Shown one piece after another: positions 1 to 64,000 of a stretch of 64,000 nt of DNA. Source of the DNA: Rhodospirillales bacterium (lineage in GTDB: Bacteria > Pseudomonadota > Alphaproteobacteria > ATCC43930 > CGMCC-115725); assembly GCA_947473305.1 (NCBI GenBank), contig CANJCB010000008.1, positions 1-64,000 on the forward strand. Reading direction: 5' to 3'. The notes below the pieces were generated by a model that was given only the letters and a program-made list of their open reading frames with translations, did no database searches and was not told the origin of the DNA. The position numbers and the translations under genes are program-made. The number at the start of each line of letters is the position of its first letter. The stretch's first letter is position 1.

Positions 1-35
1 GCCTTGGCCATCACATACGGCGTGCAGCTTTGAGT

Positions 36-404
36 TCAGGCCGCCCTTCGTGCGCCCGATACGTCGGGGAACAGCCCCTTTTTTAAAAGGCTTGCGGCGG
101 TGCGGTGCGCCTTCAGATGGGTTGCATCGATCATCAGCCGGCGCGGTTTGCCCGCTTGGCGCGCCAGTTCGGCAAAAATCTTGTTGAACACTCCGAGACG
201 GCTCCAACGCACGAAGCGGTTATAGATCGTCTTATGCGGCCCGTATTCGCGCGGCGCATCGCGCCAGCGCAGACCGTTCCTGATGACAAAGATGATCCCG
301 CTGACAATCCGCCGGTCATCCACCCTCGATACGCCGTGCGACAAAGGAAAATAAGGCGAAATCCGACGCATCTGCGCCTCTGATAACAAGAACAAATCAT
401 CCAT
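36..404 (-). CDS. IS5-family transposase, first frame (OrfA)
   Basis: This is the N-terminal part of an IS5/IS427-group DDE transposase: the DUF4096-type region (start MDDLFLLSEAQMRRI, then GLRWRDAPREYGPHKTIYNR) followed by the beginning of the catalytic domain with the first Asp in LMIDATHLKAHRTA. The start at 404 has a strong GGAGG seven bases upstream; an in-frame start at 425 would lie upstream of that site. The frame stops at 36, but the -1 frame continues with the conserved RIGRTKGGLNSKLHAVCD segment to the window edge, so the active transposase would be an OrfA-OrfB fusion made by frameshifting. About 122 codons are visible; the rest is cut off by the window. Confidence 0.85.
   Translation of the reverse strand: MDDLFLLSEAQMRRISPYFPLSHGVSRVDDRRIVSGIIFVIRNGLRWRDAPREYGPHKTIYNRFVRWSRLGVFNKIFAELARQAGKPRRLMIDATHLKAHRTAASLLKKGLFPDVSGARRAA
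78..84 (-). other. Programmed -1 frameshift site of the IS transposase
   Basis: On the minus strand the heptamer A AAA AAG sits in the correct phase of the first transposase frame (codons TTA AAA AAG). This is the classic -1 slippery heptamer of IS1, IS3 and IS5 elements. Slipping here joins the first frame directly to the -1 frame encoding the conserved GRTKGGLNSK segment. The arrangement is seen in the sequence; that frameshifting really occurs is inferred from the family. Confidence 0.75.
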
Positions 405-460
405 GGCAGCACCTCCCGAAGCCACCAGTGAATCAATGGTTCGTTAAATCAGCAACTGAT

Positions 461-955
461 TTAATAGGTCCTGAGCCTATGCTCTGCCTGAAGCGTCGCG
501 ATGCGCGCCTTGAGCGGCGCCGGGATCGCGTCGTAGACCGCATGCATATTCACGAAGATCGTGTCGCCGCCCCGTTCCGGGATCTCCTGGGCATGGAGGA
601 GGGAGCCGAGGCTCGGTTCCGCCATATAGGAAAGATCGGAATGCCAATAGTGCCCGGCGTCCACGAGACCGATCGGCTCGCCATTCTCGAAGACGTTGGA
701 AACGATCAGGATCTCAGGATGCCCACGGAAATGGAAACGCTCCTGGATATGAATCTCCAGGGGTCCGAAACGGCGGCTGAATGCGATATGCATCTCGGGA
801 CCGAGCCGCGCCTGATCCCGGAACACCACCACCGAATGAAGATCGACGGTGCGGCGCACCCGCTCGAAATCCTCGTCCGACAAGGGTAGGGACAGATCGA
901 GGCCCAGAACCTCGACCCCCAGAACATCGGAAAGAGAGCGGATCTCGAAACTCAT
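461..955 (-). pseudogene. TauD/TfdA-family dioxygenase, truncated by IS insertion
   Basis: The N-terminal half of an Fe(II)/2-oxoglutarate-dependent dioxygenase. It keeps the HxD half of the metal-binding triad (WHSDLSY) and the GGDT segment, but loses the distal histidine and the 2-oxoglutarate-binding arginine because the insertion sequence interrupts it after about 155 codons; the last few residues up to the stop at 461 are read from the IS. Family members are about 270-290 residues. The start at 955 matches the usual family N-terminus (MSFEIRSL); in-frame ATGs at 961, 973 and 1027 exist, and 973 has GGAG close upstream. It diverges from an intact paralogue at 1103. Without the missing half it should be inactive. 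Confidence 0.8.
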
Positions 956-1102
956 CGGCATGGATCCATGCATGGGCTCCGCAGCCCCCAAAGATCCCGG
1001 AAGCTGCCGATGGATTACTCTGATCACCGTTTATTTCCGCATGCAATAGACATGATATAAGCTGCCGTCCCGATCACGATTGCCAAGAAGCAAGGCTGTC
1101 CC

Positions 1103-1963
1103 GTGTCCGCAATGAGCGAAACCCGATCGTCCTCACCTCCTTTCGAGCTCCGCCCGCTCGCCGGCAGCTTCGGTGCGCAGCTCACCGGCCTCGATCTTTC
1201 GGAGGCGCCCTCCCCCGCCCTGCTGGATGCCCTGCTCGACGCCTGGCGTGAGCATTTGGTGCTGGTCGTGCGGGATCAGAATATCGGCCCAGATCAATTG
1301 CTCAATCTTTCCCGTGCGATCGGGAAGCTCGATCTCGCGCCGGCTTTCGACCAGGAAAAGTCGAACCTCGACGGCTATCCCGAGATCGCGGTCGTCTCCA
1401 ACGTGGAGCGGGAGGGCCGGGCCATCGGCGGCCTTGGCCATGGCGAACTCGCCTGGCACAGCGACATGACCTATCGCCGCGACCCGCCCGTCGCCTGCGC
1501 CCTCTATGCAGTGGAAGTCCCGCCTCTGGGAGGGGACACCCATTTCCTCAATATGGTGGCATCCCGCGATGCCCTGTCCGCGTCCCTCGAAAACCGGGTG
1601 CGGTCGGCTCGGCTGCTGCACGATGCCAGCTATACGAGCGCCGGGACGCGGCGGCAGCCGGGCGAAGGCGGTGCTACGGTCGATCATCCGGTCATAACCC
1701 GGGATCCGCTCTCCGGCAGGGAATGCCTGCTTCTGGGCCGCCGGCGCGGAAGCGGGGTCCTGGGCGTCGAGGACGAAACGGGGAAAGCCCTGGTCGAGGA
1801 ACTCTGGCAGCATGCCGACCGCGACGCCTTCGTCACGACCCAGCATTGGCGTTCCGGCGACCTCGTGCTCTGGGCCAATATGGCGGTGATGCACCGGCGC
1901 GACGCTTTCGACGGGAAGCAGAACCGCATCCTTCATCGCGCCCAGATCGCGCGCCTCAACTGA
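1103..1963 (+). CDS. TauD/TfdA-family Fe(II)/2-oxoglutarate dioxygenase
   Basis: A full-length (286 aa) cytosolic dioxygenase of the TauD/TfdA group, which hydroxylates small organic acids such as taurine or aryloxyalkanoates using 2-oxoglutarate and O2. The iron ligands are visible: H119 and D121 in WHSDMTY and H264 in MHRRDAF, with R275/R279 near the C-terminus as candidate 2-oxoglutarate ligands. GTG at 1103 has AAGG seven bases upstream; ATG at 1112 is an alternative. It is divergent from the IS-truncated paralogue, and the serine protease gene starts 8 bases after its stop. The substrate cannot be told from sequence; nothing nearby points to sulfonate uptake. Confidence 0.88.
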   Translation: MSAMSETRSSSPPFELRPLAGSFGAQLTGLDLSEAPSPALLDALLDAWREHLVLVVRDQNIGPDQLLNLSRAIGKLDLAPAFDQEKSNLDGYPEIAVVSNVEREGRAIGGLGHGELAWHSDMTYRRDPPVACALYAVEVPPLGGDTHFLNMVASRDALSASLENRVRSARLLHDASYTSAGTRRQPGEGGATVDHPVITRDPLSGRECLLLGRRRGSGVLGVEDETGKALVEELWQHADRDAFVTTQHWRSGDLVLWANMAVMHRRDAFDGKQNRILHRAQIARLN

Positions 1964-1971
1964 TCCCGTTC

Positions 1972-2739
1972 ATGCCGCCACGGCGGAGGCTCTTCCTCGC
2001 GGCGCTTCTGGCCTTGGCGCTTGCGGAAAACGCGGGGGCGCAAAATCCGCCCTCGGCCCTGCCCGCCCCGATCCTTCCGGGGATCGGGGCTCACGATCCC
2101 CGTGTCCGCATCGATCCCAATAGCGCGCCCTGGCGGGCCGTCGGCAAGCTGCAGGCCAATGCGGGCAACCTTCACGCGACCTGCACCGGGACACTCATCG
2201 GGCCGAAGACCGTCCTGACCGCCGCCCATTGCGTCTTCAACTCCCGGACGCGGCGCAACTTCGCGCCCGGCGCCATTCATTTCCTGATCGGCTTCGGCGG
2301 CGGGAGCTTTGCAGGGCATGCCCTGGTTACCGATATCAAGGTCGGGGCCGGCTACGATCCGAACGAAGGCCGGAAAACGCTCGGCAGTGATTGGGCGATC
2401 CTGACCCTCGACACGCCGCTCGGAACGCCGGATCGGGTGCTCACCTTGCGCGACCGCCCGCTTGAGGTGGCATCGACGATCATGATCGGCGGCTATAGCC
2501 AGGATCACGCCCAGGTGCTGACAGCCGACACCGAATGCCGGATTGTCGGTCGAGCAGCGGATGCCGGCGGCCAACCGCTGCTGCGCCACAATTGCACCGG
2601 GACCCACGGGGTAAGCGGTGCGCCCGTGCTGGTTCGCGAGGGAACCATCTGGCGGATCGGCGGGGTCGATGTCGCCGCGGAAGCCGGCGTTGCCAGCGGC
2701 GTCGCGGTACCTCTCGACGAGACGCGGAAGCTTTTCTAG
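1972..2739 (+). CDS. Secreted trypsin-like serine protease
   Basis: A 255-residue S1-type peptidase with an N-terminal signal peptide (basic start, hydrophobic stretch about residues 7-20, plausible AxA cleavage around residue 23), so periplasmic or secreted. The catalytic triad is visible: H86 in LTAAHC, D140 in GSDWAIL and S215 in HGVSGAPV. The residues around the nucleophile read GVSGAP rather than the common GDSGGP, a form seen in other bacterial trypsin-like proteins. Paired cysteines (C71/C87 and others) fit disulfides. The ATG at 1972, just after the dioxygenase stop, was chosen because it opens the signal peptide; the frame is open further upstream but only as a shadow of the dioxygenase gene. 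It ends two bases from the convergent epimerase stop. Confidence 0.85.
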   Translation: MPPRRRLFLAALLALALAENAGAQNPPSALPAPILPGIGAHDPRVRIDPNSAPWRAVGKLQANAGNLHATCTGTLIGPKTVLTAAHCVFNSRTRRNFAPGAIHFLIGFGGGSFAGHALVTDIKVGAGYDPNEGRKTLGSDWAILTLDTPLGTPDRVLTLRDRPLEVASTIMIGGYSQDHAQVLTADTECRIVGRAADAGGQPLLRHNCTGTHGVSGAPVLVREGTIWRIGGVDVAAEAGVASGVAVPLDETRKLF

Positions 2740-3720
2740 TCAGCGGTCCAGGAAATCCTCGATATAGGCCCGGATGATGCCGTCGACGTCCGTGTCGACC
2801 GGAAGACCCAGCTTCAAGGCGCGGCTTGCGTCGGTCGCCGTGGGCCAGCCTGCCACGATCCGCTCGACCAGGGGATCGCGCTCAACGCGGATGGGTCCGA
2901 GTTTCCGGTCGCCGGCGACCCGCTTCAGACTCTCGATCATCTGGGCGACGCTGACCTGCAGGCTCGGCAGGTTGAAGGCGCGGTCGGGACCCAAAGCCGC
3001 ACTTTCGGCGGAGTAGAGCTTGATCATCCCCTCCGCCACCGTCCGATGACCAGCCACCGGCATCACGGTTTCGAGCGGCACGGGCAGGAGGCACTCCACC
3101 CCGGCAAGCGGTTCGCGGATCACGCCGCTCGCGAAACTGGAGGCGGCGGCATTGGGCTTCCCTGGCCGGACGATCACGGTGGGGAGCCGCGCGCTGCGGC
3201 CATCGACGAAACCCTTGCGGGTGTAATCGTTGATCAAAAGCTCGCCGATCGATTTCGTGACTCCATAGGTGGTGAGCGGCGTCTGCTTCGTCAGATCTGA
3301 AACGCGCGGCGGCATCTCATCGCCGCCGAAGGCCGCGACGGAACTGGAAAAAACGATACGGGGCGTCGAGCCTTGCGCCCTCAAGGCTTCGAGAACGTGA
3401 AGCGCGCCATGGAGATTGACCCGCATGGCAAGGTCGAAATCTTTTTCGCCACCACCGCTGACGACCGAGGCCAGATGGAAAACGCCGATATCGCGGCGGT
3501 CGATGAGCCGGGCAACGGTATCGCGGTCGGCGATTTCTCCCGTCACTTGTTCAACCCGACTATCCGATACCCCCTGGGGCGGAAAAGCGAGATCGAAGAG
3601 GGTCAGACAATCGACCGTCCGAGGCTGGCCGTCCGGTCCCGGCAAAGAGCCCAGCGCCAGGATTCGTCGCGCCAATTGCTGCCCTAGAAACCCGCCACCT
3701 CCGGTAATCACGATCTTCAT
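2740..3720 (-). CDS. denD: NAD-dependent epimerase/dehydratase, D-erythronate dehydrogenase-like
   Basis: An extended short-chain dehydrogenase (326 aa) most like DenD, which oxidises D-erythronate with NAD at carbon 2. The Rossmann glycine motif GGGGFLG opens the protein (MKIVITGGGGFLGQQLA), SSSVAAFG carries the catalytic serine, and YGVTK holds the Tyr-x-x-x-Lys pair. ATG at 3720 puts the nucleotide fold at the N-terminus; the in-frame start at 3765 adds 15 residues with no family match. The other D-erythronate genes (kinase, isomerase) are not nearby, so the substrate is an inference and a general sugar-acid dehydrogenase remains possible. It is divergent from leuC. Confidence 0.72.
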   Translation of the reverse strand: MKIVITGGGGFLGQQLARRILALGSLPGPDGQPRTVDCLTLFDLAFPPQGVSDSRVEQVTGEIADRDTVARLIDRRDIGVFHLASVVSGGGEKDFDLAMRVNLHGALHVLEALRAQGSTPRIVFSSSVAAFGGDEMPPRVSDLTKQTPLTTYGVTKSIGELLINDYTRKGFVDGRSARLPTVIVRPGKPNAAASSFASGVIREPLAGVECLLPVPLETVMPVAGHRTVAEGMIKLYSAESAALGPDRAFNLPSLQVSVAQMIESLKRVAGDRKLGPIRVERDPLVERIVAGWPTATDASRALKLGLPVDTDVDGIIRAYIEDFLDR

Positions 3721-3745
3721 GGCTCTTGTTCCGCTTCCGTGTTTT

Positions 3746-3796
3746 TGCTTGCGACGTGGCGGCAAGTTTCCCCGCGAAATCGCGCCACCGCAAGCA
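3746..3796. repeat. Long imperfect inverted repeat between denD-like gene and leuC
   Basis: The left arm TGCTTGCG-AC-GTGGCG (3746-3761) is complementary to CGCCACCGCAAGCA (3783-3796), giving 14 paired bases with a 2-base bulge and a 21-base loop. It lies in the 174-bp divergent region between the denD-like gene (starts 3720, minus) and leuC (starts 3895, plus). On the plus strand it is preceded, not followed, by a T-run, so it is not an intrinsic terminator for leuC. It could be an operator or a leader hairpin for either gene. Confidence 0.5.
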
Positions 3797-3894
3797 GATC
3801 GCGACCAGCTTGAAACGCGCAGGTTGCATCGAAAGGTGGCAAGCCGATAATCCAGGGGTTATCTGGTATCCCGACAGCAAGAGGATCCCCGCCC

Positions 3895-5301
3895 GTGACC
3901 GCAGCCCAGACGATGTTCGATAAGATTTGGCGTCCCCATGTCGTCGTCGAGCGGGATGACGGCAATACGCTTCTCTATATCGACCGCCACATCGTTCACG
4001 ACGGCTCCTTCCATGCCTTCGCCCAACTGCGCGAGCGCGGGATGGAGGTGGCGCGCGTCGGCCAGACGCTTGGGACCGCCGATCACTATGTGCCGAGCGC
4101 CGGCCGGACGCTCGACGATGTCCCCAATCCGACCGCCCGGCGGGTGATCGAGGCCTTCGATACCAATACGGCGGATTTCGGCGTCCAGGCCTTCCGCATG
4201 GCGGACCCGAACCAGGGCATCGTCCATGTGGTGGGCCCGGAGCAAGGCTTCACGCTTCCGGGCATTACCCTGGTCTGCGGCGACAGCCACACCTCGACCC
4301 ATGGCGCGCTCGGCGCTCTTGCTTTCGGGATCGGCGCGTCCGAAGTCGCCCATGTGCTGGCCACCCAGACCCTCTGGCAGACCCGGCCCAAGACCATACG
4401 GATCCTGGTCGACGGCAGCCTTGGAGTAGGCGTCACCAGCAAAGACATGATCCTCGCCATCATCGCCCGGATCGGCACGGCGGGCGCCACCGGCCATGTT
4501 GTCGAATACGCGGGCCAAGCGGTTCGCAACTTTTCCGTCGAACAGCGCCTGACCGTCTGCAACATGTCGATCGAGGCCGGCGCGCGGGCCGGCATGATCG
4601 CGCCCGACGAAATCACCTACGCCTATCTCAAGGGCCGGCCCTTCGCCCCGCAAGACCAGGAATTCGACCGGGCCGTCACCTATTGGCGCAGCCTGCCGAG
4701 CGACGAGGGGGCGCGTTTCGACAAGGAAGCGCAGCTCGACGGCGGGAAGATCGAGCCCATGGTGACCTGGGGCACGAGCCCGCAGATGGGCATCCCGATT
4801 TCCGGCAAGGTGCCCGGACCTGACCAATTCACCGATGCCGAAGGGCAGACCGCGACCAGGGACGCGCTCGACTACATGGGACTTGAGGCCGGAACCCGCA
4901 TGACCGACGTGGCGGTGGACCAGGTCTTCATCGGTTCCTGCACCAATAGCCGGATCGAGGATCTGCGCGAGGCGGCGGCCATCGCGCGCAAGGGAAAGGC
5001 TGCGGTGCCGACCCTCGTCAGCGCCGGCTCGACCCGTGTGAAAGTCCAGGCCGAAAAGGAAGGCCTCGACCGGATTTTCAAGGAGGCAGGCTTCGTCTGG
5101 GCCGATTCAAGCTGTTCCATGTGTGTCGGCATGAACGGCGATCTGGTAGGGGCTGGAAAGCGTTGCGCCTCGACCTCGAACCGCAATTTCAAGGGCCGCC
5201 AGGGCCAGGGCGCACGCACGCATTTGGTCAGTCCCGCCATGGCGGCGGCGGCGGCGCTCAAGGGGCATTTCGTCGATGTCCGCGACCTGATGGGAGCCTG
5301 A
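3895..5301 (+). CDS. leuC: 3-isopropylmalate dehydratase large subunit
   Basis: The large subunit (468 aa) of the LeuCD aconitase-type enzyme that isomerises 2-isopropylmalate to 3-isopropylmalate in leucine synthesis. The N-terminus MTAAQTMFDKIWRPHVV is typical. Cysteines for the [4Fe-4S] cluster appear in FIGSCTNSR and in the SSCSMCVGMN segment, followed by the family's TSNRNFKGRQG signature. The GTG start at 3895 fits the family N-terminus. leuD follows after one base, so the two are co-transcribed. leuB is not adjacent, as the amidohydrolase gene follows on the opposite strand. Confidence 0.97.
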   Translation: MTAAQTMFDKIWRPHVVVERDDGNTLLYIDRHIVHDGSFHAFAQLRERGMEVARVGQTLGTADHYVPSAGRTLDDVPNPTARRVIEAFDTNTADFGVQAFRMADPNQGIVHVVGPEQGFTLPGITLVCGDSHTSTHGALGALAFGIGASEVAHVLATQTLWQTRPKTIRILVDGSLGVGVTSKDMILAIIARIGTAGATGHVVEYAGQAVRNFSVEQRLTVCNMSIEAGARAGMIAPDEITYAYLKGRPFAPQDQEFDRAVTYWRSLPSDEGARFDKEAQLDGGKIEPMVTWGTSPQMGIPISGKVPGPDQFTDAEGQTATRDALDYMGLEAGTRMTDVAVDQVFIGSCTNSRIEDLREAAAIARKGKAAVPTLVSAGSTRVKVQAEKEGLDRIFKEAGFVWADSSCSMCVGMNGDLVGAGKRCASTSNRNFKGRQGQGARTHLVSPAMAAAAALKGHFVDVRDLMGA

Positions 5302-5302
5302 G

Positions 5303-5932
5303 ATGGAAGCCTTCACCGCGCTCACCTCGACCGCCGCGCCGCTCGAAGACATCAACGTCGATACCGACCAGATCATCCCGGCGCGCTTCCTGCGCTTTCC
5401 CCGGAAAGACGGCTACGGCTCCTTCCTGTTCCGGGACATGCGCCTCACCGAAGACGGCCAGGAAAAGCCCGAATTCGTGATGAACCAGCCGCCCTATCGC
5501 AGCGCGAAGATCCTGGTCGCGAACACCAATTTCGGCTGCGGGTCTTCACGGGAAGGGGCGGTCTATGCGCTCTTCGACTACGGCTACCGCTGCGTTATCG
5601 CCCCGAGTTTCGGCGACATCTTCTTTAACAATTGCTTCAAGAACGGGCTTCTGCCGGTAAAGCTTTCCGCGGCCGAGGTTGCCGAGATCCGGCGCATCGT
5701 CTGCGAACATCCCGATACGGAAATTTCGGTCGATCTGGAACGACAGACCGTCACCCTCCCCAACCGGAAGCCCCTGTCCTTCCAGGTCGATCCCTTCTGG
5801 AAGATGTGCATGCAGCGGGGTCTCGACGACATCTCCTTCACGATCGAGCATCGCGGCGATATCGAAGCCTATGAGAAGCGCCATGCCGCCGAGCAGCCCT
5901 GGCTCCATATCGGCGAGAAGAAGAAGGCTTAA
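5303..5932 (+). CDS. leuD: 3-isopropylmalate dehydratase small subunit
   Basis: The small (swivelling-domain) subunit, 209 aa, partner of LeuC. Recognisable segments are NVDTDQIIPARFL near the N-terminus, and NFGCGSSREGA with the FGDIFFNN motif in the middle. Length is normal. It starts one base after the leuC stop, and its own stop overlaps by a few bases the stop of the convergent amidohydrolase gene, so transcription from both sides meets here with no room for a separate terminator. Confidence 0.97.
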   Translation: MEAFTALTSTAAPLEDINVDTDQIIPARFLRFPRKDGYGSFLFRDMRLTEDGQEKPEFVMNQPPYRSAKILVANTNFGCGSSREGAVYALFDYGYRCVIAPSFGDIFFNNCFKNGLLPVKLSAAEVAEIRRIVCEHPDTEISVDLERQTVTLPNRKPLSFQVDPFWKMCMQRGLDDISFTIEHRGDIEAYEKRHAAEQPWLHIGEKKKA

Positions 5933-6918
5933 TCGGCGGTAGGGAACAGCACCCGCTTGGCGTTGCCTGACAGGATGCCCTCGCGCAACGCAGGCTCCAT
6001 CTCCGCGAGGATCGGCAGGGTCTTCGCGCCATGTGTATCGGCGATCTCATAGGGGTAATCGGACCCGAAGAGAACCCGGTCTCCTCCCACCAGATCGATG
6101 AGATATCCCAAGGCTCCCTTGTGCACGACGAGGCTGTCGAAATAGATCTGGGAGAGATAGGAACTCGGCGGCTGCGAGATATGCTCCCGGCACTGCGCGT
6201 TGAATTCGTATTTCGGGGCTTCCCGGGCGAGATCGAGCCGGCCCGCCAGATAAGGTAGCGTGCCCCCGCCATGGGCCAGGATCAGCCGCAGATCGGGATA
6301 GCGCTCGAAAACCCCGGAGAAGATCATCCGCGCGACGCAGAGGGTCGTTTCGGTCGGCCAGGCAACCAGTTGGAGCATGGTGTAGTCACCGATCGCCGCA
6401 CGCTCGATCCCCGTGGTCGGATGCATGAAGATCGGGCACTTCCGGCGGTTGCATTCGGCGAAAAGCGCTTCGAAAGCTCCATCGTCGAGCGGCCGCCCCG
6501 CCGCCGAGGTCGGCAGGAACACGCCGATGAGGCCGTCTTCATCCATGGCCCGCTTGATCTCCGCGACCGCATGTTCGGGCTCGGTGAGGGCGGGTACCGC
6601 GAAAGCCTGGATCATCCCGCCCGCGTTTCGGATCAGGTCGGCCGAGTGCCGGTTGATCCGCCGCGCGAGATCCCGGTCCGCCGCCAGGCGGGCATCGCTG
6701 ACGAAGCGCGGGGGCGGCGAGATGACCTGCAGCCCGATATTCATCTTCTCAAGATGGGCAAGATGCTTGTCGAGATCGTAGAGCATCGGATCGAGCGGCC
6801 CGACCTTTGGCGCCACAAATCCGTCGCCGTCGCTTTCGAGACCGAAGACATGATCCCGCGCCAACTCGCCCAGGAAGGTACGGGTCGTCGCGTGACAATG
6901 AATGTCGATGATGCTCAT
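5929..6918 (-). CDS. Amidohydrolase family 2 protein (ACMSD-like decarboxylase)
   Basis: A 329-residue TIM-barrel metal hydrolase of the amidohydrolase-2 family, which includes 2-amino-3-carboxymuconate-semialdehyde decarboxylase and gamma-resorcylate decarboxylase. The metal-binding pattern is present: HxH at the N-terminus (IDIHCHA), His in PIFMHPT, His in LILAHGGG and Asp in LFGSDYP. These enzymes are usually cytosolic, Zn-dependent, non-oxidative C-C decarboxylases. There is no kynurenine or aromatic pathway cluster around it, so the substrate is unknown. It is convergent with leuD and its start lies 29 bases from the 3' end of tRNA-Gln on the same strand. Confidence 0.82.
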   Translation of the reverse strand: MSIIDIHCHATTRTFLGELARDHVFGLESDGDGFVAPKVGPLDPMLYDLDKHLAHLEKMNIGLQVISPPPRFVSDARLAADRDLARRINRHSADLIRNAGGMIQAFAVPALTEPEHAVAEIKRAMDEDGLIGVFLPTSAAGRPLDDGAFEALFAECNRRKCPIFMHPTTGIERAAIGDYTMLQLVAWPTETTLCVARMIFSGVFERYPDLRLILAHGGGTLPYLAGRLDLAREAPKYEFNAQCREHISQPPSSYLSQIYFDSLVVHKGALGYLIDLVGGDRVLFGSDYPYEIADTHGAKTLPILAEMEPALREGILSGNAKRVLFPTAD

Positions 6919-6946
6919 TCGATCACTCTGGGCGGCCCAAGTCTCT

Positions 6947-7021
6947 TGGCTGGGGCGGGAGGGATCGAACCTCCGAATGGCGGAATCAAAATCCGCTGCC
7001 TTACCACTTGGCTACGCCCCA
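6947..7021 (-). tRNA. tRNA-Gln(UUG)
   Basis: The minus strand folds into a full cloverleaf of 72 nt plus an encoded CCA: acceptor TGGGGCG paired with CGCCCCA, discriminator G, D-arm GCC/GGC, anticodon stem GCGGA/TCCGC with loop TTTTGAT (anticodon TTG), and T-arm GGAGG-TTCGATC-CCTCC. The UUG anticodon and G discriminator identify glutamine. A promoter-like sequence lies at 7041-7069. Confidence 0.97.
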
Positions 7022-7040
7022 AGGGCCCAAGAGCGGCCGC

Positions 7041-7069
7041 ACCTTAGCGGCAAAGGTTGGGGGCCGCAA
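7041..7069 (-). promoter_or_regulatory. Sigma70-type promoter of tRNA-Gln
   Basis: On the minus strand TTGCGG and TAAGGT are separated by exactly 17 bases, and the predicted start point falls about 13 bases upstream of the mature tRNA 5' end. The same -10 hexamer, TAAGGT, occurs in the promoter-like sequence before the atp genes. Confidence 0.55.
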
Positions 7070-7168
7070 CCCGCGCGGAGGGGTATCGAACTGGCCTGCC
7101 CAGAGGACCATTTGTCCCTTATACTAAGGAACGGCGCGGCGGCGGGATGGACCCGAGTGACAAGAGAA

Positions 7169-8152
7169 ATGTGGGACATAGAGCGCTTGGCGCCCGACGC
7201 CCGGGATTTGGCCGAGGCTGCTGCGGCAGAAGCGGGCTGGCCCCTGACGGAATGGCTCGCAACACGGATCCGGGAGGCGGCGGCCTCGGAGCTTGGAGAC
7301 CTGCCGGAAGAAGCGTCCCCTAAGGACAAGGCGGCCCTCCTTCGTTATGCGACGCATCTTCCCACCAGCCGGCTGCGCCTGGGAAAATTCCGATCCCGCC
7401 CCTCGCCCGAGCCCGAACCGCCCGAGGCGCTGGTCGAGTCCATCGCCGTGAGCGGCATAGAGGAACCGCTCGTCCTCCGCCGCGATCCCGAGGATCCCGA
7501 AGGCTACGAGATCGTGGCGGGCGCACGCCGCTGGAAGGCCGCGGTTCAGCTCGATCTCGGCGACGTTCCGGCGGTGGTTTCCACGCTCAACGACGCCGAC
7601 GCCCTGCTGGTTTCTGTGGCGGAAAATCTGGACAAGGACGATTTTACGCCGCTCCAGGAAGCGGAAGTTTATCTGCGTCTCTTGACGGCCCTGTCCGTGC
7701 CGCCGGCGAAGCTTGCCGCGGCCATCGGTCGAGATCTTGCCTCCATCGCCCTGACCTTGCGGGTGCTGGCCTTGCCCGCGCCGGTCAAGCACGCGATCGA
7801 GGATGAGCGCCTGGGTCGGCAGGACGTGACGGGCTTGATGCAGGCCCAGGATCCCATCGCGCTTGCCGCCCGCCTGATCGACGAGCGCACGGAGATCGAC
7901 GAAGAGGGGGATGAGAGCGCCGGCCTTCCCGAGGAGATCGATCGGATCGCCAAATCGGCGGCCAAGGCTTCCGGATTGCCTGTCGCGGACTGGATCGACC
8001 GCGCGATCCGCCAGGGAGTTCCGCCGCCGCCGTCCCCGCCGCCCCGGGAGGCCGAGGTCCCGATCGAACAGTCTCTCTCGGCGCTCATCAACGCGGCCAG
8101 ACGCCACGCGGGCCTGCGGATCGCTCCCGGACCGGACGAGCCGCGGGAATAG
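7169..8152 (+). CDS. ParB-like nuclease/N-terminal-domain protein with repeated helical segments
   Basis: A 327-residue protein with a central ParB N-terminal-type fold: EALVESIAVSGIEEPLVLR, then the box II-like GARRWKAAV and ENLDKDDFTPLQEAEVY, then a helix-turn-helix-like stretch (PPAKLAAAIGRDLASIALTL). It is flanked by two related helical segments, residues 2-38 and about 260-284, which align without gaps (AAAEAGWPLTEWLATRI against AAKASGLPVADWIDRAI) and resemble the helical motif at the N-terminus of alphaproteobacterial PodJ. A Pro-rich linker and a partial third copy (NAARRHAGL) follow. It is an orphan: no parA or parS-like repeat is seen nearby. The start is uncertain; GTG at 7157 is in frame too. 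Confidence 0.72.
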   Translation: MWDIERLAPDARDLAEAAAAEAGWPLTEWLATRIREAAASELGDLPEEASPKDKAALLRYATHLPTSRLRLGKFRSRPSPEPEPPEALVESIAVSGIEEPLVLRRDPEDPEGYEIVAGARRWKAAVQLDLGDVPAVVSTLNDADALLVSVAENLDKDDFTPLQEAEVYLRLLTALSVPPAKLAAAIGRDLASIALTLRVLALPAPVKHAIEDERLGRQDVTGLMQAQDPIALAARLIDERTEIDEEGDESAGLPEEIDRIAKSAAKASGLPVADWIDRAIRQGVPPPPSPPPREAEVPIEQSLSALINAARRHAGLRIAPGPDEPRE

Positions 8153-8163
8153 AAGGAGCGCGT

Positions 8164-9042
8164 TCAGCTCAAGAGATTGCCGGCGGCGGCCCACCACGAG
8201 GACCGTTCCTCGGCGATGCGTCGCGCCGCCTCTTGCGCCTGGGCGGCCGTGCCGAAAAGCGCGAAACAGGTCGCTCCGCTGCCGCTCATCCGGGCGATCA
8301 AAGCGCCGTCGGCCCGGGCAAGCCGCTCGATCACCTCGGCGATCGAGGGCACAAGACTGATGGCGGCCTCCGTCAGATCGTTGCGGCGATGCGCCAGCAA
8401 TTCTGCGAGTTCCTCTGTGTTCCTGGGGGCTTGCGTGAAGCGGTTCGGCGGAGAGAATTCGCCATGCCTCGCCTTGAAGACCGCAGGCGTCGGAAGACCG
8501 ATACCCGGATTGACGAGCACGAGCGGGGCCGAGGGCAAGGGGGGAGCCGGAAGCACCTCCTCGCCGATCCCGCCGAGCCAGGCCCCTTTGCCGTTGAGGC
8601 AGACTGGAACATCCGCCCCCAGCGCCAAGCCAATTTTCGCGAGAGCTTCGGCCTCCGGAGATACCTCCCAGAGCGCGCAGAGCGCATTCAAGGTCGCCGC
8701 CGCATCGCTCGATCCGCCGCCGATCCCGGAGGCTACGGGGAGGTACTTGATTAGACGAAGAGCCGCCTCGGGAGGGCGGCCGAGATGTGCCGCCAGACGT
8801 TCGGCGGCGCGCCAGACAAGGTTTTCTCCGGGAGGACCATCGAGCTTCGCCGAAAAAGGTCCCTCGGCGGTGAGCGACAACCGGTCGGCGGGGGCGGCCT
8901 GAAGTTCATCGCCAATGGTGGCAAAAGCGACGAGGCTGTCGAGCAGGTGATAGCCATCCGGCCGCTTGCCCGTCACATGCAGATAGAGATTGAGCTTCGC
9001 GGGAGCCTTGCGGACGATGGGGCTCCGAAGAGCCCCGGTCAC
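8164..9042 (-). CDS. ispE: 4-diphosphocytidyl-2-C-methyl-D-erythritol kinase
   Basis: The GHMP-family kinase of the MEP (non-mevalonate) isoprenoid pathway, 292 aa, phosphorylating CDP-ME at the 2-hydroxyl. The N-terminal motif KAPAKLNLYLHV, the glycine-rich ATP loop PVASGIGGGSSDAAATL and the C-terminal SGSGATCFALF are all diagnostic. The GTG start at 9042 overlaps the TGA of the TPR lipoprotein gene by 4 bases, pointing to translational coupling; the open frame upstream is only a shadow of that gene. It is the last gene of the minus-strand run etfQO - TPR gene - ispE. Confidence 0.95.
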   Translation of the reverse strand: MTGALRSPIVRKAPAKLNLYLHVTGKRPDGYHLLDSLVAFATIGDELQAAPADRLSLTAEGPFSAKLDGPPGENLVWRAAERLAAHLGRPPEAALRLIKYLPVASGIGGGSSDAAATLNALCALWEVSPEAEALAKIGLALGADVPVCLNGKGAWLGGIGEEVLPAPPLPSAPLVLVNPGIGLPTPAVFKARHGEFSPPNRFTQAPRNTEELAELLAHRRNDLTEAAISLVPSIAEVIERLARADGALIARMSGSGATCFALFGTAAQAQEAARRIAEERSSWWAAAGNLLS

Positions 9043-10772
9043 CCGCCGCGCGCCGGTTTCGCCGGCGCTTCCAGACCACGGTCGAGCTTCGCCTCGATCG
9101 GCTTCACCTGATCGGCCTCGGGCTGGAACTGAAGCGCCCGGTTCCATTGGAAGCGCGCTTCCACCTGCCGTCCCGTCTGCCAATAGGCATCGCCCAGATG
9201 GTCGTTGATCGTGGGATCTTCGGGCTTCAGCTCGATCGCCCTTTCGAGATAAGTCGCTGCATTGGGGAAATCGCCGAGCCGGTAATAGGCCCAGCCGAGG
9301 CTGTCGACGATATAGCCGTCGTTGGGGCGAAGCTGCACCGCGCGGGCGATCATCTTGAGGGCGGCATCCAACTTCACGCCCCGGTCGATCCAGGAATATC
9401 CCAGGTAATTGAGCACGGAAGGCTGCTCGGGTTGCAGATGAAGGGCCTGCTCGAGATCGGCTTCGGCTTCTTTCCAATCGCCCGACCGTTCCCGCGCCAC
9501 GCCACGACTGTAAAAGAGCGTCCAATGCCGCGATTGGGGATCGCCGATACGCTGCAAGGCGCCGTCATAGGCGGTGATCGCTTCCTTGAAGCGCTCCCGG
9601 CCCCGTAGCACGTTGCCCAAGGCGAGCAAGGGCTCAGCCTGATCCGGGCGTTCCGCCGCCATCGCCTTGAAGCCCGCGACGGAAGCATCGGTCTGGCCGA
9701 TGGAATCGAGAATCGACGCCGCCCGCAACCGGGCGGTCCAGGAGAAGGGCGATTTCACATCGATCGCCTGATAGACCGCCAGGGCTTCGCTGTCGTGACG
9801 CTGCGCCTCTGCGATATCCGCGACCAGAAGCTGCGCCAGGGGGAAATCCGGCCGCAGGAAAAGCGCGAGCCGGCCATAGACCAGGGCCAGGTCGATCGTT
9901 TCCCTTTGGTTCAGCAGGCTCGCAAGATCGAAGAGGGCTTCCGCCGCGCCGTCCTTCGCGGTGGTGACACGGGCAGCAGGCTTTCCTCCCGCCGCAAGCC
10001 GCGCCAGCGTCGTGCGCACAAGGTCATGATCGGGATTTTCAGAGCGGAACCGCTCATAGATCCGGCGCGCTTCGTCAGCCCTGCCCTGGCGTTCCAGGAA
10101 GTTGCCGAACATGTCCACGATGCGCCAATTGGGATGAGCCGTCGCATCGTGGACCTTGCGATAGCTGGCCTCGGCCGCCACGGTCTTTCCGCCGAAATCG
10201 GCGATGAGCGCGGCGTGAAAATCCTTGAGGGTCCCGAAACCCCTGGCCGCGTCCAGCACGTTGAGCGCCGCAATGCCCTCGTCGAGTTGGCCCGCCCCCG
10301 CATCCGTCCAGGCGATCATGAGAGGGGAAACGAAACGCTGAATCCCTTCCTTGGGCAAGGAAAGCGCCTGGGCGGCCGCCGCCTTGAAATCGCCTTTCGC
10401 GACAACTTCAAGCAGCAGCGTCAAAGGCACCACAGGCGAGTTGGGATCGACCGCGGCGATCCTATGCGCGAGTTCCATCGCCTCGGCGATGCGGCCCTCG
10501 CTGACGCGGAGCAGGAAGGTCCTCCGGGCAAGATCGAGATTGTCCGGATCGGCGGTGAGGGCTCGCCCCAGGTATTCCGCCGCCCGGCCGTAATCATGGG
10601 TCTGCTGGGCGTAGCGGCCGGCGAGATAGTTTCCCGAGACAGTCTTCCCGAGAGGCGCGGCGGACGAGGCCACGGGCTGCGCATCGGCGTGCTGATCGGG
10701 TAGCCCGCAGGCGGTAAGCGTTGCAACCAGAAGGGCAACGCTCGCGAGCCGTCTTGGCGGCCAGAGGCTCAT
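9039..10772 (-). CDS. Tetratricopeptide-repeat lipoprotein
   Basis: A 577-residue protein with a signal peptide ending in a lipobox (VATLTAC, lipidated C22), so predicted to be membrane-anchored on the periplasmic side. After a linker it is helical TPR repeats to near the C-terminus; the clearest units are in the last third (for example LNYLGYSWIDRG, VDSLGWAYYRLGDF and INDHLGDAYWQTGR, each followed by the spaced acidic/Ala pattern). Similar TPR proteins sit upstream of ispE in related bacteria. TPR folds bind other proteins; no enzymatic motif is visible and the partner is unknown. It is translationally coupled to ispE and starts 18 bases after the etfQO stop. Confidence 0.85.
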   Translation of the reverse strand: MSLWPPRRLASVALLVATLTACGLPDQHADAQPVASSAAPLGKTVSGNYLAGRYAQQTHDYGRAAEYLGRALTADPDNLDLARRTFLLRVSEGRIAEAMELAHRIAAVDPNSPVVPLTLLLEVVAKGDFKAAAAQALSLPKEGIQRFVSPLMIAWTDAGAGQLDEGIAALNVLDAARGFGTLKDFHAALIADFGGKTVAAEASYRKVHDATAHPNWRIVDMFGNFLERQGRADEARRIYERFRSENPDHDLVRTTLARLAAGGKPAARVTTAKDGAAEALFDLASLLNQRETIDLALVYGRLALFLRPDFPLAQLLVADIAEAQRHDSEALAVYQAIDVKSPFSWTARLRAASILDSIGQTDASVAGFKAMAAERPDQAEPLLALGNVLRGRERFKEAITAYDGALQRIGDPQSRHWTLFYSRGVARERSGDWKEAEADLEQALHLQPEQPSVLNYLGYSWIDRGVKLDAALKMIARAVQLRPNDGYIVDSLGWAYYRLGDFPNAATYLERAIELKPEDPTINDHLGDAYWQTGRQVEARFQWNRALQFQPEADQVKPIEAKLDRGLEAPAKPARGG

Positions 10773-10790
10773 GGTCCTGTCGACTCCGCT

Positions 10791-12413
10791 TCACATATTG
10801 GGATAGTTCGGACCGCCGCCGCCCTCGGGCACCGTCCAATTGATGTTCTGCGTCGGATCCTTGATGTCGCAGGTCTTACAATGCACGCAGTTCTGCGCAT
10901 TGATCTGCAGCTTCGGGTTCGACCCATCCGCGTCCTTCACGATCTCATAGACACCCGCCGGACAATAGCGCTGTTCGGGGGAGTCGTAGAGACGATAATT
11001 GGTGTCAATTGCCTTCGAAGGATCCAGCAGCTTCAGATGAGCCGGCTGGTTTTCCTCGTGGTTGGTGTTCGAAATGAAGACCGAAGACAGCCGGTCGAAG
11101 CTGACGACCCCGTCCGGCTTCGGATATTGGATCGGCGTCGCCTCGCTCTTCGTCTTCAAATGAAGGTGATCGGGCGAGTGATGGAGCGTCCAGGGCGCCT
11201 TGCCCCGGAAGAGATAAGTGTCGATCGCCGCATGGGCGAGACCCGCCCACATGCCCCATTTAAAGGCCGGGCGGATATTCCGGACCGACTTGAGCTCGGG
11301 CCAGATCCAGCTTTCCTCCAGCGCCTTGCGGTAATCCGCCTTTTCGTCGCCGCCAAGCTTAGCGAAGATCGTTTCCGCCGCGACCATGCCGGATTTCATC
11401 GCAGTATGGCTGCCCTTGATCTTGGGCACATTGAGGAAACCCGCCCCGCAGCCCATCAGAAGCCCGCCGGGGAAGGTGAGTTCCGGGATCGCCTGGAACC
11501 CACCCTCGTTGAGCGCCCGCGCGCCATAGGCGATCCGCCGCCCGCCCTCGAAGAAGGGACGGATGTCGGGATGGGTCTTGAAGCGCTGGAATTCCTCGAA
11601 GGGGCTCAGGAAAGGGTTGTCGTAGTCGAGCCCGATCACGAAGCCGACGGCGACCTGATTGTTTTCCAGATGATAAAGGAAGGAGCCGCCATAGGTGTCG
11701 CTGGCCAACGGCCAGCCGATGGTATGGATGATCCTGCCTTCGCTGTGCTTGGCGGGATCGATCTCCCAGAGTTCCTTGATCCCGATGCCATAAGTCTGGG
11801 GATCGTGGCCTTCGCGCAGATGGAAGCGTTCCACCAGGGTCTTGGTGAGCGACCCCCGGCAGCCTTCGCCGAAAAGGATTTCCTTCGCCCTGAGCTCGAC
11901 GCCGAGTTGGAAATTGTCGGTCGGCTCGCCGTCCTTGCCGATGCCCATGCTGCCCGTGGCGACGCCGACGACACGACCCGTCTCGTCATAAAGCACTTCG
12001 GCCGCGGCGAAGCCCGGGTAGATTTCCACCCCGAGTTCTTCGGCCTGGGTCGCCAGCCAGCGGCAAAGGTTGCCGAGGCTGATGATGTAATTGCCCTTGT
12101 TGTGCATCTGCGGCGGCGTCGGAAGCTGGAACGAGCGCCACTCGTTGAGGAAGAGGAACTTGTCTTCCCGCGCCGGTGTGTTGAGCGGAGCGCCGCGCTC
12201 CTTCCAATCCGGGATCAATTCGGTGAGGGCGCGCGGTTCGAAGACTGCGCCGGAGAGGATATGAGCCCCGATCTCCGAGCCTTTTTCCACGATGCAGACC
12301 GAAAGGTCCTGTTCGGCAGCCGCTGCCAGCTGCTTCAGACGGATCGCCGCCGCAAGGCCCGAGGGGCCACCGCCCACGACGACGACGTCATATTCCATGA
12401 CCTCACGATCCAT
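10791..12413 (-). CDS. etfQO: Electron transfer flavoprotein-ubiquinone oxidoreductase
   Basis: The inner-membrane-associated enzyme (540 aa) that passes electrons from reduced ETF, coming from acyl-CoA and other dehydrogenases, to ubiquinone. The N-terminal FAD-binding motif [19 protein letters not shown] is intact, and the C-terminal ferredoxin-like part keeps the [4Fe-4S] cysteines in YCPAGVYE and [20 protein letters not shown] at 12413 is preferred; GTG at 12425 is in frame. The ETF subunits themselves are not in the window. It is the first gene of a minus-strand run with the TPR lipoprotein and ispE, and is divergent from the uracil-DNA glycosylase gene. Confidence 0.95.
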
Positions 12414-12457
12414 TCTTGACCCCACCCTCCGTCATCCAAATCGACAATCCGACAAGG

Positions 12458-12485
12458 AACTATAGTTGATCGCTCTTAAAGAGCG
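12458..12485. promoter_or_regulatory. Two adjacent perfect inverted repeats in the etfQO/udg divergent region
   Basis: AACTATAGTT (12458-12467) is a perfect 10-base palindrome. Three bases on, CGCTCTT-A-AAGAGCG (12471-12485) is a perfect 7+7 inverted repeat around one base. Both sit in the 97-bp region between the divergent starts of etfQO (12413) and the glycosylase gene (12511), where operators or promoters are expected. No known regulator motif is recognised. Confidence 0.45.
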
Positions 12486-12510
12486 CCAGCCCAGGTGCTA
12501 GTTTCCTTGC

Positions 12511-13311
12511 ATGTCCGATCAACAAACCATGGCCGAACTGTTGCGCTGGTACCTCGCCGCCGGCGCGGACGAGGCGATCGGAGAGGTCCCGGTGGACCGT
12601 TTAACCAGGCCGGCTGCACCTCCGTCCCCTATCCGGCAAGCGGCGCCCGCGCGAGCCCCCACCCCCGTCACGGCCGCTTTTCAAGCTGTCTCGGCTCCCA
12701 GCGCCGCCACGGCCAGCGCCCGGTCGATCGCGGCGGCGGCGATGGATCTGGCCGAACTCGAAGCCGCGGTGAAGGCCTTCGATGGCTGTCCCTTGAAAAA
12801 AACCGCGACGAACACCGTCTTCGCGGACGGCGATCCCTCCGGCGGCGTCATGATCATCGGCGAAGCGCCGGGGGCCGACGAAGATCGTCTCGGCCGGCCC
12901 TTCGTCGGACGTAGCGGACAACTCCTCGAGCGGATGCTCGGCGCGATCGGCATCGACCGCAGCCAAGCCTATATCACCAACATTCTTTACTGGCGCCCGC
13001 CCGGGAATCGCAAGCCGACGACCGAGGAGGTCGCCATCTGCCTTCCATTCGTGCTGCGGCATGTGGCTTTGACCGCGCCGAAGGTCGTCGTGCTCTGCGG
13101 CGGCACCTCGACGAGCGCCGTCCTCGGACGCCAGGAGGGCATCACCCGATTGCGCGGCCGCTGGTTCGATCTGAAAGTCGAGGGACTCGAGAAATCGGTC
13201 CCGGCGCTGGCCACCTACCACCCCTCCTTTTTGCTGAGGGCTCCTGCTCGTAAAGGTGAAGCGTGGCGGGATATGCTGGCCCTTCAGTCAAAACTTGAAG
13301 AGTCGGTGTAA
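12511..13311 (+). CDS. Uracil-DNA glycosylase, family 4-like, with half of the Fe-S cysteines replaced
   Basis: A base-excision repair enzyme (266 aa) removing uracil from DNA. Motif 1 (GEAPGADEDRLGRPF, residues 118-132) and the C-terminal TYHPSFLL motif (235-242) place it in the family 4 / SPO1-type group. After an N-terminal helix comes a Pro/Ala-rich linker of about 45 residues. Classic family 4 enzymes hold a [4Fe-4S] cluster with four cysteines (CxxC, then C before RPP, then one more). Here only C93 and C177 remain; the first is F90 and the third is W161 (in LYWRPPGNR). I recall the same form in other alphaproteobacteria. It is divergent from etfQO and followed by the transglycosylase gene. 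Confidence 0.88.
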   Translation: MSDQQTMAELLRWYLAAGADEAIGEVPVDRLTRPAAPPSPIRQAAPARAPTPVTAAFQAVSAPSAATASARSIAAAAMDLAELEAAVKAFDGCPLKKTATNTVFADGDPSGGVMIIGEAPGADEDRLGRPFVGRSGQLLERMLGAIGIDRSQAYITNILYWRPPGNRKPTTEEVAICLPFVLRHVALTAPKVVVLCGGTSTSAVLGRQEGITRLRGRWFDLKVEGLEKSVPALATYHPSFLLRAPARKGEAWRDMLALQSKLEESV

Positions 13312-13315
13312 ACCC

Positions 13316-13366
13316 AATCAGAGCCTAAGAAATTCTGATTTGGTCACGAAAATGCCCATTTTTTTT
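13316..13366 (+). terminator. Possible weak terminator after the uracil-DNA glycosylase gene
   Basis: AATCAGA (13316-13322) pairs with TCTGATT (13334-13340) around an 11-base loop, directly after the glycosylase stop. A run of eight T occurs at 13359-13366, but 18 bases downstream of the stem rather than next to it, so this is not a textbook intrinsic terminator. Confidence 0.25.
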
Positions 13367-13415
13367 CGCCGCTTTTTGCTTGCCCCCCTCGAATCCATGC
13401 TTTAAGGGGCGGGGT

Positions 13416-15281
13416 ATGCACGGAGGGAAGAGCAAAGCCCCGGCCAGGGGTACTTGGCGGGCTCAAGCTATATTTGCCGCGCTCGGAATGTCATTGCTGA
13501 CGGGTTTGTCCGCATTGCCAGCCCCGACATTGGCCGCTGAGGATCTGCGCACCGCGTCGCTGCCTCCGGCAGGCGATGCGCCGCGCGAAGCCGAGCTCCC
13601 GACGCTCCTCTCCAACGCCGACCTCGAGCGTTATCGACAGGCGTTCAAGTCCCAGGCCGCCGGCCAGTGGGGTGCCGCAGACCGCGAGATCGCCAGGCTA
13701 AACGACAAGGTCCTGCTGGGAACGCTTCTCGCCCAGCGCTATCTCCATCGCAATTACACGGCGAAATACCCCGAGCTTCGCGACTGGCTGGCGGAGCACA
13801 ACGACGAACCCCAGGCATCGGAAATCTATGCCCTGGCGATGAAGCGGCGGCCGAGCAATGGGCCGATGCCGCAAAAACCCGTTTCCTATCCGCCTTTGCC
13901 GCGCGGCCTTTCCGACGATTCTCCCGAGGCGCGTGCTGCCCAGACAGGACCCGGACAACCGCGCAGCGCCGCCCAACAGGCCCGGGCCACCGCCCTCAAG
14001 ACCGAGATCCGCCGGCTGTCGGAGAGCGATCCCAAGAAGGCGGAACAGCTCCTCAACAGCGGCGAGGCGAAGAAGGCCTTCGACGCGGCCGATTTCGACG
14101 ATGCCCGTACCTTCCTGGCCGATGCCTATCTCGCCCAGGGCGAACCCCAGCGCGCGCTCTCCCTGGCCGCGACGGCGCGCACCGCGGCCTATAAGCCGCT
14201 GGCGCAATGGGAGGCTGGGCTTGCGGCCTGGCGGCTTGGCAAGCTGCAGGACGCCCGCACGCATTTCTCGACCTTGGCGCGCGCGCCCAATGTCTCGCCC
14301 TGGATGACCTCCGCGGCGGCGTTCTGGACGGCGCGGGTGGAATTGCGCGCCCATCGGCCGGAGATGGTGAATACCTGGCTCGGCATCGCAGCCGAAAACC
14401 CCTTCACCTTTTATGGCCTGCTGGCGCGGCGCAGCCTGGGGCTCGACCCCTATTTCAACTTCGACGAAGAGCCTTTCACCGATCTCGACGTCCAGATCCT
14501 GGGCGGGTCCTCCGCAGGGCGACGGGCGCTGGCCTATCTCCAGCTTGGAGAAACGGCGAAGGCGGAAACCGAACTCCGGGCGCTCGCAAGCCGGGGCGGG
14601 GCGGATGTCATTCAATCCGTCGAGGCCCTGTCGGATCGCGCCAATATGCCTGCCCTCAGCCTGCAGCTGGCCGGGGCGCTTGCCAGTGCCGACGGTCGCC
14701 ATCACGACCATGCGCTCTATCCGGTTCCGCGCTGGACGCCCCGGGGCGGGTTCACCATAGACCGCGCCCTGATCTTCGCGCTGATGCGTCAGGAATCGCA
14801 ATTCCTCGCCAATGCGGAAAATCCCTCCGGCGCCTCGGGGCTGATGCAGCTTATGCCTGGGACCGCGCGCCTGATGGCGCAGTTCACCGGTGTGAAGCTC
14901 AAGGGCGCCGACCGGGTCAACGATCCGGAAGTGAACCTTACCCTGGCCCAGGAGTATCTGAACCAGCTCGTCACCCACGAGCGGGTCAAGGGCAACCTCT
15001 TGCTGCTGGTCGCCGGCTACAATAGCGGAACCGGTCCTCTCCAGCGTTGGCTTGCCCAGCCGGAGTTCAAGAACGATCCGCTGCTGTTCCTCGAAAGCAT
15101 CCCCGCCGCGGAGACCCGCAGCTTCACCCAGCGCGTGCTGACCAACTACTGGATCTATCGCAACCGGCTGGGACAAGCCTCCCCCGATCTCGACGCGCTT
15201 GCCGCGGGCGAATGGCCGACCTATACCGCTCTCGACGTAGCCTCCGACGAGACGGTCAGCCGCCATGCCGAAAATCGATGA
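13416..15281 (+). CDS. slt: Soluble lytic murein transglycosylase
   Basis: A 621-residue periplasmic enzyme cleaving the MurNAc-GlcNAc bond of peptidoglycan to form 1,6-anhydroMurNAc ends. It has a signal peptide (hydrophobic stretch about residues 17-40, AxA-like cleavage site LAA), a long alpha-helical superhelix (U- and L-domain-like) and a C-terminal SLT catalytic domain with the Glu in LMRQESQF, then SGASGLMQLMPGTA and VAGYNSGTG. ATG at 13416 follows a GGGGCGGGG purine-rich site; a TTG at 13380 is in frame but less likely. Its last 17 bases overlap moaB. It may contribute to wall remodelling together with the division cluster further on. Confidence 0.93.
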   Translation: MHGGKSKAPARGTWRAQAIFAALGMSLLTGLSALPAPTLAAEDLRTASLPPAGDAPREAELPTLLSNADLERYRQAFKSQAAGQWGAADREIARLNDKVLLGTLLAQRYLHRNYTAKYPELRDWLAEHNDEPQASEIYALAMKRRPSNGPMPQKPVSYPPLPRGLSDDSPEARAAQTGPGQPRSAAQQARATALKTEIRRLSESDPKKAEQLLNSGEAKKAFDAADFDDARTFLADAYLAQGEPQRALSLAATARTAAYKPLAQWEAGLAAWRLGKLQDARTHFSTLARAPNVSPWMTSAAAFWTARVELRAHRPEMVNTWLGIAAENPFTFYGLLARRSLGLDPYFNFDEEPFTDLDVQILGGSSAGRRALAYLQLGETAKAETELRALASRGGADVIQSVEALSDRANMPALSLQLAGALASADGRHHDHALYPVPRWTPRGGFTIDRALIFALMRQESQFLANAENPSGASGLMQLMPGTARLMAQFTGVKLKGADRVNDPEVNLTLAQEYLNQLVTHERVKGNLLLLVAGYNSGTGPLQRWLAQPEFKNDPLLFLESIPAAETRSFTQRVLTNYWIYRNRLGQASPDLDALAAGEWPTYTALDVASDETVSRHAENR

Positions 15282-15813
15282 AACCCGCCCTTTCCTCGCC
15301 GTCAACATCGCGGTCCTGACGGTTTCCGACACTCGGACCGAAGCGGACGACAAGTCGGGCCGGACGCTCGTGGAACTGATCGAGCAGGACGGCCATCGCA
15401 TCGCGGCGAAACGGATCGTGCGCGACGACAAGGAAGCCATCGTGACCCAGCTCAAGGCCTGGATCGCGGATCCGGAGATCGACGTCGTGGTCTCGACCGG
15501 CGGAACCGGTGTCACCGGCCGCGACGTGACGCCCGAAGCCTTCAAATCGGTCTACGAGAAAGAGATCGACGGCTTCGGCGAGCTTTTCCGCTGGCTCAGC
15601 TACAAGAAGATCGAGACCTCGACGATCCAGAGCCGGGCGACCGGCGGGGTCGCCGGCGGTACCTATCTCTTCGCTTTGCCGGGCTCGCCCGGCGCCTGCC
15701 GCGACGGATGGGAAGACATTCTGCGCTATCAGCTCGACAACCGGGTCCGGCCCTGCAATCTCGTCGAGCTGATGCCCCGTCTTCAAGAGCACTTGGCGCC
15801 CGCCAAGCCCTGA
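15265..15813 (+). CDS. moaB: Molybdenum cofactor biosynthesis protein B
   Basis: A MoaB/Mog-type protein (182 aa) that adenylylates molybdopterin, preparing it for molybdate insertion. The fold's signature is clear: NIAVLTVSDTRT at the N-terminus, then VVVSTGGTGVTGRDVTPEA, and the C-terminal ALPGSPGACRDGWEDIL. It begins inside the end of slt and its TGA overlaps the next ATG (TGATG), so this run is likely one transcript. No other molybdopterin gene is nearby. Confidence 0.93.
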   Translation: MPKIDETRPFLAVNIAVLTVSDTRTEADDKSGRTLVELIEQDGHRIAAKRIVRDDKEAIVTQLKAWIADPEIDVVVSTGGTGVTGRDVTPEAFKSVYEKEIDGFGELFRWLSYKKIETSTIQSRATGGVAGGTYLFALPGSPGACRDGWEDILRYQLDNRVRPCNLVELMPRLQEHLAPAKP

Positions 15814-16835
15814 TGGCCGATCTCGCATCCGCGCTGGCAGGCAGGCTCGGGATCGATGCCGGAAAGATCGCAGCCATGCCCGCCAAGGGCGTTGCGCATG
15901 ATCATTACCGCATAGCCGGGCAAGGCCTCGTTATCCGCGTCCCCAAGGACCTGCCCTGGGCCGCCCCGGCTCTCGAACATCTCGCCTATGAAACCGCCTG
16001 CTTTCGACGGGCGGAACCCTCGGGCGTCACCCCTCGGCTGGCGGAGGTCCTCAAGGTAGGGCCGGACCTGCCCAGAGGCGCGCTCCTGGTGGAAGAGATC
16101 GTCGGCAGGCCGGTCCATCTTCCCGGGGATCTGGGAGAGGTGGCCGTTGCCCTCGGACGATTGCACAGCGTCGAAATTCCTCCCCCTGCCGGCCGGTCGC
16201 CCCTGCCGGATCACGGCGGCGAAGGGCCTTCTGCCGCCACGCTGGCCCTGATCGCAAAACACGCGGGGTTTCTGGGGGAGGCGGATATTTCCAATGAGTC
16301 CCGCCAGGCGCTGCAGGACGAATGGGACTGGGCGCAGGCCTGGGTGGCTGGACTGCGAGGTTCCGAACCTCTGGCCCTGGTGGGCAGCGATACTCATCCG
16401 GGGAATTTCATCATACAGCCCAATGGCTCGGCCCGCTTTGTCGACCTGGAGCGTGTGCTTTATGGCTCTCCCGTCATCGATCTGGCCCACGCCAGCCTGC
16501 CGACCTCCCTCTCCTGGGACCGGTCGGTGACGGGGGAAGCGGATCGCCCGGACATTGTTCGCTTCTATCGCCGCTACCTCGACACCGTGGGACCCCGTCG
16601 GGGCGAGGCGCTCAAACCCTGGCTCATGTCGGCGCGGCGCCTCACCTGGCTGCGAACCATGATGTGGTTCGTCCGCTGGGAGGCGATCAGCGCGGCGGGC
16701 GGCCTCCAGATCGATGACGGCCTCGCCGCGCATATCCGCAGCCGCATCGCCGCCTTTCTCGCGCCGGAGGCCATTCGCCGGATGCGCGCGGAATGGCTGG
16801 AGGGGCTGCCGTTGCTGGAAGAGATTTGTTCTTGA
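15813..16835 (+). CDS. Aminoglycoside phosphotransferase (APH)-fold family protein
   Basis: A 340-residue protein of the APH/choline kinase-like superfamily. The catalytic loop reads VGSDTHPGNFII: the catalytic Asp and the Asn are present, but the His two residues before the Asp in the usual HGDxHxGN is replaced by Gly. The metal-binding Asp follows in RFVDLERVLYGSPVIDLA. These proteins phosphorylate small hydroxyl substrates, so antibiotic resistance should not be assumed. The ATG at 15813 overlaps the moaB stop; the frame extends upstream only as a shadow of moaB. It lies between moaB and a radical SAM gene, which gives no clear substrate. Confidence 0.78.
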   Translation: MADLASALAGRLGIDAGKIAAMPAKGVAHDHYRIAGQGLVIRVPKDLPWAAPALEHLAYETACFRRAEPSGVTPRLAEVLKVGPDLPRGALLVEEIVGRPVHLPGDLGEVAVALGRLHSVEIPPPAGRSPLPDHGGEGPSAATLALIAKHAGFLGEADISNESRQALQDEWDWAQAWVAGLRGSEPLALVGSDTHPGNFIIQPNGSARFVDLERVLYGSPVIDLAHASLPTSLSWDRSVTGEADRPDIVRFYRRYLDTVGPRRGEALKPWLMSARRLTWLRTMMWFVRWEAISAAGGLQIDDGLAAHIRSRIAAFLAPEAIRRMRAEWLEGLPLLEEICS

Positions 16836-16866
16836 TTCGTTCTTTTCGAATCGCCATGATCCGGCC

Positions 16867-17949
16867 ATGGACGACCTGCCAGCCATCCCGCGCAAGGGGC
16901 GCGGCGCCATCGGCAATCCGACCGGCCGCTTCGAGACCGCGGAACGCGAGGCCTTCGACGACGGCTGGGGTAGCCTGGAAGAGGAACCCGGCCCCCTCGT
17001 AACCACCTTTGCGGACGATGCGACGCGCAGCATCATCACCCGCAACGAGTCGCCGGACATTTCCTTCGACCGCTCCATCAATCCCTATCGCGGCTGCGAG
17101 CACGGCTGCATCTATTGCTTCGCACGGCCCGGCCATTCCTATCTCGGCTTATCGGCAGGTCTGGATTTCGAAACCCGGATTTTCGTGAAGGAGGAAGCGC
17201 CGAAGCTCCTCGCCGCGGAGCTTCGGAAGCGCAGTTACACCTGCCGGACGATCGCGATCGGCACCAATACCGACCCCTATCAACCGGTGGAGCGCAAGCT
17301 CAAGATCATGCGGCGCATCCTCGAAGTCCTGCGGGACTTCGAGCATCCGGTCGGCATCGTCACCAAGTCAGCGCTCGTCCAGCGGGACATCGACATCCTC
17401 GCACCCATGGCGGAAAAACGCCTGGCCCGGGTTGCTATCTCGCTGACGACCCTCGACCGCAAGCTCGCCCGGACCATGGAGCCGCGCGCCGCCTCGCCCG
17501 AGCGCCGGCTGGAAACTATCCGGACGTTGAGCGAAGCGGGCATTCCGACTTCCGTCATGACGGCCCCGATGATCCCCGCGCTCAACGACGCCGAGTTGGA
17601 ACAACTCCTGGAAGCGGCGGTCGCCCATGGCGCCTCGGGGGCGGGTTATGTGCTCCTCCGCCTGCCCCACGAGGTCAAGGACCTGTTCCGGGAATGGCTC
17701 GACACCCATTGGCCCGATAAGGCCGAGCACGTCATGTCCCTGCTGCGCCAGGCCCATGGCGGCAAGGCCTATGAATCGAGTTGGGGGACCCGGATGACCG
17801 GTGTGGGTCCTTATGCGGAAATGCTGCGCCTGCGTTTTCAGAAAGCCTGCCAGCGTCTCGGCATCGAACGGCGGGGGAATGACTGGAAGCTCGACACCAC
17901 CCGCTTCCGCCCGCCGCCTCAGTCGGGCGACCAGCTCAGGCTATTCTGA
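16867..17949 (+). CDS. PA0069-family radical SAM protein
   Basis: A 360-residue radical S-adenosylmethionine protein of the SPL-related PA0069/Rv2578c-type family, function unknown. The [4Fe-4S] cluster motif CxxxCxxC is C77, C81 and C84 (YRGCEHGCIYCF). Typical family segments follow: GTNTDPYQPVE, then ISLTTLDRKLARTMEPRA, then a C-terminal QKACQRLG region. The ATG at 16867 lies 31 bases after the preceding gene; the open frame upstream is a shadow. Members of this family are sometimes linked to DNA-repair functions by similarity to spore photoproduct lyase, but I see nothing that proves a substrate. It ends overlapping the stop of a convergent hydrolase gene by 9 bases. Confidence 0.88.
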   Translation: MDDLPAIPRKGRGAIGNPTGRFETAEREAFDDGWGSLEEEPGPLVTTFADDATRSIITRNESPDISFDRSINPYRGCEHGCIYCFARPGHSYLGLSAGLDFETRIFVKEEAPKLLAAELRKRSYTCRTIAIGTNTDPYQPVERKLKIMRRILEVLRDFEHPVGIVTKSALVQRDIDILAPMAEKRLARVAISLTTLDRKLARTMEPRAASPERRLETIRTLSEAGIPTSVMTAPMIPALNDAELEQLLEAAVAHGASGAGYVLLRLPHEVKDLFREWLDTHWPDKAEHVMSLLRQAHGGKAYESSWGTRMTGVGPYAEMLRLRFQKACQRLGIERRGNDWKLDTTRFRPPPQSGDQLRLF

Positions 17950-18714
17950 AGAAGAAGCCGCCAGCCGCTCGGCGATGACCCGCATGGCGCTTGGATTGTT
18001 GGGCATCATCGAATGATCGCCGGTAAGCTCGATGCTCTCCCGTCCCTCGCCGGGCGCTTCCAGGCAGCTCTGCCAGGCGACCAATCCATCCTGCTTGCTG
18101 TAGATCGCCGTCACGGGCACCGGCGGCGGCGCGTTCAGCTCTTCGACGCTGCGGTTCGCTTCGGCGCTGAAGCGGCGGGACATGAAGCGGAATATCGGCT
18201 CAAGAAGACTGGCGGTCGGCAGTTGGATGGGGCTGCAGAGCGTGATCACCTGCCGCACCAGATCGGGATGGCGCTTGGCGAGGTCGCGAGCGAGCGCGCC
18301 GCCAAGACTATGGCCGATGACACTGACCTTTCGGCCATGGCGCGCGTGGATATCGCACAGCAGCGCATCAAGCCCGGCAAGCACCCGGTCGGTGGGACCG
18401 GGATTGATCCCCAGCCGCCAGCCATATGTCGGGTAATCGAGGCCCTTGAGGAAGCGCCGAAGCCGCGCCGTGCGGCGGTCGTTGGTGAGAAAGCCTGGAA
18501 TGACCAGCACAGGATGGCCATCGCCCTTGGGCGCCTTGCGCAACACCTTCACCCAAGCGATGGGCAGGCGGGGCTTCACCAGCCCCCAAACTTCCCCAAA
18601 AAGCAAACGCGCCGGCGGTCGGCTTAAGCGGCCCGGCCCGGTTCCGAAAAACGGATTTACCGACATTGACGCCTGCCCTGTCACTTTGCTCGTTGCCATC
18701 GGCTTTGGGCTCAT
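17941..18714 (-). CDS. Alpha/beta hydrolase (lipase/esterase-like)
   Basis: An alpha/beta-hydrolase of about 257 residues. The nucleophile elbow is VIGHSLGGALARDLA, preceded by the oxyanion-hole strand VLVIPGFLTNDRRT, and followed near the C-terminus by the likely catalytic His in LTGDHSMM. The acid residue is probably the Asp in YSKQDGLV. There is no signal peptide, so it should be cytosolic. Several starts are possible (18714, 18699, 18666); 18714 has AGG five bases upstream. It is divergent from rnhB with only 33 bases between, and convergent with the radical SAM gene. Confidence 0.8.
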   Translation of the reverse strand: MSPKPMATSKVTGQASMSVNPFFGTGPGRLSRPPARLLFGEVWGLVKPRLPIAWVKVLRKAPKGDGHPVLVIPGFLTNDRRTARLRRFLKGLDYPTYGWRLGINPGPTDRVLAGLDALLCDIHARHGRKVSVIGHSLGGALARDLAKRHPDLVRQVITLCSPIQLPTASLLEPIFRFMSRRFSAEANRSVEELNAPPPVPVTAIYSKQDGLVAWQSCLEAPGEGRESIELTGDHSMMPNNPSAMRVIAERLAASSSE

Positions 18715-18747
18715 GTCACCTATCCCGAGGGGGCAGTCAAGATATCG

Positions 18748-19345
18748 ATGCCGGATCTTTCTTTCGAAAAAATGTGCGATGGCCTTGTCTGCGGCGTCGA
18801 CGAGGTCGGGCGGGGACCGCTGGCCGGTCCGGTCGTGGCGGCTGCGGTGATCCTCGACCTCAAGCGATTGCCACGCAAACTGCGGCACGGGCTCGACGAT
18901 TCGAAAAAGCTCTCGGCCGCGAACCGGGCGGACTTCGCCATGGAATTGCGGTCCTGCGCGCGGATCGGCCTCGGCGCCGCGAGCGTCTCGGAAATAGACC
19001 AGCGCAATATCCTGCGCGCTTCCCTGACGGCCATGGCCCGAGCTGTGGCAGCCTTAGGCGTTGATCCGGACTGGGCGCTGGTCGATGGCAATCAGAAACC
19101 CCCGGTGACCTGCCAAGTCCAGACCATCGTGGGAGGTGACGGGCTTTCACTCTCCATCGCCGCCGCTTCGGTGATCGCCAAGGTGGCTCGCGATCGCCTG
19201 ATGCAGGAATTGGGGCGACGCCATTCCGGCTATGGCTGGGAGCGCAATGTCGGCTATGGCACTTCCGAACATATCGACGCCCTGACCCGACTAGGCATCA
19301 CCCGCCATCACCGCCGTTCCTTCGCGCCGGTGCGGCTTCTCCTCG

Positions 19346-19371
<26 letters not shown>
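18748..19371 (+). CDS. rnhB: Ribonuclease HII
   Basis: A 207-residue endonuclease that cuts the RNA strand of RNA/DNA hybrids and nicks at misincorporated ribonucleotides. The N-terminal active-site motif GVDEVGRGPLAGP is intact, and the DDSKKLS segment and the VDGN and SIAAASVIAKVARD motifs match the family. Length is normal. It stands directly upstream of ccrM, the same pairing as in Caulobacter and other alphaproteobacteria. Confidence 0.96.
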
Positions 19372-20935
<1,564 letters not shown>

Positions 20936-20993
20936 GGGCCATCCTATTCCGACCTTATGACAGGCTCCCTGCGCCGGTCGAGTTGCAAATCTT

Positions 20994-22070
20994 TCATGGG
21001 CTATGCCGCGCCATCGCCGCGATCTTCTTCATGACCGTCGGCAGCGCCTGCTGCCCGAGCTTATCCGGCTGAATCCAAACCCCCTCGATACCAGTTCCAT
21101 TGCCTCCGATCCGCCCCGTCATCACCTCAAGTTCCAAGTGGAAATGGGTGAAAGTGTGCAGGACGGTCGCATCCAGCCGCCGCCAATCCGCAGAGGCGGG
21201 AGCATGCTTGATCCCCTCTCCGTCGCTCCATCGAGTTCCGCGCCATTCGGTCGATGGGATTTCCATCATCCCTCCGAGCAGGCCTTTTTCAGGCCGGCGC
21301 CTGAGGAGAACGGCTCCGTCTTCGCGCATTGCCCAAAAGGCCACTCCATACCGTGTCGGTCGTTCGGCCTTCTCGCGTTTGGCCGGCAGGCGTTCCGCGA
21401 TCCCGGCGAGCGTGGCGCGACAGGCCCCCCGCCAGGGGCAGAGAATGCATTTGGGGCGCCGGGGGGTACAAATCGTCGCGCCGAGATCCATGACCGCCTG
21501 GGCATAGTCGCCAGGCCGTTCGGCCGGCGTGAGGGTCCCGGCGTAGCGCCGCAGGGTAGGCTTGGACTCCGGCAGGGGGTCTTCTACGGCAAAAATCCGG
21601 GCGATCACCCGCTCCACATTCCCGTCAAGCACCGTCGCCTGCCGGTCGAAGGCGATAGCCGCGATGGCCGCGGCGGTATAAGGACCGATCCCCGGCAGAT
21701 CGAGCAGCTTTTCCTCGGTATCGGGAAAACAGCCGCCGTGGCGCTCGACCACAGCTTTGGCGCAAGCATGGAGGTTCCTTGCCCGGGCGTAATAGCCAAG
21801 ACCTGCCCAGGCAACCAGCAGGTCATTCAGGGGAGCGGCTGCCAGAGCCTCCACGCTCGGCCAGAGCGCCATGAACTTCTCGAAGTAAGGTCCCACCGTG
21901 ACGACGGTCGTCTGCTGCAGCATGATCTCGCTGAGCCAGACCCGATAGGGATCGACCGCTGCGCCCGGTAAAGCGCGCCAGGGCATCGCCCGGCGATGGC
22001 GGTCATACCAGGACAAGAGCCGGCCGGGGAGATCGTAAAGCTCTAAGGGAGCTTCGGAAGAAAGAGACAT
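20994..22070 (-). CDS. mutY: A/G-specific adenine glycosylase
   Basis: A base-excision repair enzyme (358 aa) removing adenine mispaired with 8-oxoguanine. The core has the WLSEIMLQQTTV helix, the helix-hairpin-helix LPGIGPYTAAAIAAIAF and the [4Fe-4S] loop with cysteines spaced C-x6-C-x2-C-x5-C (CTPRRPKCILCPWRGAC). The C-terminal domain is NUDIX-like (8-oxoG recognition). ATG at 22070 fits the family N-terminus; in-frame starts up to 22145 would extend almost to the divergent DUF721 gene. The mutY / DUF721 / DsbA / smc arrangement is common in alphaproteobacteria. Confidence 0.95.
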   Translation of the reverse strand: MSLSSEAPLELYDLPGRLLSWYDRHRRAMPWRALPGAAVDPYRVWLSEIMLQQTTVVTVGPYFEKFMALWPSVEALAAAPLNDLLVAWAGLGYYARARNLHACAKAVVERHGGCFPDTEEKLLDLPGIGPYTAAAIAAIAFDRQATVLDGNVERVIARIFAVEDPLPESKPTLRRYAGTLTPAERPGDYAQAVMDLGATICTPRRPKCILCPWRGACRATLAGIAERLPAKREKAERPTRYGVAFWAMREDGAVLLRRRPEKGLLGGMMEIPSTEWRGTRWSDGEGIKHAPASADWRRLDATVLHTFTHFHLELEVMTGRIGGNGTGIEGVWIQPDKLGQQALPTVMKKIAAMARHSP

Positions 22071-22150
22071 GGGACTGTCAGCGGACCGTGATTCGACGTG
22101 GCGCGATCGCGGCTCTACCATGGTGACGTGACCGATGGGAGACAAGGCAT

Positions 22151-22633
22151 TTGAGGGACAGGCGCGGCAGCATGCGGGCGATCGGGACGGAGCTTCCGCG
22201 CATCGCGGGGCCGGTGCTCGGCAAGCGCGGCTTTGCCGAGGCGCAGCTCATCGCCGAATGGGCCGCGATCATCGGCGACGACCTCGCCGACCATTGCACG
22301 CCGGACAAGCTGAGCTTTTCCCGGGGCGAGCGCCGCGACGGCACGCTCCAGCTGAGCGTCGCCGCCGGTTTCGCGCCGGAACTCCAGCATCGCGAACCCA
22401 TGGTCCTCGAACGCATCAATGCCTTCTTCGGCTACCGCGCCGTGGCGCGGCTTCGCCTGACCCAGCGACCGCCATCCCATCAACCCCGGCGACGAATAGC
22501 GCCCGCCGCTCGTCCGTTGTCTCAAAGCGAAAGCAAAACGCTTGAGAAGAACCTCTCTACTATCCCGGACGATGCTTTACGCGAAGCCCTCGACCGGCTT
22601 GGGCGAGCGGTGCTAGGGAATAAGCAAATCTAA
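22151..22633 (+). CDS. DUF721/DciA-family protein
   Basis: A 160-residue protein whose first 90 residues match DUF721, the family of DciA, which helps load the DnaB helicase at replication initiation. The conserved tract is AQLIAEWAAIIGDDLADHCTP followed by GTLQLSVAAGFAPELQHREP. The C-terminal part is basic and low in complexity. The start is uncertain: TTG at 22151 has GGGAGA at a good distance, while the ATG at 22172 lacks a clear site. Association with replication initiation is by family inference; no dnaB or dnaA is in the window. Confidence 0.8.
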   Translation: MRDRRGSMRAIGTELPRIAGPVLGKRGFAEAQLIAEWAAIIGDDLADHCTPDKLSFSRGERRDGTLQLSVAAGFAPELQHREPMVLERINAFFGYRAVARLRLTQRPPSHQPRRRIAPAARPLSQSESKTLEKNLSTIPDDALREALDRLGRAVLGNKQI

Positions 22634-22695
22634 GGTCGGCTTGCATCCCGAGGGATGCGGCCGTAGCATCAATATCTAGTAGCTTGGAGAGCTGA

Positions 22696-23325
22696 ATGTC
22701 GAAGATATGGACGGCACTATGCGCGACGATCATCGGTCTCGGCCTGATGTGGCCGGCTTTGGCCGATGCCCAAAGCCCCGGCACAGTGCCGATTCAGACG
22801 GCTGAGGACATCGTCTTGGGCAAGGCCGACGCGCCGGTCACCATCTTCGAATATGCCTCGCTGACCTGCCCCCATTGTGCGCGCTTCGACAAGAACATCC
22901 TACCCCAGGTCAAAAAGGAATGGCTCGACACGGGCAAGGCCAAGCTCATCTATCGCGACTTCCCGCTCGACGGCACCGCGCTCAAGGCCTCCCAGATCGC
23001 CCGTTGCGCCCCGGCGGACCGCTTCTACGGCTTCGTCGACGTGCTCTTCGCGCAGCAGGACGTCTGGGGCAAGCCTGGGCAGGATCCGATCCCGGCGCTC
23101 CAGCGGATCGCCAAACTCGGCGGGATCAGCGAGGAGCGCGTCAAGGAATGCCTCGCCGACGACAAGCTCCAGAGCATGATCGTTTCCCAGGCCTTCCAGG
23201 CGGAAAAGCAATATGGGGTCCAGTCCACCCCGACCTTCTTCATCAACGGCAAGAAGGTGGTGGGCGAACCCAATTCCTATGAGGAATTCGCCAAGGCCTT
23301 GGCTGCCGCGGCACCGAAGTCTTAA
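22696..23325 (+). CDS. DsbA-family thiol:disulfide oxidoreductase
   Basis: A 209-residue periplasmic thioredoxin-fold protein. It has a signal peptide (cleavage near ADA, residues 22-25), the active site CPHC (C58, C61) in SLTCPHCARF, a helical insertion typical of DsbA, and the cis-proline loop STPTFFING. It would introduce or rearrange disulfides in exported proteins. It follows the DciA-like gene by 62 bases and precedes smc by 30, with a likely shared transcript. It differs from true DsbA by its Bdb/ScsC-like N-terminus, so the exact partner (for example DsbB) is not known. Confidence 0.9.
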   Translation: MSKIWTALCATIIGLGLMWPALADAQSPGTVPIQTAEDIVLGKADAPVTIFEYASLTCPHCARFDKNILPQVKKEWLDTGKAKLIYRDFPLDGTALKASQIARCAPADRFYGFVDVLFAQQDVWGKPGQDPIPALQRIAKLGGISEERVKECLADDKLQSMIVSQAFQAEKQYGVQSTPTFFINGKKVVGEPNSYEEFAKALAAAAPKS

Positions 23326-23355
23326 GGCAGCGAAAGCCCCGGAACCCGTATCCAA

Positions 23356-26300
23356 GTGCATTTCTCCAAGCTCAGGCTCAGCGGCTTCAAATCCTTCGTC
23401 GATTCCACGGAATTGGCGATCGAGCCTGGCATGACGGGGATCGTGGGTCCGAACGGTTGCGGCAAATCTAACCTCGTCGAGGCGCTCCGCTGGGTGATGG
23501 GCGAGACCTCCGCCAAGCGGATGCGCGGCGGGGAGATGGATGATGTGATCTTCGGCGGCACCACTTCGCGGCCTCCGCGGAACGTCGCCGAAGTGGCGCT
23601 CATGCTCGACAATTCGGACCGCCGGGCGCCCCTCATTTTCAACGAGTACAGCGAGATCGAGGTGGTGCGGCGGATCGACCGGGGCTCGGGATCCGGCTAC
23701 CGCATCAACGGCAAGGAGGTCCGCGCCCGGGACGTCCAATTGCTCTTTGCCGATGCCGCGACCGGCGCCCAGTCGACGGCGCTCGTCAGCCAGGGGCGCG
23801 TCGGGGCGCTGATCAACGCCAAGCCGTCTGAGCGCCGCGGTCTGTTGGAAGAGGCAGCCGGCATCGGCGGGCTCCATTCCCGCCGGCATGAGGCGGAACT
23901 TCGTCTCAAGGCGGCGGAGGCAAACCTTTCTCGGCTCGACGATGTCATCGTTACCCTCCAGTCCCAACTCGACGGCCTCAACAAGCAGGCCCGCCAGGCG
24001 CAGCGCTATCGTCGCTTGTCGGAGCATATCCGCCGGGCCGAGGCTATCCTGCTTCACCTCACCTGGCTGCAGGCGACGGCGGAACGCCAGATCGCAAACG
24101 AGCGGCTCGCCGCCGCCGAACGCCACGTCGGCGATCTCACCGCCGCGGCGCTCGCCGCCGAGAAGATCCGCGAGACGGCGGCATCCCATCTCCCCGGCCT
24201 GCGCCAGGAAGAAGCCGTCGCGGGGGCCGAAGTCCAGCGCCTGACCCTTGCCCGCCAATCACTCGACGAGGAAGAACGGCGGGTGGGCATGGCCCGGGGC
24301 GAGGCGGAGCAGCGGATGCGGCAGCTCGCCCAGGACGCCCGGCGCGAGGATGAGCTCGCCGCCGACGCCCAGGCTGCGGTGGCCCGCCTGACGACAGAAC
24401 GCGATGGTCTTCAAGCTCAGCTCGCGAGCGAGGGCGACGCCCAGCGGCAAGCGTCCGAGGTATTACGGGCTGCCAGCGGCGAGGTCGCGAAGCTCGAAAC
24501 AGAACTCACCCGGCTGACGGAACAGGCCGCCGCCACCGAGGCGCGTCGCGCAAGCCTCGCAAGGCAACAGGCGGAAGCCGGCGAGCGCCACGCCCGCCTC
24601 GCGCAGCGGATCGAGGAAACCGCCCGGCAGCGCAGCGCGCTCGAAGCGGGCGTTATCCCTGCTTCCCGGCTTGAAGAAGCGGCGCAGAAGGTCGCCGCCG
24701 CCGAGGCGGAGATCGAGCGGACCCGCATCGCCGCCGAGACGGCCGAACAGGCGTTGCGCGCCGCCCAGACCGCCGAAGCCGCCGCGCGCGAGCCTCTGCA
24801 AGCGGCGGAGACGGTCCGCGCCAAGCTTCGTGCGGAATCCCAGGCGCTCACGGAATTGCTGGCGCCCCAGGCCGGGAAGAAATGGGAGCCCGTGCTCGAT
24901 GCGATCAAAGTCGCGCCCGGCTATGAAACGGCCCTGGGAGCCGCCTTGGGCGACGATCTCACCGCACCGGTCGGCCAATCCGCTCCCACTCAATGGAGCG
25001 AACTTCCCCCTTATGACACGTCCGCTCCCTTGCCCATGGGCGTCGAAAGCTTGGCGGCCCAGGTGCAAGCCCCGCCCGCTCTCGCCCGGCGGCTGAGCCA
25101 GATCGGGATCGTCGAAACTGCCGAGCACGCCACTGCCGCCATGACGGCCCTGCGCCCCGGTCAGCGGCTGGTTGGCCGCAACGGGGGGCTCTGGCGGTGG
25201 GACGGCTTCGTCATCGCGGCCGGCGCGCCCTCAGCCGCCGCCCAGCGCCTGCGTCAGCGCAACCGGCTGGCCGAACTGAAAGAAGCACTGATCGGGGCCG
25301 AGCAGGCGGTCGCCGAGAAGACAGGCGCCCTCCAGTCCGCCCAGGCGGCCGGGCGGACCGCGGCGGAAACCGAACGTAACGCGCGCCAAGCCATGCGCGA
25401 CACCATCGGCGTCCTCGGAAAGGCCCGCGAAGAGCAGGCCCAACTCTCCCAGCAGATTGCCGCCGCCTCGGCCCGTCTCGCCGCCGCGACCGAGCAGGCG
25501 GAACGGCTTGCCGCCGATCTCAAAGAGACTGTCCAGCAGCGCGAGGAAGTCGGCCTCGCCCTGGCGGAACTGCCCGATCCCGTCATCGGCCGGGAACAAG
25601 TGGCGCAGATGCGCAGCCAGGTCGCTGAGGCCCGCACGCTCCAGATCGCCCGCCAAGGCGACTTCGATCGTCTCGTGCGGGAAGCGAGCCAGCGCCAGCA
25701 GCGGCTCGCGGCCATCGCTCTGGAGGAACGCTCCTGGCAAGGCCGGGTTTTGAGCGCCGCCAAGCAGCGTGCGACCCTGGAAGAACGTCGCCAGACCCTT
25801 ACCGAGGAAATCGAGCGCCTGTCCCGCCGCCCCATCGAGATCGCGGAGCAGCGCGAGCGGATCGCCGAGGCCCTGCAGGGCGCAAGCCAGCGCCGCTCGA
25901 TGGCCGGCGACGCTCTCGCCAAGGGCGAGGCTGAAGCCACGGCGGCGGAAAAATCCGCCCGCGCCGCCGAAACCGAATTGTCGGCGGCCCGCGAAGAACG
26001 GGTGCGATGCGACGGCCTCCGGCAGCATGCCGAGGAAAAATGCGAGGCGCTCACCCATCGCATCGCCGAAAGGCTTGATTGCGCCCCGGACCAGGCACTT
26101 GCCGCCGGGGCCATCGAGCCCGACGAGACATTCCCCCCGATCCCGGAAGCCGAATCCCGCTTCGAGCGCCTGAGCCGCGAGCGCGACGGGATGGGACCGG
26201 TCAACCTGATGGCCGAGGCCGAGGCAACCGAACTCCAGGAACGGGTCACGGGCCTCACCAACGAACGCGCGGACCTCACCGAGGCAATCGCGCGGCTGCG

Positions 26301-26817
26301 ACAAGGCATCTCGGCGCTGAACCGCGAAGGCCGGGAACGGCTGCTCGCCGCCTTCACCAAGGTCAACGGGCATTTCAGCGATCTCTTCGTCCGTCTCTTC
26401 GGCGGCGGCCATGCCCATCTGGCGCTCGACGAAGGCGAGGATCCCTTAGAAGCCGGGCTTGAAATCATGGCGAGCCCGCCCGGCAAGCGCCTCCAGGTCA
26501 TGTCGCTCCTTTCGGGCGGCGAGCAGGCCCTGACCGCGCTGGCGCTCCTCTTCGGGGTGTTTCTGACCAACCCGGCCCCGATCTGCGTGCTCGACGAGGT
26601 CGACGCCCCCCTCGACGATGCCAATGTCGACCGCTTCTGCCGGTTGGTCGAAGAAATCGCCGAAAGCTCGCAGACCAGGTTCCTGGTCATCACCCATCAT
26701 CGCCTCAGCATGGCGCGGATGGACCGGCTCTTCGGCGTGACCATGGCCGAGCGGGGCATCTCGCAGCTGGTTTCCGTCGACCTGCAAGCCGCGGAAAGAC
26801 TGAGGCAGACGGCCTAG
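23356..26817 (+). CDS. smc: Chromosome segregation protein SMC
   Basis: The 1153-residue condensin subunit that compacts and aligns newly replicated chromosomes with the ScpA/ScpB proteins. Walker A (GPNGCGKSN, residues 31-39) sits in the N-terminal head; two very long Ala/Glu/Gln/Arg-rich coiled coils flank a central hinge at roughly 495-640; the C-terminal head carries the signature LSGGEQALTALALL (about 1051) and Walker B ICVLDEVDAPLDD (about 1075). GTG at 23356 gives the canonical N-terminus (MHFSKLRLSGFKSF). scpA and scpB are not in the window. It ends upstream of the atp promoter. Confidence 0.97.
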   Translation: MHFSKLRLSGFKSFVDSTELAIEPGMTGIVGPNGCGKSNLVEALRWVMGETSAKRMRGGEMDDVIFGGTTSRPPRNVAEVALMLDNSDRRAPLIFNEYSEIEVVRRIDRGSGSGYRINGKEVRARDVQLLFADAATGAQSTALVSQGRVGALINAKPSERRGLLEEAAGIGGLHSRRHEAELRLKAAEANLSRLDDVIVTLQSQLDGLNKQARQAQRYRRLSEHIRRAEAILLHLTWLQATAERQIANERLAAAERHVGDLTAAALAAEKIRETAASHLPGLRQEEAVAGAEVQRLTLARQSLDEEERRVGMARGEAEQRMRQLAQDARREDELAADAQAAVARLTTERDGLQAQLASEGDAQRQASEVLRAASGEVAKLETELTRLTEQAAATEARRASLARQQAEAGERHARLAQRIEETARQRSALEAGVIPASRLEEAAQKVAAAEAEIERTRIAAETAEQALRAAQTAEAAAREPLQAAETVRAKLRAESQALTELLAPQAGKKWEPVLDAIKVAPGYETALGAALGDDLTAPVGQSAPTQWSELPPYDTSAPLPMGVESLAAQVQAPPALARRLSQIGIVETAEHATAAMTALRPGQRLVGRNGGLWRWDGFVIAAGAPSAAAQRLRQRNRLAELKEALIGAEQAVAEKTGALQSAQAAGRTAAETERNARQAMRDTIGVLGKAREEQAQLSQQIAAASARLAAATEQAERLAADLKETVQQREEVGLALAELPDPVIGREQVAQMRSQVAEARTLQIARQGDFDRLVREASQRQQRLAAIALEERSWQGRVLSAAKQRATLEERRQTLTEEIERLSRRPIEIAEQRERIAEALQGASQRRSMAGDALAKGEAEATAAEKSARAAETELSAAREERVRCDGLRQHAEEKCEALTHRIAERLDCAPDQALAAGAIEPDETFPPIPEAESRFERLSRERDGMGPVNLMAEAEATELQERVTGLTNERADLTEAIARLRQGISALNREGRERLLAAFTKVNGHFSDLFVRLFGGGHAHLALDEGEDPLEAGLEIMASPPGKRLQVMSLLSGGEQALTALALLFGVFLTNPAPICVLDEVDAPLDDANVDRFCRLVEEIAESSQTRFLVITHHRLSMARMDRLFGVTMAERGISQLVSVDLQAAERLRQTA

Positions 26818-26873
26818 CGCCGAGCCCTTCCGGGGTGCGGCGGAATGCGTCGCCCCGCGCCGGCCTACGAGCC

Positions 26874-26902
26874 TTGACACTCCCTAGCCCCACCCGTAAG
26901 GT
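26874..26902 (+). promoter_or_regulatory. Sigma70-type promoter upstream of the F0 ATP synthase genes
   Basis: TTGACA (26874-26879) and TAAGGT (26897-26902) are separated by exactly 17 bases. The -35 is a perfect consensus. It lies in the 154-bp gap between smc and atpI, about 70 bases upstream of the atpI start, and would drive the atpI-B-E-F'-F run. Confidence 0.6.
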
Positions 26903-26971
26903 GCGCGCCGTTTCGGCACCGTGGGCGGCCGGGACGCGGGGGATGTTGCCTAAAGTTCGCGGCGGGTCTGG

Positions 26972-27352
26972 ATGGACGATCGCGACACGGAAAAATCCTT
27001 ACGCGACCTGGGGCAGCGGCTCGACAGGGCTCAGCGCGGCCGGCAAAAACCGGCAGCAGAGGGTCCTTCGACAGGCGGGGGTTATTCGAGCAGCGCGCTC
27101 GGTTTTGGCTTCCGCATCGGGCTGGAACTGGTGGTCGCCATCACGGTGGGCACCGTGCTTGGTTGGGTGCTCGACAGGGCGCTCGACACAAAGCCTTGGT
27201 GCACACTGGTATTGCTCTTCCTGGGTATCGGGGCGGGCATGTGGAATGTCTATCGGGCCGTGACCGGAATGGGCATGGCAATGGGTTTTCGGCGGGACAA
27301 GGCTTCGCCTCCGCCGCAGACGAAAGCGAATTGGTCGGACGACGAGGACTGA
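26972..27352 (+). CDS. atpI: ATP synthase protein I (AtpI/AtpZ family)
   Basis: A 126-residue membrane protein with two hydrophobic segments (about residues 47-66 and 74-92), the second carrying LLFLGIGAGMWNVYR, which is typical of AtpI. AtpI aids assembly of the c-ring and ion supply in F-type ATP synthases. The N-terminal part is charged and the C-terminus is a soluble Pro/Asp tail. It precedes atpB with a single base between stop and start. The function in this organism is by family analogy. Confidence 0.88.
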   Translation: MDDRDTEKSLRDLGQRLDRAQRGRQKPAAEGPSTGGGYSSSALGFGFRIGLELVVAITVGTVLGWVLDRALDTKPWCTLVLLFLGIGAGMWNVYRAVTGMGMAMGFRRDKASPPPQTKANWSDDED

Positions 27353-27353
27353 C

Positions 27354-28097
27354 GTGGCAACCGAGAACCCCCTGCACCAATTCGAGATCGCGCGCATCGT
27401 GCCGCTCAAGATCGGCAACGTCGACGTCTCCTTCACCAATTCCTCGCTGTTCATGCTGATCAGCGTCTTCCTGATCATCGCGCTCGTGGTCTTGTCGACC
27501 CGCAAGGCATCCCTGGTGCCCGGCCGATGGCAGTCGATGGCGGAACTCAGCTACGAATTCGTCGCCAAGCTGATCACCGAAAACGCGGGCCAGGACGGGC
27601 TGAAGTACTTCCCCTTCATCTTCTCGATCTTCATGTTCATCCTGGTGGGCAACTTCATCGGGCTTGTCCCCTATAGTTTCACCTTCACGAGCCATATCGT
27701 CGTCACCTTCGCCATGGCGGCGGTGGTCTTCGTGGGCGTGACGGCAATCGGCATCGCCCGGCACGGCTTCCATTTCCTGACGCTTTTCGTGCCCCATGGC
27801 GTGCCGAAGGCGCTGCTCCTGCTGCTGGTGCCGATCGAGGTTCTCTCCTACTTCATCCGCCCCTTCACCCTCTCGATCCGGCTCTTCGCCAATATGATGG
27901 CGGGCCACATGATCCTGGTGATCTTCGCGAGCTTCGTCGTCCCTCTTGGCATCGCGGGCGCGGGAATCGCGGGCTTGCTGCCTTTGCTGGTCGATGTCGG
28001 GCTCTTCCTGCTCGAAGTGCTGGTCGCCGCGCTGCAGGCCTATGTCTTCGCCATCCTGACCTGCCTCTATCTGCGCGACGCGCTTTATCTCCACTGA
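27354..28097 (+). CDS. atpB: F0F1 ATP synthase subunit a
   Basis: The proton-channel subunit of F0 (247 aa, multiple membrane helices). The essential arginine lies in the helix FIRPFTLSIRLFANMMAGH, and the preceding segments (FIFSIFMFILVGNFIGLVPYSF) are family-typical. GTG at 27354 is one base after the atpI stop. It works with the c-ring encoded by atpE next door. Confidence 0.97.
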   Translation: MATENPLHQFEIARIVPLKIGNVDVSFTNSSLFMLISVFLIIALVVLSTRKASLVPGRWQSMAELSYEFVAKLITENAGQDGLKYFPFIFSIFMFILVGNFIGLVPYSFTFTSHIVVTFAMAAVVFVGVTAIGIARHGFHFLTLFVPHGVPKALLLLLVPIEVLSYFIRPFTLSIRLFANMMAGHMILVIFASFVVPLGIAGAGIAGLLPLLVDVGLFLLEVLVAALQAYVFAILTCLYLRDALYLH

Positions 28098-28117
28098 GAC
28101 GCGGGCTTTAAGCGTCT
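28097..28117 (+). other. Hairpin between atpB and atpE
   Basis: AGACGC (28097-28102) pairs with GCGTCT (28112-28117) around a 9-base loop, immediately after the atpB stop and about 36 bases before atpE. The following leader is AT-rich with a strong AGAGGA ribosome site. Such intercistronic hairpins can protect the highly translated atpE segment; that role is inferred. Confidence 0.4.
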
Positions 28118-28153
28118 TTCTCCAATTCACCTTTTCAACCAGAGGATAAAATT

Positions 28154-28375
28154 ATGGATCTCGCTTCCGCTAAGATGATCGGCGCCGGTATCGCTTGTAT
28201 CGCGCTCGTGGGCGCCGGTATCGGCATCGGCAACGTCTTCGCCTCGCTGATCAGCGCGCTGGCTCGCAATCCTTCGGCCCAGGTAACGCCGTTTGCCTTC
28301 CTCGGCTTCGCGCTTGCCGAAGCGACCGGTCTCTTCGGCCTCGTCGTCGCCCTCCTCATCCTCTTCGTATTCTGA
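28154..28375 (+). CDS. atpE: F0F1 ATP synthase subunit c
   Basis: The 73-residue proteolipid forming the rotating c-ring. Two membrane helices are separated by the polar ARNPSAQ loop. The ion-carrying carboxylate is E56 in [14 protein letters not shown]. The glycine-rich first helix ([12 protein letters not shown]) is typical. No Na+-binding signature is apparent, so proton coupling is expected. Strong ribosome site AGAGGA upstream fits the high copy number of c subunits. Confidence 0.97.
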
Positions 28376-28421
28376 GAAGACGGTAGGAACTCGGCCCTAA
28401 AGTCCCGGAAAAGGGCGGAAC

Positions 28422-28913
28422 ATGCCGCAACTCGACTTTGCCACCTTCCCAGCGCAGCTGGTCTGGCTCCTCATCTCCTTCGTCATCCTCTATGTGGTGA
28501 TGTCGAAGGTAGGGCTGCCGCAGGTCGACCGTGCCATCGCCGCGCGTCGTGACCGCATCGAGGGCGACCTCGAAAAGGCCCAGCAGATGAAGGCCGAGAC
28601 GGAGGCCGTGATCGCGGCCTACGAGAAGGCTCTCGCCGAGGCTCGGGCTTCGGCCCAGCAGACCCTCAAGGAGACGACCGACCGGCTCAATGCCGAGGCC
28701 GCCGAGCGGCAGCGCGCCGCGACCTTGAAGCTGGACAAGGAAACCGAAGCCGCCGAGGGGCGTATCACCGAAGCCAAGATGGCGGCGCTCGCCAACCTGC
28801 GCAGCGTGGCGGTCGAAGTGGCTCGGGCCGCAGCCCAGAAGCTGACGGGCGGGGCGGTTGACGAGACCCGCCTCGGCACAGCCGTCGATGCGGTCCTGAA
28901 GGAGCGTGCGTGA
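28422..28913 (+). CDS. atpF': F0F1 ATP synthase subunit b'
   Basis: One of the two different b-type peripheral-stalk subunits found in photosynthetic bacteria and alphaproteobacteria (163 aa). It has an N-terminal membrane helix (about residues 9-27) and a long charged coiled coil reaching F1. It starts with the family-typical MPQLDFATFPAQLVWLLI. Its stop overlaps the next b subunit start, pointing to stoichiometric b/b' synthesis. Confidence 0.93.
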   Translation: MPQLDFATFPAQLVWLLISFVILYVVMSKVGLPQVDRAIAARRDRIEGDLEKAQQMKAETEAVIAAYEKALAEARASAQQTLKETTDRLNAEAAERQRAATLKLDKETEAAEGRITEAKMAALANLRSVAVEVARAAAQKLTGGAVDETRLGTAVDAVLKERA

Positions 28914-29416
28914 TGCATGAGCTTGCCCATGTGATCCACGATCCGGAGTTCTGGGTCCTCATCGCCTTCATTCTGGTCCTTGCCCTGGGCTTTTGGAAAA
29001 AGGTCCATTCCGCGGCCGGCAATGCGCTGGACGGACGGGCGGCCAAGATCAAGGAACAGCTCGACGAGGCGCGCCGGCTTCGCGAGGAAGCCCAAGCGAT
29101 GCTGGCCGAATACCAGCGCAAGCAGCGCGATTCGCTTCAGGAAGCGGAAGGCATCGTCGCCCAGGCCAAGAGCGAGGCGGAGCGGCTCGCCGTCCAGGCC
29201 GCCAAGGACCTGGAAGCGACCTTGGAACGGCGCCAGCGTCTGGCGCTTGACAAGATCAGCCTGGCCGAAGCCAAGGCCATTGCCGAAGTGCGCAGCATTG
29301 CGGTGGACGTCGCCATCGCCGCGGCCCGGCAGGTGATCGTCGAGCAGCTCGATCAGCAGCGCGCTGGCGGACTCATCGACCAGGCCATCGCCGAACTGCC
29401 CCAGCGGCTCCACTAG
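28910..29416 (+). CDS. atpF: F0F1 ATP synthase subunit b
   Basis: The second peripheral-stalk subunit (168 aa). A single N-terminal membrane helix (FWVLIAFILVLALGFWKK) is followed by a long Ala/Glu/Arg-rich coiled coil. The start is either GTG 28910 or the adjoining ATG 28913; both overlap the b' stop. It is the last F0 gene; F1 genes are absent, consistent with separate F0 and F1 operons in this group. An intrinsic terminator follows at once. Confidence 0.94.
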   Translation: MMHELAHVIHDPEFWVLIAFILVLALGFWKKVHSAAGNALDGRAAKIKEQLDEARRLREEAQAMLAEYQRKQRDSLQEAEGIVAQAKSEAERLAVQAAKDLEATLERRQRLALDKISLAEAKAIAEVRSIAVDVAIAAARQVIVEQLDQQRAGGLIDQAIAELPQRLH

Positions 29417-29438
29417 TCTCGACGTTTCTCGAATTAGA

Positions 29439-29473
29439 CCCCTCGCTGGCCGCAAGGCTCGCGAGGGGTTTTC
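29439..29473 (+). terminator. Rho-independent terminator of the atp F0 operon
   Basis: CCCCTCGC (29439-29446) and GCGAGGGG (29461-29468) form a perfect 8-bp GC-rich stem followed directly by TTTTC. It begins 22 bases after the atpF stop. On the opposite strand the stem follows alanine dehydrogenase but lacks a good U-run, so it mainly serves the atp genes. Confidence 0.85.
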
Positions 29474-29479
29474 GTTTGG

Positions 29480-30598
29480 CTAACCGCTGAGAAGCGTTTT
29501 CGGATCGGCATAGACCATGCCCAAGGCCTCCGCCACGGCTTGATGGGTGATCTGCCCGTCCTGGATATTCAGCCCATGCCGCAGATGCAGATCGTCCGCC
29601 AGGGCCTGCCGCCAACCCTTCTTAGCCAAGGCCAGCACAAAGGGCAGGGTCGCGTTGTTGAGCGCGAAGGTCGAGGTCCGGGCCACCGCACCCGGCATAT
29701 TGGTCACGCAATAATGGATTACCCCCTCCTCCACATAGGTGGGATTGGAATGGGTGGTCGGCCGGCTGGTCTCGAAGCAGCCGCCCTGGTCGATGGCGAT
29801 ATCCACCAGGACCGAACCCGGCCGCATCCGCCGAACCATGTCGCGCGTGACGAGCTTGGGCGCCGCGGCGCCCGGCACCAGCACCGCCCCGATCACCAGA
29901 TCCGCCGCCAAGACCTCGCGCTCGATCGCCTCGACAGTCGAAAAGAGCGTATGAAGCTGGGAGGCGAATTGCAGGTCGAGCTCGTAGAGCCGTGGGAGCG
30001 ACTTGTCGATGACGGTGACATAGGCCTCCATGCCCATGGCGACCCGCGCCGCATTGGTTCCGGCGATGCCGCCGCCCAGGATCACCACCTTGGCCGCCGG
30101 AACGCCCGGCACCCCACCGAGCAGGATACCCGCCCCGCCCTGCTCCTTTTCCAGGCAATGGGCGCCGACCTGGATCGACATGCGGCCCGCCACCTCGCTC
30201 ATGGGCGCCAGCAGCGGCAAGCCACCGCGCGGATCGGTCACCGTCTCATAGGCGATGCAGGTCGCACCCGATTTCAGGAGGCCTTCGGTCTGGACTTTGT
30301 CCGCAGCCAGATGCAGATAGGTGAACAGAAGCTGACCCGGACGCAGCCCGGCGATCTCTGAAGGCTGCGGCTCTTTCACCTTCACGATCATCTCGGCGCT
30401 TGCAAAGACCTCATCCGCACTCGCCGCGATCTGCGCGCCGGCCGCCCGGTAGGCCTCGTCGGGAAAGCCGATGCCCGCGCCGGCTCCGGTCTCGACCAAG
30501 GTTTCATGGCCGTTGTGAACGAGTTCCCGCACGCTCGCGGGGACGAGGCCGACCCGGTATTCATGGGTCTTGATCTCTTTCGGAACGCCGATACGCAT
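29480..30598 (-). CDS. ald: Alanine dehydrogenase
   Basis: NAD-dependent enzyme (372 aa) converting L-alanine to pyruvate and ammonia reversibly, used in alanine catabolism or nitrogen assimilation. Diagnostic segments: [20 protein letters not shown] at the N-terminus with the substrate-binding Lys, catalytic His in FTYLHLAAD, the nucleotide motif [14 protein letters not shown], and [18 protein letters not shown]. Length is exactly that of the family. It begins 9 bases after the upstream LhgO-like gene, so the two are probably one transcript. Confidence 0.96.
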
Positions 30599-30607
30599 CC
30601 TTGCCTC

Positions 30608-31723
30608 CTAGGAGCTGCCCCCGTCGAGTTTTGCCAGGACTTCCTCGGCAATCGCGAGCGAGGACGTCAGGCCGGGAGACTCTATGCCATATAGGTTCAC
30701 GAGGCCGGGCACGCCATGATCGCCGGGCCCTTGGATCAGGAAATCCGCCGTGGGCTCTCCGGGCGCGGTGATTTTCGGGCGCACCCCCGCATAGCCCGGC
30801 TGGAGCGCCCCATCCTTGAGATCCGGCCAGTAAGTCCGGATCGCCGCATAGAATTTTTCCCCCCGTGCGGGATCGACGGAATAGTCGATACCATCGATCC
30901 ATTCGGTATCCGGGCCGAATTTCGCCTGCCCGCCCATGTCCAATGTCAGATGGATGCCCAGCCCGGCGGCCTCGGGTACGGGATAGATCAGGCGCGAGAA
31001 AGGAGCCCGGCCGGAGAGGGTGAAATAGACGCCGCGGCAATAATAATCCCGCGGGATGCTGCCCGAGGGGATGCCCGCTATGGACCGGGCAAGCTGCGGC
31101 GCCCACAAACCGGCGGCATTGATGAGCAACCGGGTTTCGAGAGTCATGGGATCATCCCCGCCGACCTTCAGAACGATACCCGTGCCGGCGATACGTCCCC
31201 CGACGACAGGCGCCCTCAACGCGAGCGACGCCCCCGCCGCCTCGGCATCGCCCAGATAGCTCAGCATCAGGGAATGGCTGTCGACGATACCCGTCGAGGT
31301 CGAAAGATAGGCGCCGACGCAGGCGAGCGCCGGTTCCAGGCGCCGCGCCTCCGGTCCCTCCAACCATTCGAGCTCTGAAACGCCATTGTCCGCCGCCCGC
31401 TGCCTCAAGGGCCGCAGCACCTCGACCTCTTCATCCCGGCAGGCGACCACGAGCTTGCCGATCCGCTTGTGGGGGATGCCCCGCGCCGCACAATAGGCAT
31501 AGAGCGCCTGCTTGCCCGCGACACAAAGCCGGGCCTTGAGACTCCCCTGGGGATAATAGAGCCCGGCATGGATCACCTCGCTGTTCCGGGCCGAGGTTTC
31601 GGAACCGATCCACCGCTCGCGCTCCAGCACCATGACCTCGCGACCGGAAAGCGCGAGAGCCCTGGCGATGGCGAGCCCCACCACCCCCGCGCCGACGACC
31701 ACGCATTCGACCGCATCACCCAA
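30608..31723 (-). CDS. FAD-dependent oxidoreductase, L-2-hydroxyglutarate oxidase-like
   Basis: A DAO-superfamily flavoenzyme (371 aa) most like LhgO and eukaryotic L2HGDH-type oxidases. The FAD-binding motif [20 protein letters not shown] opens the protein, followed by [21 protein letters not shown], which is typical of this group. The C-terminal GYAGVRPKI and [17 protein letters not shown] also fit. I chose the TTG at 31723, with AGGAGG ten bases upstream, because it puts the dinucleotide fold at the N-terminus; an ATG at 31801 would add 26 unmatched residues. The substrate (L-2-hydroxyglutarate or another hydroxy/amino acid) is not proven. Co-directional with ald. Confidence 0.83.
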
Positions 31724-32059
31724 GGGTTGTGCCCTCCTCACCGTCCATCCGTCTGGATAGAACAAGCCGAAACAACATGGCGCCGGGCTTTCCTTAGCCA
31801 AAGGCCGCTATAAATACTTATTACGAAATGTAATTCGCGACTGCCTGGGCAGAATAGCGAAACTCGACGGGGGCATTAAGCCATGCTACATCACGGCCTT
31901 AGGAAATCCGGTGCCGCGCGGGCCGGAACGGGGATAAGCTGCCGTGAGGAGCGGAGCGACGCGAGGCGCGCTCTTGAAAACGTCATCGACGGTGTCGGAC
32001 TTTAACAGTGCGGCAAGGACATTGATCTAAGCATTCGGGGAAACAACCTCACCGCGGTT
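31724..32059. other. Divergent intergenic region with palindrome and promoter-like sequence
   Basis: No convincing gene is seen here. It contains an ATTAC-GAAAT-GTAAT inverted repeat (31820-31834) in an AT-richer stretch that could serve as operator for the minus-strand oxidase-ald pair, and a promoter-like TTAACA-N17-ATCTAA (32002-32030) pointing to the response regulator gene 30 bases on. Both are visual matches only. Confidence 0.4.
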
Positions 32060-32776
32060 ATGGAAGCATCAGGGCACATTCTCGTCGTCGACGACCAGCA
32101 AGAGATCTGTGAGCTCATCCAGCAATATCTTTCTGGCGAGGGCTACCAGGTCAGCGCTGCGAACGACGGCCAAGCCATGCGACGGGTCATGGAACAATCT
32201 TCCGTGGACCTCGTGATCCTCGACCTCATGCTGCCGGGGGAGGACGGCCTGACGCTGGCCCGTGTCCTCCGCGAGAAATCGAGCGTCGGGATCATCATCC
32301 TCACGGGCCGCGGCGAGACTGTCGACCGGATTATCGGCCTCGAAATGGGCGCCGACGACTACTTGGCCAAGCCCTTCGACCTGCGGGAGTTGCTGGCCCG
32401 GGTCAAAAGCGTGCTGCGCCGGGCGTCGAGCCGGAGCAAGGAAAAATCGTCGGGACGCGCCAGGGCGCAATTCGCCGGCTGGCAGCTCGACCTCACCACC
32501 CGCGAGCTGACCTCTCCCATCGGCGCAGATGTACGGCTGACGACTGGCGAATTCGACCTGCTTGTCGCCTTCGTCAACAATCCGAACCAGATCCTGAGCC
32601 GCGACAAGCTTCTCGACCTCGCCCGCAACCGCGAGGCGGGTCCCTTCGACCGGACCATCGATGTCCAGGTCGGCCGGCTTCGCCGCAAGCTCGACGAAGA
32701 TCCGGAAAATCCGGTGCTCATCAAGACAGTACGCGGCACCGGCTATATCTTCACACCGGTCGTGGAGATAACCTGA
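32060..32776 (+). CDS. OmpR/PhoB-family response regulator (orphan)
   Basis: A 238-residue two-component regulator. The receiver domain (residues 5-118) has the acidic pair D11/D12, the phosphoacceptor D55 in LVILDLMLPG, the conserved Thr in IILTGRGE and Lys in YLAKPFD. The winged-helix DNA-binding domain (about 138-235) contains LTTGEFDLL and the DVQVGRLRRKLDEDP and TVRGTGYIF motifs. No histidine kinase is adjacent, as the next gene is uup, so the partner kinase and target genes are unknown. Confidence 0.93.
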   Translation: MEASGHILVVDDQQEICELIQQYLSGEGYQVSAANDGQAMRRVMEQSSVDLVILDLMLPGEDGLTLARVLREKSSVGIIILTGRGETVDRIIGLEMGADDYLAKPFDLRELLARVKSVLRRASSRSKEKSSGRARAQFAGWQLDLTTRELTSPIGADVRLTTGEFDLLVAFVNNPNQILSRDKLLDLARNREAGPFDRTIDVQVGRLRRKLDEDPENPVLIKTVRGTGYIFTPVVEIT

Positions 32777-32843
32777 CCCTCCCGTTGGCGTTGCAAGTGG
32801 GGTCGGCTAGGCTAGGCATCGTCGCCTCGACCGATAGATCATT

Positions 32844-34646
32844 GTGACTGCTCCTCCCCTCCTCGCCCTTCGTGACGTCCAGGCCGGTTTCGGCGGGCGC
32901 CCCCTGTTCGATAACGTGTCCTTCGCGCTGGGAGCGGGCGACCGCGTCTGCCTCGTCGGCCGGAACGGCAGCGGCAAATCGACCCTGATGGCCTTGCTCG
33001 CCGGTTCGGCCCAGCCCGATGCGGGGGAGCGCTTCCAGCAACCCGGCACCCGCATTGCCGTCATGCCCCAAAACCCGGTCTTCGACGCCACCATGACCAT
33101 CGCGGACTATGTCGGCGCGGACGGGGCGCCTACGCATCGCGTCGCTGCCATCCTCGACGAGCTTGCCCTTCCCGAAGACCGGCAGCTCGCGGCCCTTTCC
33201 GGCGGCGAGGGACGGCGGGTGAGCTTGGCGCGCTGCCTCGCCCTCGACCCCGATGTCCTGCTCTTGGACGAGCCGACCAACCATCTCGATATCCCGGCCA
33301 TCCTCTGGCTGGAAGACCGGCTCCAGGGCTTTTTCGGGGCGCTCCTGATGGTGAGCCATGACCGGGCCTTTCTGACCCGGCTTTCGACCCGGACGCTTTG
33401 GCTCGACCGGGGAAGGCTGCGCCAGACGGACCGGGGCTATGGCCAATTCGACGCCTGGTCGGAGGAGGTCCTCGCCGCCGAAGCCGCCGAAACCCACCGG
33501 CTCGACCGCAAGCTCGTCAGCGAGACCCGCTGGGCGCGGGAAGGAATTTCAGCGCGGCGCAAGCGCAACCAGGGCCGCGTCGAGCGTCTGAGGCTCCTGC
33601 GCCAGGACCGCGCCGAGCGCATCGGGCTGCGCCGGGCGAAATTCGACGCCGGCACGAGCGGACCCGGCGGGCGCGTCGTCATCGAGGCCGAGCATGTGGC
33701 GAAGAGCTTTACCGGCCCCGACGGCACGCCCCGCGTCATCGCCAAGGATTTCGGCACGCGGATCCTGCGCGGCGACCGGATCGGCATCATCGGTCCCAAC
33801 GGCGCGGGCAAATCGACGCTGCTCTCGATCCTGATCGGCCGATTGGAGCCCGATGCCGGCCTTATCCGGCAAGGCGCCAATATCGACATCGCCTTTTTCG
33901 ACCAGCAGCGCTCGCTGCTCGATCCCGAAGAGACCCCCTGGACCACCCTGACCGGCGGCAAGGGAGACAATGTCTTCGTCAGAGGGAAGCCCCGCCATGT
34001 GGTTTCCTATCTGAAGGATTTCCTCTTCGACGACCGCCAGTTCCAGGCCAAGGTCAACAGCCTGTCCGGCGGAGAACGCAACCGGCTTCTCCTGGCGAAA
34101 GTCCTGGCGCTGCCATCCAATCTCCTGGTCCTCGACGAGCCGACGAACGATCTCGACATGGACACGCTTGACCTACTCGAAGAGGTGCTTTCGGATTACG
34201 AGGGGACGCTGCTCCTCGTCAGCCACGACCGCGACTTCCTCGACCGGCTGGTCACCAGCGTCATCGCCGTCGAGGGTGACGGAGAGGTGATGGAATATGT
34301 CGGCGGCTATAGCGACTATCTGCGGCAGCGCGAGCCCCGGCGGATCGTGTCCGCACCGAAGGGCGATCCCAAGGTCGCGGCGCCTCGTCCCGCGAAAGCC
34401 CGACCCACGCGCCTCAGCTACAAGGATGCCCGCGAGCTTGACGAATTGCCGCGCCGGATCGAGGCCTTGACCGCGGAACAGGCCGATCTGGAACGCCGGC
34501 TCTCGGACAGCGCCTTCTACAGCCGGGATCCCGGTGGTTTCGCGTCGGCGACCAAACGCCTGACACAAGCGACGGCCGAGCTTGCGGCGGCAGAAGACCG
34601 GTGGCTCGACCTCGCGGCCCAGGCCGAGGAGCGCGGCGGCTCGTGA
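32844..34646 (+). CDS. uup: ABC-F family ATPase (Uup-type)
   Basis: A soluble protein (600 aa) with two ABC ATPase domains and no membrane segments. Walker A motifs are GRNGSGKST and GPNGAGKST; signatures are LSGGEGRRVSLAR and LSGGERNRLLLAK; Walker B strands are VLLLDEPTNHLD and LLVLDEPTNDLD. The C-terminal coiled-coil (about 540-598) is the Uup feature linked to DNA binding. Uup and relatives act on ribosomes or on branched DNA to limit transposon excision. GTG at 32844 is the start. Its TGA overlaps the amidase start. Confidence 0.9.
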   Translation: MTAPPLLALRDVQAGFGGRPLFDNVSFALGAGDRVCLVGRNGSGKSTLMALLAGSAQPDAGERFQQPGTRIAVMPQNPVFDATMTIADYVGADGAPTHRVAAILDELALPEDRQLAALSGGEGRRVSLARCLALDPDVLLLDEPTNHLDIPAILWLEDRLQGFFGALLMVSHDRAFLTRLSTRTLWLDRGRLRQTDRGYGQFDAWSEEVLAAEAAETHRLDRKLVSETRWAREGISARRKRNQGRVERLRLLRQDRAERIGLRRAKFDAGTSGPGGRVVIEAEHVAKSFTGPDGTPRVIAKDFGTRILRGDRIGIIGPNGAGKSTLLSILIGRLEPDAGLIRQGANIDIAFFDQQRSLLDPEETPWTTLTGGKGDNVFVRGKPRHVVSYLKDFLFDDRQFQAKVNSLSGGERNRLLLAKVLALPSNLLVLDEPTNDLDMDTLDLLEEVLSDYEGTLLLVSHDRDFLDRLVTSVIAVEGDGEVMEYVGGYSDYLRQREPRRIVSAPKGDPKVAAPRPAKARPTRLSYKDARELDELPRRIEALTAEQADLERRLSDSAFYSRDPGGFASATKRLTQATAELAAAEDRWLDLAAQAEERGGS

Positions 34647-35344
34647 GCTTGCGTTTCCGGGACCGCCCCTCGCCCAATCACGGGCCTCGGATCGGCGTTA
34701 CCGAAATCGACATGCTGATCATCCATTATACCGGCATGGCGGGCGCCGAAGCCGCGCTCGACCGGCTCTGCGCGGCGGAGGCTGAGGTCAGCGCGCATTA
34801 TCTCATCGAGGAGGATGGGCTTATCCATCGCCTCGTGGACGAGGAGCGCCGGGCCTGGCATGCGGGAGCCTCGTTCTGGGCGGGACGGCGCGACATCAAC
34901 AGCGCCTCCATCGGCATCGAATTGGTCAATCCCGGCCACGATTTCGGCTATCGGCCCTTTCCCGAGCCCCAGATGGCAGCCCTTATCGCGCTTTGCCGGG
35001 ATATCCAGGGCCGTCACCCGATCCGGCCGGCCTTCGTCCTCGGCCATTCGGATGTGGCCCCGCGGCGGAAATGCGATCCGGGTGAGCTTTTCGAATGGCC
35101 TAGGCTCGCCGGGGCGGGGATCGGGCGGTTCCCTGATTTCGGCACCTGGCGGAAGAAGCGTGGTCCGGCGGCAGAAGAAACACTTCCCGAAAATCTTCGA
35201 CAAATCGGCTACGAGATCTTTGAAGACGATCTCAAGTCTTCGATCGTCGCCTTCCAGCGGCATTACCGTCCTAGTCTTTGCGATGGCATCGCCGATGCGG
35301 AAACCTGCGGTCGGATTGCCCGGCTTGCGGCAGAGCCGATTTGA
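34643..35344 (+). CDS. N-acetylmuramoyl-L-alanine amidase (AmpD/AmiD-type)
   Basis: An amidase_2 enzyme (233 aa) cleaving the lactyl-amide bond between MurNAc and L-alanine in muropeptides. Zinc ligands are apparent in MLIIHYTGM and in LGHSDVAPRRKCDPG; SAHYLIEEDG and the HAGASFWAG loop are typical. The C-terminal third (FQRHYRPSLCDGIADAET) is a peptidoglycan-binding-like helical domain. There is no clear signal peptide, suggesting cytosolic recycling as in AmpD. GTG at 34643 overlaps the uup stop. Its TGA lies inside the TTGACA of the rnpB promoter. Confidence 0.9.
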   Translation: MSLRFRDRPSPNHGPRIGVTEIDMLIIHYTGMAGAEAALDRLCAAEAEVSAHYLIEEDGLIHRLVDEERRAWHAGASFWAGRRDINSASIGIELVNPGHDFGYRPFPEPQMAALIALCRDIQGRHPIRPAFVLGHSDVAPRRKCDPGELFEWPRLAGAGIGRFPDFGTWRKKRGPAAEETLPENLRQIGYEIFEDDLKSSIVAFQRHYRPSLCDGIADAETCGRIARLAAEPI

Positions 35345-35369
35345 CAGGACCTCGGTCCTCCGCCTAAAG
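35341..35369 (+). promoter_or_regulatory. Sigma70-type promoter of rnpB
   Basis: A perfect -35 TTGACA (35341-35346) and CTAAAG (35364-35369) are separated by 17 bases, just before the RNase P RNA 5' end. The -35 box contains the stop codon of the upstream amidase gene. Confidence 0.65.
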
Positions 35370-35370
35370 A

Positions 35371-35768
<398 letters not shown>

Positions 35769-36075
35769 TCCTTCCACATTTTAGCCAAAACATCAGCGAT
35801 TTCTGGAACATTCCAGGAACAAAGAAATCGCCTCCGCGACTGCTGATTTCGCCATCAGCATCGCATTTAGAGATTTTGGGGTGTCGACCACCACTACATC
35901 AGGTACTGGCTATCGCCCCAAACGAACACTGTGAGCTCCATGGTTTTACTAGGGAACGTGATTGACGGCCCATATTAGCCCATGATATCCCATGAATTCC
36001 CAAAAGGCGGGTTTTTAGACCGAGGATGGACGGGGTCTAGGCCGAGCACATTGGGTGGGGTTCGAGGGGTCGTTG
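35769..36075. other. Intergenic region between rnpB and mraZ
   Basis: No gene is recognised in this 307-bp gap; the two short open frames here (35705-35965 and 35982-36203) show no coding features. The region has a nest of repeats: GCGATTTCT (35796-35804) pairs with AGAAATCGC (35823-35831), enclosing CTGGAA-CA-TTCCAG (35803-35816), and a further hairpin GCTGAT/ATCAGC (35842-35859) follows. It probably carries the promoter of the whole mraZ division cluster. Confidence 0.55.
35806..35820 (+). promoter_or_regulatory. Candidate LexA (SOS) box upstream of mraZ
   Basis: GAAC-N7-GAAC (35806-35809 and 35817-35820) exactly matches the alphaproteobacterial LexA operator, a direct repeat GTTC-N7-GTTC read on either strand. 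It sits within the larger inverted repeat described for this gap, 256 bases upstream of mraZ and 38 bases after rnpB. With only eight fixed bases, a chance match in a window this size is expected about twice, so intergenic placement is the main support. Confidence 0.35.
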
Positions 36076-36537
36076 GTGGCGATTTTCCTGTCCACGTATG
36101 TGAACAAGGTCGACCGCAAGGGGCGGGTTTCCGTGCCTGCGTCGTTTCGCGCCCAGCTCACGCCCCAAAATCAACCCGGCATCGTGGTTTTCCGGTCCTT
36201 TAAATTGCCCGCCTTGGAAGCTGGCGGCTTCGACCGCATGGAAGAGATGAGCAGGCGCCTGGAAACCCTCGAGCAGTTTTCCGAGGAATACGACAGCTTC
36301 TCGGCGCTTTTCGCCGATATGCAGCAGCTTCCCTGCGACCCCGAGGGACGGATCATGCTGCCCGGCGACCTTGCCGAATACGCCGGCATCACCGACAGCG
36401 CCGCCTTCGTCGGCGGCGGCCCCACCTTCCAGATCTGGCAGCCCCAGGTCTTCGCCCGCCACCAGGCCGAAGTCCGGGCCAAGGCCAAGGAAAAGGGCCT
36501 GACCTTCCCCGCCCGCCGTCCGGGAGAGGGGTCATGA
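36076..36537 (+). CDS. mraZ: Transcriptional regulator / division protein MraZ
   Basis: The first gene of the division and cell wall cluster (153 aa). MraZ binds DNA upstream of the dcw cluster and antagonises RsmH effects. Two SpoVT/AbrB-like repeats are seen: [15 protein letters not shown] near the N-terminus and [18 protein letters not shown] in the middle. GTG at 36076 has GAGGGG seven bases upstream and gives the usual short N-terminus ([12 protein letters not shown]); an in-frame ATG at 36055 adds seven residues. Its TGA overlaps the rsmH ATG. Classic TGGGN repeats upstream are not cleanly present. Confidence 0.93.
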
Positions 36538-37487
36538 CCGACATCCATACCCCCGTGCTCATGGAAGAAGCCGTTTCTGCCCTCGTCCCCCGGGACGGAG
36601 CCATCTATGTCGACGGGACCTTCGGGGCGGGCGGCTACAGCCGGGCTCTCCTGGAACGCGCCCGCTGCCGGGTAATCGCCATCGACCGGGACACGGAGGC
36701 GGTCGCTCGCGCGGCTCCGCTCCTCAGCCATTACGAGGGGCGCTTCGCGATCCTGGAAGGCTGCTTCGGCGACATGGAACGGCTGCTCGCCGCCATCGGT
36801 GTCCGCTCGGTCGCCGGCATCGCGCTCGACCTCGGCGTGTCTTCGCCCCAGATCGACGAGGCTCGGCGCGGCTTTTCCTTCCGGCTCGACGGTCCCCTCG
36901 ACATGCGCATGGGACAGCATGGGACGACCGCTTCGGATCTCGTCAACACGCTTCCCGAAAAGGCGCTCGCCGACCTCATCTGGGTCTATGGCGAGGAGCG
37001 CCATTCCCGCCGGGTCGCCCGCGCCATCGTCACCGCCCGCGCCAGGCAGCCGCTGTCCACCACCAGCGAACTTGCCGCCATCGTCCGCGACGTCGTCCCT
37101 TCCACGCCAGGCATCGATCCGGCGACCCGCACCTTCCAGGCGCTGCGCATCGAGGTCAACGACGAACTCGGCGAACTGAAGCGCGGCCTTTCCGCCGCCG
37201 AACGACTGCTGGAGCCCCAGGGCCGCCTCGCCGTCGTTGCCTTCCATTCCCTGGAAGACCGGCAGGTGAAGGACTTCCTGCGGCGGCGCAGCACCGAAGC
37301 CCCCAGAGTCTCCCGCCATCTCCCGACAGCTCCCGGTCCCGCCCCGAGTTTCCAGCTCATTTCCCGCAAGCCCATCGTCGCGGGCGATGCCGAGACCGCG
37401 CGCAATTCCCGCGCCCGCTCGGCGAAGCTGCGTGTGGCCGAACGGACCGAAGCGCCGGCCTGGCCCCAGGAAGGGATCGCCGCATGA
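36534..37487 (+). CDS. rsmH: 16S rRNA (cytosine(1402)-N4)-methyltransferase
   Basis: RsmH/MraW (317 aa) methylates N4 of C1402 in the ribosomal decoding centre. The N-terminus [13 protein letters not shown], the SAM site [16 protein letters not shown] and the family signatures [20 protein letters not shown] and GPLDMRM are intact, as is [12 protein letters not shown] near the C-terminus. It overlaps mraZ and ftsL by 4 bases each (ATGA), in the usual order of the division cluster. Confidence 0.97.
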
Positions 37488-37918
37488 TCCGCGCCACGAC
37501 CATCCTTTGGATCGCGCTGGTGGCCTGCGTCGGCTACGGGATGTTCCAGGTCAAATACGAGGTCCAGCAGCTTGAAGACGAGCTGGCCCGCGTCAACAAG
37601 TCAATCGCCTCGAGCAAGAACGCCATCCACGTGCTGAACGCGGAATGGAGTTTCCTGACCCAGCCGAACCGCCTCGACCAGATGACGAAGCGCTACCTGA
37701 CCCTGGGTCCGATCGGCAACCCGCAGATCGGCCAGCTCGACGGACTGCCCCGCCCGCCCGCGTCGCCGGCGGCCCCGGCCGTCGCGGCCAATACCGTTCC
37801 GCCCACGACTAAAGTCCCCGCTTCCACTCCAGCCCCTGCAACCGCGCCCGCCGCACAACCCCCGGGCCCCCAGTCCGCCGGCACCCGCGTCGCGACGGCC
37901 AAGATGAGGACAGAGTGA
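37484..37918 (+). CDS. ftsL: Cell division protein FtsL
   Basis: A 144-residue bitopic inner-membrane protein: one N-terminal membrane helix (about residues 5-22), then a periplasmic coiled coil ([18 protein letters not shown]) that associates with FtsB and FtsQ. The ILW/…[14 protein letters not shown] pattern is typical of alphaproteobacterial FtsL. The last 55 residues are almost only Pro, Ala, Thr and Val, a low-complexity tail not needed in E. coli FtsL. Its start overlaps rsmH and its stop overlaps ftsI. Confidence 0.9.
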
Positions 37919-39669
37919 TGAAGGCGCAGCAGCCTCTCGACGACAATCCGTGCCGGCCGCGGCACTTCAAGCCGGCGCCCTGCGCACCCCTGCCCATGGA
38001 AGGGCCTGCGAAGCAGTCGCTGGAGACGAGCCATACCCGCCTTATCGTCACGGCCGGCCTTTTCCTTCTGGCCTTCCTCGCCATCGGCATCCGGCTCGTC
38101 GATGTCACGGTTCTGAAGGGGGGCGAGACCAAGCTTGCCCGCACCGCCCGCACGGTGACGCAACCCCAGGTCAGCCGCGCCGATATCGTCGACCGCAACG
38201 GCGTGTTGCTGGCCACCACGCTCGAAACGCCCTCGCTTTTCGCCAACCCGAAGCAGGTGGCCAATCCCCAGGAAGCGGCGCGCAAGATCGTTTCGGTCCT
38301 GCCCGACCTCAGCGAAGGCGAGGTCCTGGCGAAGCTCACCTCCGATAAGAGCTTCGTCTGGCTGAAGCGCCGCCTGACGCCGCGCCAGCAGTTCGACGTT
38401 AACAGGCTTGGCATTCCCGGCCTTCAGTTCGAGCGTGAGGAGCGGCGGGTCTATCCCAAGGGCAACCTCGCCGCCCATGTGGTGGGCTATACCGGCATCG
38501 ACAACAAAGGTCTTGCCGGGGTTGAGCGCGGGCTTGACGACGCGCTGCACGAGCGCCGCGATCCCATCAAGCTGTCGATCGACATCCGCCTGCAATACAT
38601 CCTGCGCGACGAAGTCCAGAAGCAGATCGACGACTTCCGCGCCAAAGGCGGCATGGGCCTGATCGCGGACGTCCGCACGGGCGAGATCCTCTCGATGATC
38701 TCGCTGCCCGATTTCGATCCCAATAACGCCGGGGCGGCGTCACCCGAAGCCATCTTCAACCGGGCGACGCTCGGCGTCTTTGAGATGGGCTCGATCTTCA
38801 AGATCTTCAACACGGCCATGGCGCTCGACACCAAGACCGCCACCATGACGAGCGGCTATGACGCGACCAAGGCGATCCCCATCGGGAAATACACGATCCA
38901 CGACGATCATCCGCAGCGCCGCTGGCTGACCGTCCCGGAGATCTTCCAGTATTCGTCCAATATCGGCTCGGTAAAGATGGCCCTCGACGCGGGCATCGAA
39001 AAGCAGCGGGACGTGCTGACCCGGCTGGGCCTCACCCGGATGCCGACCTTGGAACTGAAGGAAATCGGCGGACCGCTGATCCCCTCGCCCTGGCGGCAGA
39101 TCAACTCCATGACCATCGCCTTCGGCCATGGCATGTCGGTCAGCCCCTTGCAGATGATCAATGCCACCAGCGCCGTGGTGAACGGCGGCATCCTGCATCA
39201 GGCGACCCTACTGAAGCATCCCGACGACTACATCCCGGCCGGCGAGAAGGTTTTGTCCCAACAGACCTCCGAGAACATGCGGAAGCTGATGCGGCTGGTG
39301 GTCGAGAAGGGCACGGGCGAATTCGCCAATGCGCCGGGTTATCTGATCGGCGGCAAGACCGGGACGGCCGAAAAGGTCACGGGCAAGAGCTATGCGCGCA
39401 AGGCCGTGCTCGCCTCCTTCGTCGGGGTCTTCCCGATGAACGATCCGCGCTACGTCGTGATGATCTCGATCGACGAGCCCCACGGCAATGCGAAGTCCCA
39501 CGGCTTCATCACCGCGGGCTGGGTGGCGGCCCCCCCGGTCGGCCGCGTCGTGCAGCGCATGGCGCCCCTGCTCGGTATCCAACCTGTTGACGAGAATTCG
39601 CCTGAAATCCGCCGCGCTTTGGTGATCGACTCTTCCGGTCAGCAGGGGCGGAAAGTTGCGGCTAATTGA
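37915..39669 (+). CDS. ftsI: Peptidoglycan transpeptidase FtsI (PBP3)
   Basis: The septal transpeptidase (584 aa), partner of FtsW. A single membrane helix near residues 43-62 anchors a pedestal domain and the penicillin-binding catalytic domain. Active-site motifs: S293-x-x-K in EMGSIFK, SxN in YSSNIG, and KTG in GGKTGTAEK (about 481). The start is GTG 37915 or the adjoining ATG 37918. The last 14 bases overlap murE. Confidence 0.96.
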   Translation: MMKAQQPLDDNPCRPRHFKPAPCAPLPMEGPAKQSLETSHTRLIVTAGLFLLAFLAIGIRLVDVTVLKGGETKLARTARTVTQPQVSRADIVDRNGVLLATTLETPSLFANPKQVANPQEAARKIVSVLPDLSEGEVLAKLTSDKSFVWLKRRLTPRQQFDVNRLGIPGLQFEREERRVYPKGNLAAHVVGYTGIDNKGLAGVERGLDDALHERRDPIKLSIDIRLQYILRDEVQKQIDDFRAKGGMGLIADVRTGEILSMISLPDFDPNNAGAASPEAIFNRATLGVFEMGSIFKIFNTAMALDTKTATMTSGYDATKAIPIGKYTIHDDHPQRRWLTVPEIFQYSSNIGSVKMALDAGIEKQRDVLTRLGLTRMPTLELKEIGGPLIPSPWRQINSMTIAFGHGMSVSPLQMINATSAVVNGGILHQATLLKHPDDYIPAGEKVLSQQTSENMRKLMRLVVEKGTGEFANAPGYLIGGKTGTAEKVTGKSYARKAVLASFVGVFPMNDPRYVVMISIDEPHGNAKSHGFITAGWVAAPPVGRVVQRMAPLLGIQPVDENSPEIRRALVIDSSGQQGRKVAAN

Positions 39670-41158
39670 TCTGATGGACGGTTCACTCGGCCCTATCTCT
39701 TCGCCGCCCGGAAGGGAACCCAACGGCGACATCGACATCCGCGGCCTGACCGCGGATTCCCGTCAGGTACGCCCTGGTTTCCTCTTCGCAGCCCTGCCGG
39801 GCAGCCGCGCCGACGGCCGCCGTTTCATCGCGGATGCCGTCGCCAAGGGCGCCAGCGCCGTGCTGACCGATGACGCCGCCGACCTCCAGACGAAATTCCC
39901 CGATCTCTTCGTGGTCGCCGACGCCAATCCGCGCCGCCGCCTGGCGCTCATGGCCGCCCGTTTCTTCGCACCGCAGCCCGCCACCGCCGTGGCCGTCACC
40001 GGCACCGCCGGCAAGACTTCCGTCGCCGCCTTCACCCGCCAGATCTGGGCCGCGACCGGGACCCGCGCCGCAAGCGTCGGCACCTTGGGGATCGTCGGTC
40101 CCGATTTCACCCACTACGGCTCGCTGACCACGCCCGACCCCGTGATGCTGCACCAGGAATTGGCAGCGCTCGCGCAAGCCGGGATTGACCATGTGGCCAT
40201 CGAGGCGTCGAGCCACGGGCTCGATCAGTTCCGCCTGGACGGCCTCGACCTCCAGGCAGCGGCTTTCACCAACCTCGGCCGGGACCATCTCGACTATCAC
40301 CCCACCATGGCCGATTACCTGAAGGCCAAGGCGCGGCTTTTCGCCGAGGTGCTGCAGCCCGGCCGGACCGCCGTCCTCAACCAGGACGCCCCGGAATATG
40401 CCGAACTCGCCGCGATCTGCCGCGCGCGCGGCCATCGCATCCTGGGCTTCGGCACCGGCGAAGGCGCCGCCCTGCGGCTGCGGTCGGCCCGTCCCGTCAA
40501 CGGCGGGCAGGCGATCGAGATCGAGGTCATGGGCCGCCAGGCGCAATTCATCCTGCCGCTGAGCGGTGGTTTCCAGGCCTATAACGCGCTCGCCGCCCTG
40601 GGCCTCGCCATCGGATCCGGGGCCGCCGCGGAGCCCGCCATCGCTGCGCTCGCTCTGCTGCAAGGGGCGCCAGGCAGGATGCAGCTGGTCGCGACCCATC
40701 CCAGCGGTGCGCCGATCTATGTCGATTACGCCCATAAGCCCGACGCCCTGGAGCATGTATTGTCGGCGCTCCGCCCGATGTGCCGGGGCCGGCTGGTCGT
40801 GGTCTTCGGCTGCGGCGGCGACCGCGATCCCGGCAAGCGCCCTATGATGGGCGCCATCGCCGATCGGCTGGCGGATGTCGTGCTGGTGACCGACGACAAT
40901 CCCCGCAGCGAGCACCCCGATGCGATCCGCGCCGCGATCCTGGCCGCGAGCCCCCGGGGCCGCGATGCCGGCGATCGCGCAACCGCCATCCACGACGCGG
41001 TGAGGAGCCTGGAAGCCGGCGATCTTCTCGTCATCGCCGGCAAGGGCCACGAGACCGGACAGATCGTTGGCGACAAGACTTTCCCCTTCGACGATGCCGT
41101 TGCCGCCCGCGAAGCCGTCGCGGAACTCGCTTCGGGATCCGGCGGGGGAGCAGCTTGA
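39656..41158 (+). CDS. murE: UDP-MurNAc-L-Ala-D-Glu:meso-diaminopimelate ligase
   Basis: Adds the third amino acid to the peptidoglycan precursor (500 aa). The ATP site is VTGTAGKTSVAAF (about 113-125). The substrate loop DDNPRSEHP (about 412-420) is the DNPR motif of meso-diaminopimelate-adding enzymes, so the wall is the usual Gram-negative A1gamma type. TTG at 39656 was chosen because it yields the common MRLxDLM N-terminus and has AGGGG at good spacing; ATG at 39674 would start after this motif. It overlaps both ftsI and murF. Confidence 0.95.
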   Translation: MRLIDLMDGSLGPISSPPGREPNGDIDIRGLTADSRQVRPGFLFAALPGSRADGRRFIADAVAKGASAVLTDDAADLQTKFPDLFVVADANPRRRLALMAARFFAPQPATAVAVTGTAGKTSVAAFTRQIWAATGTRAASVGTLGIVGPDFTHYGSLTTPDPVMLHQELAALAQAGIDHVAIEASSHGLDQFRLDGLDLQAAAFTNLGRDHLDYHPTMADYLKAKARLFAEVLQPGRTAVLNQDAPEYAELAAICRARGHRILGFGTGEGAALRLRSARPVNGGQAIEIEVMGRQAQFILPLSGGFQAYNALAALGLAIGSGAAAEPAIAALALLQGAPGRMQLVATHPSGAPIYVDYAHKPDALEHVLSALRPMCRGRLVVVFGCGGDRDPGKRPMMGAIADRLADVVLVTDDNPRSEHPDAIRAAILAASPRGRDAGDRATAIHDAVRSLEAGDLLVIAGKGHETGQIVGDKTFPFDDAVAAREAVAELASGSGGGAA

Positions 41159-42576
41159 CGGCGCTTTGGACGGCTCGGGAAGCGGCTGACGCCACCAAGG
41201 GAAGCGCCACGGGCGATTGGAGTGCCCAGGGTATTTCCATCGACAGCCGGTCGATTGCGACGGGCGATCTTTTCATCGCGCTCGCCGGGCCTAATTTCGA
41301 CGGCCATGCCTATGTCGCCGATGCGCTCAAAAAGGGCGCAGCGGCCTGCGTGGTGTCTCGTATGCCCGAGGGGTTGGGCTCGGACGCGCCTCTATTGCTC
41401 GTCGGCGATACCCAGCGGGCGCTCGAAGACCTCGGTCGCGCCGCACGTCGACGCAGCGCCGCGCGGGTGATCGGCGTGACGGGTAGCGCCGGCAAGACCG
41501 GCACCAAGGAAGCGCTTTCCCATGCCCTCGGCCGCCAGGGACAGACCGTGGCCTCGGCGGGCAGCCTCAACAACCATTGGGGCGTCCCCCTGTCGCTCGC
41601 CCGCATGCCGGCCGCGACGCGCTACGGGATCTTCGAGATCGGGATGAACCATACGGGCGAGATCGACGGCCTGACCCGGATCGCCCGGCCCGATGTCGCC
41701 GTCATCACCACCATCGCGCCGGCCCATCTCGGCCATTTCGCCTCGATCGAGGAGATCGCCGACGCCAAGGCGGAGATCTTCAACGGCATGACCCCCGAGG
41801 GTACGGCAATCCTCAACCGCGACAATCCGCATTACCGGCGGCTGGCGGACAAGGCGCGCGCGGCCGGCCTCACCCGGATCTGGGGTTTCGGCCAAGCCGA
41901 AGATGCGGAACTCCACCTGATCGACAGCCACCTCCACGCTACCTCGAGCGCCGTCACCGCCTCGATCTTGGGCGAGGTCGTTGATTATTGCGTCGCGATC
42001 CCCGGGCCTCACTGGGTGATGAACAGCCTCGCCGTGCTCGGCGCGGTGAAGGCCGCGGGCGGCGATGTCGCCACGGCCGCCGCATCCCTGGGCGAGCTTC
42101 GAGCGCTCGACGGGCGCGGCCGCCGCCACAAGATCGCCCTGGCAGGCGGGGCCGTCGAACTGATCGACGAGAGCTACAACGCCAATCCCGCCTCGATGCG
42201 CATGGCGCTCGCGGTGCTCGGCGCGGCGATTGCCGGCAAGGGCGGCCGGCGCATCGCGGTCCTGGGCGAGATGCTGGAACTGGGCAAGGAGTCTCCGGCG
42301 CTCCATGCGGCGATTGCCGAGCCGGTGAGCGAGCACAAGATCGACCTCGTCTTTACCGTCGGCCGCGACATGCGGAACCTCCATGAGGCCTTGCCGGCAG
42401 CGAAGCGCGGCGGTCACGCCGAGACCTCCGCGGAGATGGTGGAAATCCTCACCCGCGCCCTTCACCCGGGCGACGTGCTGACGATCAAAGGCTCCTTCGG
42501 CAGCCGCATGGGGACCATCGTCAAGCATCTGCTGGCCAGCGGCGGCGCGCCCTCGACCTGCATGGCGGAGGTCTGA
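41155..42576 (+). CDS. murF: UDP-MurNAc-tripeptide:D-Ala-D-Ala ligase
   Basis: Adds D-Ala-D-Ala to the tripeptide precursor (473 aa). ATP-binding loop [14 protein letters not shown]; Mur-ligase core segments [20 protein letters not shown] and [16 protein letters not shown] are clear. TTG at 41155 overlaps the murE TGA (TTGA) and has GGGGGAG upstream; the long open frame before it is a shadow of murE. It lies directly before mraY with four bases between. Confidence 0.95.
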
Positions 42577-42580
42577 CGCC

Positions 42581-43669
42581 ATGCTCTATCATCTCTTCTT
42601 CCCCCTGGTCGATCAGTTCACCCCCTTCAACCTCTTCCGCTACATCACCTTCCGCTCGGGCGGGGCGGTGGTGACGGCGCTGCTCATCAGCTTCATCTGT
42701 GGGCCTCGGGTCATCGCCTGGCTGAAGTCGATGCAGGCCGAGGGGCAGCCGATCCGCCTCGACGGACCCGAGGGGCACCTGCTGCGCAAGAAGGGGACGC
42801 CCACCATGGGCGGGTTCCTGATCCTTCTGGCCATCACGATCTCCACCCTGCTCTGGGCCGATCTCACCAACGGCTATGTCTGGGTGACGATCTTCGTGAC
42901 CGTGGGTTTCGGCGGCATCGGCTTCTTCGACGATTACCAGAAGCTCACCAAGCGGTCTTCCAGCGGAATTTCGGGCCGGACGAAGCTCGCCGCCCAGATC
43001 ACCATCGGCGGCATCGCGGCCTTGGCCATCATGTTCCTGGCGAAGGGATCGCTGGGCACCTCGCTCGCCTTTCCCTTCGTGAAGACATTCCTTCTCGATC
43101 TCGGCTGGTTCTTCCTGCCCTTCGCGGTCTTCGTGGTCACGGGTGCCTCCAACGCGGTGAACCTGACAGACGGGCTCGACGGGCTGGCGATTGTCCCCGC
43201 GATGATCGCGGCGGGCTGCTTCGCGATCATCGCCTATATGAGCGGCAACGTCATTTTCGCGAACTATCTCCAGATCAACCATGTGCCGGGCGCCGGCGAA
43301 CTCGCCGTCTTCTGCAGCGCGATGGTGGGCGCCGCCTTGGGGTTCCTCTGGTTCAACGCCCCCCCCGCCATGGTCTTCATGGGGGATACGGGCTCGCTCT
43401 CCATCGGCGGCGCGCTGGGCGTGATCTCCGTCATCACCAAGCACGAATTCGTCCTCGCCATCATCGGCGGGCTGTTCGTGCTCGAGACCGTCTCGGTCAT
43501 CGTCCAAGTCGCGAGCTTCAAGCTCACGGGCAAGCGGGTCTTCCGCATGGCGCCCCTCCACCATCACTTCGAGAAGAAGGGATGGCAGGAACCGACCATC
43601 GTGATCCGCTTCTGGATCATCGCCTCGATCCTCGCGATCGTGGGCCTCGCCACCTTGAAGCTGAGGTGA
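42581..43669 (+). CDS. mraY: Phospho-MurNAc-pentapeptide translocase
   Basis: A 362-residue integral membrane enzyme with about ten helices, transferring phospho-MurNAc-pentapeptide to undecaprenyl phosphate to make lipid I. Conserved loops: [20 protein letters not shown] (acidic pair for Mg2+), [13 protein letters not shown] and the C-terminal [13 protein letters not shown]. Length and start are family-typical. Confidence 0.98.
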
Positions 43670-43673
43670 GCCG

Positions 43674-45059
43674 ATGATCGCCGTCGAAAGCTTCCGGGGA
43701 CAGGATGTGGCGGTGCTGGGCCTCGCCCGCTCCGGCCTCGTCTCGGCCCAGGCGCTGGCGGCTGGCGGCGCGAGGGTCCATGCCTGGGACGACAGCGAAG
43801 GCAAGCGGAGCGAGGCAGCCTTGGCGGGCGTGAACCTCTCGCCGCTCGGCGCGGCCGATTTCAACCGGATCCGCTCGCTGGTGATCTCGCCTGGCATCCC
43901 CCACAGCTTCCCGGAACCCCATCCGGTGGCGGCCCGCGCCCGGGAGGCCGGCGCCGAAATCATCGGCGACATCGAGCTTCTGGCCCGCACGCAACGCGAC
44001 GCGAGCTACCTCGGGATCACCGGGACCAACGGCAAGTCGACCACCACCTCGCTCATTGCCCATATCCTTCAATCGGCCGGTCGCAAGGTCGCCGTGGGGG
44101 GCAATCTCGGGCAGCCGGTGCTGTCTCTCCCCTCGCTCGCTAAAGGGGCGACCTATGTGATCGAGATGAGCTCCTATCAATTGGAACTCACCCTCTCCCT
44201 CACCTTCGACGTGGCTGTGCTGCTCAATATCACGCCCGATCACCTTGACCGGCATGGCGGGATGGGCGGTTACATAGCGGCCAAGCGCCGGATCTTCGAC
44301 CGTCAGTCTGGCCAGCAGACCGCCATCATCGGCGTCGACGACGATCTTTGCCGCGACCTTTACGGCAGGCTCTTCCAGGAGGGCGGCCAGCGCGTCGTCC
44401 CCATCTCCGCCGAGGGACCCGTCAAGGACGGCGTCTATGTGGCCGACGGACAACTCGTCGATGCGACAGAGGGCAGCGCCGCACCGGTCATGGACCTGCG
44501 CGAGGTCGCACGACTGCCCGGCAAGCACAATTGGCAGAACGCCGCCGCCGCCTTCGCCGCGGTGCGGTCGGCCGGCGTCGCCACCGACGACGCGATCGCC
44601 GGCATCCGCACCTTCCCCGGCCTCGCTCATCGCCAGGAGCTGATCGCGACCCTCGACGGCATCCGCTATGTGAACGATTCCAAGGCCACCAACGCCGACG
44701 CCGCCGAAAAGGCGCTGGTCTGCTACGACGCGATCTATTGGATCGCGGGCGGCCTCGCCAAGGAAGGCGGGATCACCTCGCTCGCGTCCTGCTTCCCGCG
44801 CATTCGCCGCGCCTATCTCATCGGCGAGGCGACGGAGGATTTCGCACGGACCCTGGACGGCAAGGTCGATTACCGCCGCAGCGGCACACTCGACGCCGCC
44901 CTGCACCAGGCTCGCAAGGATGCTCTGGCCGAAGGAATCTCCGGCGCGGTCGTGCTGCTGTCACCGGCCTGCGCCTCCTTCGACCAATTCACCGATTTCG
45001 AGGTCCGGGGCCGGGCTTTCCGTGGCCTTGTGGAAGCCTTGCCGGGAGACCGCGCATGA
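43674..45059 (+). CDS. murD: UDP-MurNAc-L-alanine:D-glutamate ligase
   Basis: Adds D-glutamate to UDP-MurNAc-L-Ala (461 aa). Motifs: VLGLARSGLVSAQAL at the N-terminal UDP-binding domain, ITGTNGKSTTTSL as P-loop, and NDSKATNADAAEKAL and LLSPACASFDQF in the later domains. The stop overlaps ftsW by 4 bases. Confidence 0.97.
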   Translation: MIAVESFRGQDVAVLGLARSGLVSAQALAAGGARVHAWDDSEGKRSEAALAGVNLSPLGAADFNRIRSLVISPGIPHSFPEPHPVAARAREAGAEIIGDIELLARTQRDASYLGITGTNGKSTTTSLIAHILQSAGRKVAVGGNLGQPVLSLPSLAKGATYVIEMSSYQLELTLSLTFDVAVLLNITPDHLDRHGGMGGYIAAKRRIFDRQSGQQTAIIGVDDDLCRDLYGRLFQEGGQRVVPISAEGPVKDGVYVADGQLVDATEGSAAPVMDLREVARLPGKHNWQNAAAAFAAVRSAGVATDDAIAGIRTFPGLAHRQELIATLDGIRYVNDSKATNADAAEKALVCYDAIYWIAGGLAKEGGITSLASCFPRIRRAYLIGEATEDFARTLDGKVDYRRSGTLDAALHQARKDALAEGISGAVVLLSPACASFDQFTDFEVRGRAFRGLVEALPGDRA

Positions 45060-46174
45060 GCTTCGCCCGCACCGATCAAAGCCTGGTGGCGCGCTGGTGG
45101 TGGACCGTCGACCGCTGGAGCCTGCTGGCCATCGCCAGCCTCATCGGCATCGGCGCGTTGCTCATCATGGCCGCGAGCCCGGCGGTCGCCGAGCGGATCG
45201 GCCTCGATCAGCTGCATTTCGCCAAGCGTCATTTCGCCCTGCTGCCGGTTTCGATCGGCATCCTCTTCGTCGTGTCGCTGCAGAGCCCGCGCAACATCCG
45301 TCGTCTGGCCGTCGTCGGCTTTATCATCGCGATAGCGCTTCTCGCCTTCACCTTCGTGGGTGGCGTCGAGATCAAGGGCGCGCGGCGCTGGATCAACCTG
45401 CCGGGCTTCTCGCTGCAGCCCTCGGAGTTCGTCAAGCCAACCTTCGCCGTGGTCGCCGCCTGGATGTTCTCCGAGCACCGCAACCGCGAGAATTCCAAGG
45501 GCCATTGGTACGCCATCGGCCTCTATGTCCTGGTGGTGGGCCTGCTGATCAAGCAACCCGATCTCGGCATGGCGGTCGTCGTCTCGGCGGTCTGGTTCAC
45601 CCAGTTCTTCCTCGCCGGCCTGCGACTGTTCTGGGTCGCGGCGGGCGTCGGCGCGGGCGCTGCCGGTCTCGTCGGGGCCTATATCATGCTGCCCCATGTG
45701 ACGAGCCGGATCGACCGCTTCCTCCACCCGCAGAGCGGCGACAGCTATCAAGTCGATCGCTCCATGGACGCCTTCATGAACGGCGGACTCTGGGGACGCG
45801 GACCCGGCGAGGGCACGGTCAAGGGCTGGCTTCCCGACGCCCATGCGGATTTCATCTTCGCGGTGGCCGGCGAGGAACTGGGCCTCATCGCCTGCCTCGT
45901 CATCGTGGCGCTCTTCGCCTTCGTGGTCCTGCGCGGCTTCTCGCGCCTGCTGCAGGAAGGCAACCTTTTCGTCGTCCTGGCGGCGACCGGACTGCTGGTG
46001 CAATTCGGCCTCCAAGCGATTATCAATATGGCCTCGAGCCTGGAACTCATGCCGACCAAGGGCATGACCTTGCCGTTCCTCTCCTACGGCGGCTCTTCGC
46101 TCCTGGCGCTCGGGCTCGGCATGGGCATGGCGCTGGCCCTGACCCGCAAGCGGTTCACCGGAGGCGATACATGA
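45056..46174 (+). CDS. ftsW: Peptidoglycan glycosyltransferase FtsW
   Basis: The SEDS-family septal glycosyltransferase (372 aa, about ten membrane helices) that polymerises lipid II with FtsI. Typical segments: GARRWINLPGFSLQPSEFVK, LIKQPDLGMAVV, and the FIFAVAGEELGL and LPFLSYGGSSLLALGLGMGM signatures. ATG at 45056 overlaps the murD stop; the frame is open upstream only as a shadow. It overlaps murG by 4 bases. Confidence 0.97.
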   Translation: MSFARTDQSLVARWWWTVDRWSLLAIASLIGIGALLIMAASPAVAERIGLDQLHFAKRHFALLPVSIGILFVVSLQSPRNIRRLAVVGFIIAIALLAFTFVGGVEIKGARRWINLPGFSLQPSEFVKPTFAVVAAWMFSEHRNRENSKGHWYAIGLYVLVVGLLIKQPDLGMAVVVSAVWFTQFFLAGLRLFWVAAGVGAGAAGLVGAYIMLPHVTSRIDRFLHPQSGDSYQVDRSMDAFMNGGLWGRGPGEGTVKGWLPDAHADFIFAVAGEELGLIACLVIVALFAFVVLRGFSRLLQEGNLFVVLAATGLLVQFGLQAIINMASSLELMPTKGMTLPFLSYGGSSLLALGLGMGMALALTRKRFTGGDT

Positions 46175-47301
46175 CCGCCGGACCGATCGTGCTGGCCGCC
46201 GGCGGGACGGGCGGACATATGTTCCCGGCCGAAGCCTTGGCACGCGAACTCGTCGCGCGCGGCAAGCCCGTGACCCTGATGACCGACGAACGCGGGCAGG
46301 CCTTCCAGGACCGTTTCCCTGGCGCGTCCGTGCAGCGCATCCGCTCCGGCCGCATGGGTGGCGGGGTGATCGCCAAGCTGATGGGCCTTGCCGATGTGGC
46401 GCTCGGGATCCTGGAAGCCCGACGCCGGCTGCGCGCGATCCGGCCCCTCGGCGTCGTCGGTTTCGGCGGGTACCCCTCGGTGCCGCCCCTGATGGCAGCG
46501 CAACGGATGGGTCTTCCCACCGTGCTCCATGAACAGAACGCGCTTCTGGGCCGTGCCAACCGGCTTCTGGCACCCCGGTCCCGGCGCATCGCCACCTCTT
46601 TCCCGGAAGTCGTCGGCCTGCGCGAGCAAGACCGCACCAAGGTATCCGAGACCGGCAATCCCGTGCGTCCCACCGTCGCGGCGATGCGCGGCAGGCCCTA
46701 TCCCGCTCTGGCCAGCGACAAGCCCATCCACCTCCTGGTTTTAGGCGGCAGCCAGGGCGCCCGGATCATGAGCGAAGTCGTGCCCGGCGCACTCGCCCGC
46801 CTGCCGGACGGCCTGCGCGCGCGCCTGCGCGTCAGCCAGCAGGCGCGACCGGAGGATCTGGAAGCCGCCCAAGCCATCTATCGGTCGCGCGGCATCGCCG
46901 CGGAGCTCGCGAGCTTCTTCGACGACGTTCCCGAGCGCCTCGCCCAGGCCCATCTGGTGATCGCCCGGTCCGGCGCATCGACCGTCGCGGAACTCACCAC
47001 CGTGGGCCGGCCGGCAATCCTCGTGCCCTATCCCCACGCGGCCGACGACCATCAGACGGCCAACGCCCGGGCGCTCGACACGGCGGGAGCGGCCTGGCTG
47101 GTTCCTCAGCCGGCCTTCAACTCCGAAGCCCTCGCCGATCAGATCGCCTGGCTTCTCGCCGCCCCGCCCCTGCTCATGAAGGCGGCCGGCGCGGCCTTCG
47201 ATCTCGGTCAGCCGGAAGCCTCGGCGCGGCTCGCCGATCTGGTGCTCGCGACCTTCGCTGCGAAAAACGGCGCTCCTCATCCCCTGGAGAAGGCGGCATG
47301 A
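46171..47301 (+). CDS. murG: UDP-GlcNAc:MurNAc-pentapeptide-PP-undecaprenol GlcNAc transferase
   Basis: Makes lipid II from lipid I at the inner face of the membrane (376 aa, GT28). The N-terminal G-loop [45 protein letters not shown] and the C-terminal [30 protein letters not shown] region (given here in parts) are diagnostic. ATG 46171 overlaps the ftsW stop; its own stop overlaps murC. Confidence 0.97.
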
Positions 47302-48737
47302 GGGCGCTTCCGCTCAATATCGGCATCATCCATTTCGTCGGGATCGGCGGGATCGGCATGAGCGGCATCGCCGAGATCCTGCATAACCTGGGGTATCAGG
47401 TGCAGGGCAGCGACATCGCCGATGGCGCCAATGTCCGCCGCCTCCAGGGGCTTGGCATCGCCGTCTCCATCGGCCATCGCGGCGAAAACCTCGGCAGCGC
47501 CCAGGTCATCGTCACCTCCTCCGCCGTGAAACCGGACAATCCCGAAGTCGTCGCCGCCCGCGCCCGGCTGATCCCCGTCGTCCGCCGCGCGGAAATGCTG
47601 GGCGAGTTGATGCGGCTGCGCTGGGCCATCGCGGTGGCGGGAACCCATGGCAAGACCACGACGACCTCCATGATCGGCGCTTTGCTCGACGCGGCCCAAC
47701 TCGATCCGACCGTCATCAACGGCGGCATCATCAACGCCTATGGTACCAACGCCCGCCTCGGCGAGGGCGAATGGATGGTGGTCGAGGCGGACGAGAGCGA
47801 CGGCACCTTCATCAAGCTGCCGGCGACCATCGCCGTCGTCACCAACATCGACCCCGAGCATCTCGACTTCTACGGCAATTTCGACGCCGTGCAGCAGGCC
47901 TTCGAGAGCTTCGTCCAGAACATTCCCTTCTATGGTTTCGCGACACTTTGCATCGACCATCCCGTCGTGCAGAAGATGATCCCGAAGCTCGCCGACCGCC
48001 GCATCATCACCTATGGCATGAGCCCCCAGGCCGATATCCGCGCGGTCAATATCGACATCGGCCGGGAAGGCGCGCGCTACGACGTGATCTTCACCGACCG
48101 GATCAACGACACCACCCGCACGGTCAGTGGCCTGAAGCTGCCGATGTTCGGCCAACACAACGTCCAGAACTCGCTCGCCGCCATCGCCGTCGCCGACGAA
48201 ATGGGCCTCGGCGAGGACGTGATCCGCGCGGGCCTCCTAGGCTTCAAGGGCGTCAAGCGGCGCTTCACCAAGACCGGCGAATCCAACGGCATCACCGTCA
48301 TCGACGACTACGGCCATCATCCTGTCGAGATTTCCGCCGTGCTGCGCGCCGCGCGCAGCGCCACCTCCGGGGCGGTCATCGCCGTGGTTCAGCCCCACCG
48401 CTACAGCCGCGTTTCCGATCTCTTCGACGAGTTCTGCACCTGCTTCAACGACGCAGACATGGTCCTGGTGGCGGATATCTATGCGGCCGGCGAAGCGCCG
48501 CTCCCGGGCGTCACGCGCGAAGCCCTGGTGGCCGGCCTGCGCGCCAGGGGTCATCGAAGCGTGGAGGGCCTGCCCTCTCCCGCCGACCTGCCGGCCTATG
48601 TCCATTCGCTCGCGCGGCCCGGCGATATCGTCGTCTGCCTCGGCGCAGGCTCCATCACCAATTGGGCGCAAAGCTTGCCGGCCGAGCTCGACAAACTTAT
48701 CGCCGAGCGCGGCGGACAGCCCGGAGCGGGAGCATGA
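47298..48737 (+). CDS. murC: UDP-MurNAc:L-alanine ligase
   Basis: The first Mur ligase (479 aa), adding L-alanine to UDP-MurNAc. N-terminal [16 protein letters not shown] for UDP binding, P-loop [16 protein letters not shown], and [16 protein letters not shown] in the third domain. Overlaps by 4 bases with murG and murB. Confidence 0.97.
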
Positions 48738-49672
48738 TGAGCGCGCCCGCCACAAAAACCTTGGTGGAACGCTTGCCGCGGGTTCGCGGCCGGCTTACCG
48801 CGAATGTGCCGCTTGGGCCGCTCACCTGGTTCCGGGTGGGCGGCGCCGCGGAAGTCATGTTCCGGCCCGCTGACGCCGACGATCTGGCGGCCTTCCTCGC
48901 GATGAAGCCGGCCGATGTGCCAGTGACCGTCATGGGCGTCGCCTCCAATCTCCTCATCCGCGACGGCGGCATTCCGGGCGTCGTCATCCGCCTCGGCCGC
49001 GGCTTCGTCGATATTTCCGTCCAGGGCAATAGGGTCACGGCGGGGGCCGGCGCGCTCGACCTCAACGTGGCGATTACCGCGAGGGACGCGGGTGTCGGCG
49101 GCCTCGAATTCCTCTCCGGCATTCCGGGCACGGTGGGCGGCGGGCTTCGGATGAATGCCGGGGCCTATGGCGCCGAATTCAAGAACGTGTTGCGCCGCGT
49201 GTCGGCGCTCGATCCGGCCGGGGCGCCGCAGGACCTGCCCGCTGCGGCGCTTGGGCTCGCCTATCGCCACTGCGCGCTGCCCGACGACTGGATCTTCGTC
49301 GAGGCGGAATTCGAGGGAAAAGGGGAAGATCCGGGAGAAATCGGGAAGCGGATGGGAGATATCCAGGCTGCCCGCGAGGCCAGCCAGCCGATCCGCGCCC
49401 GCACCGGCGGCTCGACCTTCGCCAATCCTCCGGGCATGAAGGCCTGGGAGCTGATCGACAAGGCCGGCTGCCGCGGGCTGAAGCGGGGCGGCGCCACCAT
49501 CTCGCAGAAACACGCCAATTTCCTCATCAACGAGGGCGACGCCACGGCCGCCGACCTGGAAGGCCTCGGCGAGGAAGTCCGCCGTCGGGTTTTCGAGACC
49601 AGCGGGGTCGTGCTCGATTGGGAAATCCGGCGCATCGGCCGGCCGCTTCCCGGCCTGGAGGTCGCGCCATGA
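48734..49672 (+). CDS. murB: UDP-N-acetylenolpyruvoylglucosamine reductase
   Basis: The FAD enzyme (312 aa) reducing UDP-GlcNAc-enolpyruvate to UDP-MurNAc with NADPH. FAD-domain segments: [28 protein letters not shown]-type [33 protein letters not shown] (in pieces) and the C-terminal [15 protein letters not shown]. Start at 48734 (or the adjoining ATG 48737) overlaps murC; the stop overlaps ddl. Confidence 0.97.
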
Positions 49673-50589
49673 CCGGCAAGACCGTGGCGGTGCTGATGGG
49701 CGGCTGGTCCGCCGAACGGGAAGTCTCGCTGTCCAGCGGCGAAGCCTGCGCCAAGGCCTTGGTGGAGGCGGGCTACCAGGTCCGCACGATCGACGTGAGC
49801 CGCGATCTCGATGCGCTGGTGAAAGCTCTCGATCCTCGGCCCGACGCGGTCTTCAACGCGCTCCATGGACCGGGCGGCGAGGACGGCACGATCCAGGGCG
49901 TGCTCGAATTTCTCAACATCCCCTATACCCATTCGGGCGTGCTCGCCTCGGCCGTCGCCATGGACAAGCCGAGCGCCAAGGCGGTCTTCGCCGCCGCCGG
50001 CCTGCCGCTCGCCGAGGGCGTGGTGCTGCACAGTCGCGACCTCCTGACCAAGAACCCGATCCCCGCGCCCTTCGTGGTGAAGCCCACCAACCAGGGATCG
50101 AGTGTCGGCGTCAGGATCGTCCGCCAGAACGACAACAGCTGGGACGAGGAGGCGCGCTCCTGGCCCTATGGCGACCAAGTCATGATCGAGCGCTTCATCC
50201 CGGGCCGCGAGATCACCGTCGCGGTGATGGGCGACCGGCCGCTGGGCGCGCTCGAAATCCGCAGCCGCGGCCCCTTCTACGACTACACATCGAAATACGC
50301 GGTCGGCGGGTCCGAGCATGTCATCCCCGCCCCCATCCATCCCGAAGCCTATGAAGCGGCCCTCGATATCGCGCTCCGGGCGCATCAGGCACTGGGCTGC
50401 CGGGGCGTGAGCCGCGCCGACCTGCGTTACGACGACGAGGCAGGCGAGCCCGGCCGGATGGTCTTGCTGGAGGTCAATACGCAGCCCGGCATGACCGCGA
50501 CCTCGCTGGTGCCGGACATCGCGCGCCATGCGGGCATCAGCTTCTCCGAATTGGTCGGCTGGATGGTGGAGAACGCCACATGCGGCTGA
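49669..50589 (+). CDS. ddl: D-alanine:D-alanine ligase
   Basis: An ATP-grasp ligase (306 aa) forming D-Ala-D-Ala for MurF. Motifs: VAVLMGGWSAEREVSLSSG, FNALHGPGGEDGTIQGVLE, VVKPTNQGSSVGV, and VLLEVNTQPGMTATS with Mg2+ ligands. The presence of Tyr-containing FYDYTSKYAVGG fits Ala rather than Lac specificity in the general family pattern, though I cannot prove it. ATG 49669 overlaps murB; the last 10 bases overlap ftsQ. Confidence 0.96.
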   Translation: MTGKTVAVLMGGWSAEREVSLSSGEACAKALVEAGYQVRTIDVSRDLDALVKALDPRPDAVFNALHGPGGEDGTIQGVLEFLNIPYTHSGVLASAVAMDKPSAKAVFAAAGLPLAEGVVLHSRDLLTKNPIPAPFVVKPTNQGSSVGVRIVRQNDNSWDEEARSWPYGDQVMIERFIPGREITVAVMGDRPLGALEIRSRGPFYDYTSKYAVGGSEHVIPAPIHPEAYEAALDIALRAHQALGCRGVSRADLRYDDEAGEPGRMVLLEVNTQPGMTATSLVPDIARHAGISFSELVGWMVENATCG

Positions 50590-51452
50590 CCGCGGAAAAA
50601 CGCGAGTCCTCGAAGAAAGCCGCTGCGCCGGCCAAGGCGCCGCGCAATCCGCGCCGCCGGTCGGTCTGGCGCCGTTACGGCCGTTGGGGGGCGCTCGGCG
50701 CGGCACTCCTCCTGGTCGGCGGCGGCGGCTTCCTGGCCTATCGGATGGCCGAACGCGACCTGCCGATTGTCCAGGACCAATTCCTCGCCTGGAGCGCCAG
50801 CCTCGGGCTCGCCGTGGCCGATATCCAGGTGGAAGGCCGCATCGCCACGAGTCCGGAAGCGATCCTTCGGGTAGTGGGCGCCCGGCGCGGCACCCCGACC
50901 CTCGCCGTGAACCCCGCCCAGGCCAAGGCCCAGCTCGAGACCCTCCCCTGGATCAAGAGCGCGACGGTCGAGCGGCGGCTTCCCGATACGATCTACATCC
51001 ACCTCGTGGAGCGTACGCCGGTCGCTCTCTGGCAGCGTCAGGGCAAGCTCGTGCTGATCGACCGCGAGGGCGACACCATCCCGGTCGACAAGCTCGAAAG
51101 CTATTCCCAATTCGTGGTGCTGGTCGGTGACGACGCTCCTGCGGAGGCGGCCAAGCTCCTCGACATGCTGAAGACCGAACCCGATCTGGCGTCCCATGTC
51201 ACCGCCGCCGTGCGGATGGGCGGAAGGCGCTGGAACCTGAAGCTCGACCGCGGAATCGAGGTCGCCCTTCCGGAAACGAACCCCGAAGCCGCTTGGCGTC
51301 AGCTCGCGAAATACGAAAAGACCGACGGCCTGCTGCAAAGAAACATCGAACGGGTCGATCTCAGGCTCCCCGATCGCCTGGTCGTCCGTGTCATTCCCGA
51401 TCCACCCAAGAAGCCCGCCTCCAAGGGCCGGCCACCCGGTAAAAGCACATGA
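50580..51452 (+). CDS. ftsQ: Cell division protein FtsQ
   Basis: A bitopic divisome protein (290 aa): a basic cytoplasmic N-terminus, one membrane helix (about residues 38-55), a POTRA domain (VADIQVEGRIATSPEAILRVV) and a beta domain carrying PWIKSATVERRLPDTIYIHLVE, the family signature. It bridges FtsK-side early proteins to FtsL/FtsB. It overlaps ddl and ftsA. Confidence 0.94.
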   Translation: MRLTAEKRESSKKAAAPAKAPRNPRRRSVWRRYGRWGALGAALLLVGGGGFLAYRMAERDLPIVQDQFLAWSASLGLAVADIQVEGRIATSPEAILRVVGARRGTPTLAVNPAQAKAQLETLPWIKSATVERRLPDTIYIHLVERTPVALWQRQGKLVLIDREGDTIPVDKLESYSQFVVLVGDDAPAEAAKLLDMLKTEPDLASHVTAAVRMGGRRWNLKLDRGIEVALPETNPEAAWRQLAKYEKTDGLLQRNIERVDLRLPDRLVVRVIPDPPKKPASKGRPPGKST

Positions 51453-52702
51453 AGAAGAACGGAACCCGCCCAAGAGGCGGCATTGCCGCCGTCGTCGATG
51501 TGGGGACCTGCAAGGTCTGCTGCTTCATCGCCCGAGTCGACGGGGAGCAGCCCCATATCATCGGCATCGGCCATCAGGTCTCGCGCGGGGTCCGCAACGG
51601 GATCATCGTCGACATCGACGCCGCCAGCACCTCGATCCTGGCGGCCGTCCATGCCGCCGAGCAGATGTGCGGCCAGACGATCAACGAGGTGGTGGTCAAC
51701 CTCTCCGGCGGCTTCGCCGCGTCCCGCATCATCAAGGCGGAAATCCCTCTCAACGGGCGCGAGGTCACTGACAGCGACATGCGCCGGGTGCTCGACCAGG
51801 GGCATGGGCTGAAAGAACTTGGCGACCGCGACGTCATTCATTCGATCCCGGTGGGCTTCTCGATCGACGCGAGCCGGGGCATCCGCGATCCGCGCGGCAT
51901 GTACGGCCAGCGCCTCGGGGTCAACATGCATCTGGTGACCGCGGGCTCAGCGGCGGTGCGCAATCTGGCGGCCTGCATCGGCCGTTCGCATCTCTCGATT
52001 TCAGGGCTTGTCGCGAGCCCCTATGCGGCGGGCCTCGCCTGCCTCGTGGACGACGAGGCGGAACTGGGCGTCACCGTCATCGACATGGGCGGCGGCACGA
52101 CGACCATCGCCGTTTTCTTCGACGGCAACCTCGTCTTCACCGACAGCGTGCCGATCGGCGGCAACCATGTGACCAACGATATCGCCCGGGGGCTTTCGAC
52201 CTCCCTCGCCCATGCGGAGCGGATGAAGACCCTCTACGGCAGCGCCATGGCGCTGCCTTCCGACGAGCGCGAGACGATCACCGTTCCCCAGGTCGGCGAG
52301 GAGGACGAGACCCAGGCCAACCATGTGCCGAAGTCGCTGCTGGTCGGGATCATCTCGCCCCGCCTCGATGAGACCTTCGAATTCGTCCGCGACCGGATCG
52401 AGGCGAGCGGCTTCGACAAGATCGCCGGGCGCCGCCTCGTGCTGACCGGCGGGGCCTGCCAGCTGCCGGGCGTGCGCGACCGGGCGTCCTACATCCTCGA
52501 CAAGCAGATCCGGATCGGACGGCCCTTGCGCATCAACGGGCTCGCCGAAGCAACCGGGGGACCGGCCTTCTCGACCTCGGCCGGACTCGTGCATTTCGCC
52601 GTGTCGGAGCGCGCGGAGACGCAGCGCGCGGGACGGCCGCTGACTGCCGAACCGAGCGGGATGATCGAGCGGTTCGGACATTGGGTTCGGGAGAATTTTT
52701 AG
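51449..52702 (+). CDS. ftsA: Cell division protein FtsA
   Basis: The actin-like membrane tether of the Z ring (417 aa). [18 protein letters not shown]-like N-terminal nucleotide site ([16 protein letters not shown]), SHS2 domain, and [17 protein letters not shown]. The C-terminus FGHWVRENF is the amphipathic helix that binds the membrane. The start overlaps ftsQ. A 94-base gap before ftsZ contains a 31-codon open frame. Confidence 0.96.
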
Positions 52703-52704
52703 CC

Positions 52705-52800
52705 ATGCCGATCAAGCAGGGCGGTTTGGACAAGCAATTTCAGGTGATTGGCCGCAGGGGCCGAATTCGGGACGCCGAGCAGGAGCGGAGGACAATATGA
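52705..52800 (+). CDS. Small ORF filling the ftsA-ftsZ gap (31 aa), unproven
   Basis: ATG at 52705, two bases after the ftsA stop, opens a 31-codon frame that ends in TGA at 52798-52800, overlapping the ftsZ ATG as ATGA, the same coupling used between most genes of this cluster. The predicted peptide is very basic (about ten Arg/Lys) with a sequence beginning [14 protein letters not shown]. The ribosome site is weak (GGGAG about 11 bases upstream). An open frame of this length is not rare by chance in GC-rich DNA, so it could also be leader sequence with the ftsZ ribosome site (GGAGGA). No homologue is known to me. Confidence 0.35.
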
Positions 52801-54317
52801 CGATCAATCTGAGCATTCCCCAGGAAGACCAGGAGCTCCGGCCGCGGATTACCGTGGTCGGCGTCGGCGGCGCCGGCGGCAACGCGGTCAACAACATGAT
52901 CCGGTCGAATCTCATCGGCTGCGAATTCGTGGTGGCCAATACCGATGCGCAGGCGATGAAGGGCTCGCTCGCCGAACGCCGCATCCAGCTCGGCGTCGGC
53001 GTGACCCGTGGCCTAGGCGCGGGGTCCCGCCCCGACGTGGGCCGGATCGCCGCCGAGGAACAGCTCGACGAGATCATGGAAGCCCTGGGCGGCTCCAACA
53101 TGGTCTTCATCACCGCCGGCATGGGCGGCGGCACCGGGACCGGCGCCGGTCCCGTGATCGCCCGGGCGGCGCGCGAGGCGGGCATCCTGACGGTAGGTGT
53201 CGTCACCAAGCCCTTCCACTTCGAGGGTACGCATCGCATGAAGCTCGCCGAATCCGGCATCCAGGAGCTTCAGAAGTTCGTCGATACGCTCATCATCATC
53301 CCGAACCAGAACCTCTTCCGGGTCGCCAATGAGCGGACCACTTTCGCCGATGCCTTCAAGATGGCCGACGACGTGCTCCATTCCGGCGTGCGCGGCGTGA
53401 CGGATCTCATGATCATGCCGGGCCTCATCAACCTCGATTTCGCCGACATCCGGGCGGTGATGGGCGAGATGGGCAAGGCCATGATGGGCACGGGCGAGGC
53501 CGAGGGCGACCGGCGGGCGATCGACGCCGCCGAGGCCGCGATCTCCAACCCGCTCCTGGAAGATGTCTCGATGAAGGGCGCGCGCGGCGTGCTCATCAAC
53601 ATCACGGGCGGCCTCGACATGACCCTCTTCGAGGTCGACGAGGCGGCCAACCGCATCCGCGAAGAAGTCGATTCCGAAGCCAATATCATCTTCGGCTCGA
53701 CCTTCGACGAGAAGCTCCAGGGCCGGATGCGGATCTCCGTGGTGGCGACAGGCATCGACGCCGCCTCCATGGCGCAGCCCCGCCCCGCGATCAGCCTCGT
53801 CAGCGATCGCGGCCGCGAGCAGGAGCCCATGACAGTGGCTCCGCTCCGCATGCCTTCGGCGGCTCCGGTCATGCCGGGGGTTCTGACGCTCAGCACCGAA
53901 GCGCCAAGGCCGCTTCCGACGCCGGAAATCGAGCACGCCCTGCCCTCGGCCATGGTGGTCGAAGCCGCCGCCGTCCGCGACGGCGCCTTCATCGCCCCGC
54001 CGCCGGTCGAGCCCGCGGTCGCGCGCCCGCCGCAGATCATGCAGCCGGCGCTCGCTCCGGACCCCTTGGCCGCAGCGGCGATGGAGAACGGCGGCCGGCC
54101 TCCGCTGCCCGCCAAGAAGCCGCGGGGCCCAAGTCTTTTCGAACGGGTCACGGGCGTCGGCCGCGCCCGCGCCGTGCAGGCGGAGCCCGAGCGTCAGGCT
54201 CCTCCGCCGGCCCAACCGAGGCTCGGGTCCCTCGACCCCGCCGACCGTCTCGGGCCGTCGAAGACGGAAGAGGATACGCTGGACATTCCGGCCTTCCTCC
54301 GCCGTCAGGCAAACTAA
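52797..54317 (+). CDS. ftsZ: Cell division protein FtsZ
   Basis: The tubulin-like GTPase that forms the Z ring (506 aa). GTP-binding signature GGGTGTG at 110-116, T7 loop [11 protein letters not shown], and the conserved C-terminal peptide [11 protein letters not shown] that binds FtsA and other partners. After the core (to about residue 325) comes an unusually long variable linker of about 165 residues, rich in Pro and Ala, as in Caulobacter and other alphaproteobacteria. The ribosome site GGAGGA is five bases upstream. A GC hairpin follows the stop. Confidence 0.98.
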
Positions 54318-54329
54318 AACCATCCTCGG

Positions 54330-54352
54330 CCGGGAGGGTGGCCCCCTCCCGG
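54330..54352 (+). terminator. GC-rich hairpin after ftsZ
   Basis: CCGGGAGGG (54330-54338) and CCCTCCCGG (54344-54352) form a perfect 9-bp stem around a 5-base loop, 12 bases after the ftsZ stop. No T-run follows, so it may be a pause or a Rho-assisted end of the division cluster rather than an intrinsic terminator. Confidence 0.5.
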
Positions 54353-54430
54353 AACCGAAGCGCGGACCCCGCACTTCCGTAGGAGAAGGCCGGGGTTTCG
54401 ATCCGCTTCTATCTAAATTGCGAGAAACTC

Positions 54431-54476
54431 CTGTAACTCATTAATTTCATTCAGAAATTTCTGTAATAATCTGTAA
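54431..54476 (+). repeat. Phased CTGTAA repeats and a perfect palindrome upstream of lpxC
   Basis: CTGTAA occurs three times at 54431, 54461 and 54471, spaced 30 and 10 bases, that is, whole helical turns apart; the last two form a tandem 10-bp repeat CTGTAATAAT/CTGTAATAAA. The perfect 12-base palindrome CAGAAATTTCTG (54452-54463) overlaps the second copy. The stretch is strongly AT-rich for this genome and about 80-120 bases upstream of lpxC, so it probably holds the lpxC promoter and an operator. Confidence 0.5.
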
Positions 54477-54552
54477 TAAAGAGTGATTTGTTCCTGACCG
54501 CTCGCCTTGCTACTTCTCTATCCGTGAAATAGCCCTTTGGGATGGTGACGTA

Positions 54553-55485
54553 ATGGCGATCGGTATCGCCCCACAACAGACGCTCAAGGCCCCCATCAAT
54601 TGCCGTGGGGTCGGCCTTCATTCCGGCGCGCGCATCTCCATGACGCTGCTGCCGGCCGAGCCCGATACCGGGATTCTGTTCCGGCGCACGGATGGCGCCT
54701 TCGACGGGATGGAGATCAAGGCCGATTGGCGCAATGCGGTCGAATCCGCGCTCTGCACCACGCTCACGGACGGCGAAGGGTTTTCGGTCGCCACCATCGA
54801 GCATCTCATGGCCGCTTTCGCCGGCGCGGGGATCGACAATGCCGTGGTCGAGCTCGACGGGCCGGAAGTTCCGATCATGGACGGCAGCGCGTCGCCTTTC
54901 CTGTTCCTCATCGAATGCGCGGGCATCGAGCAGCAGGACGTCGCACGCCGCGCCATCAAGATCCTGAAGACCGTAACGGTGAGCGAAGCGGGCAAGTCGG
55001 CAAGCCTCCTGCCCGATGCCGGCTTTTCCATGAGCTTCGAGATCGACTTCGCCAGTTCCGCCATCAATCATCAGGACATCAGCTTGACGATCGATCCGGA
55101 GAGCTTCAAGAGCGACCTGAGCCGCGCCCGTACCTTCGGTTTCCTGCAGGACCTGGAGCGCATGCGCGCGGCCGGTCTCGCGCGCGGCGGCTCGCTTGCC
55201 AATGCGGTCGTGGTGAACGGCGACAAGGTTCTCAACGAGGAAGGTCTGCGCTACGAGGATGAATTCGTGCGCCACAAGGCACTCGACGCCGTGGGCGATC
55301 TTTATCTCGCGGGCGGCCCGATCATCGGACATTTCCGGGGCTGTCGCTCGGGTCATGCGCTCAATCGCCGCCTGATGGAAGCCTTGTTCGCCGATCCCAG
55401 CGCCTGGTGCGAGACCACCATGCTTTCGGATGCGGGCGAGGAATACGATCTCTGGCAGGCGCCGGCGCATCTCGCCACCGCCTGA
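54553..55485 (+). CDS. lpxC: UDP-3-O-acyl-N-acetylglucosamine deacetylase
   Basis: The committed, zinc-dependent step of lipid A synthesis (310 aa). Zinc ligands H84 (IEHLMAAF), H241 and D245 (VRHKALDAVGDL) and the catalytic H268 (SGHALN) are all present. Length and start match the family. It has its own AT-rich upstream region after ftsZ, so it is probably transcribed separately from the division cluster. Confidence 0.97.
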   Translation: MAIGIAPQQTLKAPINCRGVGLHSGARISMTLLPAEPDTGILFRRTDGAFDGMEIKADWRNAVESALCTTLTDGEGFSVATIEHLMAAFAGAGIDNAVVELDGPEVPIMDGSASPFLFLIECAGIEQQDVARRAIKILKTVTVSEAGKSASLLPDAGFSMSFEIDFASSAINHQDISLTIDPESFKSDLSRARTFGFLQDLERMRAAGLARGGSLANAVVVNGDKVLNEEGLRYEDEFVRHKALDAVGDLYLAGGPIIGHFRGCRSGHALNRRLMEALFADPSAWCETTMLSDAGEEYDLWQAPAHLATA

Positions 55486-55584
55486 CCCGATTTTTCCAGT
55501 CCCGGCGGCCATAGCGAAAGTCGCCCTCCCGGCACCGACCATGATATAAGTCGGCGGTTTCTCGTTTCCCGCTTCGGATAGGTC

Positions 55585-56415
55585 ATGGTTGGATTTGTGT
55601 CTTCTCGCTATCTCGTCCTTGGGGTCGCCCTGTCGCTGGCCGCTTGCGGTGGCGCCAACAAGGACAGCTATGTCGATAAGCCGGTGGAAGAGCTCTACAA
55701 TGGAGCCGTCGATTTTCTGGTCGATGAGAACTACGAAAAAGCCGCCAAGCAATTTGAAGAAGTAGACCGGCAGCATCCCTATTCGGTCTGGGCGACCAAA
55801 GCCCAGCTCATGTCGGCCTATGCCCAGTATCAGGCCTCGAATTACGCGGATTCCATTCTCGCGCTCGACCGTTTCATCCAATTGCATCCCGGCAATCGGG
55901 ATATCGCCTATGCTTATTACTTGAAGGCGCTCGATTACTACGTCCAGATCACCGACGTGGGCCGGGACCAGGAAAACACCAACCAGGCCTTCAAGTCCCT
56001 GGAGGAAGTTTCCCGGCGCTTTCCCGACAGCAAATACGCGCGGGATGCCCGCCTGAAGCTCGATCTCGCCCGCGACCATCTCGCCGGCAAGGAGATGGAA
56101 ATCGGCCGCTTCTATCAGCGCGAAGGCCAGTTCCTTTCGGCGATCAACCGCTTCAAGCGGGTCCTCGACCAGTATCAGACCACAACCCACGTGCCGGAAG
56201 CCCTGCATCGCCTGACCGAATGCTATCTGCGACTCGGTCTCGTCGACGAGGCGCAGCGCACCACCGCCGTGCTCGGCTATAACTACGCGGGTACCGATTG
56301 GTACAAGGACAGCTACGATCTGGTGGGGGGCCAGGGACAGGCACCAGGGCTGGCGACCCCGGCTCAGACCTCCAAGGACGGCTGGTTCGGCCGCGTCCTC
56401 GACTGGATCTTTTAA
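55585..56415 (+). CDS. bamD: Outer-membrane protein assembly factor BamD
   Basis: A TPR lipoprotein (276 aa) of the Bam complex that folds beta-barrel proteins into the outer membrane. Lipobox SLAAC with C21; then five TPR-like repeats: VEELYNGAVDFLVDENYEKAA (in part), VWATKAQLMSAYAQYQAS, AYAYYLKALDYY, and the YARDARLKLDLARDHLAGKE (20 residues) region typical of YfiO. The usual order lpxC-bamD-recN-ligA is kept. An upstream TATAAG at about 55543 might be a -10 element. Confidence 0.95.
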   Translation: MVGFVSSRYLVLGVALSLAACGGANKDSYVDKPVEELYNGAVDFLVDENYEKAAKQFEEVDRQHPYSVWATKAQLMSAYAQYQASNYADSILALDRFIQLHPGNRDIAYAYYLKALDYYVQITDVGRDQENTNQAFKSLEEVSRRFPDSKYARDARLKLDLARDHLAGKEMEIGRFYQREGQFLSAINRFKRVLDQYQTTTHVPEALHRLTECYLRLGLVDEAQRTTAVLGYNYAGTDWYKDSYDLVGGQGQAPGLATPAQTSKDGWFGRVLDWIF

Positions 56416-56497
56416 TCCCCCGGCCACTCTGGCCTGAGAGGCTTCGCGCCGCTATCATCCGGGACATGCGCGGTACCTTCGATCGGGATCTCTTCAG

Positions 56498-61420
<4,923 letters not shown>

Positions 61421-61430
61421 CGTCCGCGTC

Positions 61431-63482
61431 CTATTTCTTGCCGGAGATAGGTCGGGTCGCCTCACGCAACCAGACGGCGGTCTCGGCATCGACCAGGGGC
61501 TCGATCGTCTCCCGCACCCTGGCATGATAGGCGTCGAGCCAGGCCGCCTCCCGGTCGTCGAGCAGGCCACGATCGACCAGCGCCAGATCGAAGGGCGCCA
61601 GGGTCAGGGTCTCGAATCCCAGCATCTCCCGCTCGCCCCCCTCCCGCTTGGCGGGCGGCGTCACGGCCACGAGGTTTTCGAGGCGGATGCCATAGACCCC
61701 GGTCTTGTAATAGCCCGGCTCGTCCGAGACGATCATCCCCGGGAGCAGCGCCTGGGCATTGGGAAGCTTCGAGATCCGCTGCGGCCCCTCATGGACGCCG
61801 AGATAGCTGCCCACCCCATGTCCCGTCCCATGATCGAAATCGAGCCCCGCCTCCCAGAGCGGCAGGCGGGCCAGGGCATCGAGCTGCGATCCCGAGGTGC
61901 CGGACGGAAATCGGGAGGTGGCCAGCGCGATATGCCCTTTGAGAACCCGGGTGAAGCGGTCCTTCATCTCGGGCGTCGGCGTGCCGATGGCCATCGTCCG
62001 GGTGACATCGGTCGTGCCGTCGAGATATTGCGCGCCGGAATCGAGGAGGTAGAGGGTGCCGGGCTCAAGCCGCTTCTCGGTTTGCGGTGAGGCCCGGTAA
62101 TGGACGATGGCGCCATTGGAACCGGCGCCCGAGATGGTCGGAAAGCTCAGGTCCCTGAAGTGCTCGCCCGGGCGGCGGAAGGCTTCGAGCTTGTCGGAGA
62201 CGGCGATCTCGGTCAGCGCCCCGCCAGGCGCCTCTCGCGAGAGCCAGGCCAGGAAGCGGCAGAGCGCGGCGCCGTCCCGCCGATGGGCTGCCCGCGTGCC
62301 GTCGAGTTCGACCGGGTTCTTGCACGCCTTGGGCAGCACGCAGGGGTCGGCGGCCTTGTGGACTTTCCCGCCGCTGGCTTCGAGAAGCTCGAAGACCCGC
62401 GCCGCCGCACTCGCCGGATCGACCAACACTCGCTTGCCCAGCGATCCGAGCTTCTCCAACGCCGGGCCGAAATCCCCGGGCGCCTTGATCTCGACCTCCG
62501 CACCGAGGTGCTCCCGGACACCGGGCGCCAGCTTCCGGCTATCGACGAAAAGCGCGACCCTTCCCTCCGCGTCCAGGATGGCGAAGGACAAGGGAAGCGG
62601 CGTATGGGGCACGTCGCCGCCCCGGATATTAAGAAGCCAGGCGATCGAATCGGGCGAGGTGAGGATCGCCGCATCGATCCCGTCGCGGGTGAGCTGGGCG
62701 GCCAGTTCCGCGCGCTTTTCCGCCGACGCGCGACCCGCGAAATTCAAGGGATGCGGCACAACCGGGGCGAGCGGTGGGGGCGGTTGATCGGACCATACGG
62801 CGTCGAGCGGATTGAGGGCGAGAGGCTGTAGGCTTCCCCCGGCCTTCCCGGCGGCGGCGCGATAGCGCTCCACCTCGCCCAGCGTGTGGAGCCAGGGGTC
62901 GTAGGCAAGAACCTCGCTCTTGCCGAGATGGGCCGCGATCCAGGCCGCCGGAGGCTCATCGGTGACGTGACGGGGTTCGAAGAGCGTGGGATCGGTTTCC
63001 GCGACCACCTGAAGCGTATAGCGCCCGTCGACGAAGATGGCGGCCTTGCGGGCTAGCACCACCGCCAGCCCGGCCGATCCGGTGAAACCGGTGAGCCAGG
63101 TCAGCCGGCGCGCCCGATCCGGGACATATTCGCCCTGATGCTCGTCGGCGCGGGGAATGAGAAAACCTTGGACGCCAAGCTCGGCGAGTTTCCGCCGCAA
63201 GAGCGCCAGACGCTCGCTGCGATCACTCCGGTCGTCAAGGGAAGACGGGCCTGCCATGTCACGGCGCAGCGCCAGAAGCTCCTCGGCGAGATCGTCGGAG
63301 ACCGAATCCGCAACAAGGGCGGTCCAGGCGCGCGAATCCTGGCTTTCGGGCGCGGCGACGACGCCGGCGATCAGCTCCCGCGCGCCCGCCACATCGTAGG
63401 AGGAACCGGCGGCCGCGAGCAGGGCCTTCAGCCTGCCGTCCCCGCCATAGCCGGAGCTCGTCGTTTCCCGTTGCTCGTCCAT
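61431..63482 (-). CDS. pepP: Aminopeptidase P family protein with N-terminal extension
   Basis: A metallopeptidase (683 aa) that removes N-terminal residues before proline. The C-terminal pita-bread domain keeps the five metal ligands: the Asp pair in LLDSGAQYLDGTTDVTRTM (in part), His in HGTGHGVGSYLGVHEGP, Glu in SDEPGYY and Glu in IRLENLV. The three-domain eukaryotic-type enzymes normally begin at the ERLALLRRKLAE segment (about residue 89); here about 88 extra residues, helical and charged, precede it. The ATG 63482 is the only good start. It would act in the cytosol on peptide turnover. Confidence 0.88.
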   Translation of the reverse strand: MDEQRETTSSGYGGDGRLKALLAAAGSSYDVAGARELIAGVVAAPESQDSRAWTALVADSVSDDLAEELLALRRDMAGPSSLDDRSDRSERLALLRRKLAELGVQGFLIPRADEHQGEYVPDRARRLTWLTGFTGSAGLAVVLARKAAIFVDGRYTLQVVAETDPTLFEPRHVTDEPPAAWIAAHLGKSEVLAYDPWLHTLGEVERYRAAAGKAGGSLQPLALNPLDAVWSDQPPPPLAPVVPHPLNFAGRASAEKRAELAAQLTRDGIDAAILTSPDSIAWLLNIRGGDVPHTPLPLSFAILDAEGRVALFVDSRKLAPGVREHLGAEVEIKAPGDFGPALEKLGSLGKRVLVDPASAAARVFELLEASGGKVHKAADPCVLPKACKNPVELDGTRAAHRRDGAALCRFLAWLSREAPGGALTEIAVSDKLEAFRRPGEHFRDLSFPTISGAGSNGAIVHYRASPQTEKRLEPGTLYLLDSGAQYLDGTTDVTRTMAIGTPTPEMKDRFTRVLKGHIALATSRFPSGTSGSQLDALARLPLWEAGLDFDHGTGHGVGSYLGVHEGPQRISKLPNAQALLPGMIVSDEPGYYKTGVYGIRLENLVAVTPPAKREGGEREMLGFETLTLAPFDLALVDRGLLDDREAAWLDAYHARVRETIEPLVDAETAVWLREATRPISGKK

Positions 63483-63658
63483 GCCCGCGCATCTCCTTGC
63501 CGGCCAAGCTAGGGGACGCGCAGCCTGCGCGCAAGGATGCAGCGCAATATGACAGTAAGCCGAAGTATGACGAAAGAATGGCGGAATACCTGACCGGCAT
63601 GCGCGGACCGAAGATCAGAACTGCAGAAAGACCACTCCACTAATCGGGAGGAATCACT

Positions 63659-63703
63659 ATGTTTTGTGCAGCGCAGCAAACAACCGATTTGCTTGAAATT
63701 TAA
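63659..63703 (+). CDS. Possible 14-residue leader peptide upstream of the DUF1127 gene
   Basis: ATG at 63659 with a strong GGGAGGA ribosome site seven bases upstream opens a 14-codon frame, MFCAAQQTTDLLEI, ending in TAA at 63701-63703. The DUF1127 start is 13 bases further on, with its own GGAG site. A well-placed ribosome site on so short a frame suggests a regulatory leader rather than a gene product, but this is inference. Confidence 0.4.
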   Translation: MFCAAQQTTDLLEI

Positions 63704-63715
63704 GGAGTACACGAA

Positions 63716-63943
63716 ATGATCTTCGCGCTCACGAACGCGATCAGCGATCTCGCCGGCAAGTTCGGCGATTGGCGGCGGCAGCAGCAGGCTTATGCCGAGC
63801 TTTCCGCTCTCGACGACCGGACCCTGGCCGACATCGGTCTGAACCGGGGCGATCTTCCCACCATCGCTCTCGAGAAGAAGATTGCCGCCAAGACCGTCGC
63901 GCAGGATGTCGCTTCCAGCGGCAACTACCGCCACGCGGCGTAA
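63716..63943 (+). CDS. DUF1127 domain small protein
   Basis: A 75-residue protein whose centre, LSALDDRTLADIGLNRGDL, is the DUF1127 (YjiS-like) motif with an Arg/Asp-rich helix. In alphaproteobacteria such small proteins can take part in stress response and RNA or phosphate-linked control. The N-terminal part WRRQQQAYAEL is helical. GGAG eleven bases upstream of the ATG and a preceding leader ORF suggest controlled translation. Confidence 0.85.
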   Translation: MIFALTNAISDLAGKFGDWRRQQQAYAELSALDDRTLADIGLNRGDLPTIALEKKIAAKTVAQDVASSGNYRHAA

Positions 63944-63963
63944 GGCTTAACACTTCATACCCG

Positions 63964-63989
63964 CCGCGCATCCCACTCGGGGAGCGCGG
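63964..63989 (+). terminator. GC hairpin near the right edge
   Basis: CCGCGC (63964-63969) and GCGCGG (63984-63989) form a 6-bp stem with a 14-base loop, 20 bases after the DUF1127 stop. No T-run is visible before the window ends, so this is tentative. Confidence 0.25.
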
Positions 63990-64000
63990 CCGCCACCGAG

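Follow-up and report, generated by a model that had tools for sequence, protein, structure and literature searches.

An orphan ParB-type gene joined in frame to the leading module of its neighbour at a conserved alphaproteobacterial locus beside ispE

The window analysed here, a stretch of 64,000 nucleotides from a Rhodospirillales genome, carries a gene whose product combines a ParB-type core with two copies of a short helical module (Table 1). A longer frame running from position 6902 crosses the antisense tRNA-Gln at 6947-7021, so that the start at 7169 or the GTG at 7157 is plausible. At the other end, 11 bases separate the stop codon from the end of the convergent ispE. Third-position GC amounts to 79% for the gene as a whole and to 82% for residues 241-327; the values are similar in the neighbouring genes, which argues that the tail is coding. 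A promoter scan around the gene returned none, the one terminator-like match inside it compares with an average of 0.9 in shuffles, and none of the four inverted repeats that flank or surround the gene is parS-like.

Table 1. The fusion gene, its predicted parts and its conserved neighbours, in window coordinates
Feature	Position	Strand	Remarks
Gene A-C fusion	7169..8152	+	327 aa; start possibly further upstream, at the in-frame GTG at 7157
tRNA-Gln (anticodon TTG)	6947..7021	-	ARAGORN; divergent from the fusion gene
Module 1, gene-A type, ribbon-helix-helix (RHH)-like	7172..7291	+	Residues 2-41; profile 38.7 bits
ParB_N (CTPase fold)	7355..7630	+	Residues 63-154; Pfam E 7e-16, 58.5 bits, over cut-off
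HTH_ParB (DNA-binding)	7640..7852	+	Residues 158-228; Pfam E 1.3e-8, 35.4 bits, over cut-off
Module 2, gene-C type, in-frame fusion	7922..8026	+	Residues 252-286; profile 30.3 bits
Pro-rich tail and predicted helix 299-313	8027..8149	+	No third module, no strong hydrophobic helix
ispE, convergent	8164..9525 (ORF)	-	NCBIfam NF011202, 343 bits against a cut-off of 204; match from ORF residue 170
TPR protein, conserved neighbour	9039..10772	-	Domain match and synteny
ETF-ubiquinone oxidoreductase (ETF-QO), conserved neighbour	10791..12425	-	Pfam Fer4_ETF_QO and ETFQO_UQ-bd, and synteny

The protein passes the NCBIfam cut-off for the ParB/RepB/Spo0J partition domain (TIGR00180) and stays far under those for Noc and RepB, scoring 99.8 bits with nucleoid_noc against a cut-off of 315. 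Pfam returned no match in it to the ParB_C dimerisation domain at E <= 10, nor to Sel1 or PG-binding domains, and its top 19-residue hydropathy is 1.41. Within the window, neither a parS-like site with up to 3 mismatches nor, by regular expression in ORFs of at least 30 aa, a ParA-type Walker motif was found. The canonical parA-parB pair of this genome sits on contig C2, together with one exact and one one-mismatch parS (parA assigned by eye), and its ParB shares 41% identity over 166 residues with the window protein.

The ParB core is flanked by two repeats. Smith-Waterman comparison of residues 1-50 with residues 246-300 scores 55, a value reached by none of 5000 shuffles, and a profile built from the module segments of 20 relatives, with both window rows excluded, gives 38.7 bits for residues 2-41 and 30.3 bits for residues 252-286, the next-best of the 1023 ORFs in the window reaching 6.4 bits. 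The module comprises about 40 residues of the pattern W-x4-L-x4-R-x2-A-x2-A-x4-G-x5-WL-x3-I. Its two copies are of different types: a profile of what we call gene A, introduced below, scores module 1 with 39.2 and module 2 with 15.0 bits, and a profile of gene C scores module 2 with 27.5 and module 1 with 17.0 bits. For module 1, helices are predicted at residues 9-22 and 26-42, with a block-mean pLDDT of 85-96 over residues 1-40; module 2 is predicted with low confidence (block-mean pLDDT 45-62), and the AlphaFold model of the window protein shows no internal pairing of the two. The repeats that a sequence-only reading of this DNA had proposed are thus real. The similar segments do lie at residues 14-38 and 260-284, where that reading placed them, and extend slightly wider on both sides of the core. 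What it took for perhaps a third repeat, residues 296-327, has to be dropped, as 3445 and 1474 of 5000 shuffles match its similarity to the other two.

In relatives, found through a first search of 61 genomes and then a local profile search, the two modules belong to two neighbouring genes. Gene A codes for the module, a linker and the ParB part; directly downstream, gene C codes for a module followed by a Pro-rich part, a hydrophobic helix and Sel1 repeats. Strong module matches (>= 42 bits) occur in 12 of the 39 same-family genomes, exactly two in each and no more than 1.3 kb apart, and all remaining same-family matches stay at or below 31 bits. Eight of these 12 genomes contributed rows to the profile; G006, G008, G017 and G026 did not. 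The multi-genome searches scored the best 24-150 candidates per genome, so absence there is no proof; among the candidates scored, 6 of 11 same-family genera are without a strong module pair. The two matches lie in different reading frames in 11 of the 12 genomes and share one ORF only in the genome of the window. In all 10 same-family pairs examined, out of 11, the stop of gene A overlaps the start of gene C (ATGA or TGATG), so that one frameshift and one deletion would suffice to fuse and shorten the pair. The hydrophobic helix and Sel1 parts of gene C are absent from the fusion and, with this membrane half missing, the window protein is predicted to be soluble. Among the candidates scored in its own genome, the two modules of the window gene are the only matches at E <= 0.01. 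Sel1 matches on contigs C19 and C75, considered as a leftover gene C, lie in ORFs without a visible module and were rejected. The window tail had seemed to share a short motif with gene C, but a small profile made from that motif missed the window protein, so the fused gene-C part is claimed only through module 2. At the level of sequence, these comparisons show the window gene to be, by synteny, the orthologue of gene A with the gene-C module joined on in frame, and the cluster and fusion architecture are well supported. Accordingly, a duplication within the gene explains the C-terminal copy less well than the start of a neighbouring, separate gene does.

The arrangement is not confined to the window's family. 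A module match at E <= 1e-6 was found in at least 64 of 288 genomes drawn from the class. We fetched 20 places, 19 of them chosen for at least two neighbouring matches and one, L061, with a single match; 10 further places comprised the window's own, eight same-family pairs and the G047 place, and the synteny scan added L031 and L032. In these loci, mostly picked for neighbouring module matches, the cluster lies near ispE in 27 of 32 with the window included (26 of the 31 others, within about 3 kb); ispE is not near the cluster in L053, L054, L061, L077 (contig edge) and L082. The distance from gene C to the ispE match is below 350 bases in 23 of the 26 other loci and wider in L055 (1.1 kb, where the gene C frame is broken), L064 (1.1 kb) and L073 (2.7 kb). 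A TPR gene comes after ispE and, in the longer stretches, ETF-QO as well, giving a locus of module genes A, (B) and C with convergent ispE, TPR and ETF-QO genes that is seen in many alphaproteobacterial families. The tRNA-Gln(ttg) accompanies 20 of the 30 loci scanned, corresponding to 18 of 28 distinct places, no more than a few hundred bases from the first module gene in 13 places and at 2-3 kb in 5; it occurs in none of the seven same-family loci scanned, yet is present in the window.

Across a phylum sample of 299 genomes, 26 of the 27 with module matches (window included; at least 27) came from the window's class, in a sample whose share of other classes is not given. A genome-contig scan gave 468 loci, of which 80 were kept; two of these, from the MAGs REEB11 and REEB257 ('Alphaproteobacteria bacterium'), have the module, and 78 are without it. 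Family f75 has a PodJ-like open frame of 971-1013 aa beside a gene-B-like ORF, with no ispE in the stretch fetched. In family f151 (e.g. L219-L223), from genomes of 6-9 Mb of the same class, the module occurs in open frames of about 1130-1225 aa, which are possibly PodJ/Sel1-type proteins. The locus of G056 has four consecutive module genes (a ParB-type A, B, a two-module B and C) adjoining ispE, the gene-B-like protein with two modules being encoded at L031:5162-5944 (-). A Phaeospirillum protein (L166:1414-2775 (-)) combines TniQ (Pfam PF06527, E 3e-31) with a module near its C terminus (31 bits). TniQ is a family used by Tn7-like transposons, and this example indicates that the module is also used outside the ispE cluster.

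What fold might the module have? Neither Pfam nor NCBIfam has a family for it. Up to E 1, 22 module members gave Pfam matches to HicB (5), TacA1 (2), NikA-like (2), RuvA_C (2), YebC_N (2) and PSK_trans_fac (1); HicB, TacA1, NikA-like and PSK_trans_fac we take to be RHH families. A single member, gene A of G009, scores 21.2 bits with HicB and lies just over its cut-off of 21. When 10 members were rechecked in each of two rounds, non-RHH families at E 0.04-0.1 or no family at all came up for 6 members in one round and 7 in the other; for most members, no match to an RHH family falls below E 0.1, and RuvA_C and YebC_N match the module as weakly as the RHH families do. The window protein reaches 15.5 bits with TacA1 against a cut-off of 21, and its module 2 matches no RHH family at E <= 0.1. 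In an alignment of profiles, hhalign scores the module with 23.3 against a TacA1-like set and 26.7 against a NikA-like set, and none of 200 column shuffles scored as high, the highest being 22.3 for TacA1 and 14.7 for NikA-like. Of the 14 TacA1 and 10 NikA-like loci, 8 and 3 respectively went into these sets, chosen because they read cleanly on the + strand.

The AlphaFold models of the window and L031 proteins show two helices joined by a tight turn, with the RHH strand not modelled. Foldseek with the L031 model returned nothing significant (best E 0.29), though 13 of its 22 matches are RHH chains, and VIA returned 17 RHH chains among 26 matches (both counts by reading of the entries), with a best Z of 5.1 over 48 residues. 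A PDB profile search with the module gave nothing below E 0.027, and the match at that value (TssA) spans 20 residues. The most conserved residues of the module are A, G, W and I and not basic ones, and the position of the RHH strand is acidic here (WDIERLA in the window; WQFDQLS and WSDMDVD in relatives). Together, the profile comparisons and models make it likely that the module is most like the helix-turn-helix half of RHH domains, which is why we refer to it as RHH-like. In a Sinorhizobium meliloti stretch with a PodJ-like gene, it has no match at E <= 1, and among the candidates scored in genomes of named records, 14 of 15 gave none at E <= 1e-4. When a plasmid collection was searched with PodJ-like and gene-C queries, the best 15 matches of each fell in the Sel1 or PG-binding part, none in the module.

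Genes A, B and C each start with this RHH-like module of about 40 residues, and in many families the cluster order is A-B-C. Gene B codes for about 150-290 aa, with a conserved ERA-x2-R stretch besides the module, and the one gene B modelled has long helices after its modules. By eye, the small ParB-less gene As of L055:5253-5618 (-), L071:3974-4228 (-) and L072:5097-5354 (-) end in SIERAM(M/L)R, similar to the ERA-x2-R of gene B. Among 10 gene C or PodJ-like proteins, Pfam recognised Sel1 in all and PG_binding_1 in nine; three further gene Cs, two of them same-family, have Sel1 only and no PG-binding match, and the PodJ-like ORF of L037 has both. A hydrophobic 19-mer of at least 1.8 is present in 26 of 30 gene C or PodJ-like proteins. 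Gene A varies in what follows the module. ParB_N and HTH occur together in the window, G018 and G047 by Pfam and in others by alignment; HTH_ParB stands without ParB_N in 6 of the 12 same-family gene As; and the ParB HTH is kept in all 12 (by Pfam in 10, by alignment in G016 and G028). In other families, 11 gene As, read by eye, are module proteins without any ParB, so the cluster does not depend on a ParB part.

How does the ParB core of gene A relate to the canonical protein? In 11 of the 12 gene-A genomes checked, the window's included, a separate and higher-scoring ParB is also present. In a maximum-likelihood tree of 39 ParB cores, 11 gene As fall on one side of a branch, apart from the canonical ParBs, with support 94/76, and in a reduced tree all 9 gene As do so with 97/99; the latter dropped the gene As of G112 and G047, whose branches are very long, along with two canonical rows, Legionella and G060. 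The window lies inside the same-family gene-A set with 100/99 in both trees, on a long branch of about 2.0 changes per site. Excluded from both trees was the weak ParB-like ORF of contig C60 of the window genome, a 785-residue frame (L169) whose HTH_ParB match at G000:C60:13939-14181 (-), the third in that genome, scores 22.3 bits (23.1 with frame neighbours). In G056, a genome 93% complete, gene A (G056:C45:22251-22535) is the only HTH_ParB protein found, and it keeps GERR and GKSRSHVSN; it may have replaced the canonical ParB, or the assembly may miss the latter. The single HTH_ParB protein of G317 is not a gene A.

The LGRGL ParA-binding motif is present in 3 of 3 canonical ParBs and in 0 of 8 gene As (window included), and in gene A the module occupies its place. 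In the window protein, R75 and A119 stand at the positions of Q58 and E102 of Caulobacter ParB, which are proposed to be catalytic; R120, R121, E152 and N153 are kept, and K156 replaces R139. The Caulobacter numbering was derived from a constant shift of 10 that separates the 6t1f chain numbers from the published Q58, E102 and E135. The E102A variant of Caulobacter ParB is reported to bind CTP and close without hydrolysis (PMC8367383). The recognition-helix stretch, residues 187-195, reads GRDLASIAL in the window protein instead of GKSRSHVAN. Two gene As of family f105 keep all tabulated CTPase positions and GKSRSHIAN, and that of G056 keeps most; gene A of G047 has a ParB_C match under the cut-off. 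In 378,537 bases from 35 partly overlapping cluster loci, one parS-like site with 3 mismatches was found. With the recognition helix changed and no parS nearby, DNA binding by the window protein is uncertain. The comparison also reveals a lineage of ParB paralogues that retain the HTH and the module, their CTPase fold having diverged or gone missing.

These results bear out in part what the sequence-only reading had proposed about the protein's kind. Its description as an orphan, non-standard ParB holds, given the missing ParA-binding motif, the lack of a ParB_C match and the window free of parS and ParA-type motifs; no parA or parS cluster lies in the window, the canonical pair being on contig C2. 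The repeats are conserved in orthologues, the module being kept in the nine gene-A relatives first aligned (one without the first W), and shuffles, profile scores and the hhalign scores against RHH sets set them apart from generic Ala-rich helices. Comparison of neighbourhoods, which that reading had suggested, places the gene in a conserved syntenic locus beside ispE. The supposed likeness to PodJ survives in part: the module heads proteins of PodJ architecture, but is not matched in the S. meliloti PodJ-like stretch. As a non-standard orphan ParB whose repeats match the module heading such proteins, the window protein can reasonably be read as a polarity or nucleoid-position adaptor, as was proposed.

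A module shared by a ParB relative and an envelope-spanning neighbour suggests a protein link between chromosome and envelope. For the window protein, we see an even chance that it is a ParB-derived DNA-binding protein of a type that uses RHH-like modules to pair with a PodJ-like scaffold, shortened here to one soluble protein; the tethering of the chromosome to the envelope is the mechanism we infer for this type. RHH domains are dimers, and the modules of genes A, B and C would pair with one another in the same manner. Pairing of A with C would be the simplest function, since adjacent, overlapping genes share one RHH-like module. The ParB-type HTH of gene A would then hold DNA at the envelope or pole through gene C, similar to Noc's route to the membrane, but with a protein partner in place of a membrane-binding helix. 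DNA binding and the module would form the core of such a system, and the CTP switch could be dispensable or optional, as all 12 same-family gene As retain the HTH but 6 of them are without ParB_N, and the window protein is without the two proposed catalytic residues. In the window, where the modules of A and C are in one soluble chain, they might pair internally or recruit another partner; the protein may thus work through another partner, or be on its way out.

The most serious competitors to such a link concern what the modules do and whether the window gene still does anything. Most RHH domains bind DNA, and if the modules did so too, gene C would be a membrane protein gripping the nucleoid, gene A would bind DNA with two heads, and the fusion in the window would be a soluble regulator of transcription. 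RHH DNA-binding proteins do make up most of the module's best profile and fold matches, and a ParB HTH is kept besides the module in gene A of all 12 same-family genomes; however, the module is acidic where RHH domains carry the DNA-reading strand, no strand is modelled, and its top conserved residues are not basic, so we regard DNA-binding modules as rather unlikely. Similarly low is the probability we assign to the window gene being a functionless, decaying remnant in which deletion has left nothing of gene C but its module and a short tail. Such decay would fit the loss of the hydrophobic helix and Sel1 part, the 11 bases left to ispE, the absence of the fusion from every other same-family genome with the pair, the strong pair missing in 6 of 11 genera among the candidates scored, and the long branch of about 2.0 changes per site. 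But the frame is open over 327 codons with a third-position GC like that of its neighbours (79%, and 82% in residues 241-327), and ParB_N, HTH_ParB and both modules are still recognisable.

Two further readings fare worse. That the protein is an ordinary second ParB in chromosome partition is mostly refuted and in our view highly improbable: its ParB_N and HTH_ParB do pass the Pfam cut-offs, and it is 41% identical over 166 residues to the canonical ParB, but ParA-type motif, parS, ParA-binding motif and ParB_C match are all missing, the recognition helix and proposed catalytic residues are changed, and a canonical parA-parB exists elsewhere in the genome. Chance likeness of two Ala-rich helices, which both segments are, is refuted by the 0 of 5000 shuffles, by the 38.7 and 30.3 bits against 6.4 for the next ORF and by paired syntenic conservation, and retains practically no probability. 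Returning to the paired-module link, its widest form goes beyond the window protein and is correspondingly more tentative, with odds we put at about one in three: an undescribed alphaproteobacterial chromosome-envelope tether, in which a ParB paralogue bearing an RHH-like module in place of the ParA-binding motif would use that module to dimerise with an envelope-spanning scaffold of the PodJ type and with a coiled-coil partner, all encoded beside ispE; the window protein, with both modules in one chain and a CTP switch that has lost its proposed catalytic residues, would be a switch-free linker.

Finally, we would like to place this locus among known systems. Noc (7nfu) is the best Foldseek match of the window model and is likewise an orphan with the ParB fold, encoded away from parAB and equipped with an N-terminal element of its own. 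In Noc, that element is an amphipathic helix that recruits DNA to the membrane (PMC8429893). In the window protein, however, the N terminus is an RHH-like module that the neighbouring genes share, a hydrophobic helix being encoded in one of them, and the protein is without a ParB_C match and has two proposed catalytic residues changed. PadC of Myxococcus, which works with bactofilins, is also represented among the Foldseek matches (6ryk). It is described as ParB-like, without noticeable CTPase activity (PMC8367383). In its published layout, PodJ has coiled coils and a disordered region in the cytoplasm, a single TM helix, TPR/Sel1 repeats on the periplasmic side and a peptidoglycan-binding domain (PMC8980812, PMC9926476). 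Gene C shares this layout, with the module, one hydrophobic helix, Sel1 and usually a PG-binding domain; the two same-family gene Cs tested differ in having no PG-binding match, and the window gene differs more, with the module alone and neither coiled coils, TM nor periplasmic parts. With RHH proteins (CopG, Arc, TacA, HicB, NikA-like, MatP), the module shares the profile register and the helix-turn-helix geometry, and 1 of 22 members is just over the HicB cut-off; in contrast, the other members with cut-offs shown stay below, the strand is not modelled and its region is acidic.

A recent survey of the ParB-CTPase fold (PNAS 2025) catalogues fusions to Pfam domains and describes most bacterial 'single-domain' members as long and likely to have domains absent from Pfam-A (PMC12704722). 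The gene-A family, an orphan ParB with a lineage-specific extra domain, fits this 'long single-domain' class; Sel1 and RHH, however, are absent from the survey's main text by term search (PMC12704722). Pfam-based surveys would miss the module, for which neither Pfam nor NCBIfam has a family, and a search of the open-licence literature by title and abstract found no published description of the A-(B)-C locus or of the module. How chromosome position is linked to the pole in alphaproteobacteria is an active question, which has been described, for the most part in Caulobacter, through PopZ, ParB, MipZ and PodJ. As an orphan ParB paralogue that has an adaptor domain, gene A would be of a known kind, the combination of this module with this locus appearing to be new. 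A locus that joins a ParB paralogue and PodJ-architecture proteins by a shared module offers a concrete candidate for such a pole link outside the model species.
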